Below are positions 1-64,000 of a stretch of 64,000 nt of DNA, piece after piece. The position numbers and the translations under genes are program-made. How positions within the stretch are numbered: the stretch's first letter is position 1; each line of letters starts with the position of its first letter. This DNA comes from an uncultured Paracoccaceae bacterium. Lineage in GTDB: Bacteria > Pseudomonadota > Alphaproteobacteria > Rhodobacterales > Rhodobacteraceae. The notes beneath the pieces were generated by a model. The model saw nothing but the letters and a program-made list of their open reading frames with translations, ran no database searches and had not been told where the DNA came from. The stretch is taken from assembly GCA_913041145.1 (NCBI GenBank), contig CAJWHE010000002.1:62001-126000 (forward strand), written 5' to 3'.

Positions 1-995
1 GACACTACTGGGCAACAAAAGGAAAAATAACAAAAAAAACTATAATAAGTAGGCATAATAGTTACCACGGATCGACTATGGGCGGGGCATCTCTTGGTGG
101 AATGGGATATATGCACTCTCAAGGTGGCATGCCCATTCCTGACATAACCCACATAGACCAACCCTATTGGTACGGTGAGGGTGGAGACAGTTCACCTGAA
201 GAATTTGGACTTGAAAGAGCTCAGCAGTTAGAGTTAAAAATATTAGAATTAGGTGAAGAAAATGTTGCAGCTTTTATTGCTGAACCCATTCAAGGCGCTG
301 GTGGTGTTATTGTCCCGCCTGAAACCTACTGGCCAGAAATTCAACGAATTTGTGATGCATACGAAATACTTCTAATAGCTGATGAGGTAATATGTGGGTT
401 TGGTAGAACTGGAAACTTATTTGGGTCTGAAACTCTCAACATTTCACCAGATATTATGACAATAGCCAAAGGTCTTTCGTCTGGTTATGCTCCAATTGGA
501 GGCTCATTAGTTTCTGATGAGGTTGCCGATGTAATTAATAGTTCTGGAGAGTTTAGCCATGGCTATACCTATAGTGGCCACCCAGTTTCTTGTGCCGTAG
601 CCTTGGAAAACATCCGCATACTAGAAGACGAGAAAATTATTCAGACAGCTAGACGTAACACTATGCCAAATTTAACAAAAAAATGGTCTGAACTAATCAA
701 TCACCCCTTGGTTGGTGATGTAAATATATTAGGCTTTATGGGGTCAATTGCCCTAACTCCAGAGAAAGCCTCTAGAGCAAAGTTTGCATCACCAGAGGGG
801 ACTGTAGGTTTAATTTGTAGAGAGCACTGTTTTTCAAACAACCTAGTTATGCGACACGTAGGTGATCGAATGGTCATATCTCCTCCCCTGATTATATCAA
901 ACGAGGAGATTGACATACTTATATCGCGAGTTACTAAGTCACTTGACCAAACGCTTTTTGATATAAAAAAATTAGGCCTCTATAAAGCTAGTTAG
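1..995 (+). CDS. spuC: Putrescine-pyruvate aminotransferase, class III PLP (5' partial)
   Basis: The reading frame runs in from the window edge: codons from base 3 read HYWATKGKITKK and continue without a stop into the ATG at 78, so that ATG is internal and the N-terminus lies outside. It closely resembles Pseudomonas SpuC from memory (YHGST, QPYWYGEGGD, EENVAAFIAEPIQGAGGVIVP, YSGHPV). The PLP lysine is in IAKGLSSGYAPIGG, its codon at 468-470. The family transfers the amino group of putrescine (or gamma-aminobutyrate-like amines) to pyruvate in the cytoplasm. It converges on the agmatinase gene, with 3' ends overlapping by 8 bp. The neighbouring ureohydrolase and ligases support polyamine catabolism; exact amine specificity is inferred. 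Confidence 0.9.
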   Translation, partial: HYWATKGKITKKTIISRHNSYHGSTMGGASLGGMGYMHSQGGMPIPDITHIDQPYWYGEGGDSSPEEFGLERAQQLELKILELGEENVAAFIAEPIQGAGGVIVPPETYWPEIQRICDAYEILLIADEVICGFGRTGNLFGSETLNISPDIMTIAKGLSSGYAPIGGSLVSDEVADVINSSGEFSHGYTYSGHPVSCAVALENIRILEDEKIIQTARRNTMPNLTKKWSELINHPLVGDVNILGFMGSIALTPEKASRAKFASPEGTVGLICREHCFSNNLVMRHVGDRMVISPPLIISNEEIDILISRVTKSLDQTLFDIKKLGLYKAS

Positions 996-1956
996 TGGTT
1001 TTTTGCGGTACAGCACCATTTTTTTGAGCTAATAGACACAACCAGTCGTGAGCAATAGTTGCTGCGGCTAATGCTGTTATTTCAGAGTGATCATATGCAG
1101 GAGAAACTTCAACTAGATCCATGCCAACTAGATTTAAACTACCTAATCCGCGGATTATTTCTAAAACTTGCCAACTAGCTAAACCCCCTGAAACGGGTGT
1201 TCCTGTACCTGGTGCAAACCCTGGGTCTAGTACATCAATATCAAATGAAATATATACTGGGGAAGTGTCAGATCTAGATTTTATTACATCTAAAACTTCG
1301 TCTACTCCATTCTTATGAACCCATGGAGAGGTCAAAACTTTAAACCCATAATCCTTATTATTATATGTTCTAAGTCCAATTTGTGTTGACTTACTTGTGT
1401 CTATTAGGCCTTCATTTACTGCTCGTGAAAACATTGTGCCATGATCAAAAGTGCTTCCATCGTCTTCCCATGTATCACAATGTGCATCAAACTGAACAAG
1501 AGCTATCGGTCCGTACTGTTTCGCATGTGCTTTTAAAAGTGGGTAAGAAACAAAATGGTCACCCCCAAAAGTCAACATTTTTGTTCCAGTTAAAATGACA
1601 TCAGCTGCATGTTTCTCAATTGAGTTAATTATAGTTTCTGGGTGATGTGGGTCTACAAAACAATCCCCATAATCCACTATGTTAAGATTTTCATAAAGAT
1701 TAAAGCCAAAGGGAAAAGAATCCAAAGTAGCTAGTTCTGTCGATGCTTGACGGATTGCTCTTGGTCCAAAGCGGCTTCCTGAACGGTTAGTTGCTGCCCC
1801 ATCATAAGGAACACCACTAACAGCAACATCTACTCCATTTAAATCTCTTGTATAGCGTCTCCGTAAAAAGCTTAGTACACCTGCATAGGCCATTTCTTTC
1901 CAACTACCAGTATTTTTAGACGACCTTACAGCAAAATCTCCTTGTTTTTTTGTCAT
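988..1956 (-). CDS. speB: Agmatinase / ureohydrolase family protein
   Basis: A 322-residue ureohydrolase. The binuclear manganese site is visible as GGDH (about 131-134), DAHCD (157-161) and SFDIDVLDP (237-245). The C-terminal half has GTGTPVSGGL, common in agmatinases. Agmatinase hydrolyses agmatine to putrescine and urea, which would feed the SpuC and PuuA/PuuB enzymes encoded around it. The start lies 12 bp downstream of the stop of the ligase gene at 1969-3306 on the same strand, so the two probably form one transcript. Guanidinobutyrase or another guanidino-acid hydrolase of the same family cannot be excluded from sequence alone. Confidence 0.88.
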   Translation of the reverse strand: MTKKQGDFAVRSSKNTGSWKEMAYAGVLSFLRRRYTRDLNGVDVAVSGVPYDGAATNRSGSRFGPRAIRQASTELATLDSFPFGFNLYENLNIVDYGDCFVDPHHPETIINSIEKHAADVILTGTKMLTFGGDHFVSYPLLKAHAKQYGPIALVQFDAHCDTWEDDGSTFDHGTMFSRAVNEGLIDTSKSTQIGLRTYNNKDYGFKVLTSPWVHKNGVDEVLDVIKSRSDTSPVYISFDIDVLDPGFAPGTGTPVSGGLASWQVLEIIRGLGSLNLVGMDLVEVSPAYDHSEITALAAATIAHDWLCLLAQKNGAVPQKTTN

Positions 1957-1968
1957 AAATTTTTCCTT

Positions 1969-3306
1969 TTATAACCTTCCAATATAAGCATTATATTCTG
2001 CAGGTGAAATGGTATTCTCAAGCTGATCTTTTTCATTTCGCCTTAACGCTACGTAAATATCACGATACTCTTTTCCATAAATATCAACAGCAAACTCTGA
2101 TATTTCAAAGTTTTTGATTGCCTCAGACCAATCTGACGTCAATTTATTTAATGGTGCTCTTTCCAAACTATCTATTTCTGGTGGCGGAAGAGTTTTATTC
2201 TGTATTCCATCTAATATACCACCTAAAACACCCGAAATTGCTAGGTATGGGTTTACGTCAGCACCAGAAATTCGATGCTCTATTCTTGCTGAATCACTAT
2301 TTAAGTCAGGCAATCGAATTGCTGCGTTTCGGTTATCTAAGCCCCAATCTGGGGAGCATGGCGCAAAACTATTTGATCGAAAGCGGCGATAAGAGTTTAA
2401 ATGAGGCGCATAAATAGCTTGTAATTCATGCATAGTGTTCAGCAGCCCACCAACTGCCCACTTAAGGGTATCCGGTAACCCCACAGAAGATTTAAAAACA
2501 TTCTCTCCAATTTCATTTAACATAGACACGTGTACATGCATTCCGTTGCCCGGAAATTCAACATATGGTTTGGCTGTAAAAGTTGCTTCTTTACCATGAT
2601 TTTCAGCAACTCCTCTCACAAGTCTACGAAAAAAAACTGCAGCATCTGCAGCATCTAAAACATTTTCTGTATGTCTAAAATTTATCTCAAATTGCCCGGG
2701 CCCAAATTCTGCAATGATAGCATCAACGGGCAACCCAAGAGATTTTGATGCAGATTGCACCTCATTTAAAAAATCTTTGTTACGGTTTAAAACTTCAAGG
2801 TCATAGTTTTGCGCCGTCGGGCCACTGTGTGGAGGCATAGGTGGGTCGCTTGGAGACCCCCGCTTATCAAATATATAAAACTCTAGCTCACAAGCTATAA
2901 CAGGGTTTAAACCGCAATCCTTTAAACGTTTCCAGGTTGAAGCCAGTATACCTCTAGAGGAAAGTGAGGAGACAGTGCCTTCTTTGGAAGTCATTTCTAC
3001 TAATACTTGAGCAACATTGTGTTTCTGCCAAGTTACTGGCTTTAAAGTATTAGGAATTGTAATAATTTTTTCATCTGGATCGCCTACAACAATTCCATAG
3101 CCAGTCTCGGCAACGTCTTCACCAAAAATATTCGGAACATATGTTGATATTGGCAAACGAACGGCTCCTGACTCCAGCTTCTCAATCTGGTCGGTAGGGT
3201 GCCACTTTCCACGCACTATTCCGTTTAGGTCGCATAGCATCAGCTCAATATGGTCTGGTGTTCCATATTGCTCACAGTATTTTTGAAATTCACAACGAAA
3301 GCTCAT
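1969..3306 (-). CDS. puuA: Glutamine synthetase-family gamma-glutamyl-polyamine ligase 1
   Basis: A 445-residue member of the glutamine synthetase superfamily. It has the N-terminal beta-grasp region (VELMLCDLNGIVRGKW-like), the ATP and metal segment FPGNGMHVHVS, LNSYRRF, and a C-terminal RIEHRISGADVNPYLA. In this family PuuA-type enzymes join glutamate to putrescine or other amines using ATP, in the cytoplasm. A strong GGAGGT lies about 7 bases before the ATG at 3306. It shares a strand with the agmatinase and is divergent from a second ligase of the same superfamily. The preferred amine is unknown; the paralogue suggests the two differ in substrate. Confidence 0.82.
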   Translation of the reverse strand: MSFRCEFQKYCEQYGTPDHIELMLCDLNGIVRGKWHPTDQIEKLESGAVRLPISTYVPNIFGEDVAETGYGIVVGDPDEKIITIPNTLKPVTWQKHNVAQVLVEMTSKEGTVSSLSSRGILASTWKRLKDCGLNPVIACELEFYIFDKRGSPSDPPMPPHSGPTAQNYDLEVLNRNKDFLNEVQSASKSLGLPVDAIIAEFGPGQFEINFRHTENVLDAADAAVFFRRLVRGVAENHGKEATFTAKPYVEFPGNGMHVHVSMLNEIGENVFKSSVGLPDTLKWAVGGLLNTMHELQAIYAPHLNSYRRFRSNSFAPCSPDWGLDNRNAAIRLPDLNSDSARIEHRISGADVNPYLAISGVLGGILDGIQNKTLPPPEIDSLERAPLNKLTSDWSEAIKNFEISEFAVDIYGKEYRDIYVALRRNEKDQLENTISPAEYNAYIGRL

Positions 3307-3414
3307 TTATACACCTCCAATAAACCCTTACTTACCACGCGGGACCTAATTGTCGACAGTCTTTAAGAAAGGGATTATCTGTATTGGGTTGGGTTAAATG
3401 TTATGGTATCAATC

Positions 3415-3420
3415 TATAAT
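3415..3420 (+). promoter_or_regulatory. Possible -10 element of the ligase 2-puuB operon
   Basis: A perfect TATAAT lies 23 bases before the GTG of the downstream ligase, in the 136-bp divergent gap between the two ligase genes. No convincing -35 hexamer is visible at the usual 16-18 bp spacing, so this is only a weak promoter call. Confidence 0.3.
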
Positions 3421-3442
3421 AACGTATTTGGAGTAATTAAAA

Positions 3443-4813
3443 GTGTCGTCTCAAGAAAGTAACTGGCAAAAAACCTTACCAAAACCTTTCTTGGGTTTTC
3501 AAAAAAACAGACGTCTTGAAGAGGTTGAGTGCATTATCCCAGATCTAGCAGGTATGTCTCGCGGAAGATCAATGCCTATTTACAAATTTACACCAGACAC
3601 AACTTTTTCATTACCTATCTCATTATTTTATCAGACGATATCAGGTGAGTACGTCGATATGGATATAACTAATCAATGGATGGAAAAAGATATTGTGCTT
3701 CGCCCCGACATGGAAACAGCATCAGCTGTACCTTGGGCAGATGATGCAACTCTTCAAGTCATAAATGATCTTGAATTAAGTGACGGTGACCCTCTCAACA
3801 TTGCTCCACGGAACATTCTAAAAAATGTAATAGATCTTTATAGAAAAGAGAATCTAAAGCCTGTAATTGCACCTGAAATAGAATTTTACCTAACTCAACC
3901 AAACACTGACCCCAATGAAGAGATCCTACCTCCTATTGGAAGAAATGGCCGCAAAGGTGTCAGGCAGCAGGCTTATTCTATGGTAGCCGTGGATGAAATG
4001 GGGTCCGTAATTGATACCATTTACGAGTATGCAGAAGCACAAGGCTTAAAAATTGATACAGTTATTCAAGAGGGTGGTGCCGGTCAAATAGAGATTAACT
4101 TAATGCATGGTGATCCCTTAAACTTAGCTGATCAAGTGTTTTACTTTAAGCGTACAATCCGTGAAGCTGCCTTCAAACACAAAATCTTCGCAACATTTAT
4201 GGCTAAACCTATGAGAGATCAGCCGGGAAGTGCTATGCATATTCATCAGTCTGTTATAGACACTAAGACAGGTTTAAATATTTTTACAGGACCAAATGGA
4301 TGCGAAACTGAAGCTTTCTATAACTTCATAGGTGGCTCGCAAAAATACTTAATGAGTACAGTTCCATTTTTGGCTCCTTATGTAAATTCTTACCGTAGAT
4401 TTGCTACTCAGGAAAGCTCTCCAAACACCCTTGAATGGTCTTACGATAATCGTTCCACGGGTATCCGCATACCAAACTCTAAGCCTACCGACCGTCGGGT
4501 GGAGAATAGAATAGCTGGAAGTGATACAAATCCATATCTATCAATCGCGGCAAGCCTTGCCTGTGGTTACCTAGGAATAGTTAATAAAATAAAACCTCGA
4601 AACCCGGCAAGAGGAGAAGTGACTGAGTCAGAAAACAATCTCCCAGTAAGCTTAAGCCGTGCCTTGGACTTATTAGACGAGGCAAAAGAGGTTCAAGCTG
4701 TTTTAGGTTTGGGGTTCTGTAAACTTTTTTCAGATTTAAAAAGAGCAGAGTTAGAGGAGTATCAAAAGGAAATTTCTCCATGGGAACGTCAACATCTACT
4801 TTTAAACACCTAA
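3443..4813 (+). CDS. puuA: Glutamine synthetase-family gamma-glutamyl-polyamine ligase 2
   Basis: A 456-residue glutamine synthetase superfamily protein, divergent from the ligase at 1969-3306. Visible motifs are the QPGSAMHIHQS nucleotide/metal segment, VNSYRRF and a C-terminal RRVENRIAGSDTNPYL. It starts at GTG with GGAG about 9 bases upstream. The puuB-like oxidase gene begins 16 bp after its stop, which fits the PuuA-PuuB pair that glutamylates putrescine and then oxidises the product. It is only distantly similar to ligase 1 by eye, so this does not look like a recent tandem duplication. Confidence 0.85.
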   Translation: MSSQESNWQKTLPKPFLGFQKNRRLEEVECIIPDLAGMSRGRSMPIYKFTPDTTFSLPISLFYQTISGEYVDMDITNQWMEKDIVLRPDMETASAVPWADDATLQVINDLELSDGDPLNIAPRNILKNVIDLYRKENLKPVIAPEIEFYLTQPNTDPNEEILPPIGRNGRKGVRQQAYSMVAVDEMGSVIDTIYEYAEAQGLKIDTVIQEGGAGQIEINLMHGDPLNLADQVFYFKRTIREAAFKHKIFATFMAKPMRDQPGSAMHIHQSVIDTKTGLNIFTGPNGCETEAFYNFIGGSQKYLMSTVPFLAPYVNSYRRFATQESSPNTLEWSYDNRSTGIRIPNSKPTDRRVENRIAGSDTNPYLSIAASLACGYLGIVNKIKPRNPARGEVTESENNLPVSLSRALDLLDEAKEVQAVLGLGFCKLFSDLKRAELEEYQKEISPWERQHLLLNT

Positions 4814-4829
4814 AATGGTAGTCTAAATC

Positions 4830-6128
4830 ATGGACTTATTAACAGCCAACGATAAGTTTGGCGAATACCCTAATTCATACTACGCTTGGAATTCAGTGTT
4901 TTTACCATCTTTTGAAATCTCAAAGGGTGAATTAAAGTGTGATGTTTGTATTGTGGGCGCAGGCTATACCGGTCTATCAGCGGCAATACATTTAGCTGAA
5001 AAAGGTTATAAAGTAATTGTTTTAGAAGCGCAGCGGGTAGGGTTTGGAGCATCTGGTCGAAATGGTGGTCAAGTTGGAACAGGGCAGCGCGTAAATCAAT
5101 TGGATTTAGAAAAACTAGTCGGAAATGATCACGCCCATAGGCTTTGGGATATTTCACTAGAGGCTGTTGAATTAGTAAAAAACTTGTCAAGAGAAATAAA
5201 GGACTGTACTTTTCAACCTGGTATAGTCCACGCCTCTCATAAAAAAAGTATGATCTCAGATGAGCACCATTACGTTGATCATCTTAAAAAGTTTTATAAC
5301 TACAAAAAAATACAAAAGCTTAACAAAGAAGAGCTGCAGAATATCGTTAATACAGAAACTTATTTTGGAGGTTCCCTTGATACAGGTAGTGGCCATATTG
5401 ACCCCTTAAACTATGTACTAGGTCTTGCAAAAAAAGCCAATTTAGCGGGAGTTAAAATTTTTGAAAAAACACGGGCTTTGGAAATATTACAAGGGTCATC
5501 AACTGTAATAAAAACTCCACAATCTAAAGTTACTGCTAGTTACGTGATTTTTGCATGTAATGGTTATCAAGGAGCCATAAACAATAAGAATTCTAACTGG
5601 GTAATGCCAATCAATAACTTTATAGTAGCAACACGACAGATGTCAAAAGTAGAGCAAGAGCGCTTAGTAAAAAACAATTATGCTGTCTCTGACACTAAAT
5701 TTATTGTTAATTATTTCCGGTTTTCTAAGGATAGACGTTTACTATTTGGTGGCTCAGAATCATACGGATATAAGTTTCCTAAAAATATTGAGGAAAAAGT
5801 TCGAAAACCTATGTTAAACATTTTTCCACAACTTAAAGGTGTTAAAATTGATTTCTCTTGGGGTGGTACTTTAGGAATTACCATGAACCGAATGCCTTAT
5901 TTTGCAAAAGTAGATAAAAATATCATTTCTGCTAGTGGCTATTCCGGTCACGGGGTTGCGATGGCTACGATGGGCGGAAAACTAGCGGCCATGGCTATCG
6001 CTGGACAGGCCGAAAAATTTGATTTAATGGCAAAAGTGCCAACTCCCAAATTTCCAGGAGGAGGGTCTCTTCAAAAACCATTACTAGTTTTAGCTATGTT
6101 ATGGTTCTCATTAAGGGACAAGTTATAA
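4830..6128 (+). CDS. puuB: FAD-dependent gamma-glutamylputrescine oxidase-like protein
   Basis: A 432-residue DAO-type flavoprotein oxidoreductase. The N-terminal Rossmann fold has VGAGYTGLSAAIHLAEKG followed by VLEA, and GFGASGRNGGQVG is the typical FAD-contacting loop. The C-terminus has GYSGHGVAMATMGGKL. PuuB oxidises gamma-glutamylputrescine to the aldehyde with release of ammonia and hydrogen peroxide. It follows ligase 2 by 16 bp, in the order seen in puu operons. No aldehyde dehydrogenase (PuuC) or amidase (PuuD) gene is in the window; they may lie upstream or elsewhere. Confidence 0.85.
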   Translation: MDLLTANDKFGEYPNSYYAWNSVFLPSFEISKGELKCDVCIVGAGYTGLSAAIHLAEKGYKVIVLEAQRVGFGASGRNGGQVGTGQRVNQLDLEKLVGNDHAHRLWDISLEAVELVKNLSREIKDCTFQPGIVHASHKKSMISDEHHYVDHLKKFYNYKKIQKLNKEELQNIVNTETYFGGSLDTGSGHIDPLNYVLGLAKKANLAGVKIFEKTRALEILQGSSTVIKTPQSKVTASYVIFACNGYQGAINNKNSNWVMPINNFIVATRQMSKVEQERLVKNNYAVSDTKFIVNYFRFSKDRRLLFGGSESYGYKFPKNIEEKVRKPMLNIFPQLKGVKIDFSWGGTLGITMNRMPYFAKVDKNIISASGYSGHGVAMATMGGKLAAMAIAGQAEKFDLMAKVPTPKFPGGGSLQKPLLVLAMLWFSLRDKL

Positions 6129-6194
6129 AAGTGTTACAAACAGCACCATACAAAAAAATAAAGCACACCTGAATATAATAAATAAGGCTCCATT

Positions 6195-6989
6195 ATGAAT
6201 GAAATAAAATCAAATATTCCAGCGGGTGTCTATGCTGAAAAAGTTACATCCGTTACACATTATACTAAAAGTTTGTTCAAATTTAGAATTACTCGACCCT
6301 CAAGCTTCAGGTTTAGATCTGGTGAGTTTGTAATGATTGGTCTGCCAAACTCTGAAAAGCCTATTTTTAGAGCCTACTCTATCGCAAGCCCATCTTGGGA
6401 TGAGGAGATCGAATTCTACTCAATTAAAGTTGAGGGAGGCCCACTTACCAAACATCTCCAAAAAATTTCAGTTGGAGATACTGTACTGATGCGACAAAAG
6501 TCTACTGGTACACTTGTTAACGACGCACTATTACCTGGTAAAAGGCTTTATTTGTTCTCAACTGGAACCGGCATAGCGCCATTTGCGAGCCTCATTCAGG
6601 ATCCAGAGACTTATGAAAAGTTTGACCAAATTATACTTTGTCATACATGTAGGGAAGTTAGTGAACTTAAGTATGGCTCTGAGTTGATAAAAAAAGTGAA
6701 ATCAGACCCATTAGTAGGAAATTTTGCTAAAAAAAATCTAATTCACTATCCAACTGTTACCCAAGAGAATTATGTAAAAATGGGTAGAATCACTACATTG
6801 CTTGAATCAAGAGAAATTTTTAAGGACCTTGAGTTTCCTATAATGAACCCTGAAACAGATCGTGGAATGATATGTGGGTCAATGAGTATGTTAAACGACA
6901 CTAAATCCTTACTGGAAGGTCTAGGCTTAGATGAGGGTTCTAATAGCCGCCCATCAACTTTTGTTGTTGAAAGGGCATTTGTTAGCTAG
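6195..6989 (+). CDS. fpr: Ferredoxin--NADP+ reductase
   Basis: A 264-residue FNR-family flavoprotein. The FAD-binding RAYSIASP motif, the KVEGGPLTKHLQ segment and the NADP-binding FSTGTGIAPF segment are all present. The C-terminus ends in VVERAFVS, like bacterial Fpr proteins whose last aromatic residue is followed by a short tail. Fpr transfers electrons between NADPH and ferredoxin or flavodoxin, often in oxidative-stress defence. It lies 66 bp after puuB on the same strand, so co-transcription is possible but not required. AAGG lies just before the ATG. Confidence 0.9.
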   Translation: MNEIKSNIPAGVYAEKVTSVTHYTKSLFKFRITRPSSFRFRSGEFVMIGLPNSEKPIFRAYSIASPSWDEEIEFYSIKVEGGPLTKHLQKISVGDTVLMRQKSTGTLVNDALLPGKRLYLFSTGTGIAPFASLIQDPETYEKFDQIILCHTCREVSELKYGSELIKKVKSDPLVGNFAKKNLIHYPTVTQENYVKMGRITTLLESREIFKDLEFPIMNPETDRGMICGSMSMLNDTKSLLEGLGLDEGSNSRPSTFVVERAFVS

Positions 6990-7004
6990 TTTTCCAAAAA
7001 CCCT

Positions 7005-8603
7005 CTAGGCCTTTGCCATTAAAGCCCGCATGATAGGTATTAAATCAGCTGTTTTTTCAAATGTTTTTGATGCCGCCACATATCTATCTCGTCTTAGTAA
7101 AAAAGTTCTGTTCATAAGTTTCTTTAATGGTTTTTTTGAAAAAACTCTTTCACAATCTCGAAATATTGGAAAATAAGTAGATTTTGGGTTCATCCACTCT
7201 GGCGTTAAACCAATAACCTTAACATTTTCTTGTAAAACTTTTTCTACCATTTTAGCTGAAATATTTTTTTCAGGGCTTTCCGAAAATACTATTATCGTAA
7301 GATTGTCTTTCAATATTTTATCTAAAAGAATCCGCTCACGATCAACCCCCTCAACAACAGGTTGAGGAAACATTTGACCAACAATATTCTCTGTATCCAT
7401 ACTCTGCCAGACTAATCCATCCTTAAACCTCGGTTTTGGTTTATAACGCATTTGTGAAAAGTAATCTTTTACTGGAGGGTAAAGGCCTAAAACACGAAAC
7501 CCCCCCCTAATCAAAGCCCCCTGAATTCTAGATGAAGGCATCATAATTTGTCCCATTCGTAAAGCCAGGTTAATCATTGCAGCTGCATGAGGCTTTCTTT
7601 CCGTTTCATAGCTATCAAGAAACTTATCTGAAACATCTGAGCTCTGTAAGGCCTCTGATAGCTTCCAGGCTAGATTGTGAGCATCTCGCAAACCACTATT
7701 CATTCCTTGCCCTGCAAAAGGTGGCGTTAAGTGAGCGGCATCTCCAGCCAAAAACGTCCGTTTTTTTCGCCAGAACTCTGCTAACCTTGCATGAAAAGTA
7801 TAAACCCGCACTCGCTGAATTTCTTCATTTCCGTCGTCCCCAACTGAACGCAAAAGCTTCCTTACATTACTTTCTTCAACTATCTGCTCAGGATCCTCAC
7901 CTTTACGAAGTTTAAATTCATATCTACGAATTCCATATGGTCCAGGTAATGTTATACAAGAGCGGCTTGGGTCACACAGCACTTCAGTATGAAAACAACT
8001 GTTCTTTGTTGTTTTAAGATCTACAATTAACCAGGGCTCTTCAAAAGTAGTCCCTAGCATTTTAATTCCAAGTGCTTTTCGAGTTGTTGATTGTCCTCCA
8101 TCACAGGCCACCATATATCGAGATTTTATCTTATACTCATCTCCATCAAGGGGTTTAACTGAAGAAAGAACTGTTTCTGAGTTATCCTTAAAACCAACCA
8201 TCGTCGTTTTGAAAAAAAACTTAACAGACTCAAAGCGCTTTAGTCCGTTCAAAAGAAGTGACTCTAACCTTGGTTGTTGAAAAGCGTTTCGCTTGTCAAA
8301 CCCAAACTCTTTAGAGGAGGGCTTTACCTCAGAAAAAACCTGCCCTGAGGGTCCTTTATAAATAGAGCCATACCCACGAGTCACAATTTTTTCTACTTTG
8401 CTCGAAAGACCTGCCGCCTGTAAGGCCCGCATAGACTCATCATCAATGGAAACAGCTCTAGGCTCTTGAACTGTCCCCTCATTTCGCTCAATCACAATGG
8501 TTTCAACACCCATAGACCCAAGAAGGTTAGCCAACAGTAACCCAGTTGGGCCTGCTCCAACTATTAACACATCGGTCTTTGCTATGATCTCATTTTTTGT
8601 CAC
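7005..8603 (-). CDS. FAD-dependent aromatic hydroxylase, MhpA-like
   Basis: A 532-residue class A flavoprotein monooxygenase. It has the N-terminal FAD motif VGAGPTGLLLANLLG, the YMVACDGGQSTTRKALGI DG-motif region, and FLAGDAAHLTPPFAGQGMN, where the flavin ribityl is bound. The overall pattern resembles MhpA (3-(3-hydroxyphenyl)propionate hydroxylase) and related phenolic hydroxylases. It is the last gene of a minus-strand operon with an FAH-family protein and a VOC dioxygenase-like protein, which suggests hydroxylation of a phenolic compound before ring cleavage. The substrate cannot be read from sequence. Confidence 0.8.
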   Translation of the reverse strand: MTKNEIIAKTDVLIVGAGPTGLLLANLLGSMGVETIVIERNEGTVQEPRAVSIDDESMRALQAAGLSSKVEKIVTRGYGSIYKGPSGQVFSEVKPSSKEFGFDKRNAFQQPRLESLLLNGLKRFESVKFFFKTTMVGFKDNSETVLSSVKPLDGDEYKIKSRYMVACDGGQSTTRKALGIKMLGTTFEEPWLIVDLKTTKNSCFHTEVLCDPSRSCITLPGPYGIRRYEFKLRKGEDPEQIVEESNVRKLLRSVGDDGNEEIQRVRVYTFHARLAEFWRKKRTFLAGDAAHLTPPFAGQGMNSGLRDAHNLAWKLSEALQSSDVSDKFLDSYETERKPHAAAMINLALRMGQIMMPSSRIQGALIRGGFRVLGLYPPVKDYFSQMRYKPKPRFKDGLVWQSMDTENIVGQMFPQPVVEGVDRERILLDKILKDNLTIIVFSESPEKNISAKMVEKVLQENVKVIGLTPEWMNPKSTYFPIFRDCERVFSKKPLKKLMNRTFLLRRDRYVAASKTFEKTADLIPIMRALMAKA

Positions 8604-8621
8604 ATCAGAGACTTGCGGTAC

Positions 8622-9470
8622 TTATTCACCTATTACCGGGTTAGCCAATATACCAAGCATACCAATTTCGACTTCAACCAAATCACCTGGGACCATATAT
8701 ACTGGTGGCTCTCGTTTATCTCCAACTCCACCAGGCGTTCCAGACACTATTACATCCCCAGGTGCTAATGGAGTAAACTGTGACACATAGCTTATAAGTC
8801 GTGGAATTGGGAAAATTAGGTCAGAAAGTGTTGCATCTTGCATTACCTCCCCATTTAGTCGGGTTTGAATAGGTAATTTAGTATAATCTCCTACCTCTTC
8901 TTTGGTCACCATATATGGGCCAAATGCTCCAGTGCCGGGAAAGGTCTTTCCAGGTGTGAATTGAGAAGTGTGCCTCTGCCAATCCCTCACACTACCATCG
9001 TTATAACACGCATAGCCCCCAACATGGCTTAATGCAGATTCCTCAGAAATATTTCGTCCACCTTGTCCAATAATCACAGCCATTTCTCCCTCATAGTCAA
9101 ACCTCTCAGTAGATTTAGGTTTAATAAGAGCTTGCCCGTGAGCAACTTGTGAGTCTGGGTATCGTACAAATATTGTTGGGTACGCTACATCTGGGCGCTG
9201 TGTTTCCTTTCGGTGATTTTCATAATTTAGACCTATACAGATAATTTTTGCTGGGTTAGGAATCACTGGTAAAAGTGTGACATCTGACATTGAAAAATTA
9301 GGTGACCTATCTTCAACATAGTCCCCTATAAACTCTAAAAGGTCAGATTCCAGAGCACTTTTAATTGTATCAACACCATAATCTAGTTGGTTAGTTAAAT
9401 CTACAACCCCGCCGTCAACAAGTGCGCCAAAGCCAATCTCTCCTAATCGTGTAAAGCTAATAAGTCTCAT
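8622..9470 (-). CDS. Fumarylacetoacetate hydrolase (FAH) family protein
   Basis: The protein has 282 residues from the ATG at 9470. That start is chosen because AAAGGAGAT lies 5-6 bases upstream; a longer frame to 9509 would run into the preceding gene. The FAH fold is shown by IICIGLNYENHRKE, the metal-binding FDYEGEMAVIIG and the late VSGTPGGVGDKREPPVYM. Members hydrolyse or isomerise 2-keto acids made by ring cleavage (fumarylpyruvate, HHDD, acylpyruvates). Its place between a ring hydroxylase and an extradiol-type VOC protein supports a step after ring opening. The exact reaction is unknown. Confidence 0.83.
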   Translation of the reverse strand: MRLISFTRLGEIGFGALVDGGVVDLTNQLDYGVDTIKSALESDLLEFIGDYVEDRSPNFSMSDVTLLPVIPNPAKIICIGLNYENHRKETQRPDVAYPTIFVRYPDSQVAHGQALIKPKSTERFDYEGEMAVIIGQGGRNISEESALSHVGGYACYNDGSVRDWQRHTSQFTPGKTFPGTGAFGPYMVTKEEVGDYTKLPIQTRLNGEVMQDATLSDLIFPIPRLISYVSQFTPLAPGDVIVSGTPGGVGDKREPPVYMVPGDLVEVEIGMLGILANPVIGE

Positions 9471-9481
9471 AATATCTCCTT

Positions 9482-10327
9482 TCAAGAACGCAAAATAGCG
9501 CTTCCCCATAAATTAAGTGTTCGTTCCGTTTGTGGCCAATCTATTGCTTCCCTATCACAAACAACCTCTAACTCCGCAGAGACCTCTATCCAGTTCCCAT
9601 CAAGGTCTTCAATAAAGACAAATAAGTTATTACCTGGCCCATGGCGACCGGGACCCCACATCAAACGAATGTTGTGATCCGAAAAATGATCACACCAATC
9701 TCGAATATAATTCCAATCGCCAGCCTCATACGAGTGATGATCAATACCTTTACGGTCAGACTTAAAGCAAGCAATAGTATGATGTTCATGGTTAGATGTA
9801 GTAAAACAGGTGGCTAATGAACCGTTATCATGCAAGACTTGGTCTGTTACTCTAAACCCAAGTTTATTATGATAAAAGTCTCTAAATCTCTCAACATCAA
9901 ATGATGCAAACGTAAGGTGCTGTATAGGCCCTTTAATTGCTTTTCTTTTGTTGTTAGCAAAACTTTCAACCCCAAAGCATATAAGGTTTCCATCAGGGTC
10001 TTCTAAAGAAAATGCTCCATCTTCAAAATATGGAGAGCCACTTTCCACAATTTTGATGTTTTCACTATAGGCCCTAGACCTTAAAGCCTTCAGACCTTCA
10101 ATGTTTCCACACGCCAAACCTGCGTAGGCCAGTTTCTTGTTTTCACCAGGAACAAAAACTATACGTCTTCCTGGCCCTTCACATCGCCACTCACTATCAG
10201 ACTTCTTATTAAGATCCATGTCCATAACGTTTGAATAAAACGACGCCAAACGCTCTGGGCTCTGGCTCTCAAAAGAGAGGTGATGAAGATAAAACCCTGA
10301 TTGAAAGGCGGTTAAAGTCACGAACAT
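9482..10327 (-). CDS. VOC-family (extradiol dioxygenase-like) protein
   Basis: A 281-residue protein with two vicinal-oxygen-chelate modules. The first begins LHHLSFESQSPERLASFY and the second IQHLTFASFDVERFRDFY. Possible Fe(II)/Mn(II) ligands of the second module are the His of QHLTF, the His of IDHHSYE and the Glu of WIEVSAE, as in type I extradiol dioxygenases. It is the first gene of the operon. The annotated ATG sits directly against AGGGGA, so a GTG two codons later (10321) is better spaced and may be the true start. It could also be a non-oxygenase glyoxalase-like protein. Confidence 0.78.
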   Translation of the reverse strand: MFVTLTAFQSGFYLHHLSFESQSPERLASFYSNVMDMDLNKKSDSEWRCEGPGRRIVFVPGENKKLAYAGLACGNIEGLKALRSRAYSENIKIVESGSPYFEDGAFSLEDPDGNLICFGVESFANNKRKAIKGPIQHLTFASFDVERFRDFYHNKLGFRVTDQVLHDNGSLATCFTTSNHEHHTIACFKSDRKGIDHHSYEAGDWNYIRDWCDHFSDHNIRLMWGPGRHGPGNNLFVFIEDLDGNWIEVSAELEVVCDREAIDWPQTERTLNLWGSAILRS

Positions 10328-10561
10328 TCCCCTAAAACCTTAAGTAAAATTATTTTTCTTAAAGCCTAATACTTGTGGTCGATCTCTATTTGGTCATAAC
10401 AAATAAACAAAATAATACGCATGTTATTTTATCTTACATAAATATCTAATCTAAATAAAAATGCAACTGGTCAAAAAGTATAAATAGTTTTAGTTTATTT
10501 TAACAAATTCTCCTTAAATATTTTATTTGTAAAGTTATTCAAAAACCTTTTAGGATACATC

Positions 10562-13213
10562 ATGGACGGCACAGTAAAAAAAGTAACCCCTATGATGGCT
10601 CAGTTCCTAAACATCAAAGAACAGTATAAAGAAGCGCTGTTATTTTATAGAATGGGGGATTTTTACGAGCTGTTTTTTGAAGATGCCATCGTCGCATCAA
10701 AAGCTCTAGGAATTACACTTACAAAAAGAGGCCAACATAGTGGAAAAGATATTCCAATGTGTGGTGTTCCCGCTCATGCTTCAGAGAGCTACCTGCTAGA
10801 GCTAATAACACACGGTTTTAAGGTTGCCGTATGTGAGCAAATGGAAAGCCCTGCCGAGGCAAAAAAGAGAGGCCCAAAATCTGTAGTGAACCGTGAAGTT
10901 GTAAGGCTTGTTACGGCTGGCACTCTAACTGAAGAAAGCCTGCTAGAGTCCACTAGTAACAATTTTTTGTTAGCTTTTTCTGAGGTCAGATCAGAGGGAG
11001 CCATAGCTTGGGTGGATATGTCTACTGGCGAACTCACAACAAGCCAGTGCACTAGAGCTAAATTAGCCATTGAGTTATCCAGGCTTTCGCCGAGCGAAGT
11101 TATAATATCTGAAAGTATGTATAGTGACATTAGTCCACTTGCTACAGACGCTGGCACTGTGCTCTCTCCACTTGGTAAAAGTAGCTTTGACAGTGGGTCC
11201 TCTGATAGACGTTTAAGAAATCTATACGGTGTATCATCACTTGATTCATTTGGAAGTTTTACTCGGGCTGAGCTATCAGCAATGGGTGCACTTATTGACT
11301 ATCTAGATATAACTCAAAAAGGTCACCTCCCTTTTTTAAAAACCCCCGTAAAAGAAAATAAGGAAAAAATATTACAAATTGATCCTGCTACTAGGAGAAA
11401 TTTAGAAATTTTACGTAACTTAAAAGGGGAGAAAGCTGGTTCCCTACTGACCACAATAGATAAAACACAAACACCTCCTGGTGCCAGGCTTTTGGAGAGG
11501 TGGTTGTCGGGGCCCTCAACAGATTTAACACTAATAAAAGGCAGGTTAGACTGTGTTCGCTTATTTTACAAAAATAAAGATCTTCGGGAAAGGGTTCAAA
11601 AACTTCTTAAAGAAAGTCCTGATCTTGGCCGTATACTAACTCGTTTATCAATAGACCGTAGTGGACCACGTGATTTAAGTTCTATTAAGAATGGCCTGGT
11701 TCAAGCAGAACAACTAAATCAAGTGTTTTCTAATATTGATCTCCCAGATCCCATAAAAGAAAAAAAAGATATGCTCATAGGGTTTTCTGATACTATTTCA
11801 ATGCTTAGTAATGCTTTAGACGAAAATCCACCACAACTAATAAAGGATGGAAATTTTATAAAAAAAGGGTTTTCAAAAAGCTTAGATGAACATCAACTAT
11901 TAAGGGATGATAACAAAAAAATAATAAGTCAACTACAGTCTATTTATATTGAAAAAACAGGTATTTCATCTCTAAAAATTAAATACAATAACGTACTTGG
12001 TTATTTTATTGAAACAACAACTAATCATAGTGAAAAAATGTTTTCTCAAGTTTTTTCTGATCTATTTATTCATCGTCAAACTACAGCTAATTCTGTTAGG
12101 TTCACAACAATAGAGCTTTCAAGTCTCGAAACAAAACTATTAAACGCTACAGGCGCAATAAGTAGCCTCGAAAAAGAAATTTTTGATGCGCTTAAGAGTT
12201 CTGTCTTATCAAGCATTGTTCCTCTCACATACTTGGCATCAACTTTATCAGAAATTGATGTGTTTTGTAGCCTTGGATATCTTGCAAGCGATTCAGAGTG
12301 GGTTGAGCCAAAGCTAGACCAATCTAGGGATTTTAAAATAGTCTCTGGAAGACATCCAGTAGTTGAGCACTCAATTAACAAAACAGGAAACACCCCATTT
12401 GTCTCAAACTCATGTAACTTATCGGCGATTAAGGATGGGGCCAATATATGGTTACTAACAGGGCCAAATATGTCTGGGAAATCAACTTTTTTACGCCAAA
12501 ACGCATTGATAGCAATTCTTGCACAAATAGGGTCATTTGTACCAGCGGTGGAAGCAAAAATAGGTCTGTTTTCACAAGTTTTTAGTAGGGTAGGTGCTTC
12601 TGATGACCTAGCAAGAGGGAGATCTACCTTTATGGTCGAAATGGTTGAAACAGCAGCAATTTTAAACCAAGCCGATGACCGTGCTCTAGTTATTTTAGAT
12701 GAAATAGGTCGAGGCACCTCAACCTACGATGGCCTATCAATTGCTTGGGCAACTCTCGAACACCTGCACTCAAAAAACAAATGTAGGGCTCTGTTTGCCA
12801 CACATTATCATGAATTAACCGCTACTAGTAAAACGCTCGAAAGTGTTCAAAACGCGACTGTAGCAGTAAAAGAATGGGAAGGAGAGATAATTTTCCTACA
12901 TACTGTAAAAAACGGTTCAGCAGATCGATCTTACGGAGTGCAAGTGGCGAAACTTGCTGGCTTGCCTTCATCTGTCATAAAAAGGGCTCAGTTTATTCTA
13001 AACTCTCTAGAAAACTCTTCGAAGAGAAACAACATTACTGATAGTCTCCCTCTTTTTTCTTCACCAATAAACCACCCAAAAGATATCAAAAAACTTGACC
13101 CACTCAGGGTTAAATTAAGAAATAGTAACCCAGACTCTCTTTCTCCTAAAGATGCTTTACAATTATTATATGAACTAAAGGATCTTCAGGGTGTTGAAGA
13201 AACCCCAACCTGA
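10562..13213 (+). CDS. mutS: DNA mismatch repair protein MutS
   Basis: A full-length 883-residue MutS. The N-terminal mismatch-recognition domain has MMAQFLNIKEQYKEALLFYR and FYELFFEDA, including the Phe-x-Glu mismatch wedge. The C-terminal ATPase has TGPNMSGKSTFLRQ (Walker A), LVILDEIGRGTSTYDGLS (Walker B and signature) and FATHYHELT. MutS recognises mispaired bases and recruits MutL. AGGA lies about 7 bases before the ATG. Its 3' end overlaps the convergent grpE by 28 bp. The 234-bp AT-rich gap upstream separates it from the divergent aromatic operon and should hold both promoters, though I see no clear hexamers there. Confidence 0.98.
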   Translation: MDGTVKKVTPMMAQFLNIKEQYKEALLFYRMGDFYELFFEDAIVASKALGITLTKRGQHSGKDIPMCGVPAHASESYLLELITHGFKVAVCEQMESPAEAKKRGPKSVVNREVVRLVTAGTLTEESLLESTSNNFLLAFSEVRSEGAIAWVDMSTGELTTSQCTRAKLAIELSRLSPSEVIISESMYSDISPLATDAGTVLSPLGKSSFDSGSSDRRLRNLYGVSSLDSFGSFTRAELSAMGALIDYLDITQKGHLPFLKTPVKENKEKILQIDPATRRNLEILRNLKGEKAGSLLTTIDKTQTPPGARLLERWLSGPSTDLTLIKGRLDCVRLFYKNKDLRERVQKLLKESPDLGRILTRLSIDRSGPRDLSSIKNGLVQAEQLNQVFSNIDLPDPIKEKKDMLIGFSDTISMLSNALDENPPQLIKDGNFIKKGFSKSLDEHQLLRDDNKKIISQLQSIYIEKTGISSLKIKYNNVLGYFIETTTNHSEKMFSQVFSDLFIHRQTTANSVRFTTIELSSLETKLLNATGAISSLEKEIFDALKSSVLSSIVPLTYLASTLSEIDVFCSLGYLASDSEWVEPKLDQSRDFKIVSGRHPVVEHSINKTGNTPFVSNSCNLSAIKDGANIWLLTGPNMSGKSTFLRQNALIAILAQIGSFVPAVEAKIGLFSQVFSRVGASDDLARGRSTFMVEMVETAAILNQADDRALVILDEIGRGTSTYDGLSIAWATLEHLHSKNKCRALFATHYHELTATSKTLESVQNATVAVKEWEGEIIFLHTVKNGSADRSYGVQVAKLAGLPSSVIKRAQFILNSLENSSKRNNITDSLPLFSSPINHPKDIKKLDPLRVKLRNSNPDSLSPKDALQLLYELKDLQGVEETPT

Positions 13214-13740
13214 GCTGGCCTTAACAATCTTTCCTTCAATATAAAACCTTCAGCCAATACCTGAATTATGTATCCTGCCTTAACATCTGGGGAGGGTGCT
13301 TCAAACATAGCCTGATGCTCTTGAGGGTCAAACTTATCTCCAATCTCTGGTAAAATGGGTTCAATACCGTGCTTTCCAAAGACATGTATTAATTCCTTAA
13401 GTGTAAGCTCTACTCCTTCTATAACAGCCTTAGAAGATTCACGCTGTTCTTCCGTAACTGCATCAACAGCTCTACGCAAGTTATCATAAACTGCGAGCAT
13501 ATCTTTTGCCAACCTGGAGCCTCCATACTCTTCTGCCTCTCTTCTGTCTCGCTCTCCGCGCTTCCGTGTGTTCTCTAAATCTGCAAATGAGCGCAGCAAC
13601 CTATCTTGAAGGCTGTTTTTTTCTTCTTTAAGGCTTTCGATATCATCTGATGCTTCAGGTTCTGTTAAATCAACATCTTCTTCTGCCAATTTTTCTAAAT
13701 GATCTGTTTGAAAGTCATCTTCATCTTTTAATTTAGTCAT
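13186..13740 (-). CDS. grpE: Nucleotide exchange factor GrpE
   Basis: A 184-residue GrpE. An acidic N-terminus is followed by a long coiled coil (EEKNSLQDRLLRSFADLENT) and the beta domain with IEPI and FDPQEHQAMFEAP. GrpE releases ADP from DnaK in the chaperone cycle. The start overlaps the hrcA stop by 4 bp (ATGA), so the two are translationally coupled. The 3' end overlaps mutS by 28 bp. dnaK and dnaJ are not in this window. Confidence 0.96.
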   Translation of the reverse strand: MTKLKDEDDFQTDHLEKLAEEDVDLTEPEASDDIESLKEEKNSLQDRLLRSFADLENTRKRGERDRREAEEYGGSRLAKDMLAVYDNLRRAVDAVTEEQRESSKAVIEGVELTLKELIHVFGKHGIEPILPEIGDKFDPQEHQAMFEAPSPDVKAGYIIQVLAEGFILKERLLRPAQVGVSSTP

Positions 13741-14816
13741 TTTCTTCCTTTGTCTATTTTTGATATTAATTTTCCAACCACCTGAGCGGTATAATCAACA
13801 ATGGGAACAATTCTCCCATAATTTAACCTTGTTGGGCCAATAACACCAACAGCACCGATAATTTTTTTCTCTATATTCATATAGGGTGAAATAATCAAAG
13901 ATGAACCCGAAAGTGAAAAAAGTTTGTTCTCTGATCCAATAAATATTCTGACTCCTTCTCCTTCATCTGTTAATTGTAGAAATTCTGCAATATCTCGTTT
14001 GCGTTCTAAGTCATCAAACAGGTTTTTTACTCTTTCTATTTCATAATCGTGTCGAGTCTCATCTAACAAATTAGACCTACCCCTTACGATCAGTCGTTCA
14101 CTAGCAATATCTGCATTTTCCCAAACAGCTAAACCTAACTTTACAAGCTCAGCAGCTAAAGTATCTAATTCCCGTCTGTTCTTTTTAATTTCTATTTGTA
14201 TTTTTAACCGTATCTCCGATAAAGTATGGCCAATGCCAATATTATTTAAAAAGTTGGCTGCCTCTCTCATTGACGATGGTGTCTGTCCCTTTGGTGGAAC
14301 AAAAACTCGGTTTTCAACACTTCCATCTCCAAAAACTAATACCACCAACGTACGATCGTCTGCTAAACTAACAAACTCTATATGCTTAATTGGAGCTTCT
14401 TGTTTAGGACAAAAAACTAGACTCGCACTTTGGGTCAACCCAGAAAGTGCTGTACCTATACTATCTAATAATGATGTAACTGCTGGCTGACTCTCTCCAA
14501 TAGTGTCATCTATACGAAGTTTATCCTCATGACTTGCTTGCCCAACCTCCAGTATTCCATCAACAAACATTCTCAGCCCAAGTTGAGTGGGTATTCTGCC
14601 GGCTGAAATATGAGGGCTATCCAAAAGCCCCAGAATCTCTAAATCCTGCATTACATTTCGAACAGTTGCTGCGCTCACTTTTTCTGACAACGTTTCTGTC
14701 AAAGCAACGGAGCCCATTGGTTCACCAGTCGACAAATAGTTTTCTACTATCTGCTGAAAAACCTCTCGACTTCTTTCACTCATTATATTTGTAATGTTTT
14801 TTGTAGACGGCATCAA
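13737..14816 (-). CDS. hrcA: Heat-inducible transcriptional repressor HrcA
   Basis: A 359-residue HrcA with an N-terminal winged helix (SERSREVFQQIVENYLSTGEP, then SAATVRNVMQDLE) and the later HrcA domain ending with GVIGPTRLNYGRIVPIVDYT. HrcA represses chaperone genes by binding CIRCE repeats. It forms an operon with grpE. I looked for a CIRCE element in the 112-bp gap to the divergent rph and did not find one, so this operon itself may not be a direct target. Confidence 0.96.
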   Translation of the reverse strand: MMPSTKNITNIMSERSREVFQQIVENYLSTGEPMGSVALTETLSEKVSAATVRNVMQDLEILGLLDSPHISAGRIPTQLGLRMFVDGILEVGQASHEDKLRIDDTIGESQPAVTSLLDSIGTALSGLTQSASLVFCPKQEAPIKHIEFVSLADDRTLVVLVFGDGSVENRVFVPPKGQTPSSMREAANFLNNIGIGHTLSEIRLKIQIEIKKNRRELDTLAAELVKLGLAVWENADIASERLIVRGRSNLLDETRHDYEIERVKNLFDDLERKRDIAEFLQLTDEGEGVRIFIGSENKLFSLSGSSLIISPYMNIEKKIIGAVGVIGPTRLNYGRIVPIVDYTAQVVGKLISKIDKGRK

Positions 14817-14928
14817 AAACCCTAATTAAGCACACTTGTTTACTAGTTTATTAGCTCATTAGTCAATCGTACTTGCAAACTTCTTTAAAGAAAGCGTATT
14901 TGGTACAAATAATTTAGGAGAAAACGTT

Positions 14929-15648
14929 ATGCGGCCATCTGGTAGAAGTTTAAACGAAATTAGAAATGTTTCTATCGAAACACACATTACTAAGCATTCT
15001 GAAGGTTCATGTCTAATAAAGTGTGGCGAAACCCATGTTATTTGTACTGCCACCATAGATGAAAAAGTACCCCCGTTTTTAAGAAACTCTGGCTTAGGTT
15101 GGGTTACTGCTGAATACGGTATGTTACCAAGATCAACAAACACTAGAATGCGGAGAGAATCAAAAAATGGCCAGTCAGGTCGAACCCAAGAGATCCAGCG
15201 GCTTATAGGTAGGTCACTTCGCGCTGGCATAGATCGTGTTTCATTAGGTGAAAGACAGATCATTATAGATTGTGACGTTATTCAAGCGGACGGCGGCACT
15301 CGTTGTGCCAGTATAACTGGTGGTTGGGTTGCTTTGAGACTTGCTATTAATTCACTATTAGAAAGAGGGGTTTTAAAAACTGACCCAATAACAGATTACG
15401 TTGCGGCCGTCAGCTGTGGAATATATGCGGGTCAGCCTGTATTAGATTTAGATTATCAGGAAGATAGTGACGCAGGAACAGACGCAAATTTTGTACTAAC
15501 TGGTGCAGGTAATCTTATTGAAGTTCAAGCATCTGCTGAAGGTGCGCCTTTTAGCCGTTCTGAGCTTGACGCGCTAATCACCTTAGCTGAAGATGGTATA
15601 AGTTCTTTGGTCTCGAGTCAGAAAAGTGCTGTTAAAACAAATGACTGA
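14929..15648 (+). CDS. rph: Ribonuclease PH
   Basis: A 239-residue RNase PH beginning [12 protein letters not shown]. Visible motifs are [21 protein letters not shown], the Arg-rich [20 protein letters not shown] substrate-binding segment, and the phosphate-site region [12 protein letters not shown]. The enzyme trims the 3' ends of tRNA precursors by phosphorolysis. AGGAGA sits about 8 bases before the ATG. It is divergent from hrcA and starts a plus-strand run with rdgB and hemW, each overlapping the next by 8 bp. Confidence 0.97.
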
Positions 15649-16249
15649 TTTGCTGGGTGAAGAACTTTTAATTGCAACCCACAATAAAGGGAAGTTGGAA
15701 GAAATTTCTGCACTTTTGGTTGATTATGATATAAAAGTATCTTCAGCTAAAGATTATAATTTGATAGAGCCAGCAGAAACAGAAAATACATTCGCTGGAA
15801 ACGCCAGAATAAAAGCGCACACAGCCTCTAAGTCAACAGGGCTTCCGGCATTATCTGATGATAGTGGCGTAGAGGTTGACGCTCTAAACAACCTCCCTGG
15901 TGTATACACCGCCGACTGGGCAGAAGTTAATGGAGGTAGAGATTTTGATAAAGCTATGGAAAAAGTTCTTTATGAACTAAACTCGATCAACGCTCCTTTT
16001 CCTCGAACCGCTAGATTTTGTTGTACACTTTGTTTGGCTTGGCCAGACGGAAGCGATAAAATTTTTTCGGGCGTAATTCCCGGTGAAATTATCTGGCCAA
16101 TGCGTGGAAAAAACGGGCATGGGTATGATCCTATTTTTCAACCTGTCGGTCAAAACTTAACTTTTGGTGAAATGGATCGCTGGGAAAAAAATAATATGAG
16201 CCACAGAGCTAGAGCTTTCGAAAAATTTATACGCTATTTAGATGGTTAA
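15641..16249 (+). CDS. rdgB: Non-canonical purine NTP pyrophosphatase (RdgB/HAM1)
   Basis: The protein has 202 residues from the ATG at 15641; a GTG at 15626 is an alternative five codons earlier. Motifs include [12 protein letters not shown] at the N-terminus, [20 protein letters not shown] with the catalytic acidic residues, and [10 protein letters not shown]. It hydrolyses XTP, dITP and ITP to monophosphates, keeping damaged purines out of nucleic acid. It overlaps the rph stop by 8 bp, which suggests coupled translation, and it overlaps hemW downstream. Confidence 0.96.
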
Positions 16250-17399
16250 AAATTGGCAAAGAGCCGGTTTTGGCCTATATATACATTGGCCTTTTTGTCA
16301 ATCTAAATGTCCATACTGCGATTTCAACAGTCACGTTTCTTCAAATATTGACCATGAAGCTTGGACTAAGGCTTACCTTTCAGAGATTAGTAAAAATCAC
16401 CATCATTCTTCCGAAAAAATTCTCAGTACTGTTTTCTTTGGAGGTGGAACACCAAGCCTAATGCCATCTAAAACAATAGAGGCAATTATCACTCACATAT
16501 TATCTCTTTGGAAAACCTCAAACCAACTGGAAATTACATTAGAAGCTAACCCCAGCTCAATAGATGTTTCTAGGTTTAAAGAATACAAGTCAGCAGGAGT
16601 TAACAGGGTTTCTATTGGAGTCCAGTCGCTCGATAACATATCTTTAAAATATCTAGGAAGGCTGCACAATGGTAAGGATGCAATTACAGCCGTTCAGACA
16701 GCCCAGTCTATTTTTGATCGCGTTAGTTTTGATCTCATTTATGCACGACAAAACCAGACTATTAAAGATTGGGAAAAAGAACTACTGTCTGCCTTATCAC
16801 TAGGCACTAACCATATGTCACTTTATCAACTAACGATAGAAGACGGTACTGTTTTTGGGGATCGTGCAAAAATAGGCAAGCTTCCAGGATTGCCTTCAGA
16901 GGACCTTTCTGCAGACATGTACACACTTACGCAAGAAATTATGAATAATAATAGGTTACCCCTGTATGAAGTATCAAATCACGCTTTTCCAGGGGAGGAA
17001 TCTCGCCATAATTTAATTTATTGGCGCGGTGGTGATTTTATCGGTATTGGGCCTGGTGCCCATGGCAGATACTATGAAGGGCCCAAACGAAAAGCTACGG
17101 TAATGGCAAAAAGTCCTAACAAATGGCTTTCCCAAATAGACGAAGTAGGTCACGGTGCAGAACCTACTACCATATTATCAAAATCGGAAGAAGCATTAGA
17201 GTATTTAATGATGTCGGCTCGATTAGTTGAAGGAACTGACTTAAAGTTTTTAAAGTCTTTAGACTTAAATCTTATAAAACATAAAAATATCAAGGGCTTA
17301 ATAGAGTTAGGCGTGATCCTTATTAAAAACGAAAGAATGATTTTAACTCCTAAGGGGCGACCTATTCTTAATAGTGTTTTGTCAGAGTTAATTTCATAA
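16242..17399 (+). CDS. hemW: Radical SAM family heme chaperone HemW
   Basis: A 385-residue HemW (formerly annotated as a coproporphyrinogen III oxidase-like protein). The radical SAM cluster motif is CQSKCPYC near residue 19, preceded by LYIHWPF. The HemW-type HNLIYWRGGDFIGIGPGAHG and a C-terminal domain are also present. HemW binds heme and delivers it to acceptor proteins. It starts inside the last 8 bp of rdgB. A gap of 68 bp separates it from the convergent parB; no hairpin terminator is visible there. Confidence 0.93.
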   Translation: MVKNWQRAGFGLYIHWPFCQSKCPYCDFNSHVSSNIDHEAWTKAYLSEISKNHHHSSEKILSTVFFGGGTPSLMPSKTIEAIITHILSLWKTSNQLEITLEANPSSIDVSRFKEYKSAGVNRVSIGVQSLDNISLKYLGRLHNGKDAITAVQTAQSIFDRVSFDLIYARQNQTIKDWEKELLSALSLGTNHMSLYQLTIEDGTVFGDRAKIGKLPGLPSEDLSADMYTLTQEIMNNNRLPLYEVSNHAFPGEESRHNLIYWRGGDFIGIGPGAHGRYYEGPKRKATVMAKSPNKWLSQIDEVGHGAEPTTILSKSEEALEYLMMSARLVEGTDLKFLKSLDLNLIKHKNIKGLIELGVILIKNERMILTPKGRPILNSVLSELIS

Positions 17400-17467
17400 T
17401 AAGTTTGAGTTTTAGGAAACTAATCTTTGCGGTAATAAAACTCTTCTCTCTAAAAGATATAATAAGT

Positions 17468-18373
17468 TTAAGATAAAATTTCACAAATCTTATCAAGCTC
17501 TGACAAACTATCGTATGATATATTAACCACTCCAACACCCGACAATGCTTTATGGTTTATTGTTACCTTAAGACCAGTGTTTAAGCTTAACTGGTTCTCC
17601 AGTTCTATTGTATCTGCGAGCTTTCTATTATTATTCGTATTCTTTAAATCTAATCGCACACTTTTCTTTTTTGAAATTCCCCTTACCATCGCCTCTGTTT
17701 CCCGGACACTAAGGCCTTGGTTTACTATTTTTCTTGCAATTGAGCTTGGGTTTTCTGTTGTAATAATTGCTCGCGCATGGCCAACCGACAATGACCCATC
17801 TTGCACCCAATCAAGAACAAGACTGGGCAAAGTTAATAACCTTAAAGCATTTGTAATATAGCTCCTACTCTTTCCTAGGGCTTGAGAAAGCTGTTCCTGA
17901 CTCTGTGCAAATTTTTCTTGTAATTGCTTGAAACCTAAAGCTTCCTCAACTGGATTCAAATCTGATCTTTGAATATTCTCTATAATTGCAACCTCGAGAA
18001 CCTCTAGATCCGAGAACTCCCCAATGACAACGGGCACCTCATGGACTTGTGCCAGTTGTGCTGCCCTCCAGCGTCTCTCCCCTGCCACAATTTCATATAA
18101 ATCAGGAACTTTTGGGTCAGGCCTTACTAATATAGGTTGTAGAATTCCCTTAGATGCTATTGATGCAGCCAGCTCTTCTAAGGGCTTTTTTGAGAAAACT
18201 TTCCTAGGTTGGTTTTTATTGGGCCTGATTAACTCAATAGAAATCTGTTTTTTACTATCAGCTTTATTTGGATCCGGACTCGAAAACTCTTCCGAGAGGG
18301 CTGCATTAGCCATTAATTCAGATAGACCCCTTCCAAGAGCTCTCTTTGCCTTTGTTTTTATTGATTTTGCCAT
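17468..18373 (-). CDS. parB: Chromosome partitioning protein ParB
   Basis: A 301-residue ParB. The N-terminal CTPase/ParB domain has LIRPNKNQPRKVF and the GERRWRAAQLA motif. The central helix-turn-helix is QEQLSQALGKSRSYITNALRL, and the C-terminal dimerisation part begins after a basic linker. ParB loads at parS and slides along DNA as a CTP-dependent clamp. Two perfect parS sites lie 1.4 and 3.3 kb away, in rsmG and mnmG. It follows parA by 10 bp. Confidence 0.97.
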   Translation of the reverse strand: MAKSIKTKAKRALGRGLSELMANAALSEEFSSPDPNKADSKKQISIELIRPNKNQPRKVFSKKPLEELAASIASKGILQPILVRPDPKVPDLYEIVAGERRWRAAQLAQVHEVPVVIGEFSDLEVLEVAIIENIQRSDLNPVEEALGFKQLQEKFAQSQEQLSQALGKSRSYITNALRLLTLPSLVLDWVQDGSLSVGHARAIITTENPSSIARKIVNQGLSVRETEAMVRGISKKKSVRLDLKNTNNNRKLADTIELENQLSLNTGLKVTINHKALSGVGVVNISYDSLSELDKICEILS

Positions 18374-18383
18374 TTATCCACTC

Positions 18384-19175
18384 CTAGTTAACTTCATGTC
18401 TTGATAAAATCTCTAATGCTAACGCCTTATAAGCAAATGCCCCTTTTGATCTTGGCGAGTAATCGAAGATAGACTTTCCATATGATGGAGCTTCACTTAA
18501 CTTTACACTTCTCGGGATGACTGACTGATAAACAAGTCCCTTAAGGTTGTCTCGAACATCTTCTTCAACCTGCCGACTGAGGTTGTTCCTTTTATCAAAC
18601 ATTGTTAAGACAATTCCTTCAAACCTTAAAGCTGGGTTTGCTGTATCTCGAATTTCCTTAACGGACAACATGAGTTGGGAAAGCCCTTCAAGTGGAAGGA
18701 ACTCGGCTTGCAGTGGAACAAGAACAGAATCAGAGGCTACAAGAGCATTTATTGTCAAAAGGTTTAAAGAAGGTGGGCAATCTATTAATATATAGTCCAG
18801 TTTGTTTTGATTAAAATCAACAGCATTTATTTTCTCTTTTAAAACAGTCACTTGTTCAGATTTTTTTAATAAAACTAAGTCAGCTGAGCTTAAGTCTACT
18901 GTTGCCGGCGCCAAAAGAAGACCTTCAATGCCTACCTTTACAAAGGTAGAAAACAAGTCACTATCACCTACTAACAAATCATACGTTGTTTTTAAGCGCT
19001 CTTGAGCTTCTAAACCTAAAGCGGTTGAGGCATTTCCTTGTGGATCGAAATCTATAACACCAACGCTCTTTCCTTGCAAAGTCAAAGCAACAGCCAAATT
19101 AATTGTCGTTGTAGTTTTTCCTACTCCACCTTTTTGATTTGTAACCGATATTACCCTTGGCTTCTTGTATGCCAT
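18384..19175 (-). CDS. parA: Chromosome partitioning ATPase ParA
   Basis: A 263-residue ParA/Soj ATPase. The deviant Walker A is TNQKGGVGKTTTTINLA, with GVIDFDPQGNASTALG and ILIDCPPSLNLLTINAL following. It binds DNA non-specifically as an ATP dimer and pulls ParB-parS complexes apart. Its start lies 1 bp past the rsmG stop, and parB follows, giving the usual alphaproteobacterial rsmG-parA-parB order. The operon reads away from the proposed origin. Confidence 0.97.
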   Translation of the reverse strand: MAYKKPRVISVTNQKGGVGKTTTTINLAVALTLQGKSVGVIDFDPQGNASTALGLEAQERLKTTYDLLVGDSDLFSTFVKVGIEGLLLAPATVDLSSADLVLLKKSEQVTVLKEKINAVDFNQNKLDYILIDCPPSLNLLTINALVASDSVLVPLQAEFLPLEGLSQLMLSVKEIRDTANPALRFEGIVLTMFDKRNNLSRQVEEDVRDNLKGLVYQSVIPRSVKLSEAPSYGKSIFDYSPRSKGAFAYKALALEILSRHEVN

Positions 19176-19176
19176 A

Positions 19177-19788
19177 CTATCTTTTCTCCAAATCTGATAT
19201 TATTAACATTGCCGACAATGGGTTAGTGACGCTCTCTTTTATTTTAATACTAAAGTTCCAACACTCAAGCGCTTCCTTAATTTCATCTTTATAGCTTTCC
19301 CCTTTTAAAAAAACACAAAACCCTCCTTTTTTCAAATGCCTATTTGAAAAAAATAAAAGTTTTTTCAGTGGAGCCAATGCTCTAGCTGTTATAACGTCAG
19401 AATTCATCTCACAAATATCTTCTACCCGATCCGACCAGACAGAAGAGTTTAAACCAAGAGTTCTTACTGTGTCTCTTAAAAAAACAGCTTTTCTTTGGTC
19501 TGACTCTACCATTTCTACCCTTATTAGAGGGAGTTTTTCACTAGCAATAATTGCCAAAACTATTCCAGGAAAACCACCACCAGACCCAAAATCTAAAACT
19601 TTAGTTTGTGCTGCGGAAAGTGTTTCAAAAACTTGTGCAGAGTCCAAAAAGTGTCGATTCCAAACATCATCCGTGCTTTTTTTTGAAATAAGGTTTATTC
19701 TCTTATTCCACTGAAGAAGTCTCTCTTTGTAGATCTCCAACTTATGAAATGTTTCACGTGAAACATTTAAATTATCCCAAAAATCCAA
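19177..19788 (-). CDS. rsmG: 16S rRNA (guanine527-N7)-methyltransferase RsmG
   Basis: A 203-residue RsmG (GidB). The SAM-binding core is VLDFGSGGGFPGIVLAI and the N-terminal helix region has LLQWNKRINLISK. It methylates G527 of 16S rRNA; loss gives low-level streptomycin resistance in other bacteria. The start is a TTG at 19788 with AGGGA five bases upstream. Residues NVSRETF near position 8 are encoded by a perfect parS site, so these residues are probably dictated by the DNA element rather than by enzyme function. Confidence 0.95.
   Translation of the reverse strand: MDFWDNLNVSRETFHKLEIYKERLLQWNKRINLISKKSTDDVWNRHFLDSAQVFETLSAAQTKVLDFGSGGGFPGIVLAIIASEKLPLIRVEMVESDQRKAVFLRDTVRTLGLNSSVWSDRVEDICEMNSDVITARALAPLKKLLFFSNRHLKKGGFCVFLKGESYKDEIKEALECWNFSIKIKESVTNPLSAMLIISDLEKR
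19750..19765. other. parS centromere site inside rsmG
   Basis: The 16-bp palindrome TGTTTCACGTGAAACA matches the parS consensus exactly. The symmetry extends to 22 bp (19747-19768). It lies within codons 8-14 of rsmG and about 1.4 kb from parB. ParB should load here. Confidence 0.95.
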
Positions 19789-19807
19789 CTTTTTCCCTAA
19801 TTTAATT

Positions 19808-21676
19808 TCAAGACGCTTTCTTTATTTTAAGATTGGCAAGAATTAGGGTGAGTGCGGCTGGTGTTATCCCATCTACCCTTGACGCTTGTCCTATATTCTC
19901 TGGCCGAGAAATTGATAACTTTTGAGTCAACTCATTGGACAGACCGGATATATTATAGTAATCGAAATCTAAAGGAAGAACTACACTCTCGTCTCGCTTT
20001 AAAAGTTCGGCATCACGCAACTGTCTACCAACGTAATTTGAATATAAAGCATCTCTTTCAACCTGCTCTTTACACTCATAGCTAATGTCAGAAAGCTCAG
20101 GCAATGCTCCCAAAAAGTAATCTACTTTTACGTCTGGAAATGCCAAAAGTTCCATCATAGTTCTACGTTTGCCATCCTTTTTAACCTTTATATTATACTT
20201 ACTTGCCTCTTGTGGGCTTAAGTGGTGTTTGTTTAACAGTCTTTTGGCAATGTTTAGAGTTTCCATCTTCTCCCTAAACACTTTTTTCCTAACCTCTCCA
20301 ACGCACCCTAGTTTAAGCCCATATTCAGTCAAACGTTGATCAGCATTGTCCGCACGCAATGAAAGCCTAAACTCCGCCCTAGATGTAAACATTCTATAGG
20401 GCTCTTCTACCCCACGCGTAACTAAATCATCTATCATTACCCCAATGTACGAGCTTGAACGTGTAAACTCGACTAAATCAAGGTCACGAACTTTATTAGC
20501 TGCGCTGAGACCGGCGACTAAGCCCTGAGCTGCCGCCTCTTCGTATCCTGTTGTCCCGTTAATTTGGCCCGCCAGATACAAACCCTTAATGTTTTTTAGC
20601 TCCAAGCTCTTCGTTAAAGCGCGTGGGTCAACGTAATCGTACTCAATCGCATACCCCGGTTGTATTATACGTGCTGCCTCAAGCCCAACTATCGACCGTA
20701 CATACTTATCTTGAACGTCTTCAGGCAGAGATGTCGAAATTCCATTTGGATATACTGTATGATCATTTAAACCTTCTGGTTCAAGAAAAATTTGATGTTC
20801 GTTTTTATCAGGGAAACGTACAACTTTATCCTCAATTGATGGGCAGTATCGAGGACCAGTACTATCAATTTTTCCACCGTAAATTGCTGATTTATCAAGA
20901 TTTTCTCTAATTATATCATGCGTTTTATTATTTGTGTGTGTTAACCCACAAGAAACCTGCCTAATAGATGGCTTCTTTGATAAAAAGGAAAACATACTAG
21001 GGTCATTATCCCCAGGTTGAGATTCTAAAGCTGACCAATTTATGGTTCGACCATCTAATCGAGGGGGTGTTCCAGTTTTAAGGCGACCAAGTGGGAGTTG
21101 AAACGTTTCCATACGCTCCGCAAGTGTAATAGAAGGCTCATCACCAAGCCGGCCCCCAGAAGTCTTTTGTTCCCCGACATGCATAACACCTCTCAAAAAA
21201 GTTCCAGTTGTCAAAATAACAGCTTTACTCTTGATTATAGATTCATCTTTTAGTTTAACTCCTAGAACCGTATCCTTACTCACATAGAAGTCAGAAACTT
21301 CGCCCTCTAAAACCGACAGGTTTTCTTGAAGGTTAAGAAGTTTTTGAACACTGTGTCGATAAACGTTACGGTCAGCTTGTGCCCTGGGACCCTGGACTGC
21401 TGGCCCCTTACCCCTGTTTAGAAGACGAAACTGTATTCCTGCTTGGTCTGCCGCAAGGCCCATTATTCCGTCCATAGAATCAATTTCTCTAACTAAGTGT
21501 CCCTTTCCAAGACCGCCTATGGCAGGATTACAGGACATGACACCAATAGTCTCTACTTTGTGGGTTATTAAAAGGACCTGAACTCCCATGCGGGCTGCAG
21601 CATGTGCTGCTTCCGCCCCGGCGTGACCACCACCAACAACTATTACATCAAACTGACCTTGTTTCACGTGAAACAT
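19808..21676 (-). CDS. mnmG: tRNA uridine-5-carboxymethylaminomethyl modification enzyme MnmG
   Basis: The protein has 622 residues from the ATG at 21676 (MFHVKQ), chosen because mnmE stops 4 bp upstream and alphaproteobacterial MnmG proteins commonly begin MFHVK. AGGAGG abuts this ATG, so initiation at the GTG three codons later is possible. The FAD motif [33 protein letters not shown] and the C-terminal helical domain are present. With MnmE it makes cmnm5U34 in tRNA anticodons. The first codons are a parS site. Confidence 0.97.
21660..21675. other. parS centromere site at the mnmG start
   Basis: A second exact TGTTTCACGTGAAACA overlaps the proposed mnmG start codon and encodes the residues MFHVKQ. 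Unlike the rsmG copy, the symmetry stops at 16 bp. The two sites are 1.9 kb apart. Confidence 0.95.
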
Positions 21677-21680
21677 CCTC

Positions 21681-22961
21681 CTATTTTCCGATACAAAAGT
21701 TTGCAAATATTTCATCTAATAGATCTTCGACACCCACACTGCCCACCATAGTTTCTAAGGCTATAATACCGGACCGCAACTCTTCTGCAGCAATCTCGGA
21801 ACGAACCACATCTCTTTTTAACTCTTTTTTACAATTTTTTAAAGCGCCAACCGATACTATCATTGCTCTTCTGTGTCTTTCATTGGTCGCTATTCCAGCC
21901 CCCAAAGCCAGTTTTGAAAGTTTTTCTGACACTAAATCAATTAGTTCTGGTACTCCATAACCAGTTAGCCCTGAAACACCTATTCCAGAAAGGTCGCCCT
22001 TTGAAGCAATTTCTATATCCAACTCTTGTTTAACAATAAACTCTTTAAGGGTTTCTTCTCCAGTTAAAAAGATTCGTAAGTCTGCTGTTTCGGCTCGATC
22101 TCGCGCTCTCTTAATCCCAAGAATTTCGACTTCATTTTGTGTTTCTCTTAGGCCTGCAGTATCCAAAAATGTAACTGGTAATCCATTTAAATCCATACGG
22201 ACCTCAATTACATCCCGTGTGGTTCCCGCGACCTTTGATGTTATAGCTGCTTCTCGACCTGCTAAAGCATTAATGAGAGTTGATTTCCCAACGTTTGGAG
22301 TCCCTATAATTGCTACCTCAAATCCTGACCTGACTCTTTCTGATAGTTTAGTTGAATCAATCTCCTTTTCTAACTCAACAATAGTTTTTGTGACCAGACC
22401 CAATACTCTTCCAATAAGTCCTGTCGGTATATCTTCTTCTGAAAAATCTATTGTAACTTCAATAAGAGATCCCGCCTGTATTAGGTAAGCCCTCCACTCT
22501 ATTACTTTTTTTCCAATTGATCCATCAAAAACCCTTAATGCTTGCTTCCTCTGTGCTTCTGTCTCCGCGTTGATAAGATCTGCTAAGCCCTCTATCTGTG
22601 CAATATCTAAACGATTGTTCTCTAGTGCTCGGCGAGTAAACTCACCAGGCTTCGCTTCCCTATGGTTAGGCTGTAAAATAAGTTCGCTTAATAGTTTACT
22701 TATAACTGCTATACTACCATGCAAATGGTACTCAACAACAGTCTCACCTGTAAAACTTGCCCCTGTTTCAAAAAACAAAATTAAAGCCCTATCAATTAAT
22801 TCACCGTTTTGATCTTTAAGCCCTTTTAATACTGGCTGACCTGTACGAGGTTTAAACCCAGCTATCTTTTTACAAGAATCTACCGCTGCGTTACCCGAGA
22901 CACGAATAACAGATATACCTGCCTTACCGTAAGCTGTTGATAGCGAAAAAATTGTGTCCAT
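21681..22961 (-). CDS. mnmE: tRNA modification GTPase MnmE
   Basis: A 426-residue MnmE (TrmE/ThdF). The N-terminal formyl-THF-binding domain begins [20 protein letters not shown]. The inserted G domain has [24 protein letters not shown] and weaker later G motifs. The C-terminus ends in the diagnostic CIGK. It partners with MnmG, encoded 4 bp downstream, in wobble-uridine modification. The protein is slightly short for the family (about 450), but all domains are visible. Confidence 0.97.
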
Positions 22962-22984
22962 AAAATTATAAGTAACTGATTTTA

Positions 22985-24256
22985 TTACGTATTCATTGAG
23001 TCAAAAAATTCAGTGTTATTCTTTGTTTGTTTTAGTTTTCCTATTAAAAATTCTATCGCATCTGTGGTACCCATAGGGTTTAAAATTCGTCTAAGAACAA
23101 ATGTTTTTTGTAAATCAGCTTTACTTACTAATAGTTCTTCTTTTCTGGTGCCTGACTTTAATATGTCCATAGATGGATACACGCGCTTATCAGCAACCTT
23201 TCTATCTAAAACTATTTCAGAGTTACCTGTACCCTTGAACTCTTCAAAAATAACCTCATCCATTCGAGAGCCAGTATCTATTAGTGCTGTAGCAATTATA
23301 GTAAGTGATCCCCCTTCTTCAATATTTCGAGCAGCACCAAAAAACCTTTTTGGTCTTTGCAAGGCATTTGCATCTACACCACCAGTCAACACCTTTCCTG
23401 ATGATGGGACAACTGTGTTAAAAGCTCTTCCTAGGCGGGTTATTGAATCTAAAAGTATAACAACGTCTCTTTTATGTTCTACAAGTCTTTTAGCTTTTTC
23501 TATAACCATCTCTGACACGCCAACGTGTCTTGTAGCCGGTTCGTCAAAAGTTGAGCTTACAACCTCTCCTTTTACAGATCTTTGCATATCCGTAACTTCT
23601 TCTGGCCTTTCATCAACTAGTAAAACTATTAAAAAACATTCCGGATGATTTTTTTCAATTGAATTCGCTATGTTTTGAAGCAATACTGTTTTACCAGTCC
23701 TAGGAGGCGCAACTATTAAGCACCTTTGGCCTTTCCCTATGGGGGCTACTAAGTCTATAATTCTAGCAGACCGGTCCTTAATAGTGGGGTCCTCTATTTC
23801 CATTGTTAAACGTTCATCCGGATATAGGGGTGTTAAGTTATCAAAACTAACTTTATGGCGCGATTTCTCAGGCTCTTCAAAATTGATTCTGGTGACCTCT
23901 GTCACGGTAAAATACTTTTCATTTTCAACTGGAGAACACATAACCCCTTCAACAGTATCACCAGTTCTCAACGAGAAATTCCGGATCATATCAGGTGATA
24001 GATAAATATCATCTGGGCCGGGTAAGTAATTTGCTTCTGGAGATCTTAAAAACCCAAAACCATCTTGTAATACTTCTAGTACTCCATCCCCTGAAATAAC
24101 CCACCCATCTTCTGCTCTCTCTTTTAAAATAGAGAACATTAAGTCACCTTTTCTCATTGTAGACGCGTTTTCGATTTCTAAATCTTTTGCCATACTAACT
24201 AAATCAGCAGGAGTATGTTTTTTTAGCTCAACAAGGTTAAGACTGTTTTCAGCCAT
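22985..24256 (-). CDS. rho: Transcription termination factor Rho
   Basis: A 423-residue Rho. The N-terminal domain has [20 protein letters not shown] and the RNA-binding cold-shock-like part has [20 protein letters not shown]. The ATPase core has [15 protein letters not shown] (Walker A) and [16 protein letters not shown]. Rho is an RNA-dependent hexameric helicase that ends transcription. It lies 23 bp upstream of mnmE on the same strand. Confidence 0.98.
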
Positions 24257-24353
24257 AGTGTTTATCCTCTTTTGAATTTTATTTTGAAAATATACTAACC
24301 GGACGGCAGCAAATTCTGACTTACCTCTATTCTACTTCTAAGTCAATTTTTCT

Positions 24354-24806
24354 TTAAAACGGCTTTATAATAACACTCAAAACTATTACTATTAATAAAA
24401 TTGTTGGAACTTCATTCAAAAATCTAAAGTATCTACCAGTTTTAACATTATTAAAATTGAGAAAATTTTTATAAGTAATATTTAAATAAAAATGATAATA
24501 AGTAAGAATTACTAAAGACATTAATTTAATCCAGGGCCAATATAAACCCCAATCTATTACACCAGGAGTAAAAACTAATAAAATACCGAATATCCATGAA
24601 GCAATTAACGCCGGTTTCATTATATAATGTAATAGCTTCATTTCCATAATTAAAAATGTATTATACTGAACAGATTTTATATCTGAAGTCTCAACGTGGT
24701 AAACAAATAGTCTTGGCAAGTAAAATAGACCGACCATCCAACAAATAACAGATATAATGTGAGCGGCTTTTATCCATAAATAATACTCTATTAAAATGGT
24801 GCTCAT
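24354..24806 (-). CDS. hemJ: Protoporphyrinogen IX oxidase HemJ
   Basis: The protein has 150 residues from the ATG at 24806 (MSTILIEYYLWIKAAH). Upstream in-frame codons are low-complexity sequence from the intergenic region and are left out. Four hydrophobic membrane helices are visible, with the family His in WIKAAHIISVICWMVGL and the MKLLHYIMKPAL segment. HemJ oxidises protoporphyrinogen IX in the inner membrane. Relatives usually have hemE or other heme genes beside rho and hemJ; here none follow. Codon usage is more AT-rich than in rho. Confidence 0.9.
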   Translation of the reverse strand: MSTILIEYYLWIKAAHIISVICWMVGLFYLPRLFVYHVETSDIKSVQYNTFLIMEMKLLHYIMKPALIASWIFGILLVFTPGVIDWGLYWPWIKLMSLVILTYYHFYLNITYKNFLNFNNVKTGRYFRFLNEVPTILLIVIVLSVIIKPF

Positions 24807-25129
24807 AATTTTTACTGCTTTCTTCTTTAATACTACTATATAAATATATTTATATATAAAGAAAGTAGTAGTTGATGGTGTTGTGGATAAGAGGGATAAA
24901 ATATTTATGCACATACTTATCAAATATAAATAAATAAATAAAAGGCTACAGGGCTAGATTATAATCGCTGATACAAACTTATGCAGTGTCTGTTATTAAA
25001 GAATATGAACAACCTAAAAAAATTTAATAACAAGTGGATTAATATGAATAAGAAAAAATGATTAAGTATTATGTGTAATTACTACCTTTATACACATATA
25101 AAACACCACTAATAATACAGGTTATTAAC
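24807..25129. other. oriC: Candidate chromosomal replication origin (oriC) between hemJ and maf
   Basis: A 323-bp, very AT-rich, gene-free gap. It has one exact DnaA box, TTATCCACA on the minus strand (24882-24890). Two sites fit the looser TTATNCACA: TTATGCACA (24905-24913) and TTATACACA (25088-25096). A 20-bp AT-only palindrome lies at 24837-24856, and AATA repeats at 24925-24942 could form an unwinding element. Genes point away on both sides, parABS is 3-7 kb to the left, and the hemE/rho-to-maf neighbourhood is the classic alphaproteobacterial origin location. It must also contain the hemJ and maf promoters. Confidence 0.7.
24837..24856. repeat. 20-bp AT-only palindrome upstream of hemJ
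   Basis: A perfect inverted repeat made only of A and T, flanked by TACTAC (24831-24836) and its inverse GTAGTA (24865-24870). It lies 30-50 bp before the hemJ start inside the candidate origin. It could be an unwinding element, part of the hemJ promoter, or chance in AT-rich DNA. Confidence 0.5.
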
Positions 25130-25732
25130 ATGAAAATAAATATAATATTAGCATCTGGGTCTCATATAAGAGCAACACTATTACGAAGTTCGGGTGTAGT
25201 TTTCGATGTAAAAAAACATAAAATAGACGAGGATAAAGAAAAAAAAACCTTAATTAAAAATAATATTATAACAAAAGAAATATCTATGACTCTCGCAAAA
25301 AGGAAAGGAATGTGTGTTTCGAAAAATTATAAAAACTCTTTCATTATAGGTTGCGATCAAGTCCTTGTTTTAAATAATTTAATCTTCTCTAAAGCGAAAA
25401 ACCCCTCTGACTTGAAACAACAGCTCTTATTGCTTAACGGAAAAAGCCATAAGTTATACTCGTCTTGTGTTGTCTTATATCAGGAGGAAATAGTTTGGTC
25501 ACATACAGCAGAAATAGTGTTACTTATGAGAGAATTAAGTCAAAGAGAAATAAATACTTATGTTGATAAAAACTGGCAAAGTGTAAAAAATAGTGTTGGA
25601 GGTTACCTTATAGAATCAACCGGAAAGAAATTATTTAAAACTATACATGGAGACTACTTTTCAGCGTTAGGTTTACCTATAATAGAGTTACTAAATTTTT
25701 TGATTTCCAAAAAAGCTGTAAATATTGTGTAA
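25130..25732 (+). CDS. maf: Maf-family nucleotide pyrophosphatase
   Basis: A 200-residue Maf/YceF/YhdE-family protein. The N-terminal ILASGSHIRATLLRSSGV is the family signature and IIGCDQVLVL holds the acidic active-site residue. VGGYLIESTGKKLF follows near the C-terminus. Maf enzymes hydrolyse modified or canonical pyrimidine triphosphates and affect cell division when overexpressed in other bacteria. It is the first gene right of the candidate origin, and coaE follows 24 bp downstream. In related genomes aroE often sits between these two genes; here it does not. Confidence 0.9.
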   Translation: MKINIILASGSHIRATLLRSSGVVFDVKKHKIDEDKEKKTLIKNNIITKEISMTLAKRKGMCVSKNYKNSFIIGCDQVLVLNNLIFSKAKNPSDLKQQLLLLNGKSHKLYSSCVVLYQEEIVWSHTAEIVLLMRELSQREINTYVDKNWQSVKNSVGGYLIESTGKKLFKTIHGDYFSALGLPIIELLNFLISKKAVNIV

Positions 25733-25756
25733 AAGATTAAGAAAGTTTTTAAATTT

Positions 25757-26353
25757 ATGGGAAAATTAATAAAAATCGGTCTAACAGGATGCATAGGTAT
25801 GGGGAAAAGCACAACTTTAAAAATGTTTGAAGACGAGGGAATTTTAACATGGAGTGCAGACGAAGCTGTTAGCCGACTATACGAAAAAGATGGGGAAGCT
25901 GTTTTAAAGGTCCAATCTCTAACACCCGAAAGTATTGTTAATAATTCTGTTTCGAGAGAGAACTTGAGAGAACAAGTAAAAAAAAGGCCAGAAATATTAT
26001 TATCCTTAGAGTTAATAGTTAACCCACTTATTAAAACTGATAGGGAAAATTTCCTTCGTTCTAATAGCCAAGAAAAAGCAGTAGTCTTAGATTTACCTCT
26101 ATTGTTTGAGAACAAAATGGAATCAGATTTTGATAAAATTGTAGTCGTAAGCGCTTCGGCGAGGGTACAAAAAGAAAGAGTTCTTAGTCGTAACACTATG
26201 GATATTAAATTATTAAATATAATAAAGTCTAAACAAATATCTGATAAAGAAAAAAGATCTAGGGCAGACTTTATTTTTGAAACAACATCAATCGAAAGAA
26301 CAAAAGAAGATGTTAAGAAATTTTTAAAAGAAGTAGGTATTAGCAATGCGTGA
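25757..26353 (+). CDS. coaE: Dephospho-CoA kinase
   Basis: A 198-residue CoaE. The P-loop is IGLTGCIGMGKSTTLKMF at the N-terminus, followed by WSADEAVSRLY with the substrate-binding acidic residue, and VVLDLPLLFENKM in the lid and core region. It phosphorylates dephospho-CoA in the last step of CoA synthesis. It overlaps dnaQ by 8 bp, and the coaE-dnaQ pair is widespread in alphaproteobacteria. Confidence 0.96.
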   Translation: MGKLIKIGLTGCIGMGKSTTLKMFEDEGILTWSADEAVSRLYEKDGEAVLKVQSLTPESIVNNSVSRENLREQVKKRPEILLSLELIVNPLIKTDRENFLRSNSQEKAVVLDLPLLFENKMESDFDKIVVVSASARVQKERVLSRNTMDIKLLNIIKSKQISDKEKRSRADFIFETTSIERTKEDVKKFLKEVGISNA

Positions 26354-27041
26354 AATTGTAATGGACACAGAAACTACCGGACTCGATCCCTACCAGGGTC
26401 ATAAAATAGTAGAAATAGGAGCAATCGAATTATTAAACCATATTCCGACAGGCAGAACTTTTCATAAATATATAGATCCAAGAAGGATAATGCCAAAAGA
26501 GGCATTTGATGTTCATGGGCTAGATAATGAATTTTTAAAAGGAAAGCCAGTATTCAAAGATATTGCTGATATGTTTTTAGAGTTTATAGAAGATTCTACC
26601 TTAGTAATACACAATGCGAATTTTGACATTAAGTTCTTAAACCATGAGTTAGACTCTATAAGCTTGAAAGCGTTAAAAAAGGATAGAGTTCTTGACACAT
26701 TAGCGTTAGCAAGAAAAAAATTTCCGGGGTCTCCAGCATCTCTTGATGCTTTATCTAGGCGTTTCAAAGTTGACCTTTCTAAACGAGAAAAGCACGGTGC
26801 ACTTTTAGACAGTGAAATTCTAGCAGCGGTCTATTTGGAGTTAATAGGTGGTAGACAACCTGACTTGATTTTAACTTCAGAGGGTGGGAGGTCTTCTAAT
26901 ATAAGACCAATAGGAAATCTTACACCACTAAGTAGAGAAAATCCCTTACCAGAACGTATTACAACTTCTGAAACGGAAGCACATAAAACCTTTTTAAAAA
27001 GCTTTTCTAACGAGGCATTATGGAATAAATTAACTAATTAA
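26346..27041 (+). CDS. dnaQ: DNA polymerase III epsilon subunit (proofreading exonuclease)
   Basis: A 231-residue DnaQ. Exo I is VMDTETTGLDPYQGHKIVEIG with the Asp-x-Glu pair, Exo II is LVIHNANFDIKFLNHEL, and Exo III epsilon is the HGALLDSEILAAVYLEL segment with His and Asp. It proofreads replication errors within Pol III. The start overlaps coaE by 8 bp and the 3' end overlaps convergent secB by 8 bp. Confidence 0.97.
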   Translation: MREIVMDTETTGLDPYQGHKIVEIGAIELLNHIPTGRTFHKYIDPRRIMPKEAFDVHGLDNEFLKGKPVFKDIADMFLEFIEDSTLVIHNANFDIKFLNHELDSISLKALKKDRVLDTLALARKKFPGSPASLDALSRRFKVDLSKREKHGALLDSEILAAVYLELIGGRQPDLILTSEGGRSSNIRPIGNLTPLSRENPLPERITTSETEAHKTFLKSFSNEALWNKLTN

Positions 27042-27525
27042 TCTCTGAATTTTTTATTGCTTTTCGTTCAACCCCGGCTTGATACATAGATAAAAAATCA
27101 ATTTGTTCTAAATTTAAAGGAGGGAAGCCACCGTCTCTTGTCACATCACTTATAATTCTCCTTAAATACGGGAACATAATACGAGGACATTCTACTAACA
27201 GATAGGGTTGGAGTTGTTCTGGAGCGATATTAGTTATTTCAAATATGCCTCCATACTCTAGCTCTAAAATAAATATCACCTCTTCAGACTTTGGTGTTTT
27301 TGAAGAAACACTTACTTTTATAATAAGATCATACTGATTCTCTGCCTGTCGTTTCTTCCCCTCTAAGCCGATACTTACTTGTATATCTGGCTTTAAGTTT
27401 TGCTCGCTAATACCGTTTTGTGCGGCAATATTTTCGAAAGACAAGTCCTTAATAAATTGATTTAATACCTTCATTTTTGGTGAAGTAGCGTTAAGGGGTA
27501 CCCGAACATCTTTATTGTTTGTCAT
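27034..27525 (-). CDS. secB: Protein-export chaperone SecB
   Basis: A 163-residue SecB with the expected FIKDLSFENI, VSIGLEGKKRQAENQYDLIIK, and PRIMFPYLRRIISDVTRDGG motifs. SecB holds preproteins unfolded and hands them to SecA. The C-terminal tail is short and basic or hydrophilic. It is convergent with dnaQ; fxsA lies upstream on the same strand with an 86-bp gap. Confidence 0.97.
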   Translation of the reverse strand: MTNNKDVRVPLNATSPKMKVLNQFIKDLSFENIAAQNGISEQNLKPDIQVSIGLEGKKRQAENQYDLIIKVSVSSKTPKSEEVIFILELEYGGIFEITNIAPEQLQPYLLVECPRIMFPYLRRIISDVTRDGGFPPLNLEQIDFLSMYQAGVERKAIKNSEIN

Positions 27526-27611
27526 TTAGTGCCTCTTCAAAGTCTAACATCTTTTAGTACCATTTCGATTAAAAGGTCTCAAGCTCAGGGGGATAGATTT
27601 ATTATTAGATC

Positions 27612-28058
27612 TTAAGAGCCTTTATCAAGATCAGAGTATTCACCATCAATAATGGTACTTGAATGTGGTTGTGGTTCTTTTTGGCGAACGCCGTGTGAAG
27701 AAAAGGCTTTTAAACTAATCTTTTTTTGAAGCCATAAATAAAGAAAACCCCTAACTTTTGGAATTAACAAGGAAAAACCTATCGCATCAGTAAAAAAACC
27801 TGGCGTTAAAAGCAATAGGCCAGCCACTAAAATCAGGGCGCCGTGTGCTAAAGACTCTATTGGGTTTTTAAGTTGAGAAAGGTTAGACTGTATTTCTGAT
27901 AAAATTGCTAACCCCTGGGTTTTTACTAAAAAAGTACCAACAATTGCTGTTAAAACAATAATACCTAGAGTATTCCAAAGACCCAAGATGCCACCTAACT
28001 GTATAAAAAGCATAATTTCTATAATGGGCACTATTACGAATAAAAGGAATAACCACAT
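27612..28058 (-). CDS. fxsA: Membrane protein FxsA
   Basis: The protein has 148 residues from the ATG at 28058 (MWLFLLF). A GTG at 28076 is in frame but AGGA about 8 bases before the ATG favours the shorter form. There are hydrophobic segments at the N-terminus (LFVIVPIIEIMLFIQL), the middle and LILVAGLLLLTPGFFTDAIG, the family hallmark. FxsA is a small inner-membrane protein first known from its effect on phage T7 exclusion; its normal role is unclear. It is divergent from timA and upstream of secB. Confidence 0.92.
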   Translation of the reverse strand: MWLFLLFVIVPIIEIMLFIQLGGILGLWNTLGIIVLTAIVGTFLVKTQGLAILSEIQSNLSQLKNPIESLAHGALILVAGLLLLTPGFFTDAIGFSLLIPKVRGFLYLWLQKKISLKAFSSHGVRQKEPQPHSSTIIDGEYSDLDKGS

Positions 28059-28165
28059 ATTTTCATATCCTAACACGACGTTTGTAGAGGTGGACTTGTC
28101 TTATACTAACACATAGATAGGGATTACATTAGGTTTTATCAATATACGAGTAACAGAGGATTTTC

Positions 28166-28834
28166 ATGAACAACGCAATTATTCAATTACTAATATTAGC
28201 AGCAGTGGCTGTGTTTTTAGTTTTTAGGTTAAAAAATTTATTAGGTACGAGGGATGGCTTCGAGAAGAGCGCAGAGAACACAGTTGTTAAGATACAAGAA
28301 AAACGAGTTAAAAGTCCAAATTTAGAGATTATTAATGGTGGCTTAGATCATGACATTCTAGATCATGTTGAAAAGGAATCAAAAGCAGCACAAAGTCTAA
28401 GTTTAATAAAAGCGAAAGAACCAAAATTTAATGTGGGAGAATTTTTATCTGGTGCTCGAGAAGCATATGAAATGATTCTTTTAGCATTTAAGAATGGTGA
28501 TATTTCAAATGTAAAAACTCTTTTGTCAGAAGATGTTAAAGAGGCTTTTTCAAAAGATATAGAGAGAAGAAAAACAAAAGGATTAAATACAGAGATTACT
28601 TTTGGTGGTATCCGAGCCTTAACAATTGTAGATGCGGATTTTGATCAATCAAGTTCAGAAGTAGAAATCACAATTCGGTTTTTAAGCGATCTAACAGTTG
28701 TCGTAAAAAACAATAAAGGGAATATAGTAGAGGGTAGTGAAAATGATATTAAGGTTCAAAAAGATGTTTGGACTTTTGGTAGGACTCTCACGTCAAAAAA
28801 CCCAAACTGGTTGCTAATAGCTACCGAACTATAA
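28166..28834 (+). CDS. timA: Tim44/TimA-like membrane adaptor protein
   Basis: A 222-residue protein with one N-terminal membrane helix (IIQLLILAAVAVFLVFRL), a charged linker and a C-terminal Tim44-like domain. The region from FLSGAREAYEMILLAFKNGD to the end (DVWTFGRTLTSKNPNWLLIAT) is the recognisable part. In Caulobacter TimA is an inner-membrane protein of this domain family; its bacterial job is poorly known. AGAGGA lies before the ATG. It is followed by mltA and smr on the same strand, in the order common to Rhodobacterales. Confidence 0.9.
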   Translation: MNNAIIQLLILAAVAVFLVFRLKNLLGTRDGFEKSAENTVVKIQEKRVKSPNLEIINGGLDHDILDHVEKESKAAQSLSLIKAKEPKFNVGEFLSGAREAYEMILLAFKNGDISNVKTLLSEDVKEAFSKDIERRKTKGLNTEITFGGIRALTIVDADFDQSSSEVEITIRFLSDLTVVVKNNKGNIVEGSENDIKVQKDVWTFGRTLTSKNPNWLLIATEL

Positions 28835-28863
28835 GGTAAAAAATTAGCGTATGAGAGATATTT

Positions 28864-29787
28864 TTGGAACCTTTTTATGAGCTAAGTTACAAAGACTTAG
28901 ATGGGTGGTTGGACGAAAACCACTCAAAGGCTTTGGAAGTTTTTTTAAAGAGCAGTCTTCGTCTGCATAAAGAACTATCTACATTAGATTTCAATAAGGG
29001 CGCAAGATATTTCTTCGAACAAAACTTTATTCCAACACTAGTAGGGAGCCCAGAGGAAACCCTTTTTACAGGTTACTTTGAGTCCGAGGTCTTTGGGTCC
29101 CTAGAGAAAGATGAAGAGTACAAATTTCCAATTTATAAAAAACCATTGAACATAGAGAAAACAAAAAAATGGTTTTCTCGCCGAGAAATAGAGGAAGAAA
29201 ACTTACTTGCCAATCAAGGTTTAGAGATTGTGTATTTGAAAAGTAAAATAGATTTATTTTTTTTGCACATTCAAGGTTCAGGCAGAGTTTTATTAAAAGA
29301 TGGCTCTATTATTAGAGTTGGTTTCGAAGAAAAAAATGGACATAAGTATGTCTCCATAGGAAAAATCTTAATAAATCGCGGGGTTTTTGAAACCAACACA
29401 ATTACTCAAAAAAAATTAAAAGAATGGATTTTTGATAATCTGGAACAAGGAGATGAGCTTTTATTAGAGAATCCATCTTATATATTTTTTAAAATTATTT
29501 CGGATTTAGGGGATTCTGATGGGCCAATAGGAACAATGAAAATTCCACTTATACCTCTTCGTTCTTTAGCGGTAGACCCAACCGTCATACCTCTTGGGAC
29601 TCCTTTATGGGTTGAGAAGAACGGTGATGTACCACTAAGAAGACTTATGTTTGCTCATGATACGGGATCAGCGATTAAGGGGCCAAAAAGAGCTGATATA
29701 TTTTATGGAACAGGAAAAAAGTCAGAAGAGTTAGCTGGAAATGTTGTTGATTTTGGCCGTATGATTATACTAAAACAACGTAAGTAG
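28864..29787 (+). CDS. mltA: Lytic murein transglycosylase MltA homologue without signal peptide
   Basis: The MltA barrel is seen at GYFESEVFGS and LFFLHIQGSGRVLLKDGS, and the C-terminal 3D domain at FAHDTGSAIKGPKRADIFYGTG, with its catalytic-type Asp residues. The family cleaves peptidoglycan with 1,6-anhydro product formation. The only possible start is TTG at 28864 or later, because an in-frame TGA lies three codons before it, so the protein begins where mature relatives begin and has no export signal. The gap to timA is only 29 bp. It may be non-functional, use another route of export, or contain a sequence error. Confidence 0.85.
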   Translation: MEPFYELSYKDLDGWLDENHSKALEVFLKSSLRLHKELSTLDFNKGARYFFEQNFIPTLVGSPEETLFTGYFESEVFGSLEKDEEYKFPIYKKPLNIEKTKKWFSRREIEEENLLANQGLEIVYLKSKIDLFFLHIQGSGRVLLKDGSIIRVGFEEKNGHKYVSIGKILINRGVFETNTITQKKLKEWIFDNLEQGDELLLENPSYIFFKIISDLGDSDGPIGTMKIPLIPLRSLAVDPTVIPLGTPLWVEKNGDVPLRRLMFAHDTGSAIKGPKRADIFYGTGKKSEELAGNVVDFGRMIILKQRK

Positions 29788-29802
29788 TTTTCAGGTGATA
29801 TA

Positions 29803-30390
29803 GTGCAAAAAAATAAACATAAAAACCTTAGTGAAGACGATGTTGAGATTTGGTCACGAGCTGTTAGCGGCGTCAAGAAGAAGAGTGTTTTAAAAGAAAG
29901 TAAAACAGTAGCGTTATTAGAAAAAAAAGTGAGAACAAAAAAAGGTACGCGGCAAATAGAAAATACACATTTAAAAGTTAAGGGTATTGAGACTGAACCC
30001 AAGGCGAAATTAGCTAATTTATTAAGTAATAGAAGTGTCGATAAAAGAGTTTCCTCAAAAATGAAGGCTGGAAAAATGGGTCCAGAGGGAACCCTTGATT
30101 TGCATGGATACAGGTTAACACAAGCAAAGTTAGCGCTGAGAGGTTTTTTATTCAGTGCTTATGAAAGTAGAAAACGATTAGTTTTAATTATTACTGGGAA
30201 AGGTAAGCCTAAGGATGATCGAGACCTTAATTTAGACTATAGGGGTGTTTTAAGAAATGAAGTTCCTGTTTGGCTTGAAGAAGCACCTTTGGCTGGTTTA
30301 ATTTTAAGTGTAAAAACAGCAAATCCAAAGCATGGAGGTGGTGGAGCGCTTTACGTTTATTTAAGAAAAAATAAGTCAACTTTGGGTTGA
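29803..30390 (+). CDS. Smr/MutS2 C-terminal-domain protein
   Basis: A 195-residue protein starting at GTG. A basic, Lys-rich N-terminal half is followed by an Smr domain: LDLHGYRLTQAKLALRGFL, VLIITGKGKP, and the C-terminal HGGGGALYVYLRK. Smr domains have nicking or RNA-cleaving endonuclease activity in some relatives. It follows mltA by 15 bp and shares its operon. Its 3' end overlaps the convergent MFS gene by 15 bp. Confidence 0.88.
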   Translation: MQKNKHKNLSEDDVEIWSRAVSGVKKKSVLKESKTVALLEKKVRTKKGTRQIENTHLKVKGIETEPKAKLANLLSNRSVDKRVSSKMKAGKMGPEGTLDLHGYRLTQAKLALRGFLFSAYESRKRLVLIITGKGKPKDDRDLNLDYRGVLRNEVPVWLEEAPLAGLILSVKTANPKHGGGGALYVYLRKNKSTLG

Positions 30391-31575
30391 TCTTTTTAAC
30401 CCTATAAAAGCTAAAATAGTAGCAATCACGTAATATAAAGAAATCCATGGCATCTGGACCGTGAAGTTATAACCGAGGTCTATAATATATCCAGTGATTC
30501 CAGGCCCTAAAGCAGAACCCAAAACCATAACTGAGGTAGCAAGAGCTTTAATTGATCCTAAGTTTTTGGTTCCATAAATTTCAGCCCAAAAAGAAGACGA
30601 TAAGGTTCCTCCAACCCCCGAAGTTATTCCTATAAGTGACATTCCGACTGAGGCAAAGAGAAGACTGTTTGATATAGATAAAATCAGAAACCCAAAAACA
30701 GCTGGTATCATATAAAACGACATTAGTTTTATTGAATTAAAACGATCAATAACAATGCCTGAAAACACCATAGAAAGGACGGCTGAAATAGTAAAAACTG
30801 GAAAAAGAGAAACAATCTGTAGGTGAGACCAACCTTTTGTTTCTGCATAGTGAACATGGAAAAAAAAGAAGGCTGTGCTGAATGCTGCTGGCCCAAGTAA
30901 AGTGGGAAGTAAAAACCAAAACAAAGGATGTTTAATAGTCTCTTTTCTGCTCCAATGTTTACCATTTAGACCAAAAGATTCATTTTCTTCTACAGTGTTT
31001 TTTGGAGAGCGCTCCTTATTGAGCAAGAAAATGAAAAAGGGAATAGAAACTAACAGTACCAGAGCAGAAGAAAACCATGAAAGTCGCCAACCTAATAAAG
31101 CCATCAACGCGACAAAGGCGATAGGTAGTACGGCCTCTCCAAGAGAGTGGCCTAGGTGAGATATTGAAATAGCCTTGCCTCTAGTTGCTACAAACCAGCG
31201 TCCAATTGAAACAGATGCCACGTGACTGGTCATTCCTTGACCTGTTAGTCGAAGAGCAAAAATGATAAAAGGTAGAAGGTACATGCTTTTAACTAGGGAC
31301 ATTGCGATACATGACGTCGCTAAGAGAAACAGAAATATACTTCCCAAAAAGCGAGCCCTAAATACATCAGTTAACCCACCAAGCCACAACATCACTACCG
31401 CTGAACTCAGGGTGCCAACCATATAAAAGAGCCCCCATGTACCATTAGATAAGTTGAAATCTTCTTGAATTTCGCCAGCAAAAATAGATATAAACGTTGT
31501 TTGTCCAAAAGAAGACAAAAAAAACAGCAAGAAGCTAGCTAGCAACCATCTAAAGTTGTCAAAAATAAATTGCAT
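30376..31575 (-). CDS. Major facilitator superfamily transporter
   Basis: A 399-residue integral membrane protein with about 12 hydrophobic segments, beginning with FRWLLASFLLFFLSSFG. The loop WLGGLTDVFRARF resembles the MFS loop 2-3 signature, and FSGIVIDRFN is the equivalent in the second half. A conserved acidic or substrate-specific pattern is not evident, so the substrate is unknown. It is on the minus strand between the mltA-smr operon and hslU, and its 3' end overlaps smr by 15 bp. Confidence 0.82.
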   Translation of the reverse strand: MQFIFDNFRWLLASFLLFFLSSFGQTTFISIFAGEIQEDFNLSNGTWGLFYMVGTLSSAVVMLWLGGLTDVFRARFLGSIFLFLLATSCIAMSLVKSMYLLPFIIFALRLTGQGMTSHVASVSIGRWFVATRGKAISISHLGHSLGEAVLPIAFVALMALLGWRLSWFSSALVLLVSIPFFIFLLNKERSPKNTVEENESFGLNGKHWSRKETIKHPLFWFLLPTLLGPAAFSTAFFFFHVHYAETKGWSHLQIVSLFPVFTISAVLSMVFSGIVIDRFNSIKLMSFYMIPAVFGFLILSISNSLLFASVGMSLIGITSGVGGTLSSSFWAEIYGTKNLGSIKALATSVMVLGSALGPGITGYIIDLGYNFTVQMPWISLYYVIATILAFIGLKRSTQS

Positions 31576-31643
31576 ACAACTTACCAGGGTAAAAAAAAGT
31601 GTTTTTATTAAAGAGTGCGCCTAAGAAGGTACAAGTATTTGCA

Positions 31644-32954
31644 CTATAGGACATATTTGGCAAGATCTGCTGAGGTATGCAGATTACCAAGATTTTTTTC
31701 AACAAACTCCTTGTCTACAACTATAGCTTCACCAGAACGATCAGGTGCAGAAAAACTTAGCTCTTCGAAAACCCGCTCAATAACAGTATATAATCTTCTG
31801 GCACCTATGTTTTCAACAGATTGATTAACTTGAGCAGCAATTTTTGCTAACGCCTGTATCCCGTTTTCTGCGAAACTAACTGCAACACTTTCAGTGTTCA
31901 TTAAGGCACTATATTGTAATGTAAGTGCATTTTCAGTTTCTGTCAAAATTCTTACGAAGTCGCTTTCAGTTAAGGCTCTTAGCTCTACCCTTATAGGAAG
32001 CCTTCCTTGAAGTTCAGGAAGAAGGTCCGAAGGCTTCGCTGTGTGAAAAGCACCTGATGCAATAAAAAGTATGTGATCAGTTTTTACTGGACCATATTTA
32101 GTACTTACAGTTGTGCCCTCAATCAAAGGAAGAAGGTCCCTTTGAACACCCTCTCTACTTACATCTGCACCACGAGCATCAGCTCTAGCACAGACCTTAT
32201 CAATTTCATCCAAAAACACTATACCACTCTGCTCGACAGCCTCTATTGCTGCAAGATTTACTGTTTCTTGATCTAGAAGCTTGTCAGCCTCATCTGAAAC
32301 AAGGAGAGCATAGCTTTTTTTAACAGTTGTCTTTTTTTTGGTAGTCCTATTTCCAGCAGCCTTCCCAAAAATGTCAGCAATATTCATCATTCCGCCAGCA
32401 ACTGGACCAGGTTGGCCTGGGATTTCAAACATTGATAACGGATTTGACGTGTCTGACACATCAATTTCTATTTCTTTGTCATCTAAAAGCCCATCACGCA
32501 ATTTTTTTCTAAACATTTCACGCGTATTTTCGCGGGAATCGGGACCTGCTAACGCATCTAAAACACGCTCTTCAGCCTGATTGCGAGCTACTGATTTCAC
32601 ATTATCCCGCATTTGTTCTTTGGTAATAATAATAGCAGAATCAACAAGGTCACGAACTATTTGTTCGACATCTCGACCCACATAACCGACCTCAGTAAAC
32701 TTTGTTGCTTCAACTTTAATAAAGGGAGCATTTGCAAGCTTCGCTAGACGTCGTGAAATTTCTGTCTTTCCTACCCCGGTCGGTCCAATCATTAATATGT
32801 TTTTAGGGTAAACTTCATCTTTAAGACTTTCTGGAAGCTGTTTTCGACGCCAACGATTTCGGAGCGCCACAGCAACAGCTCTTTTTGCATCATTCTGTCC
32901 TACAATAAACCGGTCAAGCTCAGAGACAATTTCTCGGGGTGTAAGGTCGGTCAT
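31644..32954 (-). CDS. hslU: ATP-dependent protease ATPase subunit HslU
   Basis: A 436-residue AAA+ unfoldase. It begins [20 protein letters not shown]. Walker A is [15 protein letters not shown], Walker B is [12 protein letters not shown], and [22 protein letters not shown] carries the GYVG pore loop. The C-terminus ends in the short hydrophobic tail that docks into HslV (ADLAKYVL). The start overlaps hslV by 4 bp, so translation is coupled. Confidence 0.98.
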
Positions 32955-33535
32955 AGTGAGTCTTCCTTAGTTTTCTTTTTTGGACTTATTTTCTCTAAAG
33001 TTAAATTATTGTTTGTATAGATACAAATTTCAGCCGCAATAGACATAGCAGATCTTACTATATCTTCAGCATCTTTATCAGTTGACATAAGAGCCCTCGC
33101 TGCAGCCAGAGCATAGTTTCCACCAGACCCAATTGCTGCAACATCATTTTCTGGTTCCAAAACATCTCCTGAACCAGTAATAACAAACATGTCAAGACCA
33201 TCAGAAACAATAAGCATTGCTTCAAGGTTTTTTAAGTATTTGTCGGTTCGCCAGTCTTTTGCTAGTTCCACAGAAGCACGAGCTAGCTGCCCGGGTGAAG
33301 CTTCTAGCTTAGCCTCTAACCTTTCTAACAATGTGAAAGCATCTGCTGTTGATCCAGCAAAACCAGCCAGAACTGGAATCCCTCCTGGAGATAATTTTCG
33401 AACTTTTTTTGCAGAACCTTTAATAACTGTTTGCCCTAGGCTGACCTGTCCGTCACTAGCTATTACAACCTCATTACTTTTTCTTACTGCTAAAATGGTG
33501 GTTCCGTGCCAACCAGATAAGTTAGTATTAGGCAT
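32951..33535 (-). CDS. hslV: ATP-dependent protease subunit HslV
   Basis: A 194-residue proteasome-like peptidase. The sequence [21 protein letters not shown] shows the catalytic Thr (about residue 12) that becomes the N-terminus after processing. [15 protein letters not shown] is the usual downstream motif. With HslU it forms a two-ring heat-shock protease. A 44-bp gap separates it from infB upstream, so it may also be read from the infB operon. Confidence 0.98.
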
Positions 33536-33579
33536 AGTTTTCTCCTATGGATATTTCATATTAGAAACTTCTTAAGTTA

Positions 33580-36087
33580 TTAGAGGGATCTTTCTATCTC
33601 TTGGCGTTCAAAAATTTCTATAACGTCATCAGCTCTAATGTCTTCATATGCGTCAAAAGCCATACCACACTCTTGTCCTGACTGAACATCAGACACCTCA
33701 TCTTTAAAACGCTTTAAGGTTTTTAATGTTCCTTCATGAATCACAACATTATCTCTTAGTAATCGCACACCAGAAGATCTACGCGCAATACCTTCGGTTA
33801 CAAGACAACCAGCAACACGACCAACTCCAGTAACTTTAAACACTTCTTTAATTTTAGCATACCCAATAAAGGTTTCTTTTATTTCAGCTGATAAAAGACC
33901 TGATGCGGCTTTCTTTATGTCATCAACCAGATCGTATATAATAGAGTAGTACCTAACTTCGATGCCTTTTTGTTGAGCGGTAGAGCGAGCAGAACTATTT
34001 GCCCGAACATTAAAACCTATTACCGGAGCACCAGAAGCTTCGGCAAGCCCTATATCAGATTCTGTAATAGCGCCAACGCCAGAGTGAAGAACCCTTACAC
34101 GAACTTCAGAGTTACCAATCTTTGCCATAGCCTGAACAATAGCTTCCACAGACCCTTGTACGTCGCCCTTAATAACTATGGGGAGCTCTGAAACTGTTTT
34201 ATCATCTTTAGCTTTGGCCATAAGTTGTTCAAGCGTTGTGGATGCTCCAGCAGCTGCTCTACGATCTTTAGCAGCACTATGCCTATAAGAAGCAATTTCC
34301 CGCGCCTGAGCTTCTGTTTCAACTACGTCTAAAACGTCTCCAGCTTCTGGAGTACCATTAAGTCCCAAAACTTCGACGGGGCTAGATGGCCCTGCTTCTT
34401 TCACTCTTTCCCCTTTGTCGTTGATTAATGCACGTACTTTTCCATACTGCTCTCCAACCACAAATATGTCACCTTGCTTTAACGTCCCATTTTTTACGAG
34501 AACGGTAGCAACAGCGCCTCTTCCTATATCAAGGCTAGCTTCGATTACTGCGCCGGAAGCTGCTCTGTCCGGATTTGCTTTAAGATCTAACAGTTCAGCT
34601 TGAAGTGAGATGTTTTCAAGGAGAGTATCAAGCCCAACACCAGAAATGGCAGACACTTCAACATCTAAAACATCTCCAGACATCTTTTCTACAACAACTT
34701 CATGTTGTAATAAATCAGTTCTAACTTTGTTTGCGTTTGCGTCTTCCTTATCAATTTTATTAATAGCAACTATCATAGGAACTTTGGCAGCTTTTGCGTG
34801 ATTAATTGCTTCAATTGTTTGAGGCATTACGGCATCGTCAGCAGCAACTACTAAAATAACAATATCCGTTACCTGAGCACCTCTTGCACGCATTGATGTG
34901 AAAGCAGCATGACCTGGTGTATCAAGAAAAGTTAATAATGAGCCAGCCTGGTTTACTTGATAGGCCCCAATGTGTTGGGTTATACCCCCAGCCTCTCCAG
35001 CTGTTACTTTAGCGTTCCTAATGGCATCTAGTAAAGATGTTTTCCCATGGTCAACGTGTCCCATAACGGTAATTACAGGTGGACGCGGTTTTAGATCTTT
35101 ATCGTCGTCTATTATTTGATCAATAACATCCTCAACATCTGAGTCTGAAACCCGAACTACTTTATGCCCAAATTCTTCAATAATTAGTTCAGCTGTATCA
35201 GCATCTAATATTTCATTTTGTGTAGCCATTATTCCACTAGTCATTAATGACTTTACAACGTCAGCTACTCTTTCAGCCATACGGTTTGCTAGCTCTTGAA
35301 CAGATATAGCTTCAGGCAACTGGACATCACGAATTATTTTTTCTCGCTCAACAACGGTTCCGAGCATTTTTTGACGAGCACGCTCTTGCTTTCTTTTCAT
35401 TGCAGCCATGGAACGCTGGCGTCCACCATCGGTACCAGCCAGAACTTGGTTTAAAGTGAGCTTTCCAGACCTCCGACCATCTCCCTCGCGAGAGGCTTTA
35501 CTTTTCCCTTTATTATTATCCTCTTGGTCATCAAGTTTCTTTGGAGCTCCTGATTGGAGTTTCCCTGTGGGGCGTTGAACAGCACTAGGGCCGTCCATAG
35601 AGTCTAAAGGCTTTGACCCAGGTGGAGGAACAGAAGCTAGTTTCGCAACCTCTAGGTCTTTAACTTTTTGTGCATCTTCTTCGGACTTCTTTTTTCTCTT
35701 TTCTTCTCTTTCCCGCTCTTCTCTTTCTTTTTCTGTGTTTTCAGCTAACCTAATAGCCCTTTCTTCTGCCCGAGCTTTCTCTTCTTTTTCTCGACGAGCT
35801 TTATCTACGCCTTCTTGTTCTTTTGCTGCTTTTAATGCAGTTAACCTGCGTGTCATTTCAGCGTCTGTTATTCCAGAAGGTCTTTTTGATAACCCTGGAG
35901 GTTGCGGAGCACTAGAGGAATTTTCAGTTATTTTTTGGGGGATGGCCGTAGGAATGACAACGCGTTTACGCTTTGTTTCTACTACAACACTTTTTGTTCG
36001 ACCGTGACCAAAACTTTGTCTTACATTGCTAGGTTTACCCGAACCACCACGGATACCAAGAGGTTTTTTATCATCACTGTCGCTCAT
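33580..36087 (-). CDS. infB: Translation initiation factor IF-2
   Basis: An 835-residue IF-2. The long N-terminus is charged and low in complexity ([19 protein letters not shown], a likely coiled coil), followed by an IF2 N domain near [20 protein letters not shown]. The G domain has [27 protein letters not shown] and NKIDK. Domains II-IV follow and end near [18 protein letters not shown]. It delivers initiator tRNA to the ribosome. It overlaps the ylxR stop by 14 bp. Confidence 0.98.
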
Positions 36088-36703
36088 GTGCTATTCTTTC
36101 CTTTTGGGCTGAAGAATGCCCTTGTATTTCACGTATTCCATCAAGACGTAATGCCTCTAAAGTGATTTCTTTATGTAGCCCGCCTCGCATTATTGCGGCA
36201 TGTATCACACTTTCTCTACCAAAAGCCAAACCTAATTCTTGCATTTTTAAACAGTTAATTAGGGTTCCAGCTCCTGTAGGGGGCCTAAGCCGAGACTTTT
36301 CTCTAGGTGAGCCGTCACTCGCTTGTATTAAAAGTACGGCACGATCTGTCTCTAGCAACCCCTTAACCTTTTCGAAACCAGCAATAGCTTGGTTAGCTTT
36401 TCGTGCTAAAGAAATCAGATTAAGTAATTTCTTTAAAATAGATTCTTCAATTTGCTTTGATAAATTATTGCTTATTAACACAGGTTTTTTTGAAACTACG
36501 GAGAACAAGTTTTTACGCAAAGCGCGATCTAAACTGCTTTTTTTTGAACTTACCCACATCCCTTTGCCCGGAAGCTTACAAAAAACGTCAGGAACAGCCC
36601 CACCATCGGGCCCCACAACAAACCGTACCATAGATTTCGTATTCATGATTGAGCCTGTTGATATACAACGTCTCTCTATAATTTTTGCTGGATTTTTTTT
36701 CAA
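36074..36703 (-). CDS. ylxR: YlxR-L7Ae fusion RNA-binding protein (DUF448)
   Basis: A 209-residue protein. The N-terminal YlxR (DUF448) part has [24 protein letters not shown], read here as two short blocks, and LPGKGMWV. The second half ([21 protein letters not shown] onward) resembles the L7Ae-like YlxQ fold; in many alphaproteobacteria the two are fused. Both are RNA-binding and lie in the nusA-infB operon of most bacteria. It follows nusA by 31 bp and overlaps infB by 14 bp. Confidence 0.9.
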
Positions 36704-36734
36704 ACACGCACTTTCTTTAGTAATAAATAAACTT

Positions 36735-38342
36735 TTATTCTTCTAGTAACTCATCTGAAGCTTTAACTTCTTCTGAAGCAAGATCTGAGGGATCGACCCA
36801 ACCCAACTGAATTCGTGCTGTCATTACTAAGTTCTGTGCTTCGGCTAAAGACATTTCAAACTTTTCTAGTACACCTATATCTTTAACTCTCTCACCATTT
36901 ATAGTAGTCCAACCTCCTGCAAGCTCCCAATCAGCGCAAGTCGCGAAGTCTTCAAGTGTTTTTACATCGTCCATAGATAAAGCCTCTACCATTTGAGGAG
37001 TTAAGCCTTCAAAGGTTACTAAGCTTTCTTCTACACCGTTAGCTCGAGCTGTTTCTAAAGCCTTTATGTCTCGAGCGTTTAAAAAATCTTTTGCCCTAGC
37101 TTGAAGCTCTTTAGCTGTATCCTCATCCACACCATCTATAACCATTAATTCAGTTGGATCTACATAGGCAACTTCTTCAAGAGAGGTGAAGCCTTCAGAA
37201 ACTAAAAGCTGAGCAAAAAACTCGTCTAGATCTAAGGTCTCGATAAACAGCTTAGTTTTCTCTTCAAAGTCCGCCTGCCGTCGAGTGCTTTCTTGTTCCT
37301 CTGTCATAATATCTATATCTAAACCAGTTAACTGAGAGGCTAACCGTACATTTTGCCCCCTTCGTCCAATTGCAAGTGATAGTTGTTCATTTGGCACCAC
37401 AACCTCTATTCTCTCAGCCTCTTCATCTAATACTACTTTAGTCACCTCTGCTGGTTGCAGGGCATTTACTAAAAAGGTTGGTTGGTCTTCATTCCAGGGT
37501 ATAATGTCAATCTTTTCACCCTGTAACTCGTTAACTACTGCCTGGACACGGGACCCCCGCATACCCACACATGCACCCACTGGGTCAATAGAAGAATCGT
37601 AAGATATAACAGCAATTTTTGCCCTAGACCCAGGATCCCTTGCAACGGCTTTTATATCTATAATACCTTCATATATTTCTGGAACTTCCATTTTAAACAG
37701 CTCAGCCATAAACTGATTATCAGTTCGACTCAGAAACACTTGTGGTCCTCTAGCCTCTCTACGAACTTCTTTGATATAAACGCGGATACGATCATTTGGC
37801 CTGTAACTTTCCCGCCCAATTTTTTCATTTCTACGCAATACAGCCTCGCCTCTTCCTATATCAACAATTATGTTACCATATTCTTCCCGTTTTACGACAC
37901 CGTTCATAATTGTCCCTGCACGATCTTTAAATTCTTCGTACTGTACATCTCTTTCGGCCTCACGAATTTTTTGAAGAATGACCTGTTTGGCTGCTTGAGC
38001 AGCTATCCTACCCATTTCTACAGGAGGGATTTCGTCACGTATTTCGTCACCAACCACAGGATCTTCTTTAAGTTCAGAGGCTTGGTCTATGGTTATTTCA
38101 GCTGAGGGGTTTAGTACCATATCATCCTCAACAACTGTCCTAATCCTTGTAAATGTTGCGCCTCCAGTTTTGCGGTCAATTTTAACATTTATATCAAGTT
38201 CTGCCCCGTACCTGGATTTCGCCGCACGAGCAAGACTTTCTTCCATTGCTTCAATTACAAGATCAGGGTCTATCATCTTTTCTCGAGCTACCGCTTCTGC
38301 TGTTTGCAAAAGCTCAAGTTGGTTTGCGGATGTTATTGCCAT
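36735..38342 (-). CDS. nusA: Transcription termination/antitermination factor NusA
   Basis: The protein has 535 residues from the ATG at 38342 (MAITSANQLELLQ), which has a GGAGAGGA element upstream; the frame to 38375 would begin inside rimP. The N-terminal RNAP-binding domain, an S1 domain (GTIMNGVVKREEYGNIIVDIG), two KH domains (CVGMRGSRVQAVVNELQGE, AIGRRGQNVRLASQLTG) and C-terminal acidic repeats are visible. It controls pausing and termination. rimP ends 1 bp before the start, giving the rimP-nusA-ylxR-infB operon. Confidence 0.98.
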   Translation of the reverse strand: MAITSANQLELLQTAEAVAREKMIDPDLVIEAMEESLARAAKSRYGAELDINVKIDRKTGGATFTRIRTVVEDDMVLNPSAEITIDQASELKEDPVVGDEIRDEIPPVEMGRIAAQAAKQVILQKIREAERDVQYEEFKDRAGTIMNGVVKREEYGNIIVDIGRGEAVLRRNEKIGRESYRPNDRIRVYIKEVRREARGPQVFLSRTDNQFMAELFKMEVPEIYEGIIDIKAVARDPGSRAKIAVISYDSSIDPVGACVGMRGSRVQAVVNELQGEKIDIIPWNEDQPTFLVNALQPAEVTKVVLDEEAERIEVVVPNEQLSLAIGRRGQNVRLASQLTGLDIDIMTEEQESTRRQADFEEKTKLFIETLDLDEFFAQLLVSEGFTSLEEVAYVDPTELMVIDGVDEDTAKELQARAKDFLNARDIKALETARANGVEESLVTFEGLTPQMVEALSMDDVKTLEDFATCADWELAGGWTTINGERVKDIGVLEKFEMSLAEAQNLVMTARIQLGWVDPSDLASEEVKASDELLEE

Positions 38343-38343
38343 T

Positions 38344-38919
38344 TTAGTCCTCTCCTTCTTCGGGAACAGTTTCATCTATTTCATCAAATTTTTCTTTGTC
38401 AAATTTTTCAAAATCTTTTCTATTTTTTAACACATCTTTAATTAAAGCATCTGTTAGAATAAGCTTTGCATCAGACAATAAATAAAAATCTATTTTAAGT
38501 TTTTTGCCATTTAACTCTAGAATAACAGAATCGTTATCAACACCTAAAAGATTACCCTTAAATCGGCGTTGGCCATCGACTAACTCTAGTGTTTCGAGCT
38601 TAACTTGATACCCACACCAATCTTCAAAATCTTTTAAACGGGTTAAGGGGCGGTCTATTCCAGGAGATGACACTTCGAGAGTGTATTCTTTTTCTATAGG
38701 GTCCTCTACATCAAGTATAGTAGAGATATCAGTTGATATTTTTGCACAATCATCAACATTAAATGTCCCAGAAGTTGAATCTGCCATAACCTGAAGTGTA
38801 CTGGGCTCATCGTCTGTGAGGCGAAGTCTTACAAGCTCGTAACCTAACGATTCAATCGCTGGACTTACGATAGTAGAGATTTTTTTCTCTAAAATAGAGC
38901 GAGAAATAAGATCAGTCAT
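38344..38919 (-). CDS. rimP: Ribosome maturation factor RimP
   Basis: A 191-residue RimP. The N-terminal domain has PAIESLGYELVRLRL and VDDCAKISTDISTILD, and VSSPGIDRPLTRLKDFEDWCG is the domain junction typical of the family. The C-terminal Sm-like part and an acidic tail follow. It helps mature the 30S subunit. It is the first gene of the nusA-infB operon, and a promoter, hairpin and intrinsic terminator lie just upstream. Confidence 0.96.
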   Translation of the reverse strand: MTDLISRSILEKKISTIVSPAIESLGYELVRLRLTDDEPSTLQVMADSTSGTFNVDDCAKISTDISTILDVEDPIEKEYTLEVSSPGIDRPLTRLKDFEDWCGYQVKLETLELVDGQRRFKGNLLGVDNDSVILELNGKKLKIDFYLLSDAKLILTDALIKDVLKNRKDFEKFDKEKFDEIDETVPEEGED

Positions 38920-38933
38920 CTAACGCCTTTCAA

Positions 38934-38957
38934 TAAAAAAACGGGCTAGCAGCCCGT
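38934..38957 (-). terminator. Intrinsic terminator upstream of rimP
   Basis: On the minus strand a 7-bp GC-rich stem (ACGGGCT/AGCCCGT, loop of 3) is followed by a run of seven T. It lies 15 bp before the rimP start codon, so it would stop transcription entering rimP unless bypassed. Confidence 0.85.
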
Positions 38958-39006
38958 TACTTAATTTCGGTGGTATGCTGGGATTGCCTCAACATACCGC
39001 TGTTGT
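38934..39006 (-). ncRNA. Candidate small RNA or attenuator leader of the rimP operon
   Basis: The predicted transcript starts near 39005 and is about 70 nt long. It has a 9-bp stem with one G-U pair (38972-38980 with 38990-38998, loop AGGCAATCC when read on the minus strand) and ends at the intrinsic terminator. An outer CGGT/ACCG pairing may extend the stem. It resembles a free-standing sRNA or a leader that must be read through to express rimP-nusA-infB. I do not recognise it as a known RNA family. Confidence 0.55.
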
Positions 39007-39011
39007 ACCGG

Positions 39012-39040
39012 TCTATACCCAACAATATTAAGTATTTCAA
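39012..39040 (-). promoter_or_regulatory. Sigma70-type promoter for the rimP-upstream RNA
   Basis: On the minus strand, -35 TTGAAA (39035-39040) and -10 TATAGA (39012-39017) are separated by exactly 17 bp. The expected start is near 39005. Confidence 0.6.
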
Positions 39041-39086
39041 GTACTTTAGATATAAGATTTAAATATTGTTTATAAGGAGTGTTTTT

Positions 39087-40064
39087 TTAAAGATTAATGT
39101 TTTTGATCTTATTTGTGGTAGATAGTAGTGCTTTTGAAATACCTGGCTCAGACATAGCATGCCCAGCGCAATTAATCATTTTTAGATCTGCATTTCTCCA
39201 TTTTTGTGCTAACCTATATGCAGATATGGGTGGGCAAACCATATCATACCGGCCTTGAATTATCGTGGAAGGAATTTTATCAATTTTATCAATATTGTCT
39301 AATATTTGATTGTCTGACTTAAGAAACCCTTTGTTATAAAAGTAGTGACATTCAAGTCGAGAAAAAGCTCTTGTGTAGTTTGTTTTAACCTCATTAAATT
39401 TTTTTTCAGACCCAAAGACAGCTAATGCGGTTTCCCAACCGGCCCAAATACTAGAAAATTTGTGCTCTAGTGCCATATTACCAGAAAATAATCTTTTATG
39501 ATAAGCTGTGATTAAGTCGTGTCTTTCTTCTTTAGGAATTAAACTTATAAAAACATTCCAGTGTTCTGGAAAAAACATTCCAGCACCTCCTCCGTAAAAC
39601 CAATCAAGTTCCTCCTTTGTCATTAGAAAAACCCCTCGAATGATCATGTAAGATGTTCGACATGGGTGAGATTGAGCATATAATAATGATAAAGTAGACC
39701 CCCAACTTCCACCAAATAAGATCCATCGTTCAATTTTTAATAGTTTTCGAATTATCTCTATATCAGATATCAAATCCCACGTGGTATTGTTAGAAACATC
39801 TGCAAAGGGTGTGGACTTTCCACAGCCCCGCTGGTCAAATAATATTATATGATAATGCTGTGGGTCAAAGTAACGGCGCATGTATGGACTACAGCCACCC
39901 CCTGGCCCACCATGCAAAACAATAACAGGAGTGCCGTTAGGGTTTCCACAGCGCTCTAGATAAATAAGGTGACCAGACCCAACATCCACCATTTGTCTTT
40001 TAAAGGGCTCTATTGGTGGGTATAAGTGATCTACCGCGTAGTTTTGTCCTGTCGATTTGTTCAT
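39087..40064 (-). CDS. pip: Proline iminopeptidase
   Basis: A 325-residue alpha/beta hydrolase of the prolyl aminopeptidase family. Visible are LHGGPGGGCSPYMRRYFDP, FDQRGCGKSTP, the nucleophile Ser in FGGSWGSTLSLLYAQSHP, and the late catalytic His in CAGHAM. It removes N-terminal proline from peptides in the cytoplasm. It is divergent from ubiG with a 58-bp gap. The rimP-upstream promoter and terminator lie downstream of its stop. Confidence 0.92.
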   Translation of the reverse strand: MNKSTGQNYAVDHLYPPIEPFKRQMVDVGSGHLIYLERCGNPNGTPVIVLHGGPGGGCSPYMRRYFDPQHYHIILFDQRGCGKSTPFADVSNNTTWDLISDIEIIRKLLKIERWILFGGSWGSTLSLLYAQSHPCRTSYMIIRGVFLMTKEELDWFYGGGAGMFFPEHWNVFISLIPKEERHDLITAYHKRLFSGNMALEHKFSSIWAGWETALAVFGSEKKFNEVKTNYTRAFSRLECHYFYNKGFLKSDNQILDNIDKIDKIPSTIIQGRYDMVCPPISAYRLAQKWRNADLKMINCAGHAMSEPGISKALLSTTNKIKNINL

Positions 40065-40122
40065 AGCTGCTTCTATAACACATACTATTGGAACAAAAAT
40101 GATAAAAGGCTGGAGATTTTAA

Positions 40123-40860
40123 ATGAAAACAACAGTTGATGTACAGGAAATTAAAAAATTTCAAGATATGGCAGCAGAATGGTGGGATCCAACAGGTAAA
40201 TTCAAACCATTGCACATGCTTAACCCTTGTCGATTAGATTACATTAACAGTCAAATAGCCTATGAATTTGACAGAGATTTGACAGAAAATCTACCTTTTG
40301 AGGGGTTAAAAGTCCTAGATATTGGATGTGGTGGTGGGCTTTTAAGTGAACCTATGGCGAGGCTTGGAGCAGAAGTTGTAGGAGCCGATGCTGCTGAAAG
40401 AAACATAAAAGTTGCAAAAGTTCATGCAGAGGAAGCAGCGTTAGATATCGATTATAAGCATACTACAGCGGAAGACTTGGTAAGTGATGGAATGAAGTTT
40501 GATGTAATTTTAAATATGGAGGTTGTAGAACATGTCTCAGACCCGCTGACTTTTATTACTGCTTGTCAACAGCTCTTAAATGAGGGTGGTTTGATGGTTT
40601 GTTCAACTATCAATAGAAATCCAAAAAGCTATATAATGGCAATAATTGGTGCAGAGCATGTTATGAGGTGGCTTCCAAAGGGCACCCATGAATGGAAAAA
40701 GTTTATTAAACCTAATGAACTATACGAATACATAGAGCTTTCGGGTTTAACTCCAGTTGACAAAAAGGGGTTTGTTTTTAATCCATTTTTGTGGAGCTGG
40801 TCTCTTTCAAAAAAAGATCTTTCTGTCAACTATGTAACAGCAAGTGTTAATAAAAGTTAA
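40123..40860 (+). CDS. ubiG: Ubiquinone biosynthesis O-methyltransferase UbiG
   Basis: A 245-residue SAM-dependent methyltransferase. UbiG features are [19 protein letters not shown] near the N-terminus, [19 protein letters not shown] (motif I), and MEVVEHV in motif II. It does two O-methylations in ubiquinone synthesis. GGAG lies about 8 bases before the ATG. Its 3' end faces the convergent marR gene 3 bp away. Confidence 0.96.
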
Positions 40861-40863
40861 ATT

Positions 40864-41307
40864 TTATAGTTTTTTGCTTAATTTAATACGTAAATCACGT
40901 AAAATTGGGATTACTTTACGTAGTTCTTCTGAACCAAATTTTGTTAGTAGGTTTTCAGCAATGGGAGCTATTTTTTCAAGTGCAGTGTCCCTAGCCATCC
41001 TTCCTGCAGGGCTTATAGTAATTAGCTTGCGGCGTGCGTCATCCCAGTCAGGGTTAACATTTACGTGACCGGCCCACTCAAGTTTTCTCAATGTGTTTGT
41101 TATTGCTCCTTTTGTTAGGTTGAAAGTACGAGCAATTTGGGCGGGAGTTCTTGGATCTGTTGTGCCAGCAAGATGATTAAGAACAGAAAATTGAGATAGC
41201 TCCATTCCTTTTGGTAAAGCCCTAGTGAGTTGGTGTCGTGCTAGTTGCTCTGCCATAAATAGTTCGCTGAAAAGCTCTGTTGCTAATGAATCCTTCGGTT
41301 TTGTCAT
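40864..41307 (-). CDS. MarR-family transcriptional regulator
   Basis: A 147-residue winged-helix protein. The helix-turn-helix region is RTPAQIARTFNLTKGAITNT and the wing is near GHVNVNPDWDDARRKLITIS. MarR proteins are dimeric repressors or activators that often control divergent genes. An inverted repeat at 41391-41405 in the 213-bp gap to the divergent methyltransferase gene is a possible operator. Ligand and targets are unknown. Confidence 0.88.
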   Translation of the reverse strand: MTKPKDSLATELFSELFMAEQLARHQLTRALPKGMELSQFSVLNHLAGTTDPRTPAQIARTFNLTKGAITNTLRKLEWAGHVNVNPDWDDARRKLITISPAGRMARDTALEKIAPIAENLLTKFGSEELRKVIPILRDLRIKLSKKL

Positions 41308-41390
41308 TTAATAACCTTGTTATTTTAATCTAAACATTAAAGAAGGTTGCTTTTGTATTAAGAAAAACTATTTAGTTTGGTTGAGTAAAT

Positions 41391-41405
41391 CATATACGAT
41401 ATATG
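41391..41405. promoter_or_regulatory. Inverted repeat, possible MarR operator
   Basis: CATATA-CGA-TATATG is a perfect 6-bp inverted repeat with a 3-bp spacer, 84 bp upstream of the marR start and in the gap to the divergent methyltransferase gene. Size and place fit a MarR operator, but AT-rich repeats also occur by chance. Confidence 0.35.
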
Positions 41406-41520
41406 GTCGTTTTATTCAATCGGCTTGTATTTTAGTAGTGAAAACATTTAAGTTTATTAACGCAGATAAAAGACTATCGTTTTGGGTTTTGATTTTGGGT
41501 GTATAATTTTAGGGTAAAAA

Positions 41521-42357
41521 ATGGACACGCCACCTTGTTTATTTGATCGTGAAACGATCTTAAGAAATCGAAAAAGGGTAACCCAAAAACAGTCAGAAAA
41601 CTTTCTACTTAGAGAGTTGGCACATGAATTTAAGGAAAGACTTGCTGATTCAAACAGAGTTTTTACTAGGCCTGCCATTGTTACTGGTTTTCCAGAGTTT
41701 TGGAAAAAGTGGATGCCCAACGCTAAAATAGTAACAGATGAAGAGTTTTTAAACTTAACTTTAGATAATTATGATTTAATAATTCATGCACTGTGCTTGC
41801 ATTGGTCGAATGATCCTGTTGGGCAATTGATTCAATGTAATAGGGCGCTAAAATCAGACGGCTTTTTCATGTGCTCACTTTTAGGTGGCAATACTTTATC
41901 TGAACTTAAGCACGTTCTTTCTGGGGCAGAGTTAACTATAAGTAATGGGTTGTCGGATCGACTTTCTCCAATGGCAGAAATTAGATCGATTGGGAATCTC
42001 TTACAAAGAGCAGGCTTTGCGTTACCAGTTGCAGATAGTGTTAAACATAATGTTGTTTATGATTCTATTTATCATTTAATGCGAGATTTAAGAGACATGG
42101 GTGAAACTAATGCCCTATCCTCAAGAAATAAAAGGTTTACTAGATCAAAGTTGTTTGAGGAAGCAAATAGAGTGTATTTGAAAAAGTATAAACTTCAAAA
42201 TAATAAAATTATGGCTACTTTTGAACTTATTTTCTTGGCTGGGTGGTCTCCTGATGATAGTCAACCTAATCCCTTAAAGCCGGGGGCACCAGCAAAGCCT
42301 TTAGGTGAAGTTCTAAATCACTTTGAATTGCATTCTGATAAAAATAAAGAGATATAA
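41521..42357 (+). CDS. Methyltransferase-like protein (BioC/NDUFAF5-related)
   Basis: A 278-residue class I methyltransferase-type protein. LDNYDLIIHALCLHWSNDPVG corresponds to the motif II/III area of BioC- and NDUFAF5-like proteins, and SLLGGNTLSELK follows. The usual Gly-rich SAM motif I is not recognisable: the position holds PAIVTGFPEFW. NDUFAF5 is a complex I assembly factor, and BioC acts in biotin synthesis; neither role can be assigned here. A TATAAT at 41502-41507 and AGGG just before the ATG suggest a short leader. It precedes hemH. Confidence 0.8.
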   Translation: MDTPPCLFDRETILRNRKRVTQKQSENFLLRELAHEFKERLADSNRVFTRPAIVTGFPEFWKKWMPNAKIVTDEEFLNLTLDNYDLIIHALCLHWSNDPVGQLIQCNRALKSDGFFMCSLLGGNTLSELKHVLSGAELTISNGLSDRLSPMAEIRSIGNLLQRAGFALPVADSVKHNVVYDSIYHLMRDLRDMGETNALSSRNKRFTRSKLFEEANRVYLKKYKLQNNKIMATFELIFLAGWSPDDSQPNPLKPGAPAKPLGEVLNHFELHSDKNKEI

Positions 42358-42361
42358 ATCA

Positions 42362-43414
42362 ATGAGTAATGACAAAACAGTAACAAGAAATAACATTCCC
42401 AAAAACCATCCACCGGTTAACCCAGAAAAAATAGGAATATTATTAACAAATCTGGGCACACCGGATCACTATTCTTATTGGCCAATGAGAAGATATTTAG
42501 GTGAGTTTTTATCAGATCAGCGGGTTGTTGATTACTCACCTTGGCTGTGGCAACCACTTTTACAGCTCATTATTTTAACAAAAAGACCTTTTACTAGTGG
42601 AGCGGCTTACAAGAGTATTTGGAACCATGAACAAAATGAGAGCCCACTATTAACAATAACCAAAGCTCAGACAGAAAAAATTAAAGAAAAAATGTTTGAT
42701 CAGTACGGGGACAAAGTTTTAGTAAACTTTTGTATGCGTTACGGCAACCCATCGACAAAATCAGTAGTCAAAGATTTAATTAAAAAGGGGTGCAGGAAGA
42801 TTCTGTTTTTTCCACTCTACCCTCAATATGCTGGAGCAACATCGGCCACAGCTAACGACGCACTGTTTAGAACATTAATGACTGAAAAATGGCAACCAGA
42901 TGTCCGAACTATATCAGCATATTTCTCGCACCCAGCATATATTAATGCTTTAGCAAAATCTGTCGAGAAAGCGTATCTCAAAATACCAGATAGGCCAGAT
43001 ATTCTAGTTTGCTCTTATCATGGGGTTCCCAAAAGGTATTTAATGGAAGGAGACCCCTACCACTGTCAGTGTCAAAAAACGACGAGGCTACTAAAAGAAC
43101 GTTTGGGTTGGGAGGACACAGAAATAGTTACAACATTTCAGTCTCGATTTGGGCCAGAGGAATGGTTGCAACCATATACAGTTAAAGAGGTTGCTAGGTT
43201 AGCACAAATAGGAAAAAAGAAATTAGCAGTTATCGCCCCTGCTTTTTCATCGGATTGTATAGAGACCTTAGAGGAAATAAATGAAGAAATTAAAGAGAGC
43301 TTTGAAAAAGCAGGAGGTGACCAGTTTACATATATACCCTGTTTAAATGATGACCATGACCACATCATAGCACTAAGTAAAATTATTGATGATAATTTAT
43401 TAGGTTGGGTTTAA
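42362..43414 (+). CDS. hemH: Ferrochelatase
   Basis: The protein has 350 residues from the ATG at 42362 (MSNDKTV); a start at 42323 would overlap the preceding gene by 35 bp. Family motifs are GILLTNLGTPDHYSYWPMRR, LSDQRVVDYSPW, FCMRYGNPS, and CSYHGVPKRYLMEGDPYHCQ with the metal-binding His. It inserts iron into protoporphyrin IX. It shares heme synthesis with hemJ, 18 kb away. The 220-bp gap to mutT shows no clear terminator. Confidence 0.97.
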   Translation: MSNDKTVTRNNIPKNHPPVNPEKIGILLTNLGTPDHYSYWPMRRYLGEFLSDQRVVDYSPWLWQPLLQLIILTKRPFTSGAAYKSIWNHEQNESPLLTITKAQTEKIKEKMFDQYGDKVLVNFCMRYGNPSTKSVVKDLIKKGCRKILFFPLYPQYAGATSATANDALFRTLMTEKWQPDVRTISAYFSHPAYINALAKSVEKAYLKIPDRPDILVCSYHGVPKRYLMEGDPYHCQCQKTTRLLKERLGWEDTEIVTTFQSRFGPEEWLQPYTVKEVARLAQIGKKKLAVIAPAFSSDCIETLEEINEEIKESFEKAGGDQFTYIPCLNDDHDHIIALSKIIDDNLLGWV

Positions 43415-43634
43415 AGCCACTAATTGTGCTCATTAAACATTTTGAGTACACTTAACTGTTTCAGCGTGGGGAACCCCTAGTTAATTCTTTAGTTACTATA
43501 TCTCCAAACAAGAACTCAAACCATCACAATTAAAGTGCTTGTGTTAGGGGAGTCATCGTAAATTAATCCGCATACATCAAAGATGATAATAAAAGCAAAG
43601 ACTACAGAGATCGCTATTTTGACACTTATTCTTA

Positions 43635-44036
43635 TCATGAAAGTAAGTCTCTAAGGGAAGCTACCAGGGGCAAATCAGCTGGAAGCATTTTAACTTTAAA
43701 AATTTGGGCTGGAGTTAACCATTTTAACGCTTGGTTTTCGCGTGCTTGAACTATGCCACCCCATTTTCTACAAATATATAGAGGCATAAGAAGATGAAAC
43801 TCATCATACTTATGGCTCGCAAATGTTAATGGAGCTAAACAACTACCCCAAGTATTTATTCCCAACTCCTCATGAAGCTCCCTAATTAACGCAGTTTCGG
43901 GGCTTTCGTTCATTTCAACTTTTCCTCCTGGAAACTCCCAAAACCCTGCTAAGCTTTTCCCTTCCGGACGCTGGGCGATCAATACCCGACCATCTTCATC
44001 AATTAGAGCAACACAAACAACTAGCTTAATATTCAT
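43635..44036 (-). CDS. mutT: 8-oxo-dGTP diphosphatase MutT
   Basis: A 133-residue Nudix hydrolase. The Nudix box is GGKVEMNESPETALIRELHEELGI, seen in two parts, within FWEFPGGKVEMNE and RELHEELGI. It removes 8-oxo-dGTP from the nucleotide pool. It follows argJ by 15 bp on the minus strand, giving the PPIase-argJ-mutT operon that is common in Rhodobacterales. Confidence 0.92.
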   Translation of the reverse strand: MNIKLVVCVALIDEDGRVLIAQRPEGKSLAGFWEFPGGKVEMNESPETALIRELHEELGINTWGSCLAPLTFASHKYDEFHLLMPLYICRKWGGIVQARENQALKWLTPAQIFKVKMLPADLPLVASLRDLLS

Positions 44037-44051
44037 TATAATTAAACTTCC

Positions 44052-45305
44052 TTAAGATCTGTAATCAGCATTAATAGAAATATAAGAATGAGTTAAATCA
44101 CAGGTCCAAACAGTAGATTTAAATCTACCTATCCCTAGATCGACAGCAATAATTAAATCTTGCCTTTTCATATAGTCTGCAGCTAATTTTTCGTTATAGC
44201 TGGGAGATACCCAACCATTTTCTGCAACTAATATATTCCCAAAGTAGATTTTTAATTTGTCTCTTTCTGCTACTGCCCCAGATTTCCCAATTGCCATTAC
44301 GATCCTGCCCCAGTTTGGGTCCTCACCAGCAATGGCTGTTTTCACTAATGGCGAATTTGCTATCGACATCCCTATTTTCCATGAATCTTTTTTACTTTTT
44401 GCTCCTGAAACATTTATCTCAATAAACTTTGTTGCACCCTCTCCATCTCTTACAACTTGATGGCTTAAGTCGAGCATCACTTTCTCTAGGCCGTTTTGAA
44501 ACTTTTTCAGAGCCATTGGGTTTTGTAAGGTTATTTCAGGGGCTTCTGATTTACCTGTTGCTGCAATTAATAAAGTATCAGAAGTAGATGTATCACCATC
44601 CACAGTTATACAATTAAATGTTTTTGTAGATATATTACTTACTAGTTTTTGTAAGATTGGTTGTGAAATTTTGGCGTCAGTAAAAATATATACCAACATT
44701 GTGGCCATATCAGGAGCTATCATTCCTGATCCTTTAGCTATTCCACAAATAGTAACTTTCTTTTGGTCTATTATGATACTAGTCCCTGACCCTTTTGGAA
44801 ACGTATCAGTGGTCATAATTGCTGATGCAGCATCTGAGATTTTTACGTCACTTAAAGAATTTTTTAATGAGGAAAGGGACTTAACTATTTTTTCAGTTGG
44901 TAAGGGTTCACCAATAACACCAGTGGAGGAGGTAAAGATATTAGATTCTGGAATTTTAATAGTTTCTGACAAACCTTTCACAATTTTTTTAACTGATTGA
45001 TTGCCCGCCTCTCCCGTGAAGGCATTGGCATTCCCAGAATTTACAAGAAATGCAAATCCTTTTGCTTTGTTTTTGAGGTCACCAAGTTTTTTCTGACAGT
45101 CAAGTACAGCATTGGATCGTGTTGAAGAACGGGTGAAAACTCCAGCAATAGTTGAGCCAGGAGAAATACTTGCTAACATTAAATCCAGTCTATTTTTATA
45201 CTTTATTCCCGAAGCACAGCTAGAGAAAGTGACACCGCGTATTACTGGTAGTTTTGGAAACCCCGCTTTCGGGGCAAGTGGTGACAATTTTGAGTTTTCA
45301 GACAT
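44052..45305 (-). CDS. argJ: Bifunctional ornithine acetyltransferase/N-acetylglutamate synthase ArgJ
   Basis: A 417-residue ArgJ. The self-cleavage region is GIAKGSGMIAPDMATMLVYI, with cleavage expected before the Thr. TSSTGVIGEPLP, TVDGDTSTSDT and the ending SYISINADYRS are typical. It transfers acetyl from N-acetylornithine to glutamate in arginine synthesis and can use acetyl-CoA in many species. It follows the peptidyl-prolyl isomerase gene by 17 bp. Confidence 0.97.
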   Translation of the reverse strand: MSENSKLSPLAPKAGFPKLPVIRGVTFSSCASGIKYKNRLDLMLASISPGSTIAGVFTRSSTRSNAVLDCQKKLGDLKNKAKGFAFLVNSGNANAFTGEAGNQSVKKIVKGLSETIKIPESNIFTSSTGVIGEPLPTEKIVKSLSSLKNSLSDVKISDAASAIMTTDTFPKGSGTSIIIDQKKVTICGIAKGSGMIAPDMATMLVYIFTDAKISQPILQKLVSNISTKTFNCITVDGDTSTSDTLLIAATGKSEAPEITLQNPMALKKFQNGLEKVMLDLSHQVVRDGEGATKFIEINVSGAKSKKDSWKIGMSIANSPLVKTAIAGEDPNWGRIVMAIGKSGAVAERDKLKIYFGNILVAENGWVSPSYNEKLAADYMKRQDLIIAVDLGIGRFKSTVWTCDLTHSYISINADYRS

Positions 45306-45322
45306 AGGGTTGAACCTCGAAA

Positions 45323-46165
45323 CTATTTTGAAAGTAGACCAATGTTTCTAACTATTGATGGGTCAATAGAAACTTCTGCACGTACTACCTTTGCCGCAGA
45401 AGTTATTTTACGGACTTTATCACTTATATATTTTTCTTTGAGAGCTCTTTCAATTTCAACCCTTACATCCTCTAAACTGGGGGGAGTCTTTAACCTACTA
45501 TTGTTTAATTTAATTATATGCCACCCAAATTGGGTTTCAATTGGATCAGATACAGCACCAATCTCTAAAGCTAAGGCCGCTTTTTCAAATGCTGGGACCA
45601 TTGCTCCTTTGCCGAACCAACCGAGATCACCACCTCTGGATCCACTTGGTCCTGTAGAGTGATTCTTCGCTAAATCAGAAAAATTTTCTCCAGCAGCTAT
45701 TTGTTTTTTTACGGCAATTGCCTTTGCTTCTGTCTTTAATAAAATATGTGCCGCATTGAACTCTTTTTCAGATTGTGATGAACTATAATTGGCTTCGTAA
45801 AAGTTCTTTATATCTTTTTCATTTAACGCATCTTTTGAAATTATTGATATGTAAGTATTTGCTAAGAAAGCTCTTAATTCATTTTCATAACTGTACTGAA
45901 CTATAGAATTTTTTTGGCTTTCAATTGCTTTTGCTAAAACAGCTTGCTGAATAAGTTGATCTAGAATGCCTTTAAACAAGACGGCGTCTTCAAGAGATTT
46001 ATACTGGTCGGTCAGTCGGTCCTGTAATGCGATAACATGTCCAAGTGTAATATTTGTATCTTCTACGGTGGCTAAGACAGTATTAGCATCCTGTGCCACA
46101 ACATTATTAGTCGCACAAAAAATCATAAAAAAGTTCAAATAAATAAATGAAAATAACTTTCGCAT
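45323..46165 (-). CDS. Periplasmic parvulin-type peptidyl-prolyl isomerase
   Basis: The protein has 280 residues from the ATG at 46165 (MRKLFSFIYLNFF), chosen for its GGAG about 8 bases upstream and because it places a Sec signal peptide at the N-terminus (cleavage likely after VVAQ or nearby). The PpiC rotamase domain is AAHILLKTEAKAIAVKKQI to GSRGGDLGWFGKGAMVPAFE. It should help fold exported proteins. It is divergent from secA. Confidence 0.92.
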   Translation of the reverse strand: MRKLFSFIYLNFFMIFCATNNVVAQDANTVLATVEDTNITLGHVIALQDRLTDQYKSLEDAVLFKGILDQLIQQAVLAKAIESQKNSIVQYSYENELRAFLANTYISIISKDALNEKDIKNFYEANYSSSQSEKEFNAAHILLKTEAKAIAVKKQIAAGENFSDLAKNHSTGPSGSRGGDLGWFGKGAMVPAFEKAALALEIGAVSDPIETQFGWHIIKLNNSRLKTPPSLEDVRVEIERALKEKYISDKVRKITSAAKVVRAEVSIDPSIVRNIGLLSK

Positions 46166-46336
46166 AAAACAGTCTCCATGTATTAAAAAAATCCTTGACG
46201 TTGACACTAAACGAGTCGCACCTTACATCGCCTTAGGTTAGTGTCTATATTAATCATATTAACGGTATATTTGGTAGCCGTATAGGTAACAAAGTTATAA
46301 GATACAAATAAATTAGGAAAACTAGGGCAGTTTATT

Positions 46337-49033
46337 ATGTTAAGTTTTGGAGTTCTTTCAAAAAAGATTTTTGGTTCGGCTAACGATAAAAAAATTAAAA
46401 AAGTTAAGCATTTGGTTGAAAAGATTAATTCTCTAGAGGCCGAATTTTTAGTTCTATCAGATGGTGAGATTTTAGAAAAAACTAATGAACTTAAAGGTCG
46501 AGTATCTTCAGGAGAAACTTTAGATTCCTTATTGCCAGAGGCATTTGCCAATGTTCGAGAGGCCGCAAAGCGCTCTATAGGGCTTCGAGCATTCGACACT
46601 CAATTAATAGGAGCAATTTTTTTACATCAGGGAAACATCGCTGAGATGAAAACAGGAGAAGGCAAAACGTTGGTAGCTACTTTTCCAGCATATTTAAATG
46701 CACTTTCAGGTGCTGGTGTTCATATAGTTACAGTAAATGACTATCTGGCTAAGAGAGATGCTGAATGGATGGGTAAAGTGTACTCTTCGCTTGGTATGGT
46801 GACTGGTGTGGTTTATCCACAGCAGCCAGATTCAGAAAAAAAAGAGGCTTATGCCGCTGACGTAACTTACGCGACAAATAATGAACTTGGGTTTGACTAC
46901 CTTAGGGACAATATGCGTTCTGACCTATCAGAGGTGGCTCAACGTGAACATAATTATGCTATAGTTGATGAAGTCGATTCTATCTTAATTGATGAAGCTA
47001 GAACGCCATTAATTATTTCAGGGCCTTCTGATGATAAGTCAGAGTTATATTTAAAAGTAGACCAGATGATTCCGTCAATAATGGAAGAGCATTTTTCATT
47101 AGACGAAAAGACCCGTGTCGTTACAATAACTGACGACGGTAACGATTTTATTGAAAAAAAACTAATTGAGATAGGGTTATTACCTGAAAACCAATCACTA
47201 TATGATCCTGAAAGTACCTCATTAGTTCATCATGTAACGGAGGCTCTAAAAGCGCATAAGGCCTTTAAAAAAGATAAAGACTACATGATTAGAGATAATG
47301 CAGTTTTACTAGTAGATGAATTTACTGGACGTATGATGGTTGGACGCAGGCTTTCTGGGGGTTTGCATCAAGCAATCGAGGCAAAAGAGGGGTGTGAGAT
47401 TCAGCCAGAGAATATCACGCTGGCCAGTGTGACGTTTCAGAATTATTTCAGGCTTTACAGTAAGCTTGCTGGAATGACTGGTACAGCTACTACTGAAGCT
47501 GAAGAGTTTGGTGAAATATATGGATTGGGGGTTGTGGATATACCAACTAACGAACCCGTAGCTCGTTTTGATGAACATGATGCTGTTTACCGAACAGCTA
47601 AAGAAAAATTTGATTCAATTGTTTTAGAGATAAAAAAATCAAATGATAAAGGACAACCAGTTTTAGTTGGAACAACATCAATTGAAAAATCTGAGTACTT
47701 GGCGACGCTGCTAAAAAACGCGAATATTGATCATAATGTTTTGAACGCAAGACAACATGAAAAGGAAGCGGAGATTATTGCGAATGCTGGTAAACTTGGC
47801 GCAGTAACTATAGCAACTAACATGGCAGGAAGGGGAACTGATATACAGCTAGGTGGCAACGTAGAGATGAGAGTTTTTCAAGCCCTTTCTGATGACCTAG
47901 ATGCTGATGCAGAGAAAATCAGAACAAAAATAGAGGCTGAAGTTTTAGCTGAAAAACTAAAGGTAAAATTAGCAGGTGGTTTATATGTTTTGGCAACAGA
48001 AAGGCATGAAAGTCGTCGGATAGATAACCAGTTGAGGGGAAGGTCTGGTCGACAAGGGGACCCTGGAAGATCAGCCTTTTTCTTAAGCCTTGAAGATGAT
48101 TTGATGAGAATATTTGGTTCTGAAAGACTTGATAAAATGCTATCAACACTTGGTATGAAGGATGGGGAAGCAATTGTTCACCCTTGGGTTAATAAGTCAC
48201 TAGAGAAAGCCCAAGCTAAGGTGGAGGGTAGGAACTTCGATATTCGTAAACAACTTCTTAAGTTTGATGACGTTATGAATGATCAGCGTACGGTAATATT
48301 TTCACAAAGATTAGAAGTGATGCGCTCTGAAGATGTAAGTGAGATTGTACAGGATATGCGGTATCAGTTAATAGATGATTTAATTAATGAGTATATTCCT
48401 CCTAAAACCTATGCAGAACAATGGGACACAATAAACTTAAGTTTAATGCTTAAAGAAAAATTGGATATTGAGGTAGATACTGAGGCTTGGGCTGATGAAG
48501 AAGGTGTTGATGGGGAAGCAATTACAGAAAGATTGTATAAGCTATCAGATGAAAAAATGGCAAAAAAGTCTACAGACTTTGGAATAGAAACGATGCGAAA
48601 TATCGAAAAACAAATTGTACTTCAGACGATTGATGGGAAATGGCAAGATCATTTGTTAAAATTAGAACATTTGCGTTCAGTTGTAGGTTTACGTGGCTAT
48701 GCCCAGCGGGATCCACTTAATGAATACAAAACAGAGAGTTTTCAACTTTTTGAAGGAATGCTAGACAGCTTGCGTGAAGATGTGGTGCAAAAGCTTGGTC
48801 AAGTGCGTCCAATTTCGGAGGAAGAGCAAAATTTAATTTTGGCTCAAATTACGGAACAACAAAGAGTACAAGAAGAGATGAAAAAAACTAGTTTTGATAT
48901 TCAAGCTCCATTAAATACGCAGAGTGACTCTTTTAATGAAGCTAACCCTGAAACTTGGGGGAATCCAGGAAGAAACTCTCAGTGTCCATGTGGATCTGGT
49001 AAAAAATTTAAACATTGCCATGGTCGTTTTTAG
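46337..49033 (+). CDS. secA: Preprotein translocase ATPase SecA
   Basis: An 898-residue SecA. Walker A is [20 protein letters not shown], Walker B lies in [20 protein letters not shown], and [15 protein letters not shown] and the preprotein cross-linking and helical wing domains follow. The C-terminal zinc motif [16 protein letters not shown], which binds SecB, is intact. It drives export through SecYEG. It is divergent from the PPIase gene across a 171-bp gap. Confidence 0.99.
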
Positions 49034-49095
49034 ATCAGAGAATGTTTTCTAAAACCACCTTCACCTTTAAGTCAATTATGGTCAGTTGAGAGACT

Positions 49096-49890
49096 TTATA
49101 TTATTGTAGGATAAAACTTATTGCTTGGAGATAGAGTAAATATTTCAAAGCCATCTGCTGTGACAGCCAGAGAGTGTTCAAATTGAGCAGATAGTGATTT
49201 GTCTCGAGTTACAGCAGTCCAACCATCAGATAGAATTTTTGTTTCTGGTTTTCCAATGTTAACCATAGGCTCTATTGTAAAAAACATGCCCTCCTCTAGA
49301 ACAGGGCCTGTTCCCTTGGCCCCGTAGTGTAATACGTTAGGAGGTGCATGAAAAACTGTACCCAAACCATGCCCACAGAAATCTTTGACCACAGACATGC
49401 GATTAGCCTCAACATATGTTTGAATTGCATTTCCTATATCGCCAAACGTATTCCCTGGTTTTACTTTTTCTATTCCCTTAAAGAGTGCATCGTGTGTGAT
49501 CTTTATTAATCTCTCTGCTTTTCGGTTTAATGCTCCTACGGCGTACATGCGGCTAGTGTCACCATACCAACCATCTACAATTACCGTGACATCAATATTA
49601 ATAATGTCGCCATTTTTTATAATTTTGGTGCTTGGAATCCCATGACAAACAACATGGTTTAGACTGATACAAGAAGCATGCTTGTATCCCCGATATCCAA
49701 TAGTAGCAGATTTAGCATTAGCTTTTTCAATTATTTTGTTGATAGCAATATCAATTTCTTCTGTTGACTTTCCGGGTACCACTAACTCTCCAATGGTGTC
49801 CAAAATATTGGCTGCTAGATTTCCTGCATTGCGCATTCCCATGAAGGAACCTTTATCATGAATACGGATACCATTTTTGTTTATGTGCAT
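49096..49890 (-). CDS. map: Type I methionine aminopeptidase
   Basis: A 264-residue MetAP-I. Metal ligands and active-site residues are seen in NHVVCHGIPS, INIDVTVIVDGWYGDTSRMY (two Asp), CGHGLGTVFHAPPNV (His), FTIEPMV (Glu) and QFEHSLAV (Glu). It removes initiator methionine. It is convergent with secA and divergent from the cinA-like gene. No clear SD is seen before MHINKNG. Confidence 0.96.
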   Translation of the reverse strand: MHINKNGIRIHDKGSFMGMRNAGNLAANILDTIGELVVPGKSTEEIDIAINKIIEKANAKSATIGYRGYKHASCISLNHVVCHGIPSTKIIKNGDIINIDVTVIVDGWYGDTSRMYAVGALNRKAERLIKITHDALFKGIEKVKPGNTFGDIGNAIQTYVEANRMSVVKDFCGHGLGTVFHAPPNVLHYGAKGTGPVLEEGMFFTIEPMVNIGKPETKILSDGWTAVTRDKSLSAQFEHSLAVTADGFEIFTLSPSNKFYPTII

Positions 49891-49997
49891 ATTAGAATCG
49901 AGCTTTTCATACTATATTTAATCTAAAATCGTTGATGAACTGTAAATCATTCGATAATTGGTTGCTAGATATATAAGAGTATTAATATAGATTATTT

Positions 49998-50045
49998 ACC
50001 CTTATATAAAAAATTCAGAGTTTTGAGTTGTATAAGGGTTTTTTT
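49998..50045 (+). terminator. Intrinsic terminator upstream of the cinA-like gene
   Basis: A 10-bp stem, ACCCTTATAT with GTATAAGGGT (one G-T pair), has a 22-nt loop and is followed by seven T on the plus strand. It lies 32 bp before the cinA-like GTG. No plus-strand gene ends nearby: secA stops 965 bp upstream and map is on the other strand. It may end a small RNA or attenuate the downstream operon. Confidence 0.6.
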
Positions 50046-50077
50046 AATAAGAGAATAATATTTCTTATTTTAATTGG

Positions 50078-50830
50078 GTGAGTTCATTAAGTATGCAAAA
50101 TCCGTCAGCTAGCATGTTAGTTATTGGGGATGAAATTCTTTCCGGTCGTACAAGAGATTCTAATATGCATTACCTCGCCATTGAGTTAACGAAAGTTGGT
50201 ATAGATCTTAAAGAAGTTAGGGTTGTATCAGATTCTGAAGTTGAGATTGTGCAAACGGTAACTCAACTAAGTGAGAAGTATGATTATGTTTTTACCTCAG
50301 GAGGAATTGGCCCCACGCATGACGATATTACAGCAGATGCTATCGGTTTAGCGTTTAATTTAGAGGTAAAAGTATGTGCTGAAGCAAAACAAATTTTAGA
50401 GAACCATTATTTAAACTCTGAGGTTGAATTAAATGAAGCTCGTTTGAGAATGGCCAGAACACCAGTTGGTGCTAAACTTATAAAAAACTCAGTGTCGGCA
50501 GCACCAGGGTTTAATGTGCAAAATGTGTTTGTTATGGCGGGCGTTCCCTCTGTTTTTCAGGTTATGGTTCAATCAGTTATTAAAACCATAAATGGAGGTC
50601 AGCCAGTTTTATCCCGAAGTTTGAATATTTCAAGTGGTGAGGGTAACATTGCTGAAAAATTAAAAATATTTGCACAAGATAATAAGCTATTAGCAGTGGG
50701 GTCCTACCCATTTCAAAAAAATGGTAAATATGGCACCAATATAGTTATAAGAGGAAAAAATAATAAGAGTCTTGATAAGGCGTTCAACAAACTTTTGGAA
50801 CTTTTCAGTGGGATGATTGATGAACCTTAA
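50078..50830 (+). CDS. CinA-like molybdopterin-binding domain protein
   Basis: A 250-residue protein with the N-terminal CinA/MoCF-binding fold: MLVIGDEILSGRTRDSN, VFTSGGIGPTHDDITADAIG and a late VMAGVPSVFQVM. Full CinA also has a C-terminal nicotinamide-nucleotide amidase domain, which is absent here, as in many alphaproteobacterial homologues. Function is uncertain (possibly ADP-ribose or CoA-derivative pyrophosphatase). The GTG at 50078 or the ATG at 50093 may be the start. It overlaps the next gene by 11 bp. Confidence 0.85.
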   Translation: MSSLSMQNPSASMLVIGDEILSGRTRDSNMHYLAIELTKVGIDLKEVRVVSDSEVEIVQTVTQLSEKYDYVFTSGGIGPTHDDITADAIGLAFNLEVKVCAEAKQILENHYLNSEVELNEARLRMARTPVGAKLIKNSVSAAPGFNVQNVFVMAGVPSVFQVMVQSVIKTINGGQPVLSRSLNISSGEGNIAEKLKIFAQDNKLLAVGSYPFQKNGKYGTNIVIRGKNNKSLDKAFNKLLELFSGMIDEP

Positions 50831-51539
50831 GGATTTTTGGAATGCGTCTGATGTTTGCTGGCCACCAATTAAAAAATTAAAAATAGGACCGTGGACTATT
50901 AGAGAAGGAGGTGGTGGTGGTAACCGAGTATCCGCGACGTCTTTGAGTAATAGTAATAGTTTTTTGAAGACAGATATTGCACTTGCTGAAATGGAAATGA
51001 AAGCTCTACGCCAGCCTTATATATTTCGTATTGGAACAGAAGAAAAAAAGTTAGATTTAACTTTAGAAAAATTTGGATATAATATTGTTACTCCAAGTTT
51101 TATTTATGGGTGTGACATAGACAGGGTCAGTAACTTTGACATCCCACCCATAACAACTTTTAATGTTTGGCCTCCATTAGAGATTATGAAAAAAATATGG
51201 ATTGAAGGAGGCATGTCTGAAAACAGACTTTCTGTTATGCAAAGATCAAAGGGAGAAAAAACAACGATTTTGGGCAGGGCATCTAACAAGGTAGCTGGGT
51301 GTGCGTTCGTTTCAACTTATAATGGCATATCTATGGTTCATTCTATTTTTGTTCATCCAAATTTTAGACTGAAAGGGTTGGGTCGCTATATGCTTTATAA
51401 GTCTGCACAGTGGGCAAAGGAAAGGGGTAGTTTGCACATAACACTTCAGGTAACCGAACAAAATAAAGGCGCTAGAAGTCTTTATAGTAACCTTGGGATG
51501 GAAGTTATAGGTAGTTATCATTATAGAGTTAAATTTTAA
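50820..51539 (+). CDS. GNAT-family N-acetyltransferase
   Basis: The protein has 239 residues from the ATG at 50820, which follows directly on an in-frame TTG at 50817. The C-terminal GNAT fold is shown by MVHSIFVHPNFRLKGLGRYM, containing the acetyl-CoA motif A (RLKGLGR), and by ARSLYSNLGMEV, motif B. The substrate is unknown. It begins within the cinA-like stop region, and the AhpD-like gene follows 10 bp downstream, so all three likely share one transcript. Confidence 0.85.
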   Translation: MNLKDFWNASDVCWPPIKKLKIGPWTIREGGGGGNRVSATSLSNSNSFLKTDIALAEMEMKALRQPYIFRIGTEEKKLDLTLEKFGYNIVTPSFIYGCDIDRVSNFDIPPITTFNVWPPLEIMKKIWIEGGMSENRLSVMQRSKGEKTTILGRASNKVAGCAFVSTYNGISMVHSIFVHPNFRLKGLGRYMLYKSAQWAKERGSLHITLQVTEQNKGARSLYSNLGMEVIGSYHYRVKF

Positions 51540-51549
51540 GGGGAATATT

Positions 51550-52122
51550 TTGAAAAAAATAAATAACGTTATAGCATTAGATTTGGAGCCTTTAGAGCCT
51601 TTACCTCAGGCAGTAGAAAAGTATTTTAGTATTTGTTTGGAAAAGCTTGGAATGGTACCAAATGTTTTAAATGCTTATGCTTTTGATGAAAAGAAATTAA
51701 ATGCTTTTTCAGGTTTATACAATGATCTTATGTTGGGAGAAAGCGGACTTTCGAAGCTTGAGAGAGAGATGATAGCAGTGGTGGTTTCATCTATAAATAA
51801 ATGCTTTTATTGTTTGGTTGCACATGGAGCTGCTGTTAGAGAGCTTTCTAAAAACCCAATATTAGGTGAGGCTTTAGTAATGAATTATCGCGTTGCAGAA
51901 ATTGATGATCGAACAAGGAAAATGTTGGATTTTTCTGTTAAGATGACTGAAGCTAGCTATCGAATTGAAGAGCAAGACCGAGAACATCTCCGGAAAGTAG
52001 GGTTTTCCGATAGAGATATTTGGGATATATCTGCTGTTGCTAGCTTTTTTAATATGACTAACCGAATGGCTTCAGCAGTAGATATGCGTCCAAACGATGA
52101 GTATCATAAGGTACATAGATGA
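51550..52122 (+). CDS. AhpD-like peroxidase-related protein (CMD domain)
   Basis: A 190-residue carboxymuconolactone-decarboxylase-fold protein. The redox pair is CFYCLVAHGAAVREL (Cys-x-x-Cys with downstream His), as in AhpD-like peroxidases. It starts at TTG with AAGGGGA six bases upstream. Members reduce peroxides or transfer electrons to peroxiredoxins; the exact role is unclear. It overlaps the OmpA-like gene by 4 bp. Confidence 0.87.
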   Translation: MKKINNVIALDLEPLEPLPQAVEKYFSICLEKLGMVPNVLNAYAFDEKKLNAFSGLYNDLMLGESGLSKLEREMIAVVVSSINKCFYCLVAHGAAVRELSKNPILGEALVMNYRVAEIDDRTRKMLDFSVKMTEASYRIEEQDREHLRKVGFSDRDIWDISAVASFFNMTNRMASAVDMRPNDEYHKVHR

Positions 52123-53063
52123 ATAGACTTCACTATGCAGTACTAATATTTCTTTTTACAGGTATACAAGCCTTTTCGGGAGTAGAAATTTCTTTTTCAG
52201 GAGTAAGCAAAGAAACATTTTCTGAAAGAGAGCTCTCAGTCAGTTATGATCTTCCAATAGGACCATTCCAAAATGATGCAATAGAAAGCGTTCAGGTAAG
52301 AGGGTCAATATTAAAAAAAGCATGGCAGATTACTAAAACTGTGGAAACAGTTGATTCTCTTTCAGAAAATTTGAAAAAACAATTAAAAAACTCTGGATTT
52401 GAAATTTTGTATGAATGTAACTCTAAGTCTTGTGGTGGATTTGATTTTCGATTTAATACAGTCATTTTACCAGACCCAGAAATGCATATTGACTTAGGGA
52501 GCTTTAGTTTTTTTTCTGGGCGCTCTTTATCTAAAAACCCAAGAGAGTTTGTTAGCTGTATTGTAAGTAGGGGGGGAGAATCGCTATTTGTTCAGTTATT
52601 TGTAATTGGCGATAAAGCTGTATCTAACTTAAAAATAAAATCCTTAAATAAGGTTTCTGAAAGTGTTGAGGGAAATGCCAGTAGTTTAAGAGGGACAATC
52701 AAAGACCTATTAGACTTAAACGGCTCTGCCATCCTATCTGACGTAGTTTTTAAAGCGGGATCCAGTGAACTTATGGAAGGTGACTACCTCTCACTGGTTG
52801 ATTTAGCAAAATACTTAAAAGAAAACAAAGACATCAAAATAGCTTTGGTTGGGCATACCGATTCAGAAGGAGATTTAGCTAAGAATATTGAACTTTCCAA
52901 GGATCGAGCGGAGATAGTGAAAAAGAAATTAATTTCAGAATTTCGTGTTAAGGAAGAACGGCTAGACTTTCATGGCATAGGATTTTTGTCCCCTAGATCA
53001 AGTAATTTGAACTCGAAAGGGCGCAGTGATAACCGTAGAGTAGAAGTTATAGTAATAAAATAA
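52119..53063 (+). CDS. OmpA-family periplasmic/outer-membrane protein
   Basis: A 314-residue exported protein. The N-terminal signal is MNRLHYAVLIFLFTGIQAFS. The C-terminal OmpA-like peptidoglycan-binding domain runs from VVFKAGSSELMEGDYLSLVD through IALVGHTDSEGD (with the Asp that binds diaminopimelate) to GRSDNRRVEVIVIK. The middle domain is not recognised. It may tether the envelope to peptidoglycan. It starts inside the 3' end of the AhpD-like gene. Confidence 0.88.
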   Translation: MNRLHYAVLIFLFTGIQAFSGVEISFSGVSKETFSERELSVSYDLPIGPFQNDAIESVQVRGSILKKAWQITKTVETVDSLSENLKKQLKNSGFEILYECNSKSCGGFDFRFNTVILPDPEMHIDLGSFSFFSGRSLSKNPREFVSCIVSRGGESLFVQLFVIGDKAVSNLKIKSLNKVSESVEGNASSLRGTIKDLLDLNGSAILSDVVFKAGSSELMEGDYLSLVDLAKYLKENKDIKIALVGHTDSEGDLAKNIELSKDRAEIVKKKLISEFRVKEERLDFHGIGFLSPRSSNLNSKGRSDNRRVEVIVIK

Positions 53064-53167
53064 TATAAGAGCTTGGTATATTATATTTATGCTAATCTGT
53101 AGTTTTAGTGGATTGTAATTTTTTAAAACGAGTACTAGTTAAATACCGTAGCAATTAAGAGGTTTTT

Positions 53168-54082
53168 ATGAACTGGATCTCCAATTATGTTCGGCCAAAA
53201 ATAAACTCTCTGTTTTCTAGACGAGAGGTTCCTGAAAATCTATGGTCGAAGTGTGGAGAATGTGGAACAATGCTTTTCCACCGAGAGCTGTCTGATAATT
53301 TAAATGTCTGCCCTAACTGTGAACACCATATGTCTTTTAAACCAAGAGATAGGTTTAAGGCGCTTTTTGACGATGGGTTATTTTTTGAAGTGGAAGTTTC
53401 AGACCCAACAGTTGACCCATTAAAGTTTAAGGATCAAAAAAAATATACTGATAGATTAAAAACTACAACTAAGGTTGTGGGTGAAAAGGAAGCAATGTTA
53501 ATTGCTGAAGGAGAGATAATGCGCACGCCAGTTATTGGGGCATGCCAAGATTTTTCTTTTATGGGTGGATCAATGGGTATGTATGTTGGAAATGCTATTA
53601 TAGCTGCAGCTAAAAGGGCAATCAAACTGAAGAGACCACTTGTTTTGTTCTCAGCGGCTGGGGGAGCTAGAATGCAAGAAGGTATATTAAGCTTGATGCA
53701 GATGCCAAGGACGACGGTAGCAGTGGAGATGCTTAGGGAGGCCAGACTTCCTTATATCGTTGTTTTGACACATCCAACGACAGGTGGTGTAACAGCATCA
53801 TATGCGATGTTAGGAGATGTACATATTGCAGAGCCAAATGCCTTAATTTGTTTTGCTGGTCCAAGAGTTATTGAGCAAACTATTAGAGAAAAACTTCCAG
53901 AGGGGTTTCAACGCGCTGAATATCTTCTTGATCATGGTATGCTTGACCGAGTTGTTCATAGAAAAAATATAAGAGAGGAATTAGTGAGTATTATAAGAAT
54001 GCTTACAAAACAACCTAGAGCGATAAAAGCAGATATAGCGGGCCCTATAGATCAGAAAAAACAAGATCAACCAGTTGAATGA
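53168..54082 (+). CDS. accD: Acetyl-CoA carboxylase carboxyltransferase beta subunit
   Basis: A 304-residue AccD. The N-terminal zinc ribbon is [20 protein letters not shown] followed by CPNCEHHM (four Cys). The crotonase-like core has [19 protein letters not shown] and [18 protein letters not shown]. It transfers the carboxyl group from biotin to acetyl-CoA in fatty-acid synthesis. folC follows 20 bp downstream, the standard accD-folC pair; trpB and trpF, often upstream, are absent. Confidence 0.97.
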
Positions 54083-54102
54083 TGAATTGTGAGCTTATTT
54101 AA

Positions 54103-55377
54103 GTGAGAAATAAAACGAGCGATGTAATTCTAGAAAGAATTATGAGGCTTCATCCGAAAGTGATTGATCTAAAGCTCAATAGGGTAGAATGTCTTTTAAA
54201 AAAATTAGGCAATCCTGAAAAAAATTTACCCCCTGTTATACATATAGCGGGGACAAATGGTAAAGGATCTACGCAGGCGATTATAAAGGCTGGGTTAGAG
54301 GCAGAGGGGAAGCGAGTTCACTCCTATACATCTCCTCACTTAGCTTGGTTTCACGAGCGCATTACTGTTGCAGGAAAAATTATTACTGATGGTAGTTTGT
54401 CCCAAATTTTAGACGAGTGCTATCAAGTAAATGCTAACTCCCCAATAACATATTTTGAGATGACCACGGTAGCGGCTATTTTAGCATTCAGCAGGACCAA
54501 GGCTGATTTTTGTATCTTGGAAGTTGGTCTTGGTGGAAGGTTTGATGCTACTAACGTAATTAACTCCCCAGAGGTTTGTATTATTACTCCTATTTCACTC
54601 GATCACCAAAGCTTTTTAGGCGAAACCCTTCAAGAGATAGCATTTGAAAAAGCTGGTATTCTAAAAAAAGACTGTTTTTGTGTTGTTAGCGATCAAGATA
54701 ATAAAGTTCTTGATGTTTTAAAAATTGAGGCGGAACGTTGCAAGGCTACCTTAAGGATTTTTGGTGAAGACTGGAATGTATCAGAGAAAGATTCAAGCTT
54801 TACTTTTGAAGATAATGTAGGAGTTTGTAATTTACCATTACCAGCATTGATTGGTTCTCACCAAGTTCAAAATGCTGGGGTAGCTCTAGTTGCTCTTCGG
54901 CATTTGGGTATATCTGAGAGTTCTTTTCGACAAGCTATGACTGACGTAGTTTGGCCTGCTAGAATGCAACAATTAAAGTCTGGACCATTTGTTGATATTT
55001 TAATCGACTCTGAACTATGGCTTGATGGAGGACATAACCCTGCTGCTGCTGAGGTTTTGGCAAAAGTGCTAGCATCGCTAAAGCCAAAGCCAACATATTT
55101 AATTTGTGGAATGCTAAATACAAAAGATGTTTTGGGTTATATGACTTATTTGAAGAGCTCAGTGGACGAACTTTTTTCTGTTGCAGTGCCTGGTGAATTA
55201 GCTACTTTGACATCAAAAGAGACAGCGGATTATGCCGTTAAAGCTGGCATTAAAGCTTCACAAGTGGAAAGTGTAGAGGATGCTTTGAATAAAATCATGA
55301 TACTTTCTAAGCCCTCAAGAGTAGTTATATGTGGTTCACTTTATCTGGCAGGGTTTGTATTGAGATCCCACACCTAA
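54103..55377 (+). CDS. folC: Bifunctional folylpolyglutamate/dihydrofolate synthase
   Basis: A 424-residue Mur-ligase-fold enzyme starting at GTG. The ATP loop is IAGTNGKGSTQAIIKAG, with YTSPHLAWFHERI and EVGLGGRFDATN as family motifs, and LWLDGGHNPAAAEVLAKVL in the C-terminal domain. It adds glutamate to dihydropteroate and folates. It is operonic with accD and convergent with zapE across 19 bp. Confidence 0.96.
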   Translation: MRNKTSDVILERIMRLHPKVIDLKLNRVECLLKKLGNPEKNLPPVIHIAGTNGKGSTQAIIKAGLEAEGKRVHSYTSPHLAWFHERITVAGKIITDGSLSQILDECYQVNANSPITYFEMTTVAAILAFSRTKADFCILEVGLGGRFDATNVINSPEVCIITPISLDHQSFLGETLQEIAFEKAGILKKDCFCVVSDQDNKVLDVLKIEAERCKATLRIFGEDWNVSEKDSSFTFEDNVGVCNLPLPALIGSHQVQNAGVALVALRHLGISESSFRQAMTDVVWPARMQQLKSGPFVDILIDSELWLDGGHNPAAAEVLAKVLASLKPKPTYLICGMLNTKDVLGYMTYLKSSVDELFSVAVPGELATLTSKETADYAVKAGIKASQVESVEDALNKIMILSKPSRVVICGSLYLAGFVLRSHT

Positions 55378-55396
55378 ATTAGTAATAAAAACTAAA

Positions 55397-56464
55397 TTAC
55401 TGCAATCCCCACTCGTCTGACTGCATTTCAATAAGCCTTGAAGCAGTTCGTTCAAACTCAAACGAATTCATTCCTCTTGGGTAAAGGTTTTTAGGAATAT
55501 CAGCGGCTGAACATATTAACCGAACCCTTGCTTCATAGAGTGTATCTATAAGGGTAATAAAGCGTTTAGCTTCGTTTGCTTTTGAGGGAGTTAAAATTGG
55601 TATGTTTTCTATTATGATTAAGTTTAAAACTTCTGCAATACATAGGTAGTCTGCAGGCCCTAATGGGACGCCACATAAATCATTGAAACTAGCTCGAGCA
55701 ACACCGTTTTTAAACTTATTAAATGTAAACACTCTATCATTTACCTTAATTTTTAATTTGGTAGACTCACCGTTTGTTATGTCATTCCATAGTTTATTAA
55801 CTTTGAACTGTGATTTCTTATCTATCGGAGAATAGTAAAGAACTTTTTTAGATAACTTTTTTTGGCGATAATCAGTATTTGTGTCTAACTTATGAATTAT
55901 AAGAGAGTCTTTAATAAGAGAAATAAAGGGTAAAAATAAGTTACGGTTTAAGCCATCTTTATACAAACTATCTGGAATTCTGTTTGAGGTTATTACTATT
56001 GCCACATTGGATGATATTAGGCCTTCAAAAAGCCTGCCCACAAGCATGGCATCTGTAATATCAGTTATTTGAAGCTCATCAAAGCAAAGTAAGTCTGTTT
56101 TTTTTGCAATGTCTTTTATAATTTTCTCAATTGGGTTCTTAGTTCCGATCTTTCTAAGGTCATAAAGAGATTTATGTGTTTGTTGCATAAAGCTATGGAA
56201 GTGAACTCGAGTTTTATTTTTTAAAACACTCGCCTCAAAAAATTTATCCATGAGCATGGATTTTCCTGAACCGACACCACCCCAAAGATAGATACCTTTT
56301 ATGATTTTGTGATTTTTTTTAAATTTAAGTATATATTTATTTTTTACTCTTTTTGACAGAGAGTTTGATAGTTGGTCTAAAATCTCAATAGTTTTGATTT
56401 GGGCTTCATCAAGAGATAAAATCCCAGCTTCAGTTTCTTCATTATATTTCTTTAGTATGGACAT
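55397..56464 (-). CDS. zapE: Cell division protein ZapE (AFG1-like ATPase)
   Basis: A 355-residue AFG1/ZapE-type ATPase. Walker A is GIYLWGGVGSGKSMLMDKFF, Walker B is LLCFDELQITDITDAMLVG, and AIVITSNRIPDSLYKDGLNR is sensor-like. ZapE acts on the FtsZ ring in E. coli, and mitochondrial AFG1 acts in protein quality control. Base composition is more AT-rich than in accD-folC. It is convergent with folC. Confidence 0.93.
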   Translation of the reverse strand: MSILKKYNEETEAGILSLDEAQIKTIEILDQLSNSLSKRVKNKYILKFKKNHKIIKGIYLWGGVGSGKSMLMDKFFEASVLKNKTRVHFHSFMQQTHKSLYDLRKIGTKNPIEKIIKDIAKKTDLLCFDELQITDITDAMLVGRLFEGLISSNVAIVITSNRIPDSLYKDGLNRNLFLPFISLIKDSLIIHKLDTNTDYRQKKLSKKVLYYSPIDKKSQFKVNKLWNDITNGESTKLKIKVNDRVFTFNKFKNGVARASFNDLCGVPLGPADYLCIAEVLNLIIIENIPILTPSKANEAKRFITLIDTLYEARVRLICSAADIPKNLYPRGMNSFEFERTASRLIEMQSDEWGLQ

Positions 56465-56606
56465 TTTTTAACCTTATGCAGTCTTTTCTCTCTTCACCGG
56501 TAGTTAGTAGTAATACACATTAGGTTAAGATAGTTGTGTATTAATAGTGTTTTTGAGATGTTTTATGTGCCTTTTATAATAGTTTTACGAATACTAACTT
56601 AAAGGT

Positions 56607-57518
56607 TTAATTATGGATAGTTTTCCATTTTTTCAAAATGTATTTACTAGTCATTAAATCTAAATGTGCACCACCACCATTTTTTGCGATGGTTATTTCA
56701 TTTTGTGATTTTCTTTTGAATTTGTTTAAGCTGTAGAAATCTGCTGAAATATCTTCTCTTTTAATTACCCTAGACTGTAGTGGAATTTTTAATTCTCCAA
56801 TATGTTCAACAGTAGTATCAAAAGAGTCTACAAAAATGCGACCTTTTTTTATTGCGATATCGTCAATCTCTCGCATGTCGGGGCGATAAGACCCAATTAA
56901 ATCGAGATGTTGCCCTGGTCGAAGCCACTCTCCCTTGATTAAAGGCTTAATTGACATTGTTGCTGTGCATATGATGTCAGCCTCTTCCACACCTTTTTTT
57001 AGATTTTGAACTAAAGTAACGGCATGTTTTTTTGAGAAATTAGAAGCATTTTCTAATGAACGGCTCCAAATATAATAATTAGCGTCTGGAAAAATAGTTT
57101 TATAAGCAGCAACCATTGCAGAACTCATGTTTCCTGAACCAACTAAAAGAATTTTTTCAGAGTTCTTTCGAGCTAGATATTTGGTAGCTAGTAAAGAGTC
57201 AGCAGCAGTTTTCCATTTTGTTAAAAGGTGAAAGTCGATAAATGCCTCTAATTCCCCAGTTTCATCTGAGAATAATGAAACAGCACCATTAATTGCAGGT
57301 ATACTAGTATTTTTAGGAAATATAGTAGCAGTCTTGACGAGCTGACCTAATCCATCAATCCATGCGGTTCTGGAAAGTAGAGTATCGTCTTTTCTGGAGA
57401 GAATTATGTCTCTAATTTGAGCTTTTGGACGACTATGACCGTCAATTAAGTCTGTTACTAACTCTGACCAATCTAGTAACAGCTCAACATTAGAAGAGTT
57501 AATTATTTTAACAGTCAC
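56607..57518 (-). CDS. Ornithine cyclodeaminase/mu-crystallin family protein
   Basis: A 303-residue protein starting at GTG with GGAGG 6-7 bases upstream. The N-terminal substrate domain has VKTATIFPKN and FLLTKWKTAADS-like residues; the Rossmann part is ILLVGSGNMSSAMVAAYKTI. It ends with NGGGAHLDLM. The family includes ornithine cyclodeaminase, alanine dehydrogenase and imine reductases, so the substrate is not assigned. It lies between zapE and dnaE2 on the same strand. Confidence 0.85.
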   Translation of the reverse strand: MTVKIINSSNVELLLDWSELVTDLIDGHSRPKAQIRDIILSRKDDTLLSRTAWIDGLGQLVKTATIFPKNTSIPAINGAVSLFSDETGELEAFIDFHLLTKWKTAADSLLATKYLARKNSEKILLVGSGNMSSAMVAAYKTIFPDANYYIWSRSLENASNFSKKHAVTLVQNLKKGVEEADIICTATMSIKPLIKGEWLRPGQHLDLIGSYRPDMREIDDIAIKKGRIFVDSFDTTVEHIGELKIPLQSRVIKREDISADFYSLNKFKRKSQNEITIAKNGGGAHLDLMTSKYILKKWKTIHN

Positions 57519-57648
57519 AACTTACCTCCATCTAAATAATAAAAATATAGCTCCTCTAACATTGTCATACATACCTTGTTAAAGACTATTTTAACATAGC
57601 TTTGTACGAATTTTAATGAGAGGTTCTGATGTAAAGTAGGCTCTTTTT

Positions 57649-60489
57649 TTATTTTGGAGTTAGCTTACTTCTTAAAAGAGTAAGTGGGTGTCCATGCAAT
57701 GATAAACGCATAGAAGCGTAATCCTCGGCTATATGCTCTCCTATATGCATTTTTTTTGGAACATAGTTTGATAGCTCCTTTATGTTTTCTCCTTCAAGGC
57801 TTTTTTCAAAAAGTGGTAATGTCTTTCTGCTGGTAATAGATTTAGCATCCCATAAAGCTTTGCGGCGATCTATACCCATATCAATAAATGCATCTGCTTC
57901 TGCTAATGTGACTAATATGTGGGGAGGTGTTCCAGCGCGACGCCAGACATCTTCTATAGTTAAGTAACCATTTCCACGAGCACTTATAATCCAATCAATC
58001 TCACTTTTTTGTAAAGACTTTATTTGGCAAAAACCCAGACGTAATGCCATCTCACCACTACTGTCTGGTTCTAAAACATTTTGCCAATAACTATGGTTTA
58101 TTGATACAGGCCTAATAGTTACGTTATGGACTTTTGCATCTTGAACGATTTGTGCTGGAGCATAAAAACCCATAGGCTGAGAGTTTAATAATGCACAAGA
58201 AAATACTTCTGGGTAATGACATTTTATCCATGCTGATGCGTAGACAAGAAAGGCAAAGCTTGCAGCGTGGCTTTCTGGGAAGCCATAGCTACCAAAGCCT
58301 TCTATTTGTGAAAAGCAACGATAAGAAAACTCTTCTTCATAACCATTTAAGAGCATGCCTTTTACGAATTTATTACGAAAACTACTTATATCCCCATTTT
58401 TTTTAAATGTAGTTAGTGAACGACGTAGTTGATCTGCTTCTGTAGGTGTAAAGCCAGCACCAATAATTGCAATTTGCATGGCTTGTTCTTGGAAAAGTGG
58501 GACGCCAAGTGTCTTCTTTAAAACTTCACCAAGCTTATTAGATGGAAAAATTACTTCTTCCTCTCCATTGCGCCGTCTTAAAAATGGATGAACCATTTTT
58601 CCTTGGATAGGCCCAGGACGAACGATAGCAACCTGAATGACAAGATCATAAAAACATTTTGGTTTCATTCTTGGTAAAAAATTCATTTGAGCACGGCTCT
58701 CCACTTGAAACACGCCTAAGCTATCTCCCTTGCTAAGCATTGTATAAGTAGATTGATCTTCTGGAGGTATTGTTGAGAGAGTATATTCGAGACCATAATA
58801 GCTTTTAATTAAGCTAAAAGCTTTTTGTATACATGTTAACATCCCGAGAGATAAAATATCCACCTTAAGAATTCCAAGCGTGTCTATATCATCTTTGTCC
58901 CAACAAATAATAGTTCTGCCTTCCATTGTAGCATTTTCTATCGGCACCAACTCGTCTAATCGACTATCAGTTATAATAAAACCGCCAACATGTTGTGATA
59001 AGTGCCTAGGAAAACCTTGAATTTCATTTATTAACTTCAACGAAAGAGAAAGTCGACTGTCAGAGGGGTCGAGTCCAAGCTCTTTAATTTTATCATTATT
59101 GATATTTTTTGAAGACCCAAATCCCCATATTTGAGAGCTTAGTGATGTTATAGTACTTTCTGAAAGCCCCATAGCTTTTCCAACTTCTCGTACGGCACTC
59201 TTCCCTCTGTAGTGAATTACTGTAGCGCAAAGGCCTGCTCTATGCCTTCCATATTTTTTATATATGTATTGTATGACTTCTTCCCGTCGACTGTGTTCAA
59301 AGTCTACATCAATATCTGGAGGTTCATTTCGAGCTTCAGAAACAAAACGTTCAAATACCATAGAGCCAATTTCCGGACTAACAGAGGTTATTCCTAGGCA
59401 GTAACAAACTACCGAATTTGCAGCAGAACCACGACCCTGACATAGAATATTTTGCGACCTAGCAAAATAGACAATGTCATTTACTGTTAGAAAGTAAGAT
59501 TCATATTTGAGCTTATTTATAAGTGTAAGCTCGTGTTCAAGCATTTTTCTAACCTTTCTTGTAGCACCTTCTGGATAACGCCAGCTTAGGCCTTCGTAAG
59601 AAAGGTTTTTTAATCTTTGGTGTGGAGTCATTCCAGCGTTAACCTCAGATGGATAGTCCTGACGTAATTCTGCTAAAGAAAAATTACATAAGTCAGAAAC
59701 CTCATTGGTGCGATATACAGACTCTTCAAACCCTTTAAAGATTGTTAACATCTCAGAGTGGTTTCGTAGCCTTTTTTCTGAGTTTGTTTGAGCTGAATAG
59801 CCTAATTTCTCAACCTGAAGGTTATTTCTTATGCATGTTAAGATATCAGTTAGTTTCCTACGATTTCCAATATGCATTAAAGGAGCTGCCGATGCTATTG
59901 TGGGAATACATAAACCTTGAGAGATTTTAGATAGATGTTTAAATCTTATGTGATCCTGTCCGTCATAAAGAGGGTTAAGTAAAAAGAAACTATTTTTTCT
60001 AAAAGAATTTACTATTTTTTGACAACTATTTAACCAGTAATCTGGACTAGTCTCGTTTTTTTGAGCCTCCTCAGAGGGATGAATTAATAGTATAAGATTA
60101 GATCCAAATTCTAGAAGGTCCCTTGTATTTATATTGCATTGACCTTTTGGAGCTGATTGACGGCCTTTTGATATAATACGTGACATCTCACTCCAAGCTA
60201 ATTTTGTTGGGGCTAGAGCATTTAAGCAGAATCCATTATTGAGTACTAGTTTTGTTGCGGGAATTAATCGTGGGGAGCATTTATAGTTTTTTGTTTGAGA
60301 TTCTTTTCTGCTTAGAGCAATTTTAATACATTCTTTATGAGCCCTCACAATGCCGGCAACAGAGTTAACATCTGTAATAGCAAAAGCTTCCATTCCAATT
60401 GAGGCTACACGATTAGCGTATTCCTCTGGGTGAGAGCCTCCAGTTAGAAAAGTAAAGTTTGATGTGATGTTTAGTTCTATAAATTTCAT
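57649..60489 (-). CDS. dnaE2: Error-prone DNA polymerase DnaE2, C-terminally short
   Basis: The protein has 946 residues from the ATG at 60489; a GTG at 60507 is in frame but lies inside the LexA box. The PHP domain starts FIELNITSNFTFLTGGSHPE. The catalytic Asp pair is in EPPDIDVDFEHSRREEV and the third Asp in GILKVDILSLGML. It ends at LTLLRSKLTPK, about where relatives (roughly 1,030-1,100 residues) begin the OB-fold domain, which is absent. DnaE2 performs mutagenic translesion synthesis with ImuA and ImuB, which are not in this window. Confidence 0.92.
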   Translation of the reverse strand: MKFIELNITSNFTFLTGGSHPEEYANRVASIGMEAFAITDVNSVAGIVRAHKECIKIALSRKESQTKNYKCSPRLIPATKLVLNNGFCLNALAPTKLAWSEMSRIISKGRQSAPKGQCNINTRDLLEFGSNLILLIHPSEEAQKNETSPDYWLNSCQKIVNSFRKNSFFLLNPLYDGQDHIRFKHLSKISQGLCIPTIASAAPLMHIGNRRKLTDILTCIRNNLQVEKLGYSAQTNSEKRLRNHSEMLTIFKGFEESVYRTNEVSDLCNFSLAELRQDYPSEVNAGMTPHQRLKNLSYEGLSWRYPEGATRKVRKMLEHELTLINKLKYESYFLTVNDIVYFARSQNILCQGRGSAANSVVCYCLGITSVSPEIGSMVFERFVSEARNEPPDIDVDFEHSRREEVIQYIYKKYGRHRAGLCATVIHYRGKSAVREVGKAMGLSESTITSLSSQIWGFGSSKNINNDKIKELGLDPSDSRLSLSLKLINEIQGFPRHLSQHVGGFIITDSRLDELVPIENATMEGRTIICWDKDDIDTLGILKVDILSLGMLTCIQKAFSLIKSYYGLEYTLSTIPPEDQSTYTMLSKGDSLGVFQVESRAQMNFLPRMKPKCFYDLVIQVAIVRPGPIQGKMVHPFLRRRNGEEEVIFPSNKLGEVLKKTLGVPLFQEQAMQIAIIGAGFTPTEADQLRRSLTTFKKNGDISSFRNKFVKGMLLNGYEEEFSYRCFSQIEGFGSYGFPESHAASFAFLVYASAWIKCHYPEVFSCALLNSQPMGFYAPAQIVQDAKVHNVTIRPVSINHSYWQNVLEPDSSGEMALRLGFCQIKSLQKSEIDWIISARGNGYLTIEDVWRRAGTPPHILVTLAEADAFIDMGIDRRKALWDAKSITSRKTLPLFEKSLEGENIKELSNYVPKKMHIGEHIAEDYASMRLSLHGHPLTLLRSKLTPK

Positions 60490-60501
60490 TGGAAAGATTT
60501 T

Positions 60502-60516
60502 GTTCACTGTTTGTTC
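60502..60516 (-). promoter_or_regulatory. Alphaproteobacterial LexA (SOS) box of dnaE2
   Basis: On the plus strand the site reads GTTC-ACTGTTT-GTTC, an exact GTTC-N7-GTTC LexA operator of alphaproteobacteria. It lies 13-27 bp before the dnaE2 ATG. A perfect minus-strand -35 TTGACA at 60546-60551 places the operator near the transcription start. Confidence 0.85.
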
Positions 60517-60745
60517 TTTATCTAAATCTTATTTATATTGATGTATGTCAATACATTTTCAGATCTTAGTTATCATAAGGCTAATATAGTTAAAGGTATG
60601 TGCAACTATTTCCTAATAATTTAAATTATATTGTTAGTATTGTGATAAGAAAAAAAATGTATTCTCTATTAAATAAAAGAACCTTAGGTTTTTTTAACTT
60701 TTTGGTGTTTAATCAAGATATTATAAAAATAGGAGTATAAAAACT

Positions 60746-60919
60746 ATGTCGTTGAACAATTACCTTAAGAAACTAAAAAGTAAGCATCTGACATTGAAGG
60801 ACAACATAAAAAGTGCGCAGGCGAATTTAGCAACAGATGATAAAAATATTGTTCTTATGAAAAAAATGAAACTAAGAATAAAAGAGAAAATTTTTAGAAT
60901 GGAACAGAATTTTAATTAG
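60746..60919 (+). CDS. DUF465 (YdcH-like) small protein
   Basis: A 57-residue gene with AGGAG ten bases before its ATG. The sequence is MSLNNYLKKLKSKHLTLKDN, then a helical stretch with IVLMKKMKLRIKEKIFRME, matching the DUF465 pattern of an N-terminal LKxKH and a C-terminal Lys-rich KLxxKExI helix. It probably forms a helical hairpin; the family function is unknown. Such genes are abundant in alphaproteobacteria. Confidence 0.8.
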   Translation: MSLNNYLKKLKSKHLTLKDNIKSAQANLATDDKNIVLMKKMKLRIKEKIFRMEQNFN

Positions 60920-61288
60920 ATATCAAAATTGGTATTTTTAAAAATTATGGTTTAATTTCAGTTGTACTATTTCTAGTTTTTTAAAACTGTAATTAGTTAT
61001 AATAATTAAATTTAATATTAGGGCAAAAATTAATGATTCAGTTATAGTTCTAGGTTTAGATTAGAATAATAACTAGATAAGAACCCTTGGCATTTATTTT
61101 TTAGCTTAGTTTTTGGTAAAATGGGGAAGATGTTTGATTAAAAATAGAAGATATGAGTTACTATACCAAAAAAAGAAAGAGTAACTTTACATACTTTAAT
61201 ATTATAAATTTAAAGAGATATTAACTGGAACCTATACAATTTATAGTAAAGTTCATATTACTTATTATAATCTAAAATTGGAAACACT
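60920..61288. other. Gene-free AT-rich stretch before the GST gene
   Basis: This 369-bp region has no convincing gene, tRNA, hairpin terminator or repeat. One 23-codon frame (61153-61224) exists with only a weak SD-like AGAAG and no recognisable family. The region probably holds the GST-queG promoter. Confidence 0.6.
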
Positions 61289-61954
61289 ATGCATCGCCTT
61301 TATCACTTTGTTCTTTCTCCTTTTTGTCGAAAAGTAAGATTAGTTTTGGCAGAAAAAAAAATTGAAATAGAGCTTATCCAAGAGCGTTACTGGGACAAAT
61401 CAGCTGATTTTTTAAAACGTAATCCAGCCGGAAAAGTTCCAGTTCTAAAAACTAATGGATTTTTTTTGAGTGATAGTCAGTCTATTTGTGAGTATTTAGA
61501 AGAAACACTACCAACACATGCGTTGATCCCAGAAGATTTTGTAGAACGTGCAGAAGTGAGACGGTTGGTTTTTTGGTTTGATGATAAGTTCTACAATGAT
61601 GTAACAGTAAATCTTCTTTATGAAAGACTAACAAAAAAAATAGTGGGATTAGGTCAACCTGATGGTCAAAAAATAAAAAAAGGTGCTCAAAACATAAAGA
61701 TTCATTTAGATTATATGGATAAACTTTTAGAAGATAGATCTTGGCTTGCTGGTAGTTACCTAACTCTTGCTGATTTTACCGCTGCTGCGCACCTTTCATG
61801 CCTTGATTATATTTCAGATGTTGATTGGAATAGAAGTAGTAATGTTAAAGATTGGTATGCAAAAATAAAGTCTCGACCGGCTTTTAGATCAATTCTAGCA
61901 GATCAGGTTTCAGGGTTTCCACCACCGCCACATTATACGGATTTAGACTTTTGA
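61289..61954 (+). CDS. Glutathione S-transferase family protein
   Basis: A 221-residue GST. The thioredoxin-like N-terminal domain is [20 protein letters not shown] with a Ser-Pro-Phe-Cys active-site region, and [13 protein letters not shown] and [11 protein letters not shown] follow. The C-terminal all-alpha domain has [20 protein letters not shown]. It likely acts in detoxification or a specific conjugation; the substrate is unknown. It overlaps the queG start by 4 bp. Confidence 0.9.
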
Positions 61955-62988
61955 GTCTAAAAAAGAAACTATATAAAAAAGCTTTGTCAGAGGGGTTTTC
62001 AAAAGTAGGAATATGTAAACCAGATTCTATCCCGGAAACAGAAATAAGGTTAAAAGAATTTTTAGGGAATGATTTTCACGGACAAATGTCGTGGATGAAA
62101 GATACCTTTGAGCGCCGCAGTAATCCCGTGCACCTCTGGTCAGAGGTCAAGTCTATAATTATGTTTGCAGATTTATACACCCCCAAAAATGACCCTATGG
62201 CATTACAGAAATCATCTGAAAATGGAATGATTTCTGTTTACGCACAAAACCGTGATTATCATGATATTATAAAAAAGAGACTAAAAAAAGTTGGTGGTTG
62301 GTTGGTTGAGCAACAACCTTCAGAGCAAATAAAGGTTTTCGTTGATACAGCTCCATTAATGGAAAAACCGTTAGCACAGGCTGCAGGAATAGGTTGGCAA
62401 GGTAAGCATACAAATTTAGTGTCTCGTGATTTAGGAAATTGGTTTTTTTTAGGATCAATATTAACGACTATAGAGTTAGAGCCTGATTCATCAGAGTTAG
62501 ATAGTTGTGGAACTTGTAGAGCGTGTCTTGATGTTTGCCCGACTAATGCTTTTCCAGCACCATATAAATTAGATGCTACAAAGTGTATATCGTATCTAAC
62601 TATTGAACATAGAGGGCCTGTAGATATTAATTTAAGGGGTAGTTTAGGAAACCATATTTATGGTTGTGATGATTGTTTAGCAGTATGTCCTTGGAATAAA
62701 TTTGCTAAAACTAGTTCAGAAATTCGTTACAGTGCAAGAGAAGATCTTAGATCACCTAACCTTGGGGACCTTTCTTCTTTAAGTGATGATGAGTTTAGAA
62801 AAAAGTTTAGTGGTTCTCCAATTAAAAGAATAGGTCGAAACAGATTTGTTAGAAATGTTTTGTATGCTATAGGTAATTCCAAAAGTAAAAAATTAGCACA
62901 GTATGCTTCTAAACTGACAAACGATACAGATTATGCTGTTTCTGATGCAGCGAAGTGGGCTCTCGAAAATATTAATGTGGATTCCTAA
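61951..62988 (+). CDS. queG: Epoxyqueuosine reductase QueG
   Basis: A 345-residue QueG starting at TTG within the GST stop. The N-terminal cobalamin-binding domain has [15 protein letters not shown] and [15 protein letters not shown]. Two 4Fe-4S motifs are [16 protein letters not shown] and [14 protein letters not shown], with a distant Cys in each. It reduces epoxyqueuosine to queuosine in tRNA. The next gene follows its stop directly. Confidence 0.95.
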
Positions 62989-63846
62989 ATGAGACTTTTG
63001 AGTTTTGGACATGGTTACTCAGCTCAGGCTTTAGCGGACATTTTATTACCACTGGGGTGGAAAATTAGAGCTACGACTCGGAGTAAAGAAAAGTTTAATA
63101 AAATTGTGAAACCTGGAATAGTAGCTCGAACTTGGCCAGATCAGTTATTAATTGATGACTTAGAGTGGGCAACTCATTTATTAATATCTATTGCTCCAGA
63201 TAAGTATGAAGATTTAGTACTTAAAGAATTTAGAGAAAAAATTATTAAAAATATCAAACACTTTAATTGGGTTGGCTATCTGTCGACTACAGGTGTGTAT
63301 GGAAACTACGACGGTGCTTGGGTAGACGAAAAGGAAAAACTAAAACCAAGCACACTTAGAGGTCAATATAGGGTGGATGCAGAAAAAGACTGGTTAAGGT
63401 TATTTGAAACGTACAATTTACCCCTTCATATTTTTCGCCTTGCTGGCATTTATGGCCCTGGTCGCGGACCATTTTCAAAAGTTAAGTCAGGATTAGCTAG
63501 AAGAGTAATAAAAAAGAACCAAGTGTTTAGTCGGATACATGTTGAAGATATAGCCCAAACTTTAAGCGCATCAATCCTTAAGCCGAACCCTGGAGCGATA
63601 TATAATGTTTGTGATGATCATCCTGCACCTCCAGAAGAGGTCATTTCGTATGCTGCGCATTTGCTAGGATTACCAAACCCTCCCAGAGTTAAGTTTGAAG
63701 ATGCTAATATGACTGAAATGGCTCGTAGCTTTTATTTGGAATCGAAAAGAGTTAGAAATAATAAAATAAAAAATGAGTTAGGTGTACTATTAAAATATCC
63801 TAACTATAAGGTAGGCTTAAAAGCATTAATCAAAGAAAAAATTTAA
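62989..63846 (+). CDS. NAD-dependent epimerase/dehydratase-family protein (YeeZ-like)
   Basis: A 285-residue extended SDR. The N-terminal Rossmann fold is MRLLSFGHGYSAQALADILL, with GHGYSA replacing the usual Gly-x-x-Gly-x-x-Gly. STTGVYGNYDGAWVDE carries an SDR-type Tyr, but the common YxxxK is altered (LRGQYRVDAEKDW), and RLAGIYGPGRGPF follows. The substrate is unknown. It starts immediately after queG and is probably co-transcribed. Confidence 0.87.
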   Translation: MRLLSFGHGYSAQALADILLPLGWKIRATTRSKEKFNKIVKPGIVARTWPDQLLIDDLEWATHLLISIAPDKYEDLVLKEFREKIIKNIKHFNWVGYLSTTGVYGNYDGAWVDEKEKLKPSTLRGQYRVDAEKDWLRLFETYNLPLHIFRLAGIYGPGRGPFSKVKSGLARRVIKKNQVFSRIHVEDIAQTLSASILKPNPGAIYNVCDDHPAPPEEVISYAAHLLGLPNPPRVKFEDANMTEMARSFYLESKRVRNNKIKNELGVLLKYPNYKVGLKALIKEKI

Positions 63847-63887
63847 GTTAAGTGGGTTACAATGATTTATTGGATAAGAAATATTTA

Positions 63888-64000
63888 ATGTCTGTTTTTT
63901 CTTATAAAAAGAAGTTTTCAATATTTCTGACATGGGTTCTTTTTATTTTAATAATTACATTACTAGCCTCATGTGGTAGTAAAAGCTTTTATAAGTATAA
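63888..64000 (+). CDS. Lipoprotein N-terminus, possible L,D-transpeptidase (3' partial)
   Basis: The first 37 codons are visible before the window ends. They show a basic N-terminus (MSVFSYKKKFSIFLTWVLF), a hydrophobic core and a lipobox LLASC at residues 25-29, then GSKSFYKY. Rhodobacterales L,D-transpeptidases of the YkuD family often start mature as CSSKFxxY, so this is a guess at the family. Only export as a lipoprotein is well supported. Confidence 0.6.
   Translation, partial: MSVFSYKKKFSIFLTWVLFILIITLLASCGSKSFYKY

Follow-up and report, generated by a model that had tools for sequence, protein, structure and literature searches.

In Caulobacter crescentus the replication origin, Cori, has been mapped experimentally; it is flanked by hemE and COG1806 and carries an IHF site in addition to five sites for CtrA (PMC1914354). 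For the Rhodobacteraceae, the genome report of Ketogulonicigenium vulgare describes, from DoriC, a conserved oriC that adjoins maf (PMC4793288). A survey of closed Rhodobacteraceae genomes, which judged by DnaA boxes, by GC disparity and by how near parAB lay, is reported to have assigned oriC in 101 strains, with eight not assignable (PMC6699656). Closeness of parAB to the origin is described as an alphaproteobacterial rule with some exceptions in Rhodobacterales (PMC8116508). For the unwinding step, the rule published for the basal unwinding system (BUS) calls for a DnaA box with at most two mismatches, a spacer of 0–16 and at least three NAN trios; the spacing peaks at 10–13 and the commonest trio is GAT (PMC8287927).

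We analysed a window of 64,000 nucleotides, corresponding to bases 62001–126000 of contig C2 (146,511 bases) of assembly G000, which comprises 2.42 Mb in 118 contigs and is 97.3% complete. A sequence-only reading of this window had placed oriC in the gap between hemJ and maf. The cluster of DnaA boxes, its conservation within the genus, a switch in strand composition after correction, the family synteny and the presence of parS and parAB nearby all support that placement, and on this sequence evidence the gap is almost certainly the chromosomal replication origin. It is an origin of the known maf-adjacent Rhodobacteraceae type, at a site already reported for the family, and in that sense an ordinary one. 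The features are listed in Table 1.

Table 1. Positions (in the window) and strands of the candidate origin, its sequence elements and the flanking genes
Feature	Position	Strand	Remarks
parB	17468..18373	-	
parA	18384..19175	-	ParA/MinD-type ATPase adjoining parB; best NCBIfam model below cut-off
rsmG	19177..19788	-	
parS, perfect TGTTTCACGTGAAACA	19750..19765		Inside rsmG; 5.0 kb left of gap
mnmG	19808..21715	-	
parS, perfect TGTTTCACGTGAAACA	21660..21675		Inside mnmG near its start; 3.1 kb left of gap
mnmE	21681..22961	-	
rho	22985..24256	-	
hemJ	24354..24806	-	TIGR00701; start taken at 24806
Candidate oriC	24807..25129		Gap without genes; hemJ and maf point away from it; 323 bp, 76.5% AT
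AT-only palindrome	24837..24856		20 bp; perfect; single-copy within window; adjoins trios
Three DnaA-trio-like units	24863..24871	-	CTA CTA CTT on box strand, 10 nt from box 1
DnaA box 1, TTATCCACA	24882..24890	-	Starts box-trio-AT module; identical in G001 and G002
DnaA box 2, TTATGCACA	24905..24913	+	Reads TTATACACA in G001 and G002
AATA repeats	about 24925..24943	+	Kept in G001, in part in G002
Weak DnaA box, TTATTCATA	25043..25051	-	One mismatch
DnaA box 3, TTATACACA	25088..25096	+	Identical in G001 and G002
maf	25130..25732	+	
coaE	25757..26353	+	
dnaQ	26346..27041	+	

Comparison with described origins

Like the maf-adjacent Rhodobacteraceae origins, which are DoriC/Ori-Finder predictions as presented in PMC4793288, the gap lies directly upstream of maf and contains DnaA boxes. 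It is shorter (317 bp as cut for comparison versus 369–567 bp in 29 family loci outside the genus) and has a lower GC content (24% versus 33–60%); unlike at the usual Rhodobacteraceae locus, coaE follows maf with no aroE between them. Cori, described as a gap of about 400 bp, has a homologous gene neighbourhood, and both gaps contain DnaA boxes and an AT-rich tract (PMC1914354). Unlike Cori, it adjoins neither hemE nor COG1806, its flanks being hemJ and maf, and hemE was not found in the assembly; exact CtrA and IHF motifs are also absent from the G000 gap. The exact CtrA motif (TTAA-N7-TTAA) is likewise absent from the gaps of two genus mates, G001 and G002, and the exact IHF motif from that of G001, while G002 has two IHF-like matches. 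Exact GANTC and TGATCCACA do not occur in the G000 gap.

Gene neighbourhood and synteny

The gap is free of genes and its neighbours diverge from it, as the sequence-only reading had described. To the right of dnaQ follow secB, fxsA, a gene with a Tim44 domain and an mltA gene. The gene order is that of the standard alphaproteobacterial origin neighbourhood, and the flanks, rho/hemJ on one side and maf on the other with parAB–mnmG–mnmE to the left, are those of the maf-adjacent Rhodobacteraceae oriC. Four parS-like places with at most two mismatches occur in the assembly and only the two at 19750 and 21660 are perfect; these sites and parAB are close to the gap, as is known for origins with ParABS nearby.

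The 20 best matches of Rho (L031–L050; 82–87% identity) are all of Rhodobacteraceae kind (e.g. Marivivens, Celeribacter, Roseovarius), which assigns the organism to this family. Synteny was examined by tblastn of 13 genes (rho, hemJ, hemE, ppsR, maf, aroE, coaE, dnaQ, secB, mnmE, mnmG, parA and parB) in 92 fetched loci and the window; 12 matches in other family genomes were fetched for this check. The family set consists of 32 loci (L031–L050 and L121–L132), 31 of them with a right flank (L040 was dropped), and the non-family set of 60 loci, 46 with a recognizable right flank (14 were dropped). In all 31 family loci the gap is flanked by hemJ (26) or rho (5) on one side and by maf or aroE on the other; a recognizable hemJ is missing in five. 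Neither hemE nor ppsR (COG1806) was found at the right-flank spot in any of these 31, whereas the other alphaproteobacterial loci have hemE in 42 of 46 and ppsR in 43 of 46. L059, which belongs to these 46, bears a Rhodobacteraceae title and has retained both genes; the hemE-less locus is thus usual in the family but not universal.

The sequence-only reading had also held that hemE and the usual right-hand neighbours were lost from this location. The absence of hemE from the spot was borne out, but maf–coaE–dnaQ–secB are themselves the usual right-hand genes and are still present. A recent loss in this genome was rejected for hemE and ppsR, which are found at the spot in none of the 31 family loci, and was kept for aroE; the absence of hemE and ppsR beside the gap is mostly a family trait. 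The gene hemE itself was found in 20 of 21 family genomes outside the genus (the exception, G024, is 79% complete), directly beside hemJ in G007 and G020 and about 663 kb from hemJ in G006, a one-contig relative. At window positions 25733–25756, aroE, usual between maf and coaE, is absent from its spot, and the same holds in G001 and G002. Four of the 31 family loci showed no aroE. Two of them, L121 and L122, are genus mates in which coaE comes after maf; in the other two, L043 and L124, the sequence ends after maf.

A side observation concerns haem synthesis. Neither hemE nor hemC was found in G000 (97% complete), G001 or G002, whereas searches of G003, another member of the genus, found both. 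All four genomes have hemH (in G000 at C2:104422-105396, which is window 42422–43396), and hemB was found only in G000 and partly in G001. The missing hemE and hemC may reflect holes in the assemblies, or haem synthesis may truly be interrupted.

DnaA boxes and base composition

The three DnaA-box matches proposed earlier lie within 215 bp, and the AT-only palindrome and the AATA repeats were likewise recovered (Table 1). The number of matches to the box pattern TTATNCACA is not in excess, either across the window (four found, 2.87 expected; 28 of 100 shuffles reach four) or genome-wide (88 found versus 102 for a control pattern). It is their clustering that is unusual. When the gap, cut at 317 bp, was simulated with a first-order Markov model in 30,000 runs, TTATNCACA occurred zero, one or two times in 28,786, 1,192 and 22 runs, respectively, and three times in none. 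No second 323-bp stretch with at least two exact boxes exists in 1,549,551 bases (27 contigs) of the 2.42 Mb, and among the 88 TTATNCACA matches listed for the whole 2.42-Mb assembly no comparable cluster can be seen. The gap is less special when judged by one-mismatch boxes alone, with five in its 323 bp versus four at several other places. The gap holds what is expected of a bacterial oriC, an intergenic cluster of exact DnaA boxes that is unique in the genome as far as examined.

The AT content of the gap is at the 99th percentile among the 323-bp stretches of the window, and the AT-only palindrome, an AT-rich element adjoining a DnaA box as in bacterial origins, is on sequence grounds the probable unwinding element. 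Both G001 and G002 retain the core of this palindrome. At 79% AT, 60824–61146 is the most AT-rich of all 323-bp stretches in the window; it sits between listed ORFs (60507 to 61289) and is without any TTATNCACA match. Rfam models at gathering scores gave no match anywhere in the window.

Strand composition

The gap occupies positions 86,807–87,129 of C2. The plain cumulative GC skew of the contig is lowest at 101,990, which is 15 kb right of the gap; we ascribe this shift to gene orientation, a block of minus-strand genes (window 30.4–40.1 kb) pulling the minimum there. We removed the effect of gene orientation by scoring the GC skew at third codon positions by gene strand. On both sides, genes on the leading strand have a third-position skew of 0.24–0.26 and those on the lagging strand of -0.04 to 0.02. 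The best origin-type breakpoint of the corrected scan is at 89,568 with one antisense ORF dropped and at 87,692 with an automatic gene set; on a 1-kb grid it is at 87,000, but there the antisense ORF stood in place of coaE. In the scan with the antisense ORF dropped, the observed switch value was reached in none of 500 permutations and the gap boundary ranked seventh of 116. The third-position AT skew is weak and peaks at 94,952. An origin-type switch improves the description of C2 by 101 log-likelihood units versus a one-replichore model, and no gain in the origin sense was found on the other 26 of the 27 contigs or contig parts tested (1.55 of 2.42 Mb, seven contigs being represented by their first 20 kb only).

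The placement of the origin stood up to the GC-skew check that had been suggested for it, as far as 27 contigs or contig parts allow: the corrected switch is near the gap, although the raw contig minimum is 15 kb away. The raw minimum was rejected as a refutation of oriC, since the break corrected for gene strand is at most 3 kb from the gap. A composition switch within about 3 kb, as found here after gene-strand correction in a 118-contig assembly, is a property of bacterial origins. The bootstrap 95% interval of the breakpoint, 87,744–100,359, begins about 0.6 kb past the gap; 75% of the bootstrap peaks lie no more than 5 kb from the gap, while 24% are at 95–104 kb. The breakpoint evidence supports the neighbourhood of the gap, not an exact base.

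An interval that starts just to the right of the gap, together with the raw minimum at 101,990, leaves some room for a different reading in which the gap is a divergent hemJ/maf promoter with DnaA acting as a transcription factor and the origin is at 87.7–100 kb on C2. The genes do diverge from the gap, and DnaA is reported also to regulate genes in bacteria (PMC8739904). This arrangement is nevertheless very improbable, as two exact boxes occur in no other 323-bp stretch of the contig, other alphaproteobacteria are described as having their mapped or predicted origin in the orthologous gap (PMC1914354) and the maf-adjacent gap is the origin site reported for the family (PMC4793288).

Conservation in relatives

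Of three genus mates, G001 and G002 yielded the locus with hemJ; their gaps are 316 and 318 bp long and 86% and 74% identical, respectively, to that of G000. As the sequence-only reading would predict of an origin, both keep all three boxes, at the same positions; the columns of the boxes are invariant in 26 of 27 cases versus 186 of 294 for the other columns. The G002 gap contains a fourth exact box. In the wider family, boxes with at most one mismatch number at least one in 30, at least two in 26 and at least three in 17 of the 31 gaps, the single gap without any being that of L125. In other alphaproteobacteria such a box is absent from five of 46 gaps (L072, L073, L088, L095 and L102).

Some reduced genomes have origins that have moved or are DnaA-independent, and the gap might by analogy be a relic in which the boxes remain while initiation takes place elsewhere or by other means. 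We consider this extremely unlikely. The box columns are better conserved than the other columns of the gap, the composition switch is found here and on no other tested contig, and a DnaA with a helix-turn-helix DNA-binding domain is encoded in the genome, on contig C86, in a gene that reaches the contig end.

Putative unwinding module

Along the minus strand, a 10-nt spacer separates box 1 from CTA CTA CTT, after which comes the AT-only tract; the strand opposite the box strand reads 3'-GAT GAT GAA-5' over the trio-like units. This arrangement appears to resemble the BUS of Bacillus subtilis and others in its no-mismatch box, 10-nt spacer, three NAN trios starting with GAT GAT and AT tract. 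Trios were scanned by the published rule (PMC8287927), which replaced an earlier scan with a narrower unit, and the arrangement at box 1 conforms to it. The rule is loose in AT-rich DNA, and the gap contains five candidates, one of which has a perfect box. In simulated tails, CTACTANT occurred within 16 nt in 12 of 2,000. The box–trio arrangement of G001 is the same as that of G000; in G002 there are just two CTA units, and a trio candidate with a perfect box is lacking.

In the 125 nt proximal to hemJ, ATCATC, CTACTA or ACTACT is present in 20 of 27 gaps, whereas simulations averaged 2.9 and never exceeded 8; the count serves as a lead rather than a clean test, because the strings were picked after the sequences had been viewed. 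The 27 gaps, out of 32, include the window and the genus mates; five without a found hemJ were omitted. The commonest repeat of the family gaps has ATC on the box strand (3'-TAG-5'); it agrees with the loose NAN rule but differs from GAT, the commonest trio of BUS. Many family gaps have, in the same 125 nt, a box-like sequence (e.g. TAATCCACA), CCTA, ATCATCATC and a CTTTCTT-like tract, in that order (e.g. L033, L126, L131 and L132). This recurring order is a candidate for a family-wide unwinding module.

From these elements a course of initiation can be proposed. DnaA would bind boxes 1–3, and a DnaA filament would extend from box 1 across the trio repeats. The AT-only tract would be opened by DnaA and the helicase loaded there. 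The left fork would travel via hemJ, rho, mnmE, mnmG and parAB and the right fork via maf, coaE and dnaQ, both in the reading direction of the flanking genes, and ParB on the two parS sites would segregate the newly copied origins. A more far-reaching and rather doubtful proposal is that this is a stripped-down origin of ~320 bp, with three DnaA boxes and one box-trio-AT module as its only recognizable inputs, which may have lost the Caulobacter-type CtrA and IHF sites and in which DnaA alone would govern firing. The box–trio arrangement seen in family gaps would then be the shared unwinding core of Rhodobacteraceae origins.

Significance

The likely origin, and hence the direction of the replichores, is fixed for an AT-rich Rhodobacteraceae genus that is represented by fragmented assemblies. 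The box-trio-AT arrangement that recurs beside hemJ would give the family a concrete candidate unwinding site that can be put to the test; the remainder confirms a pattern already published.
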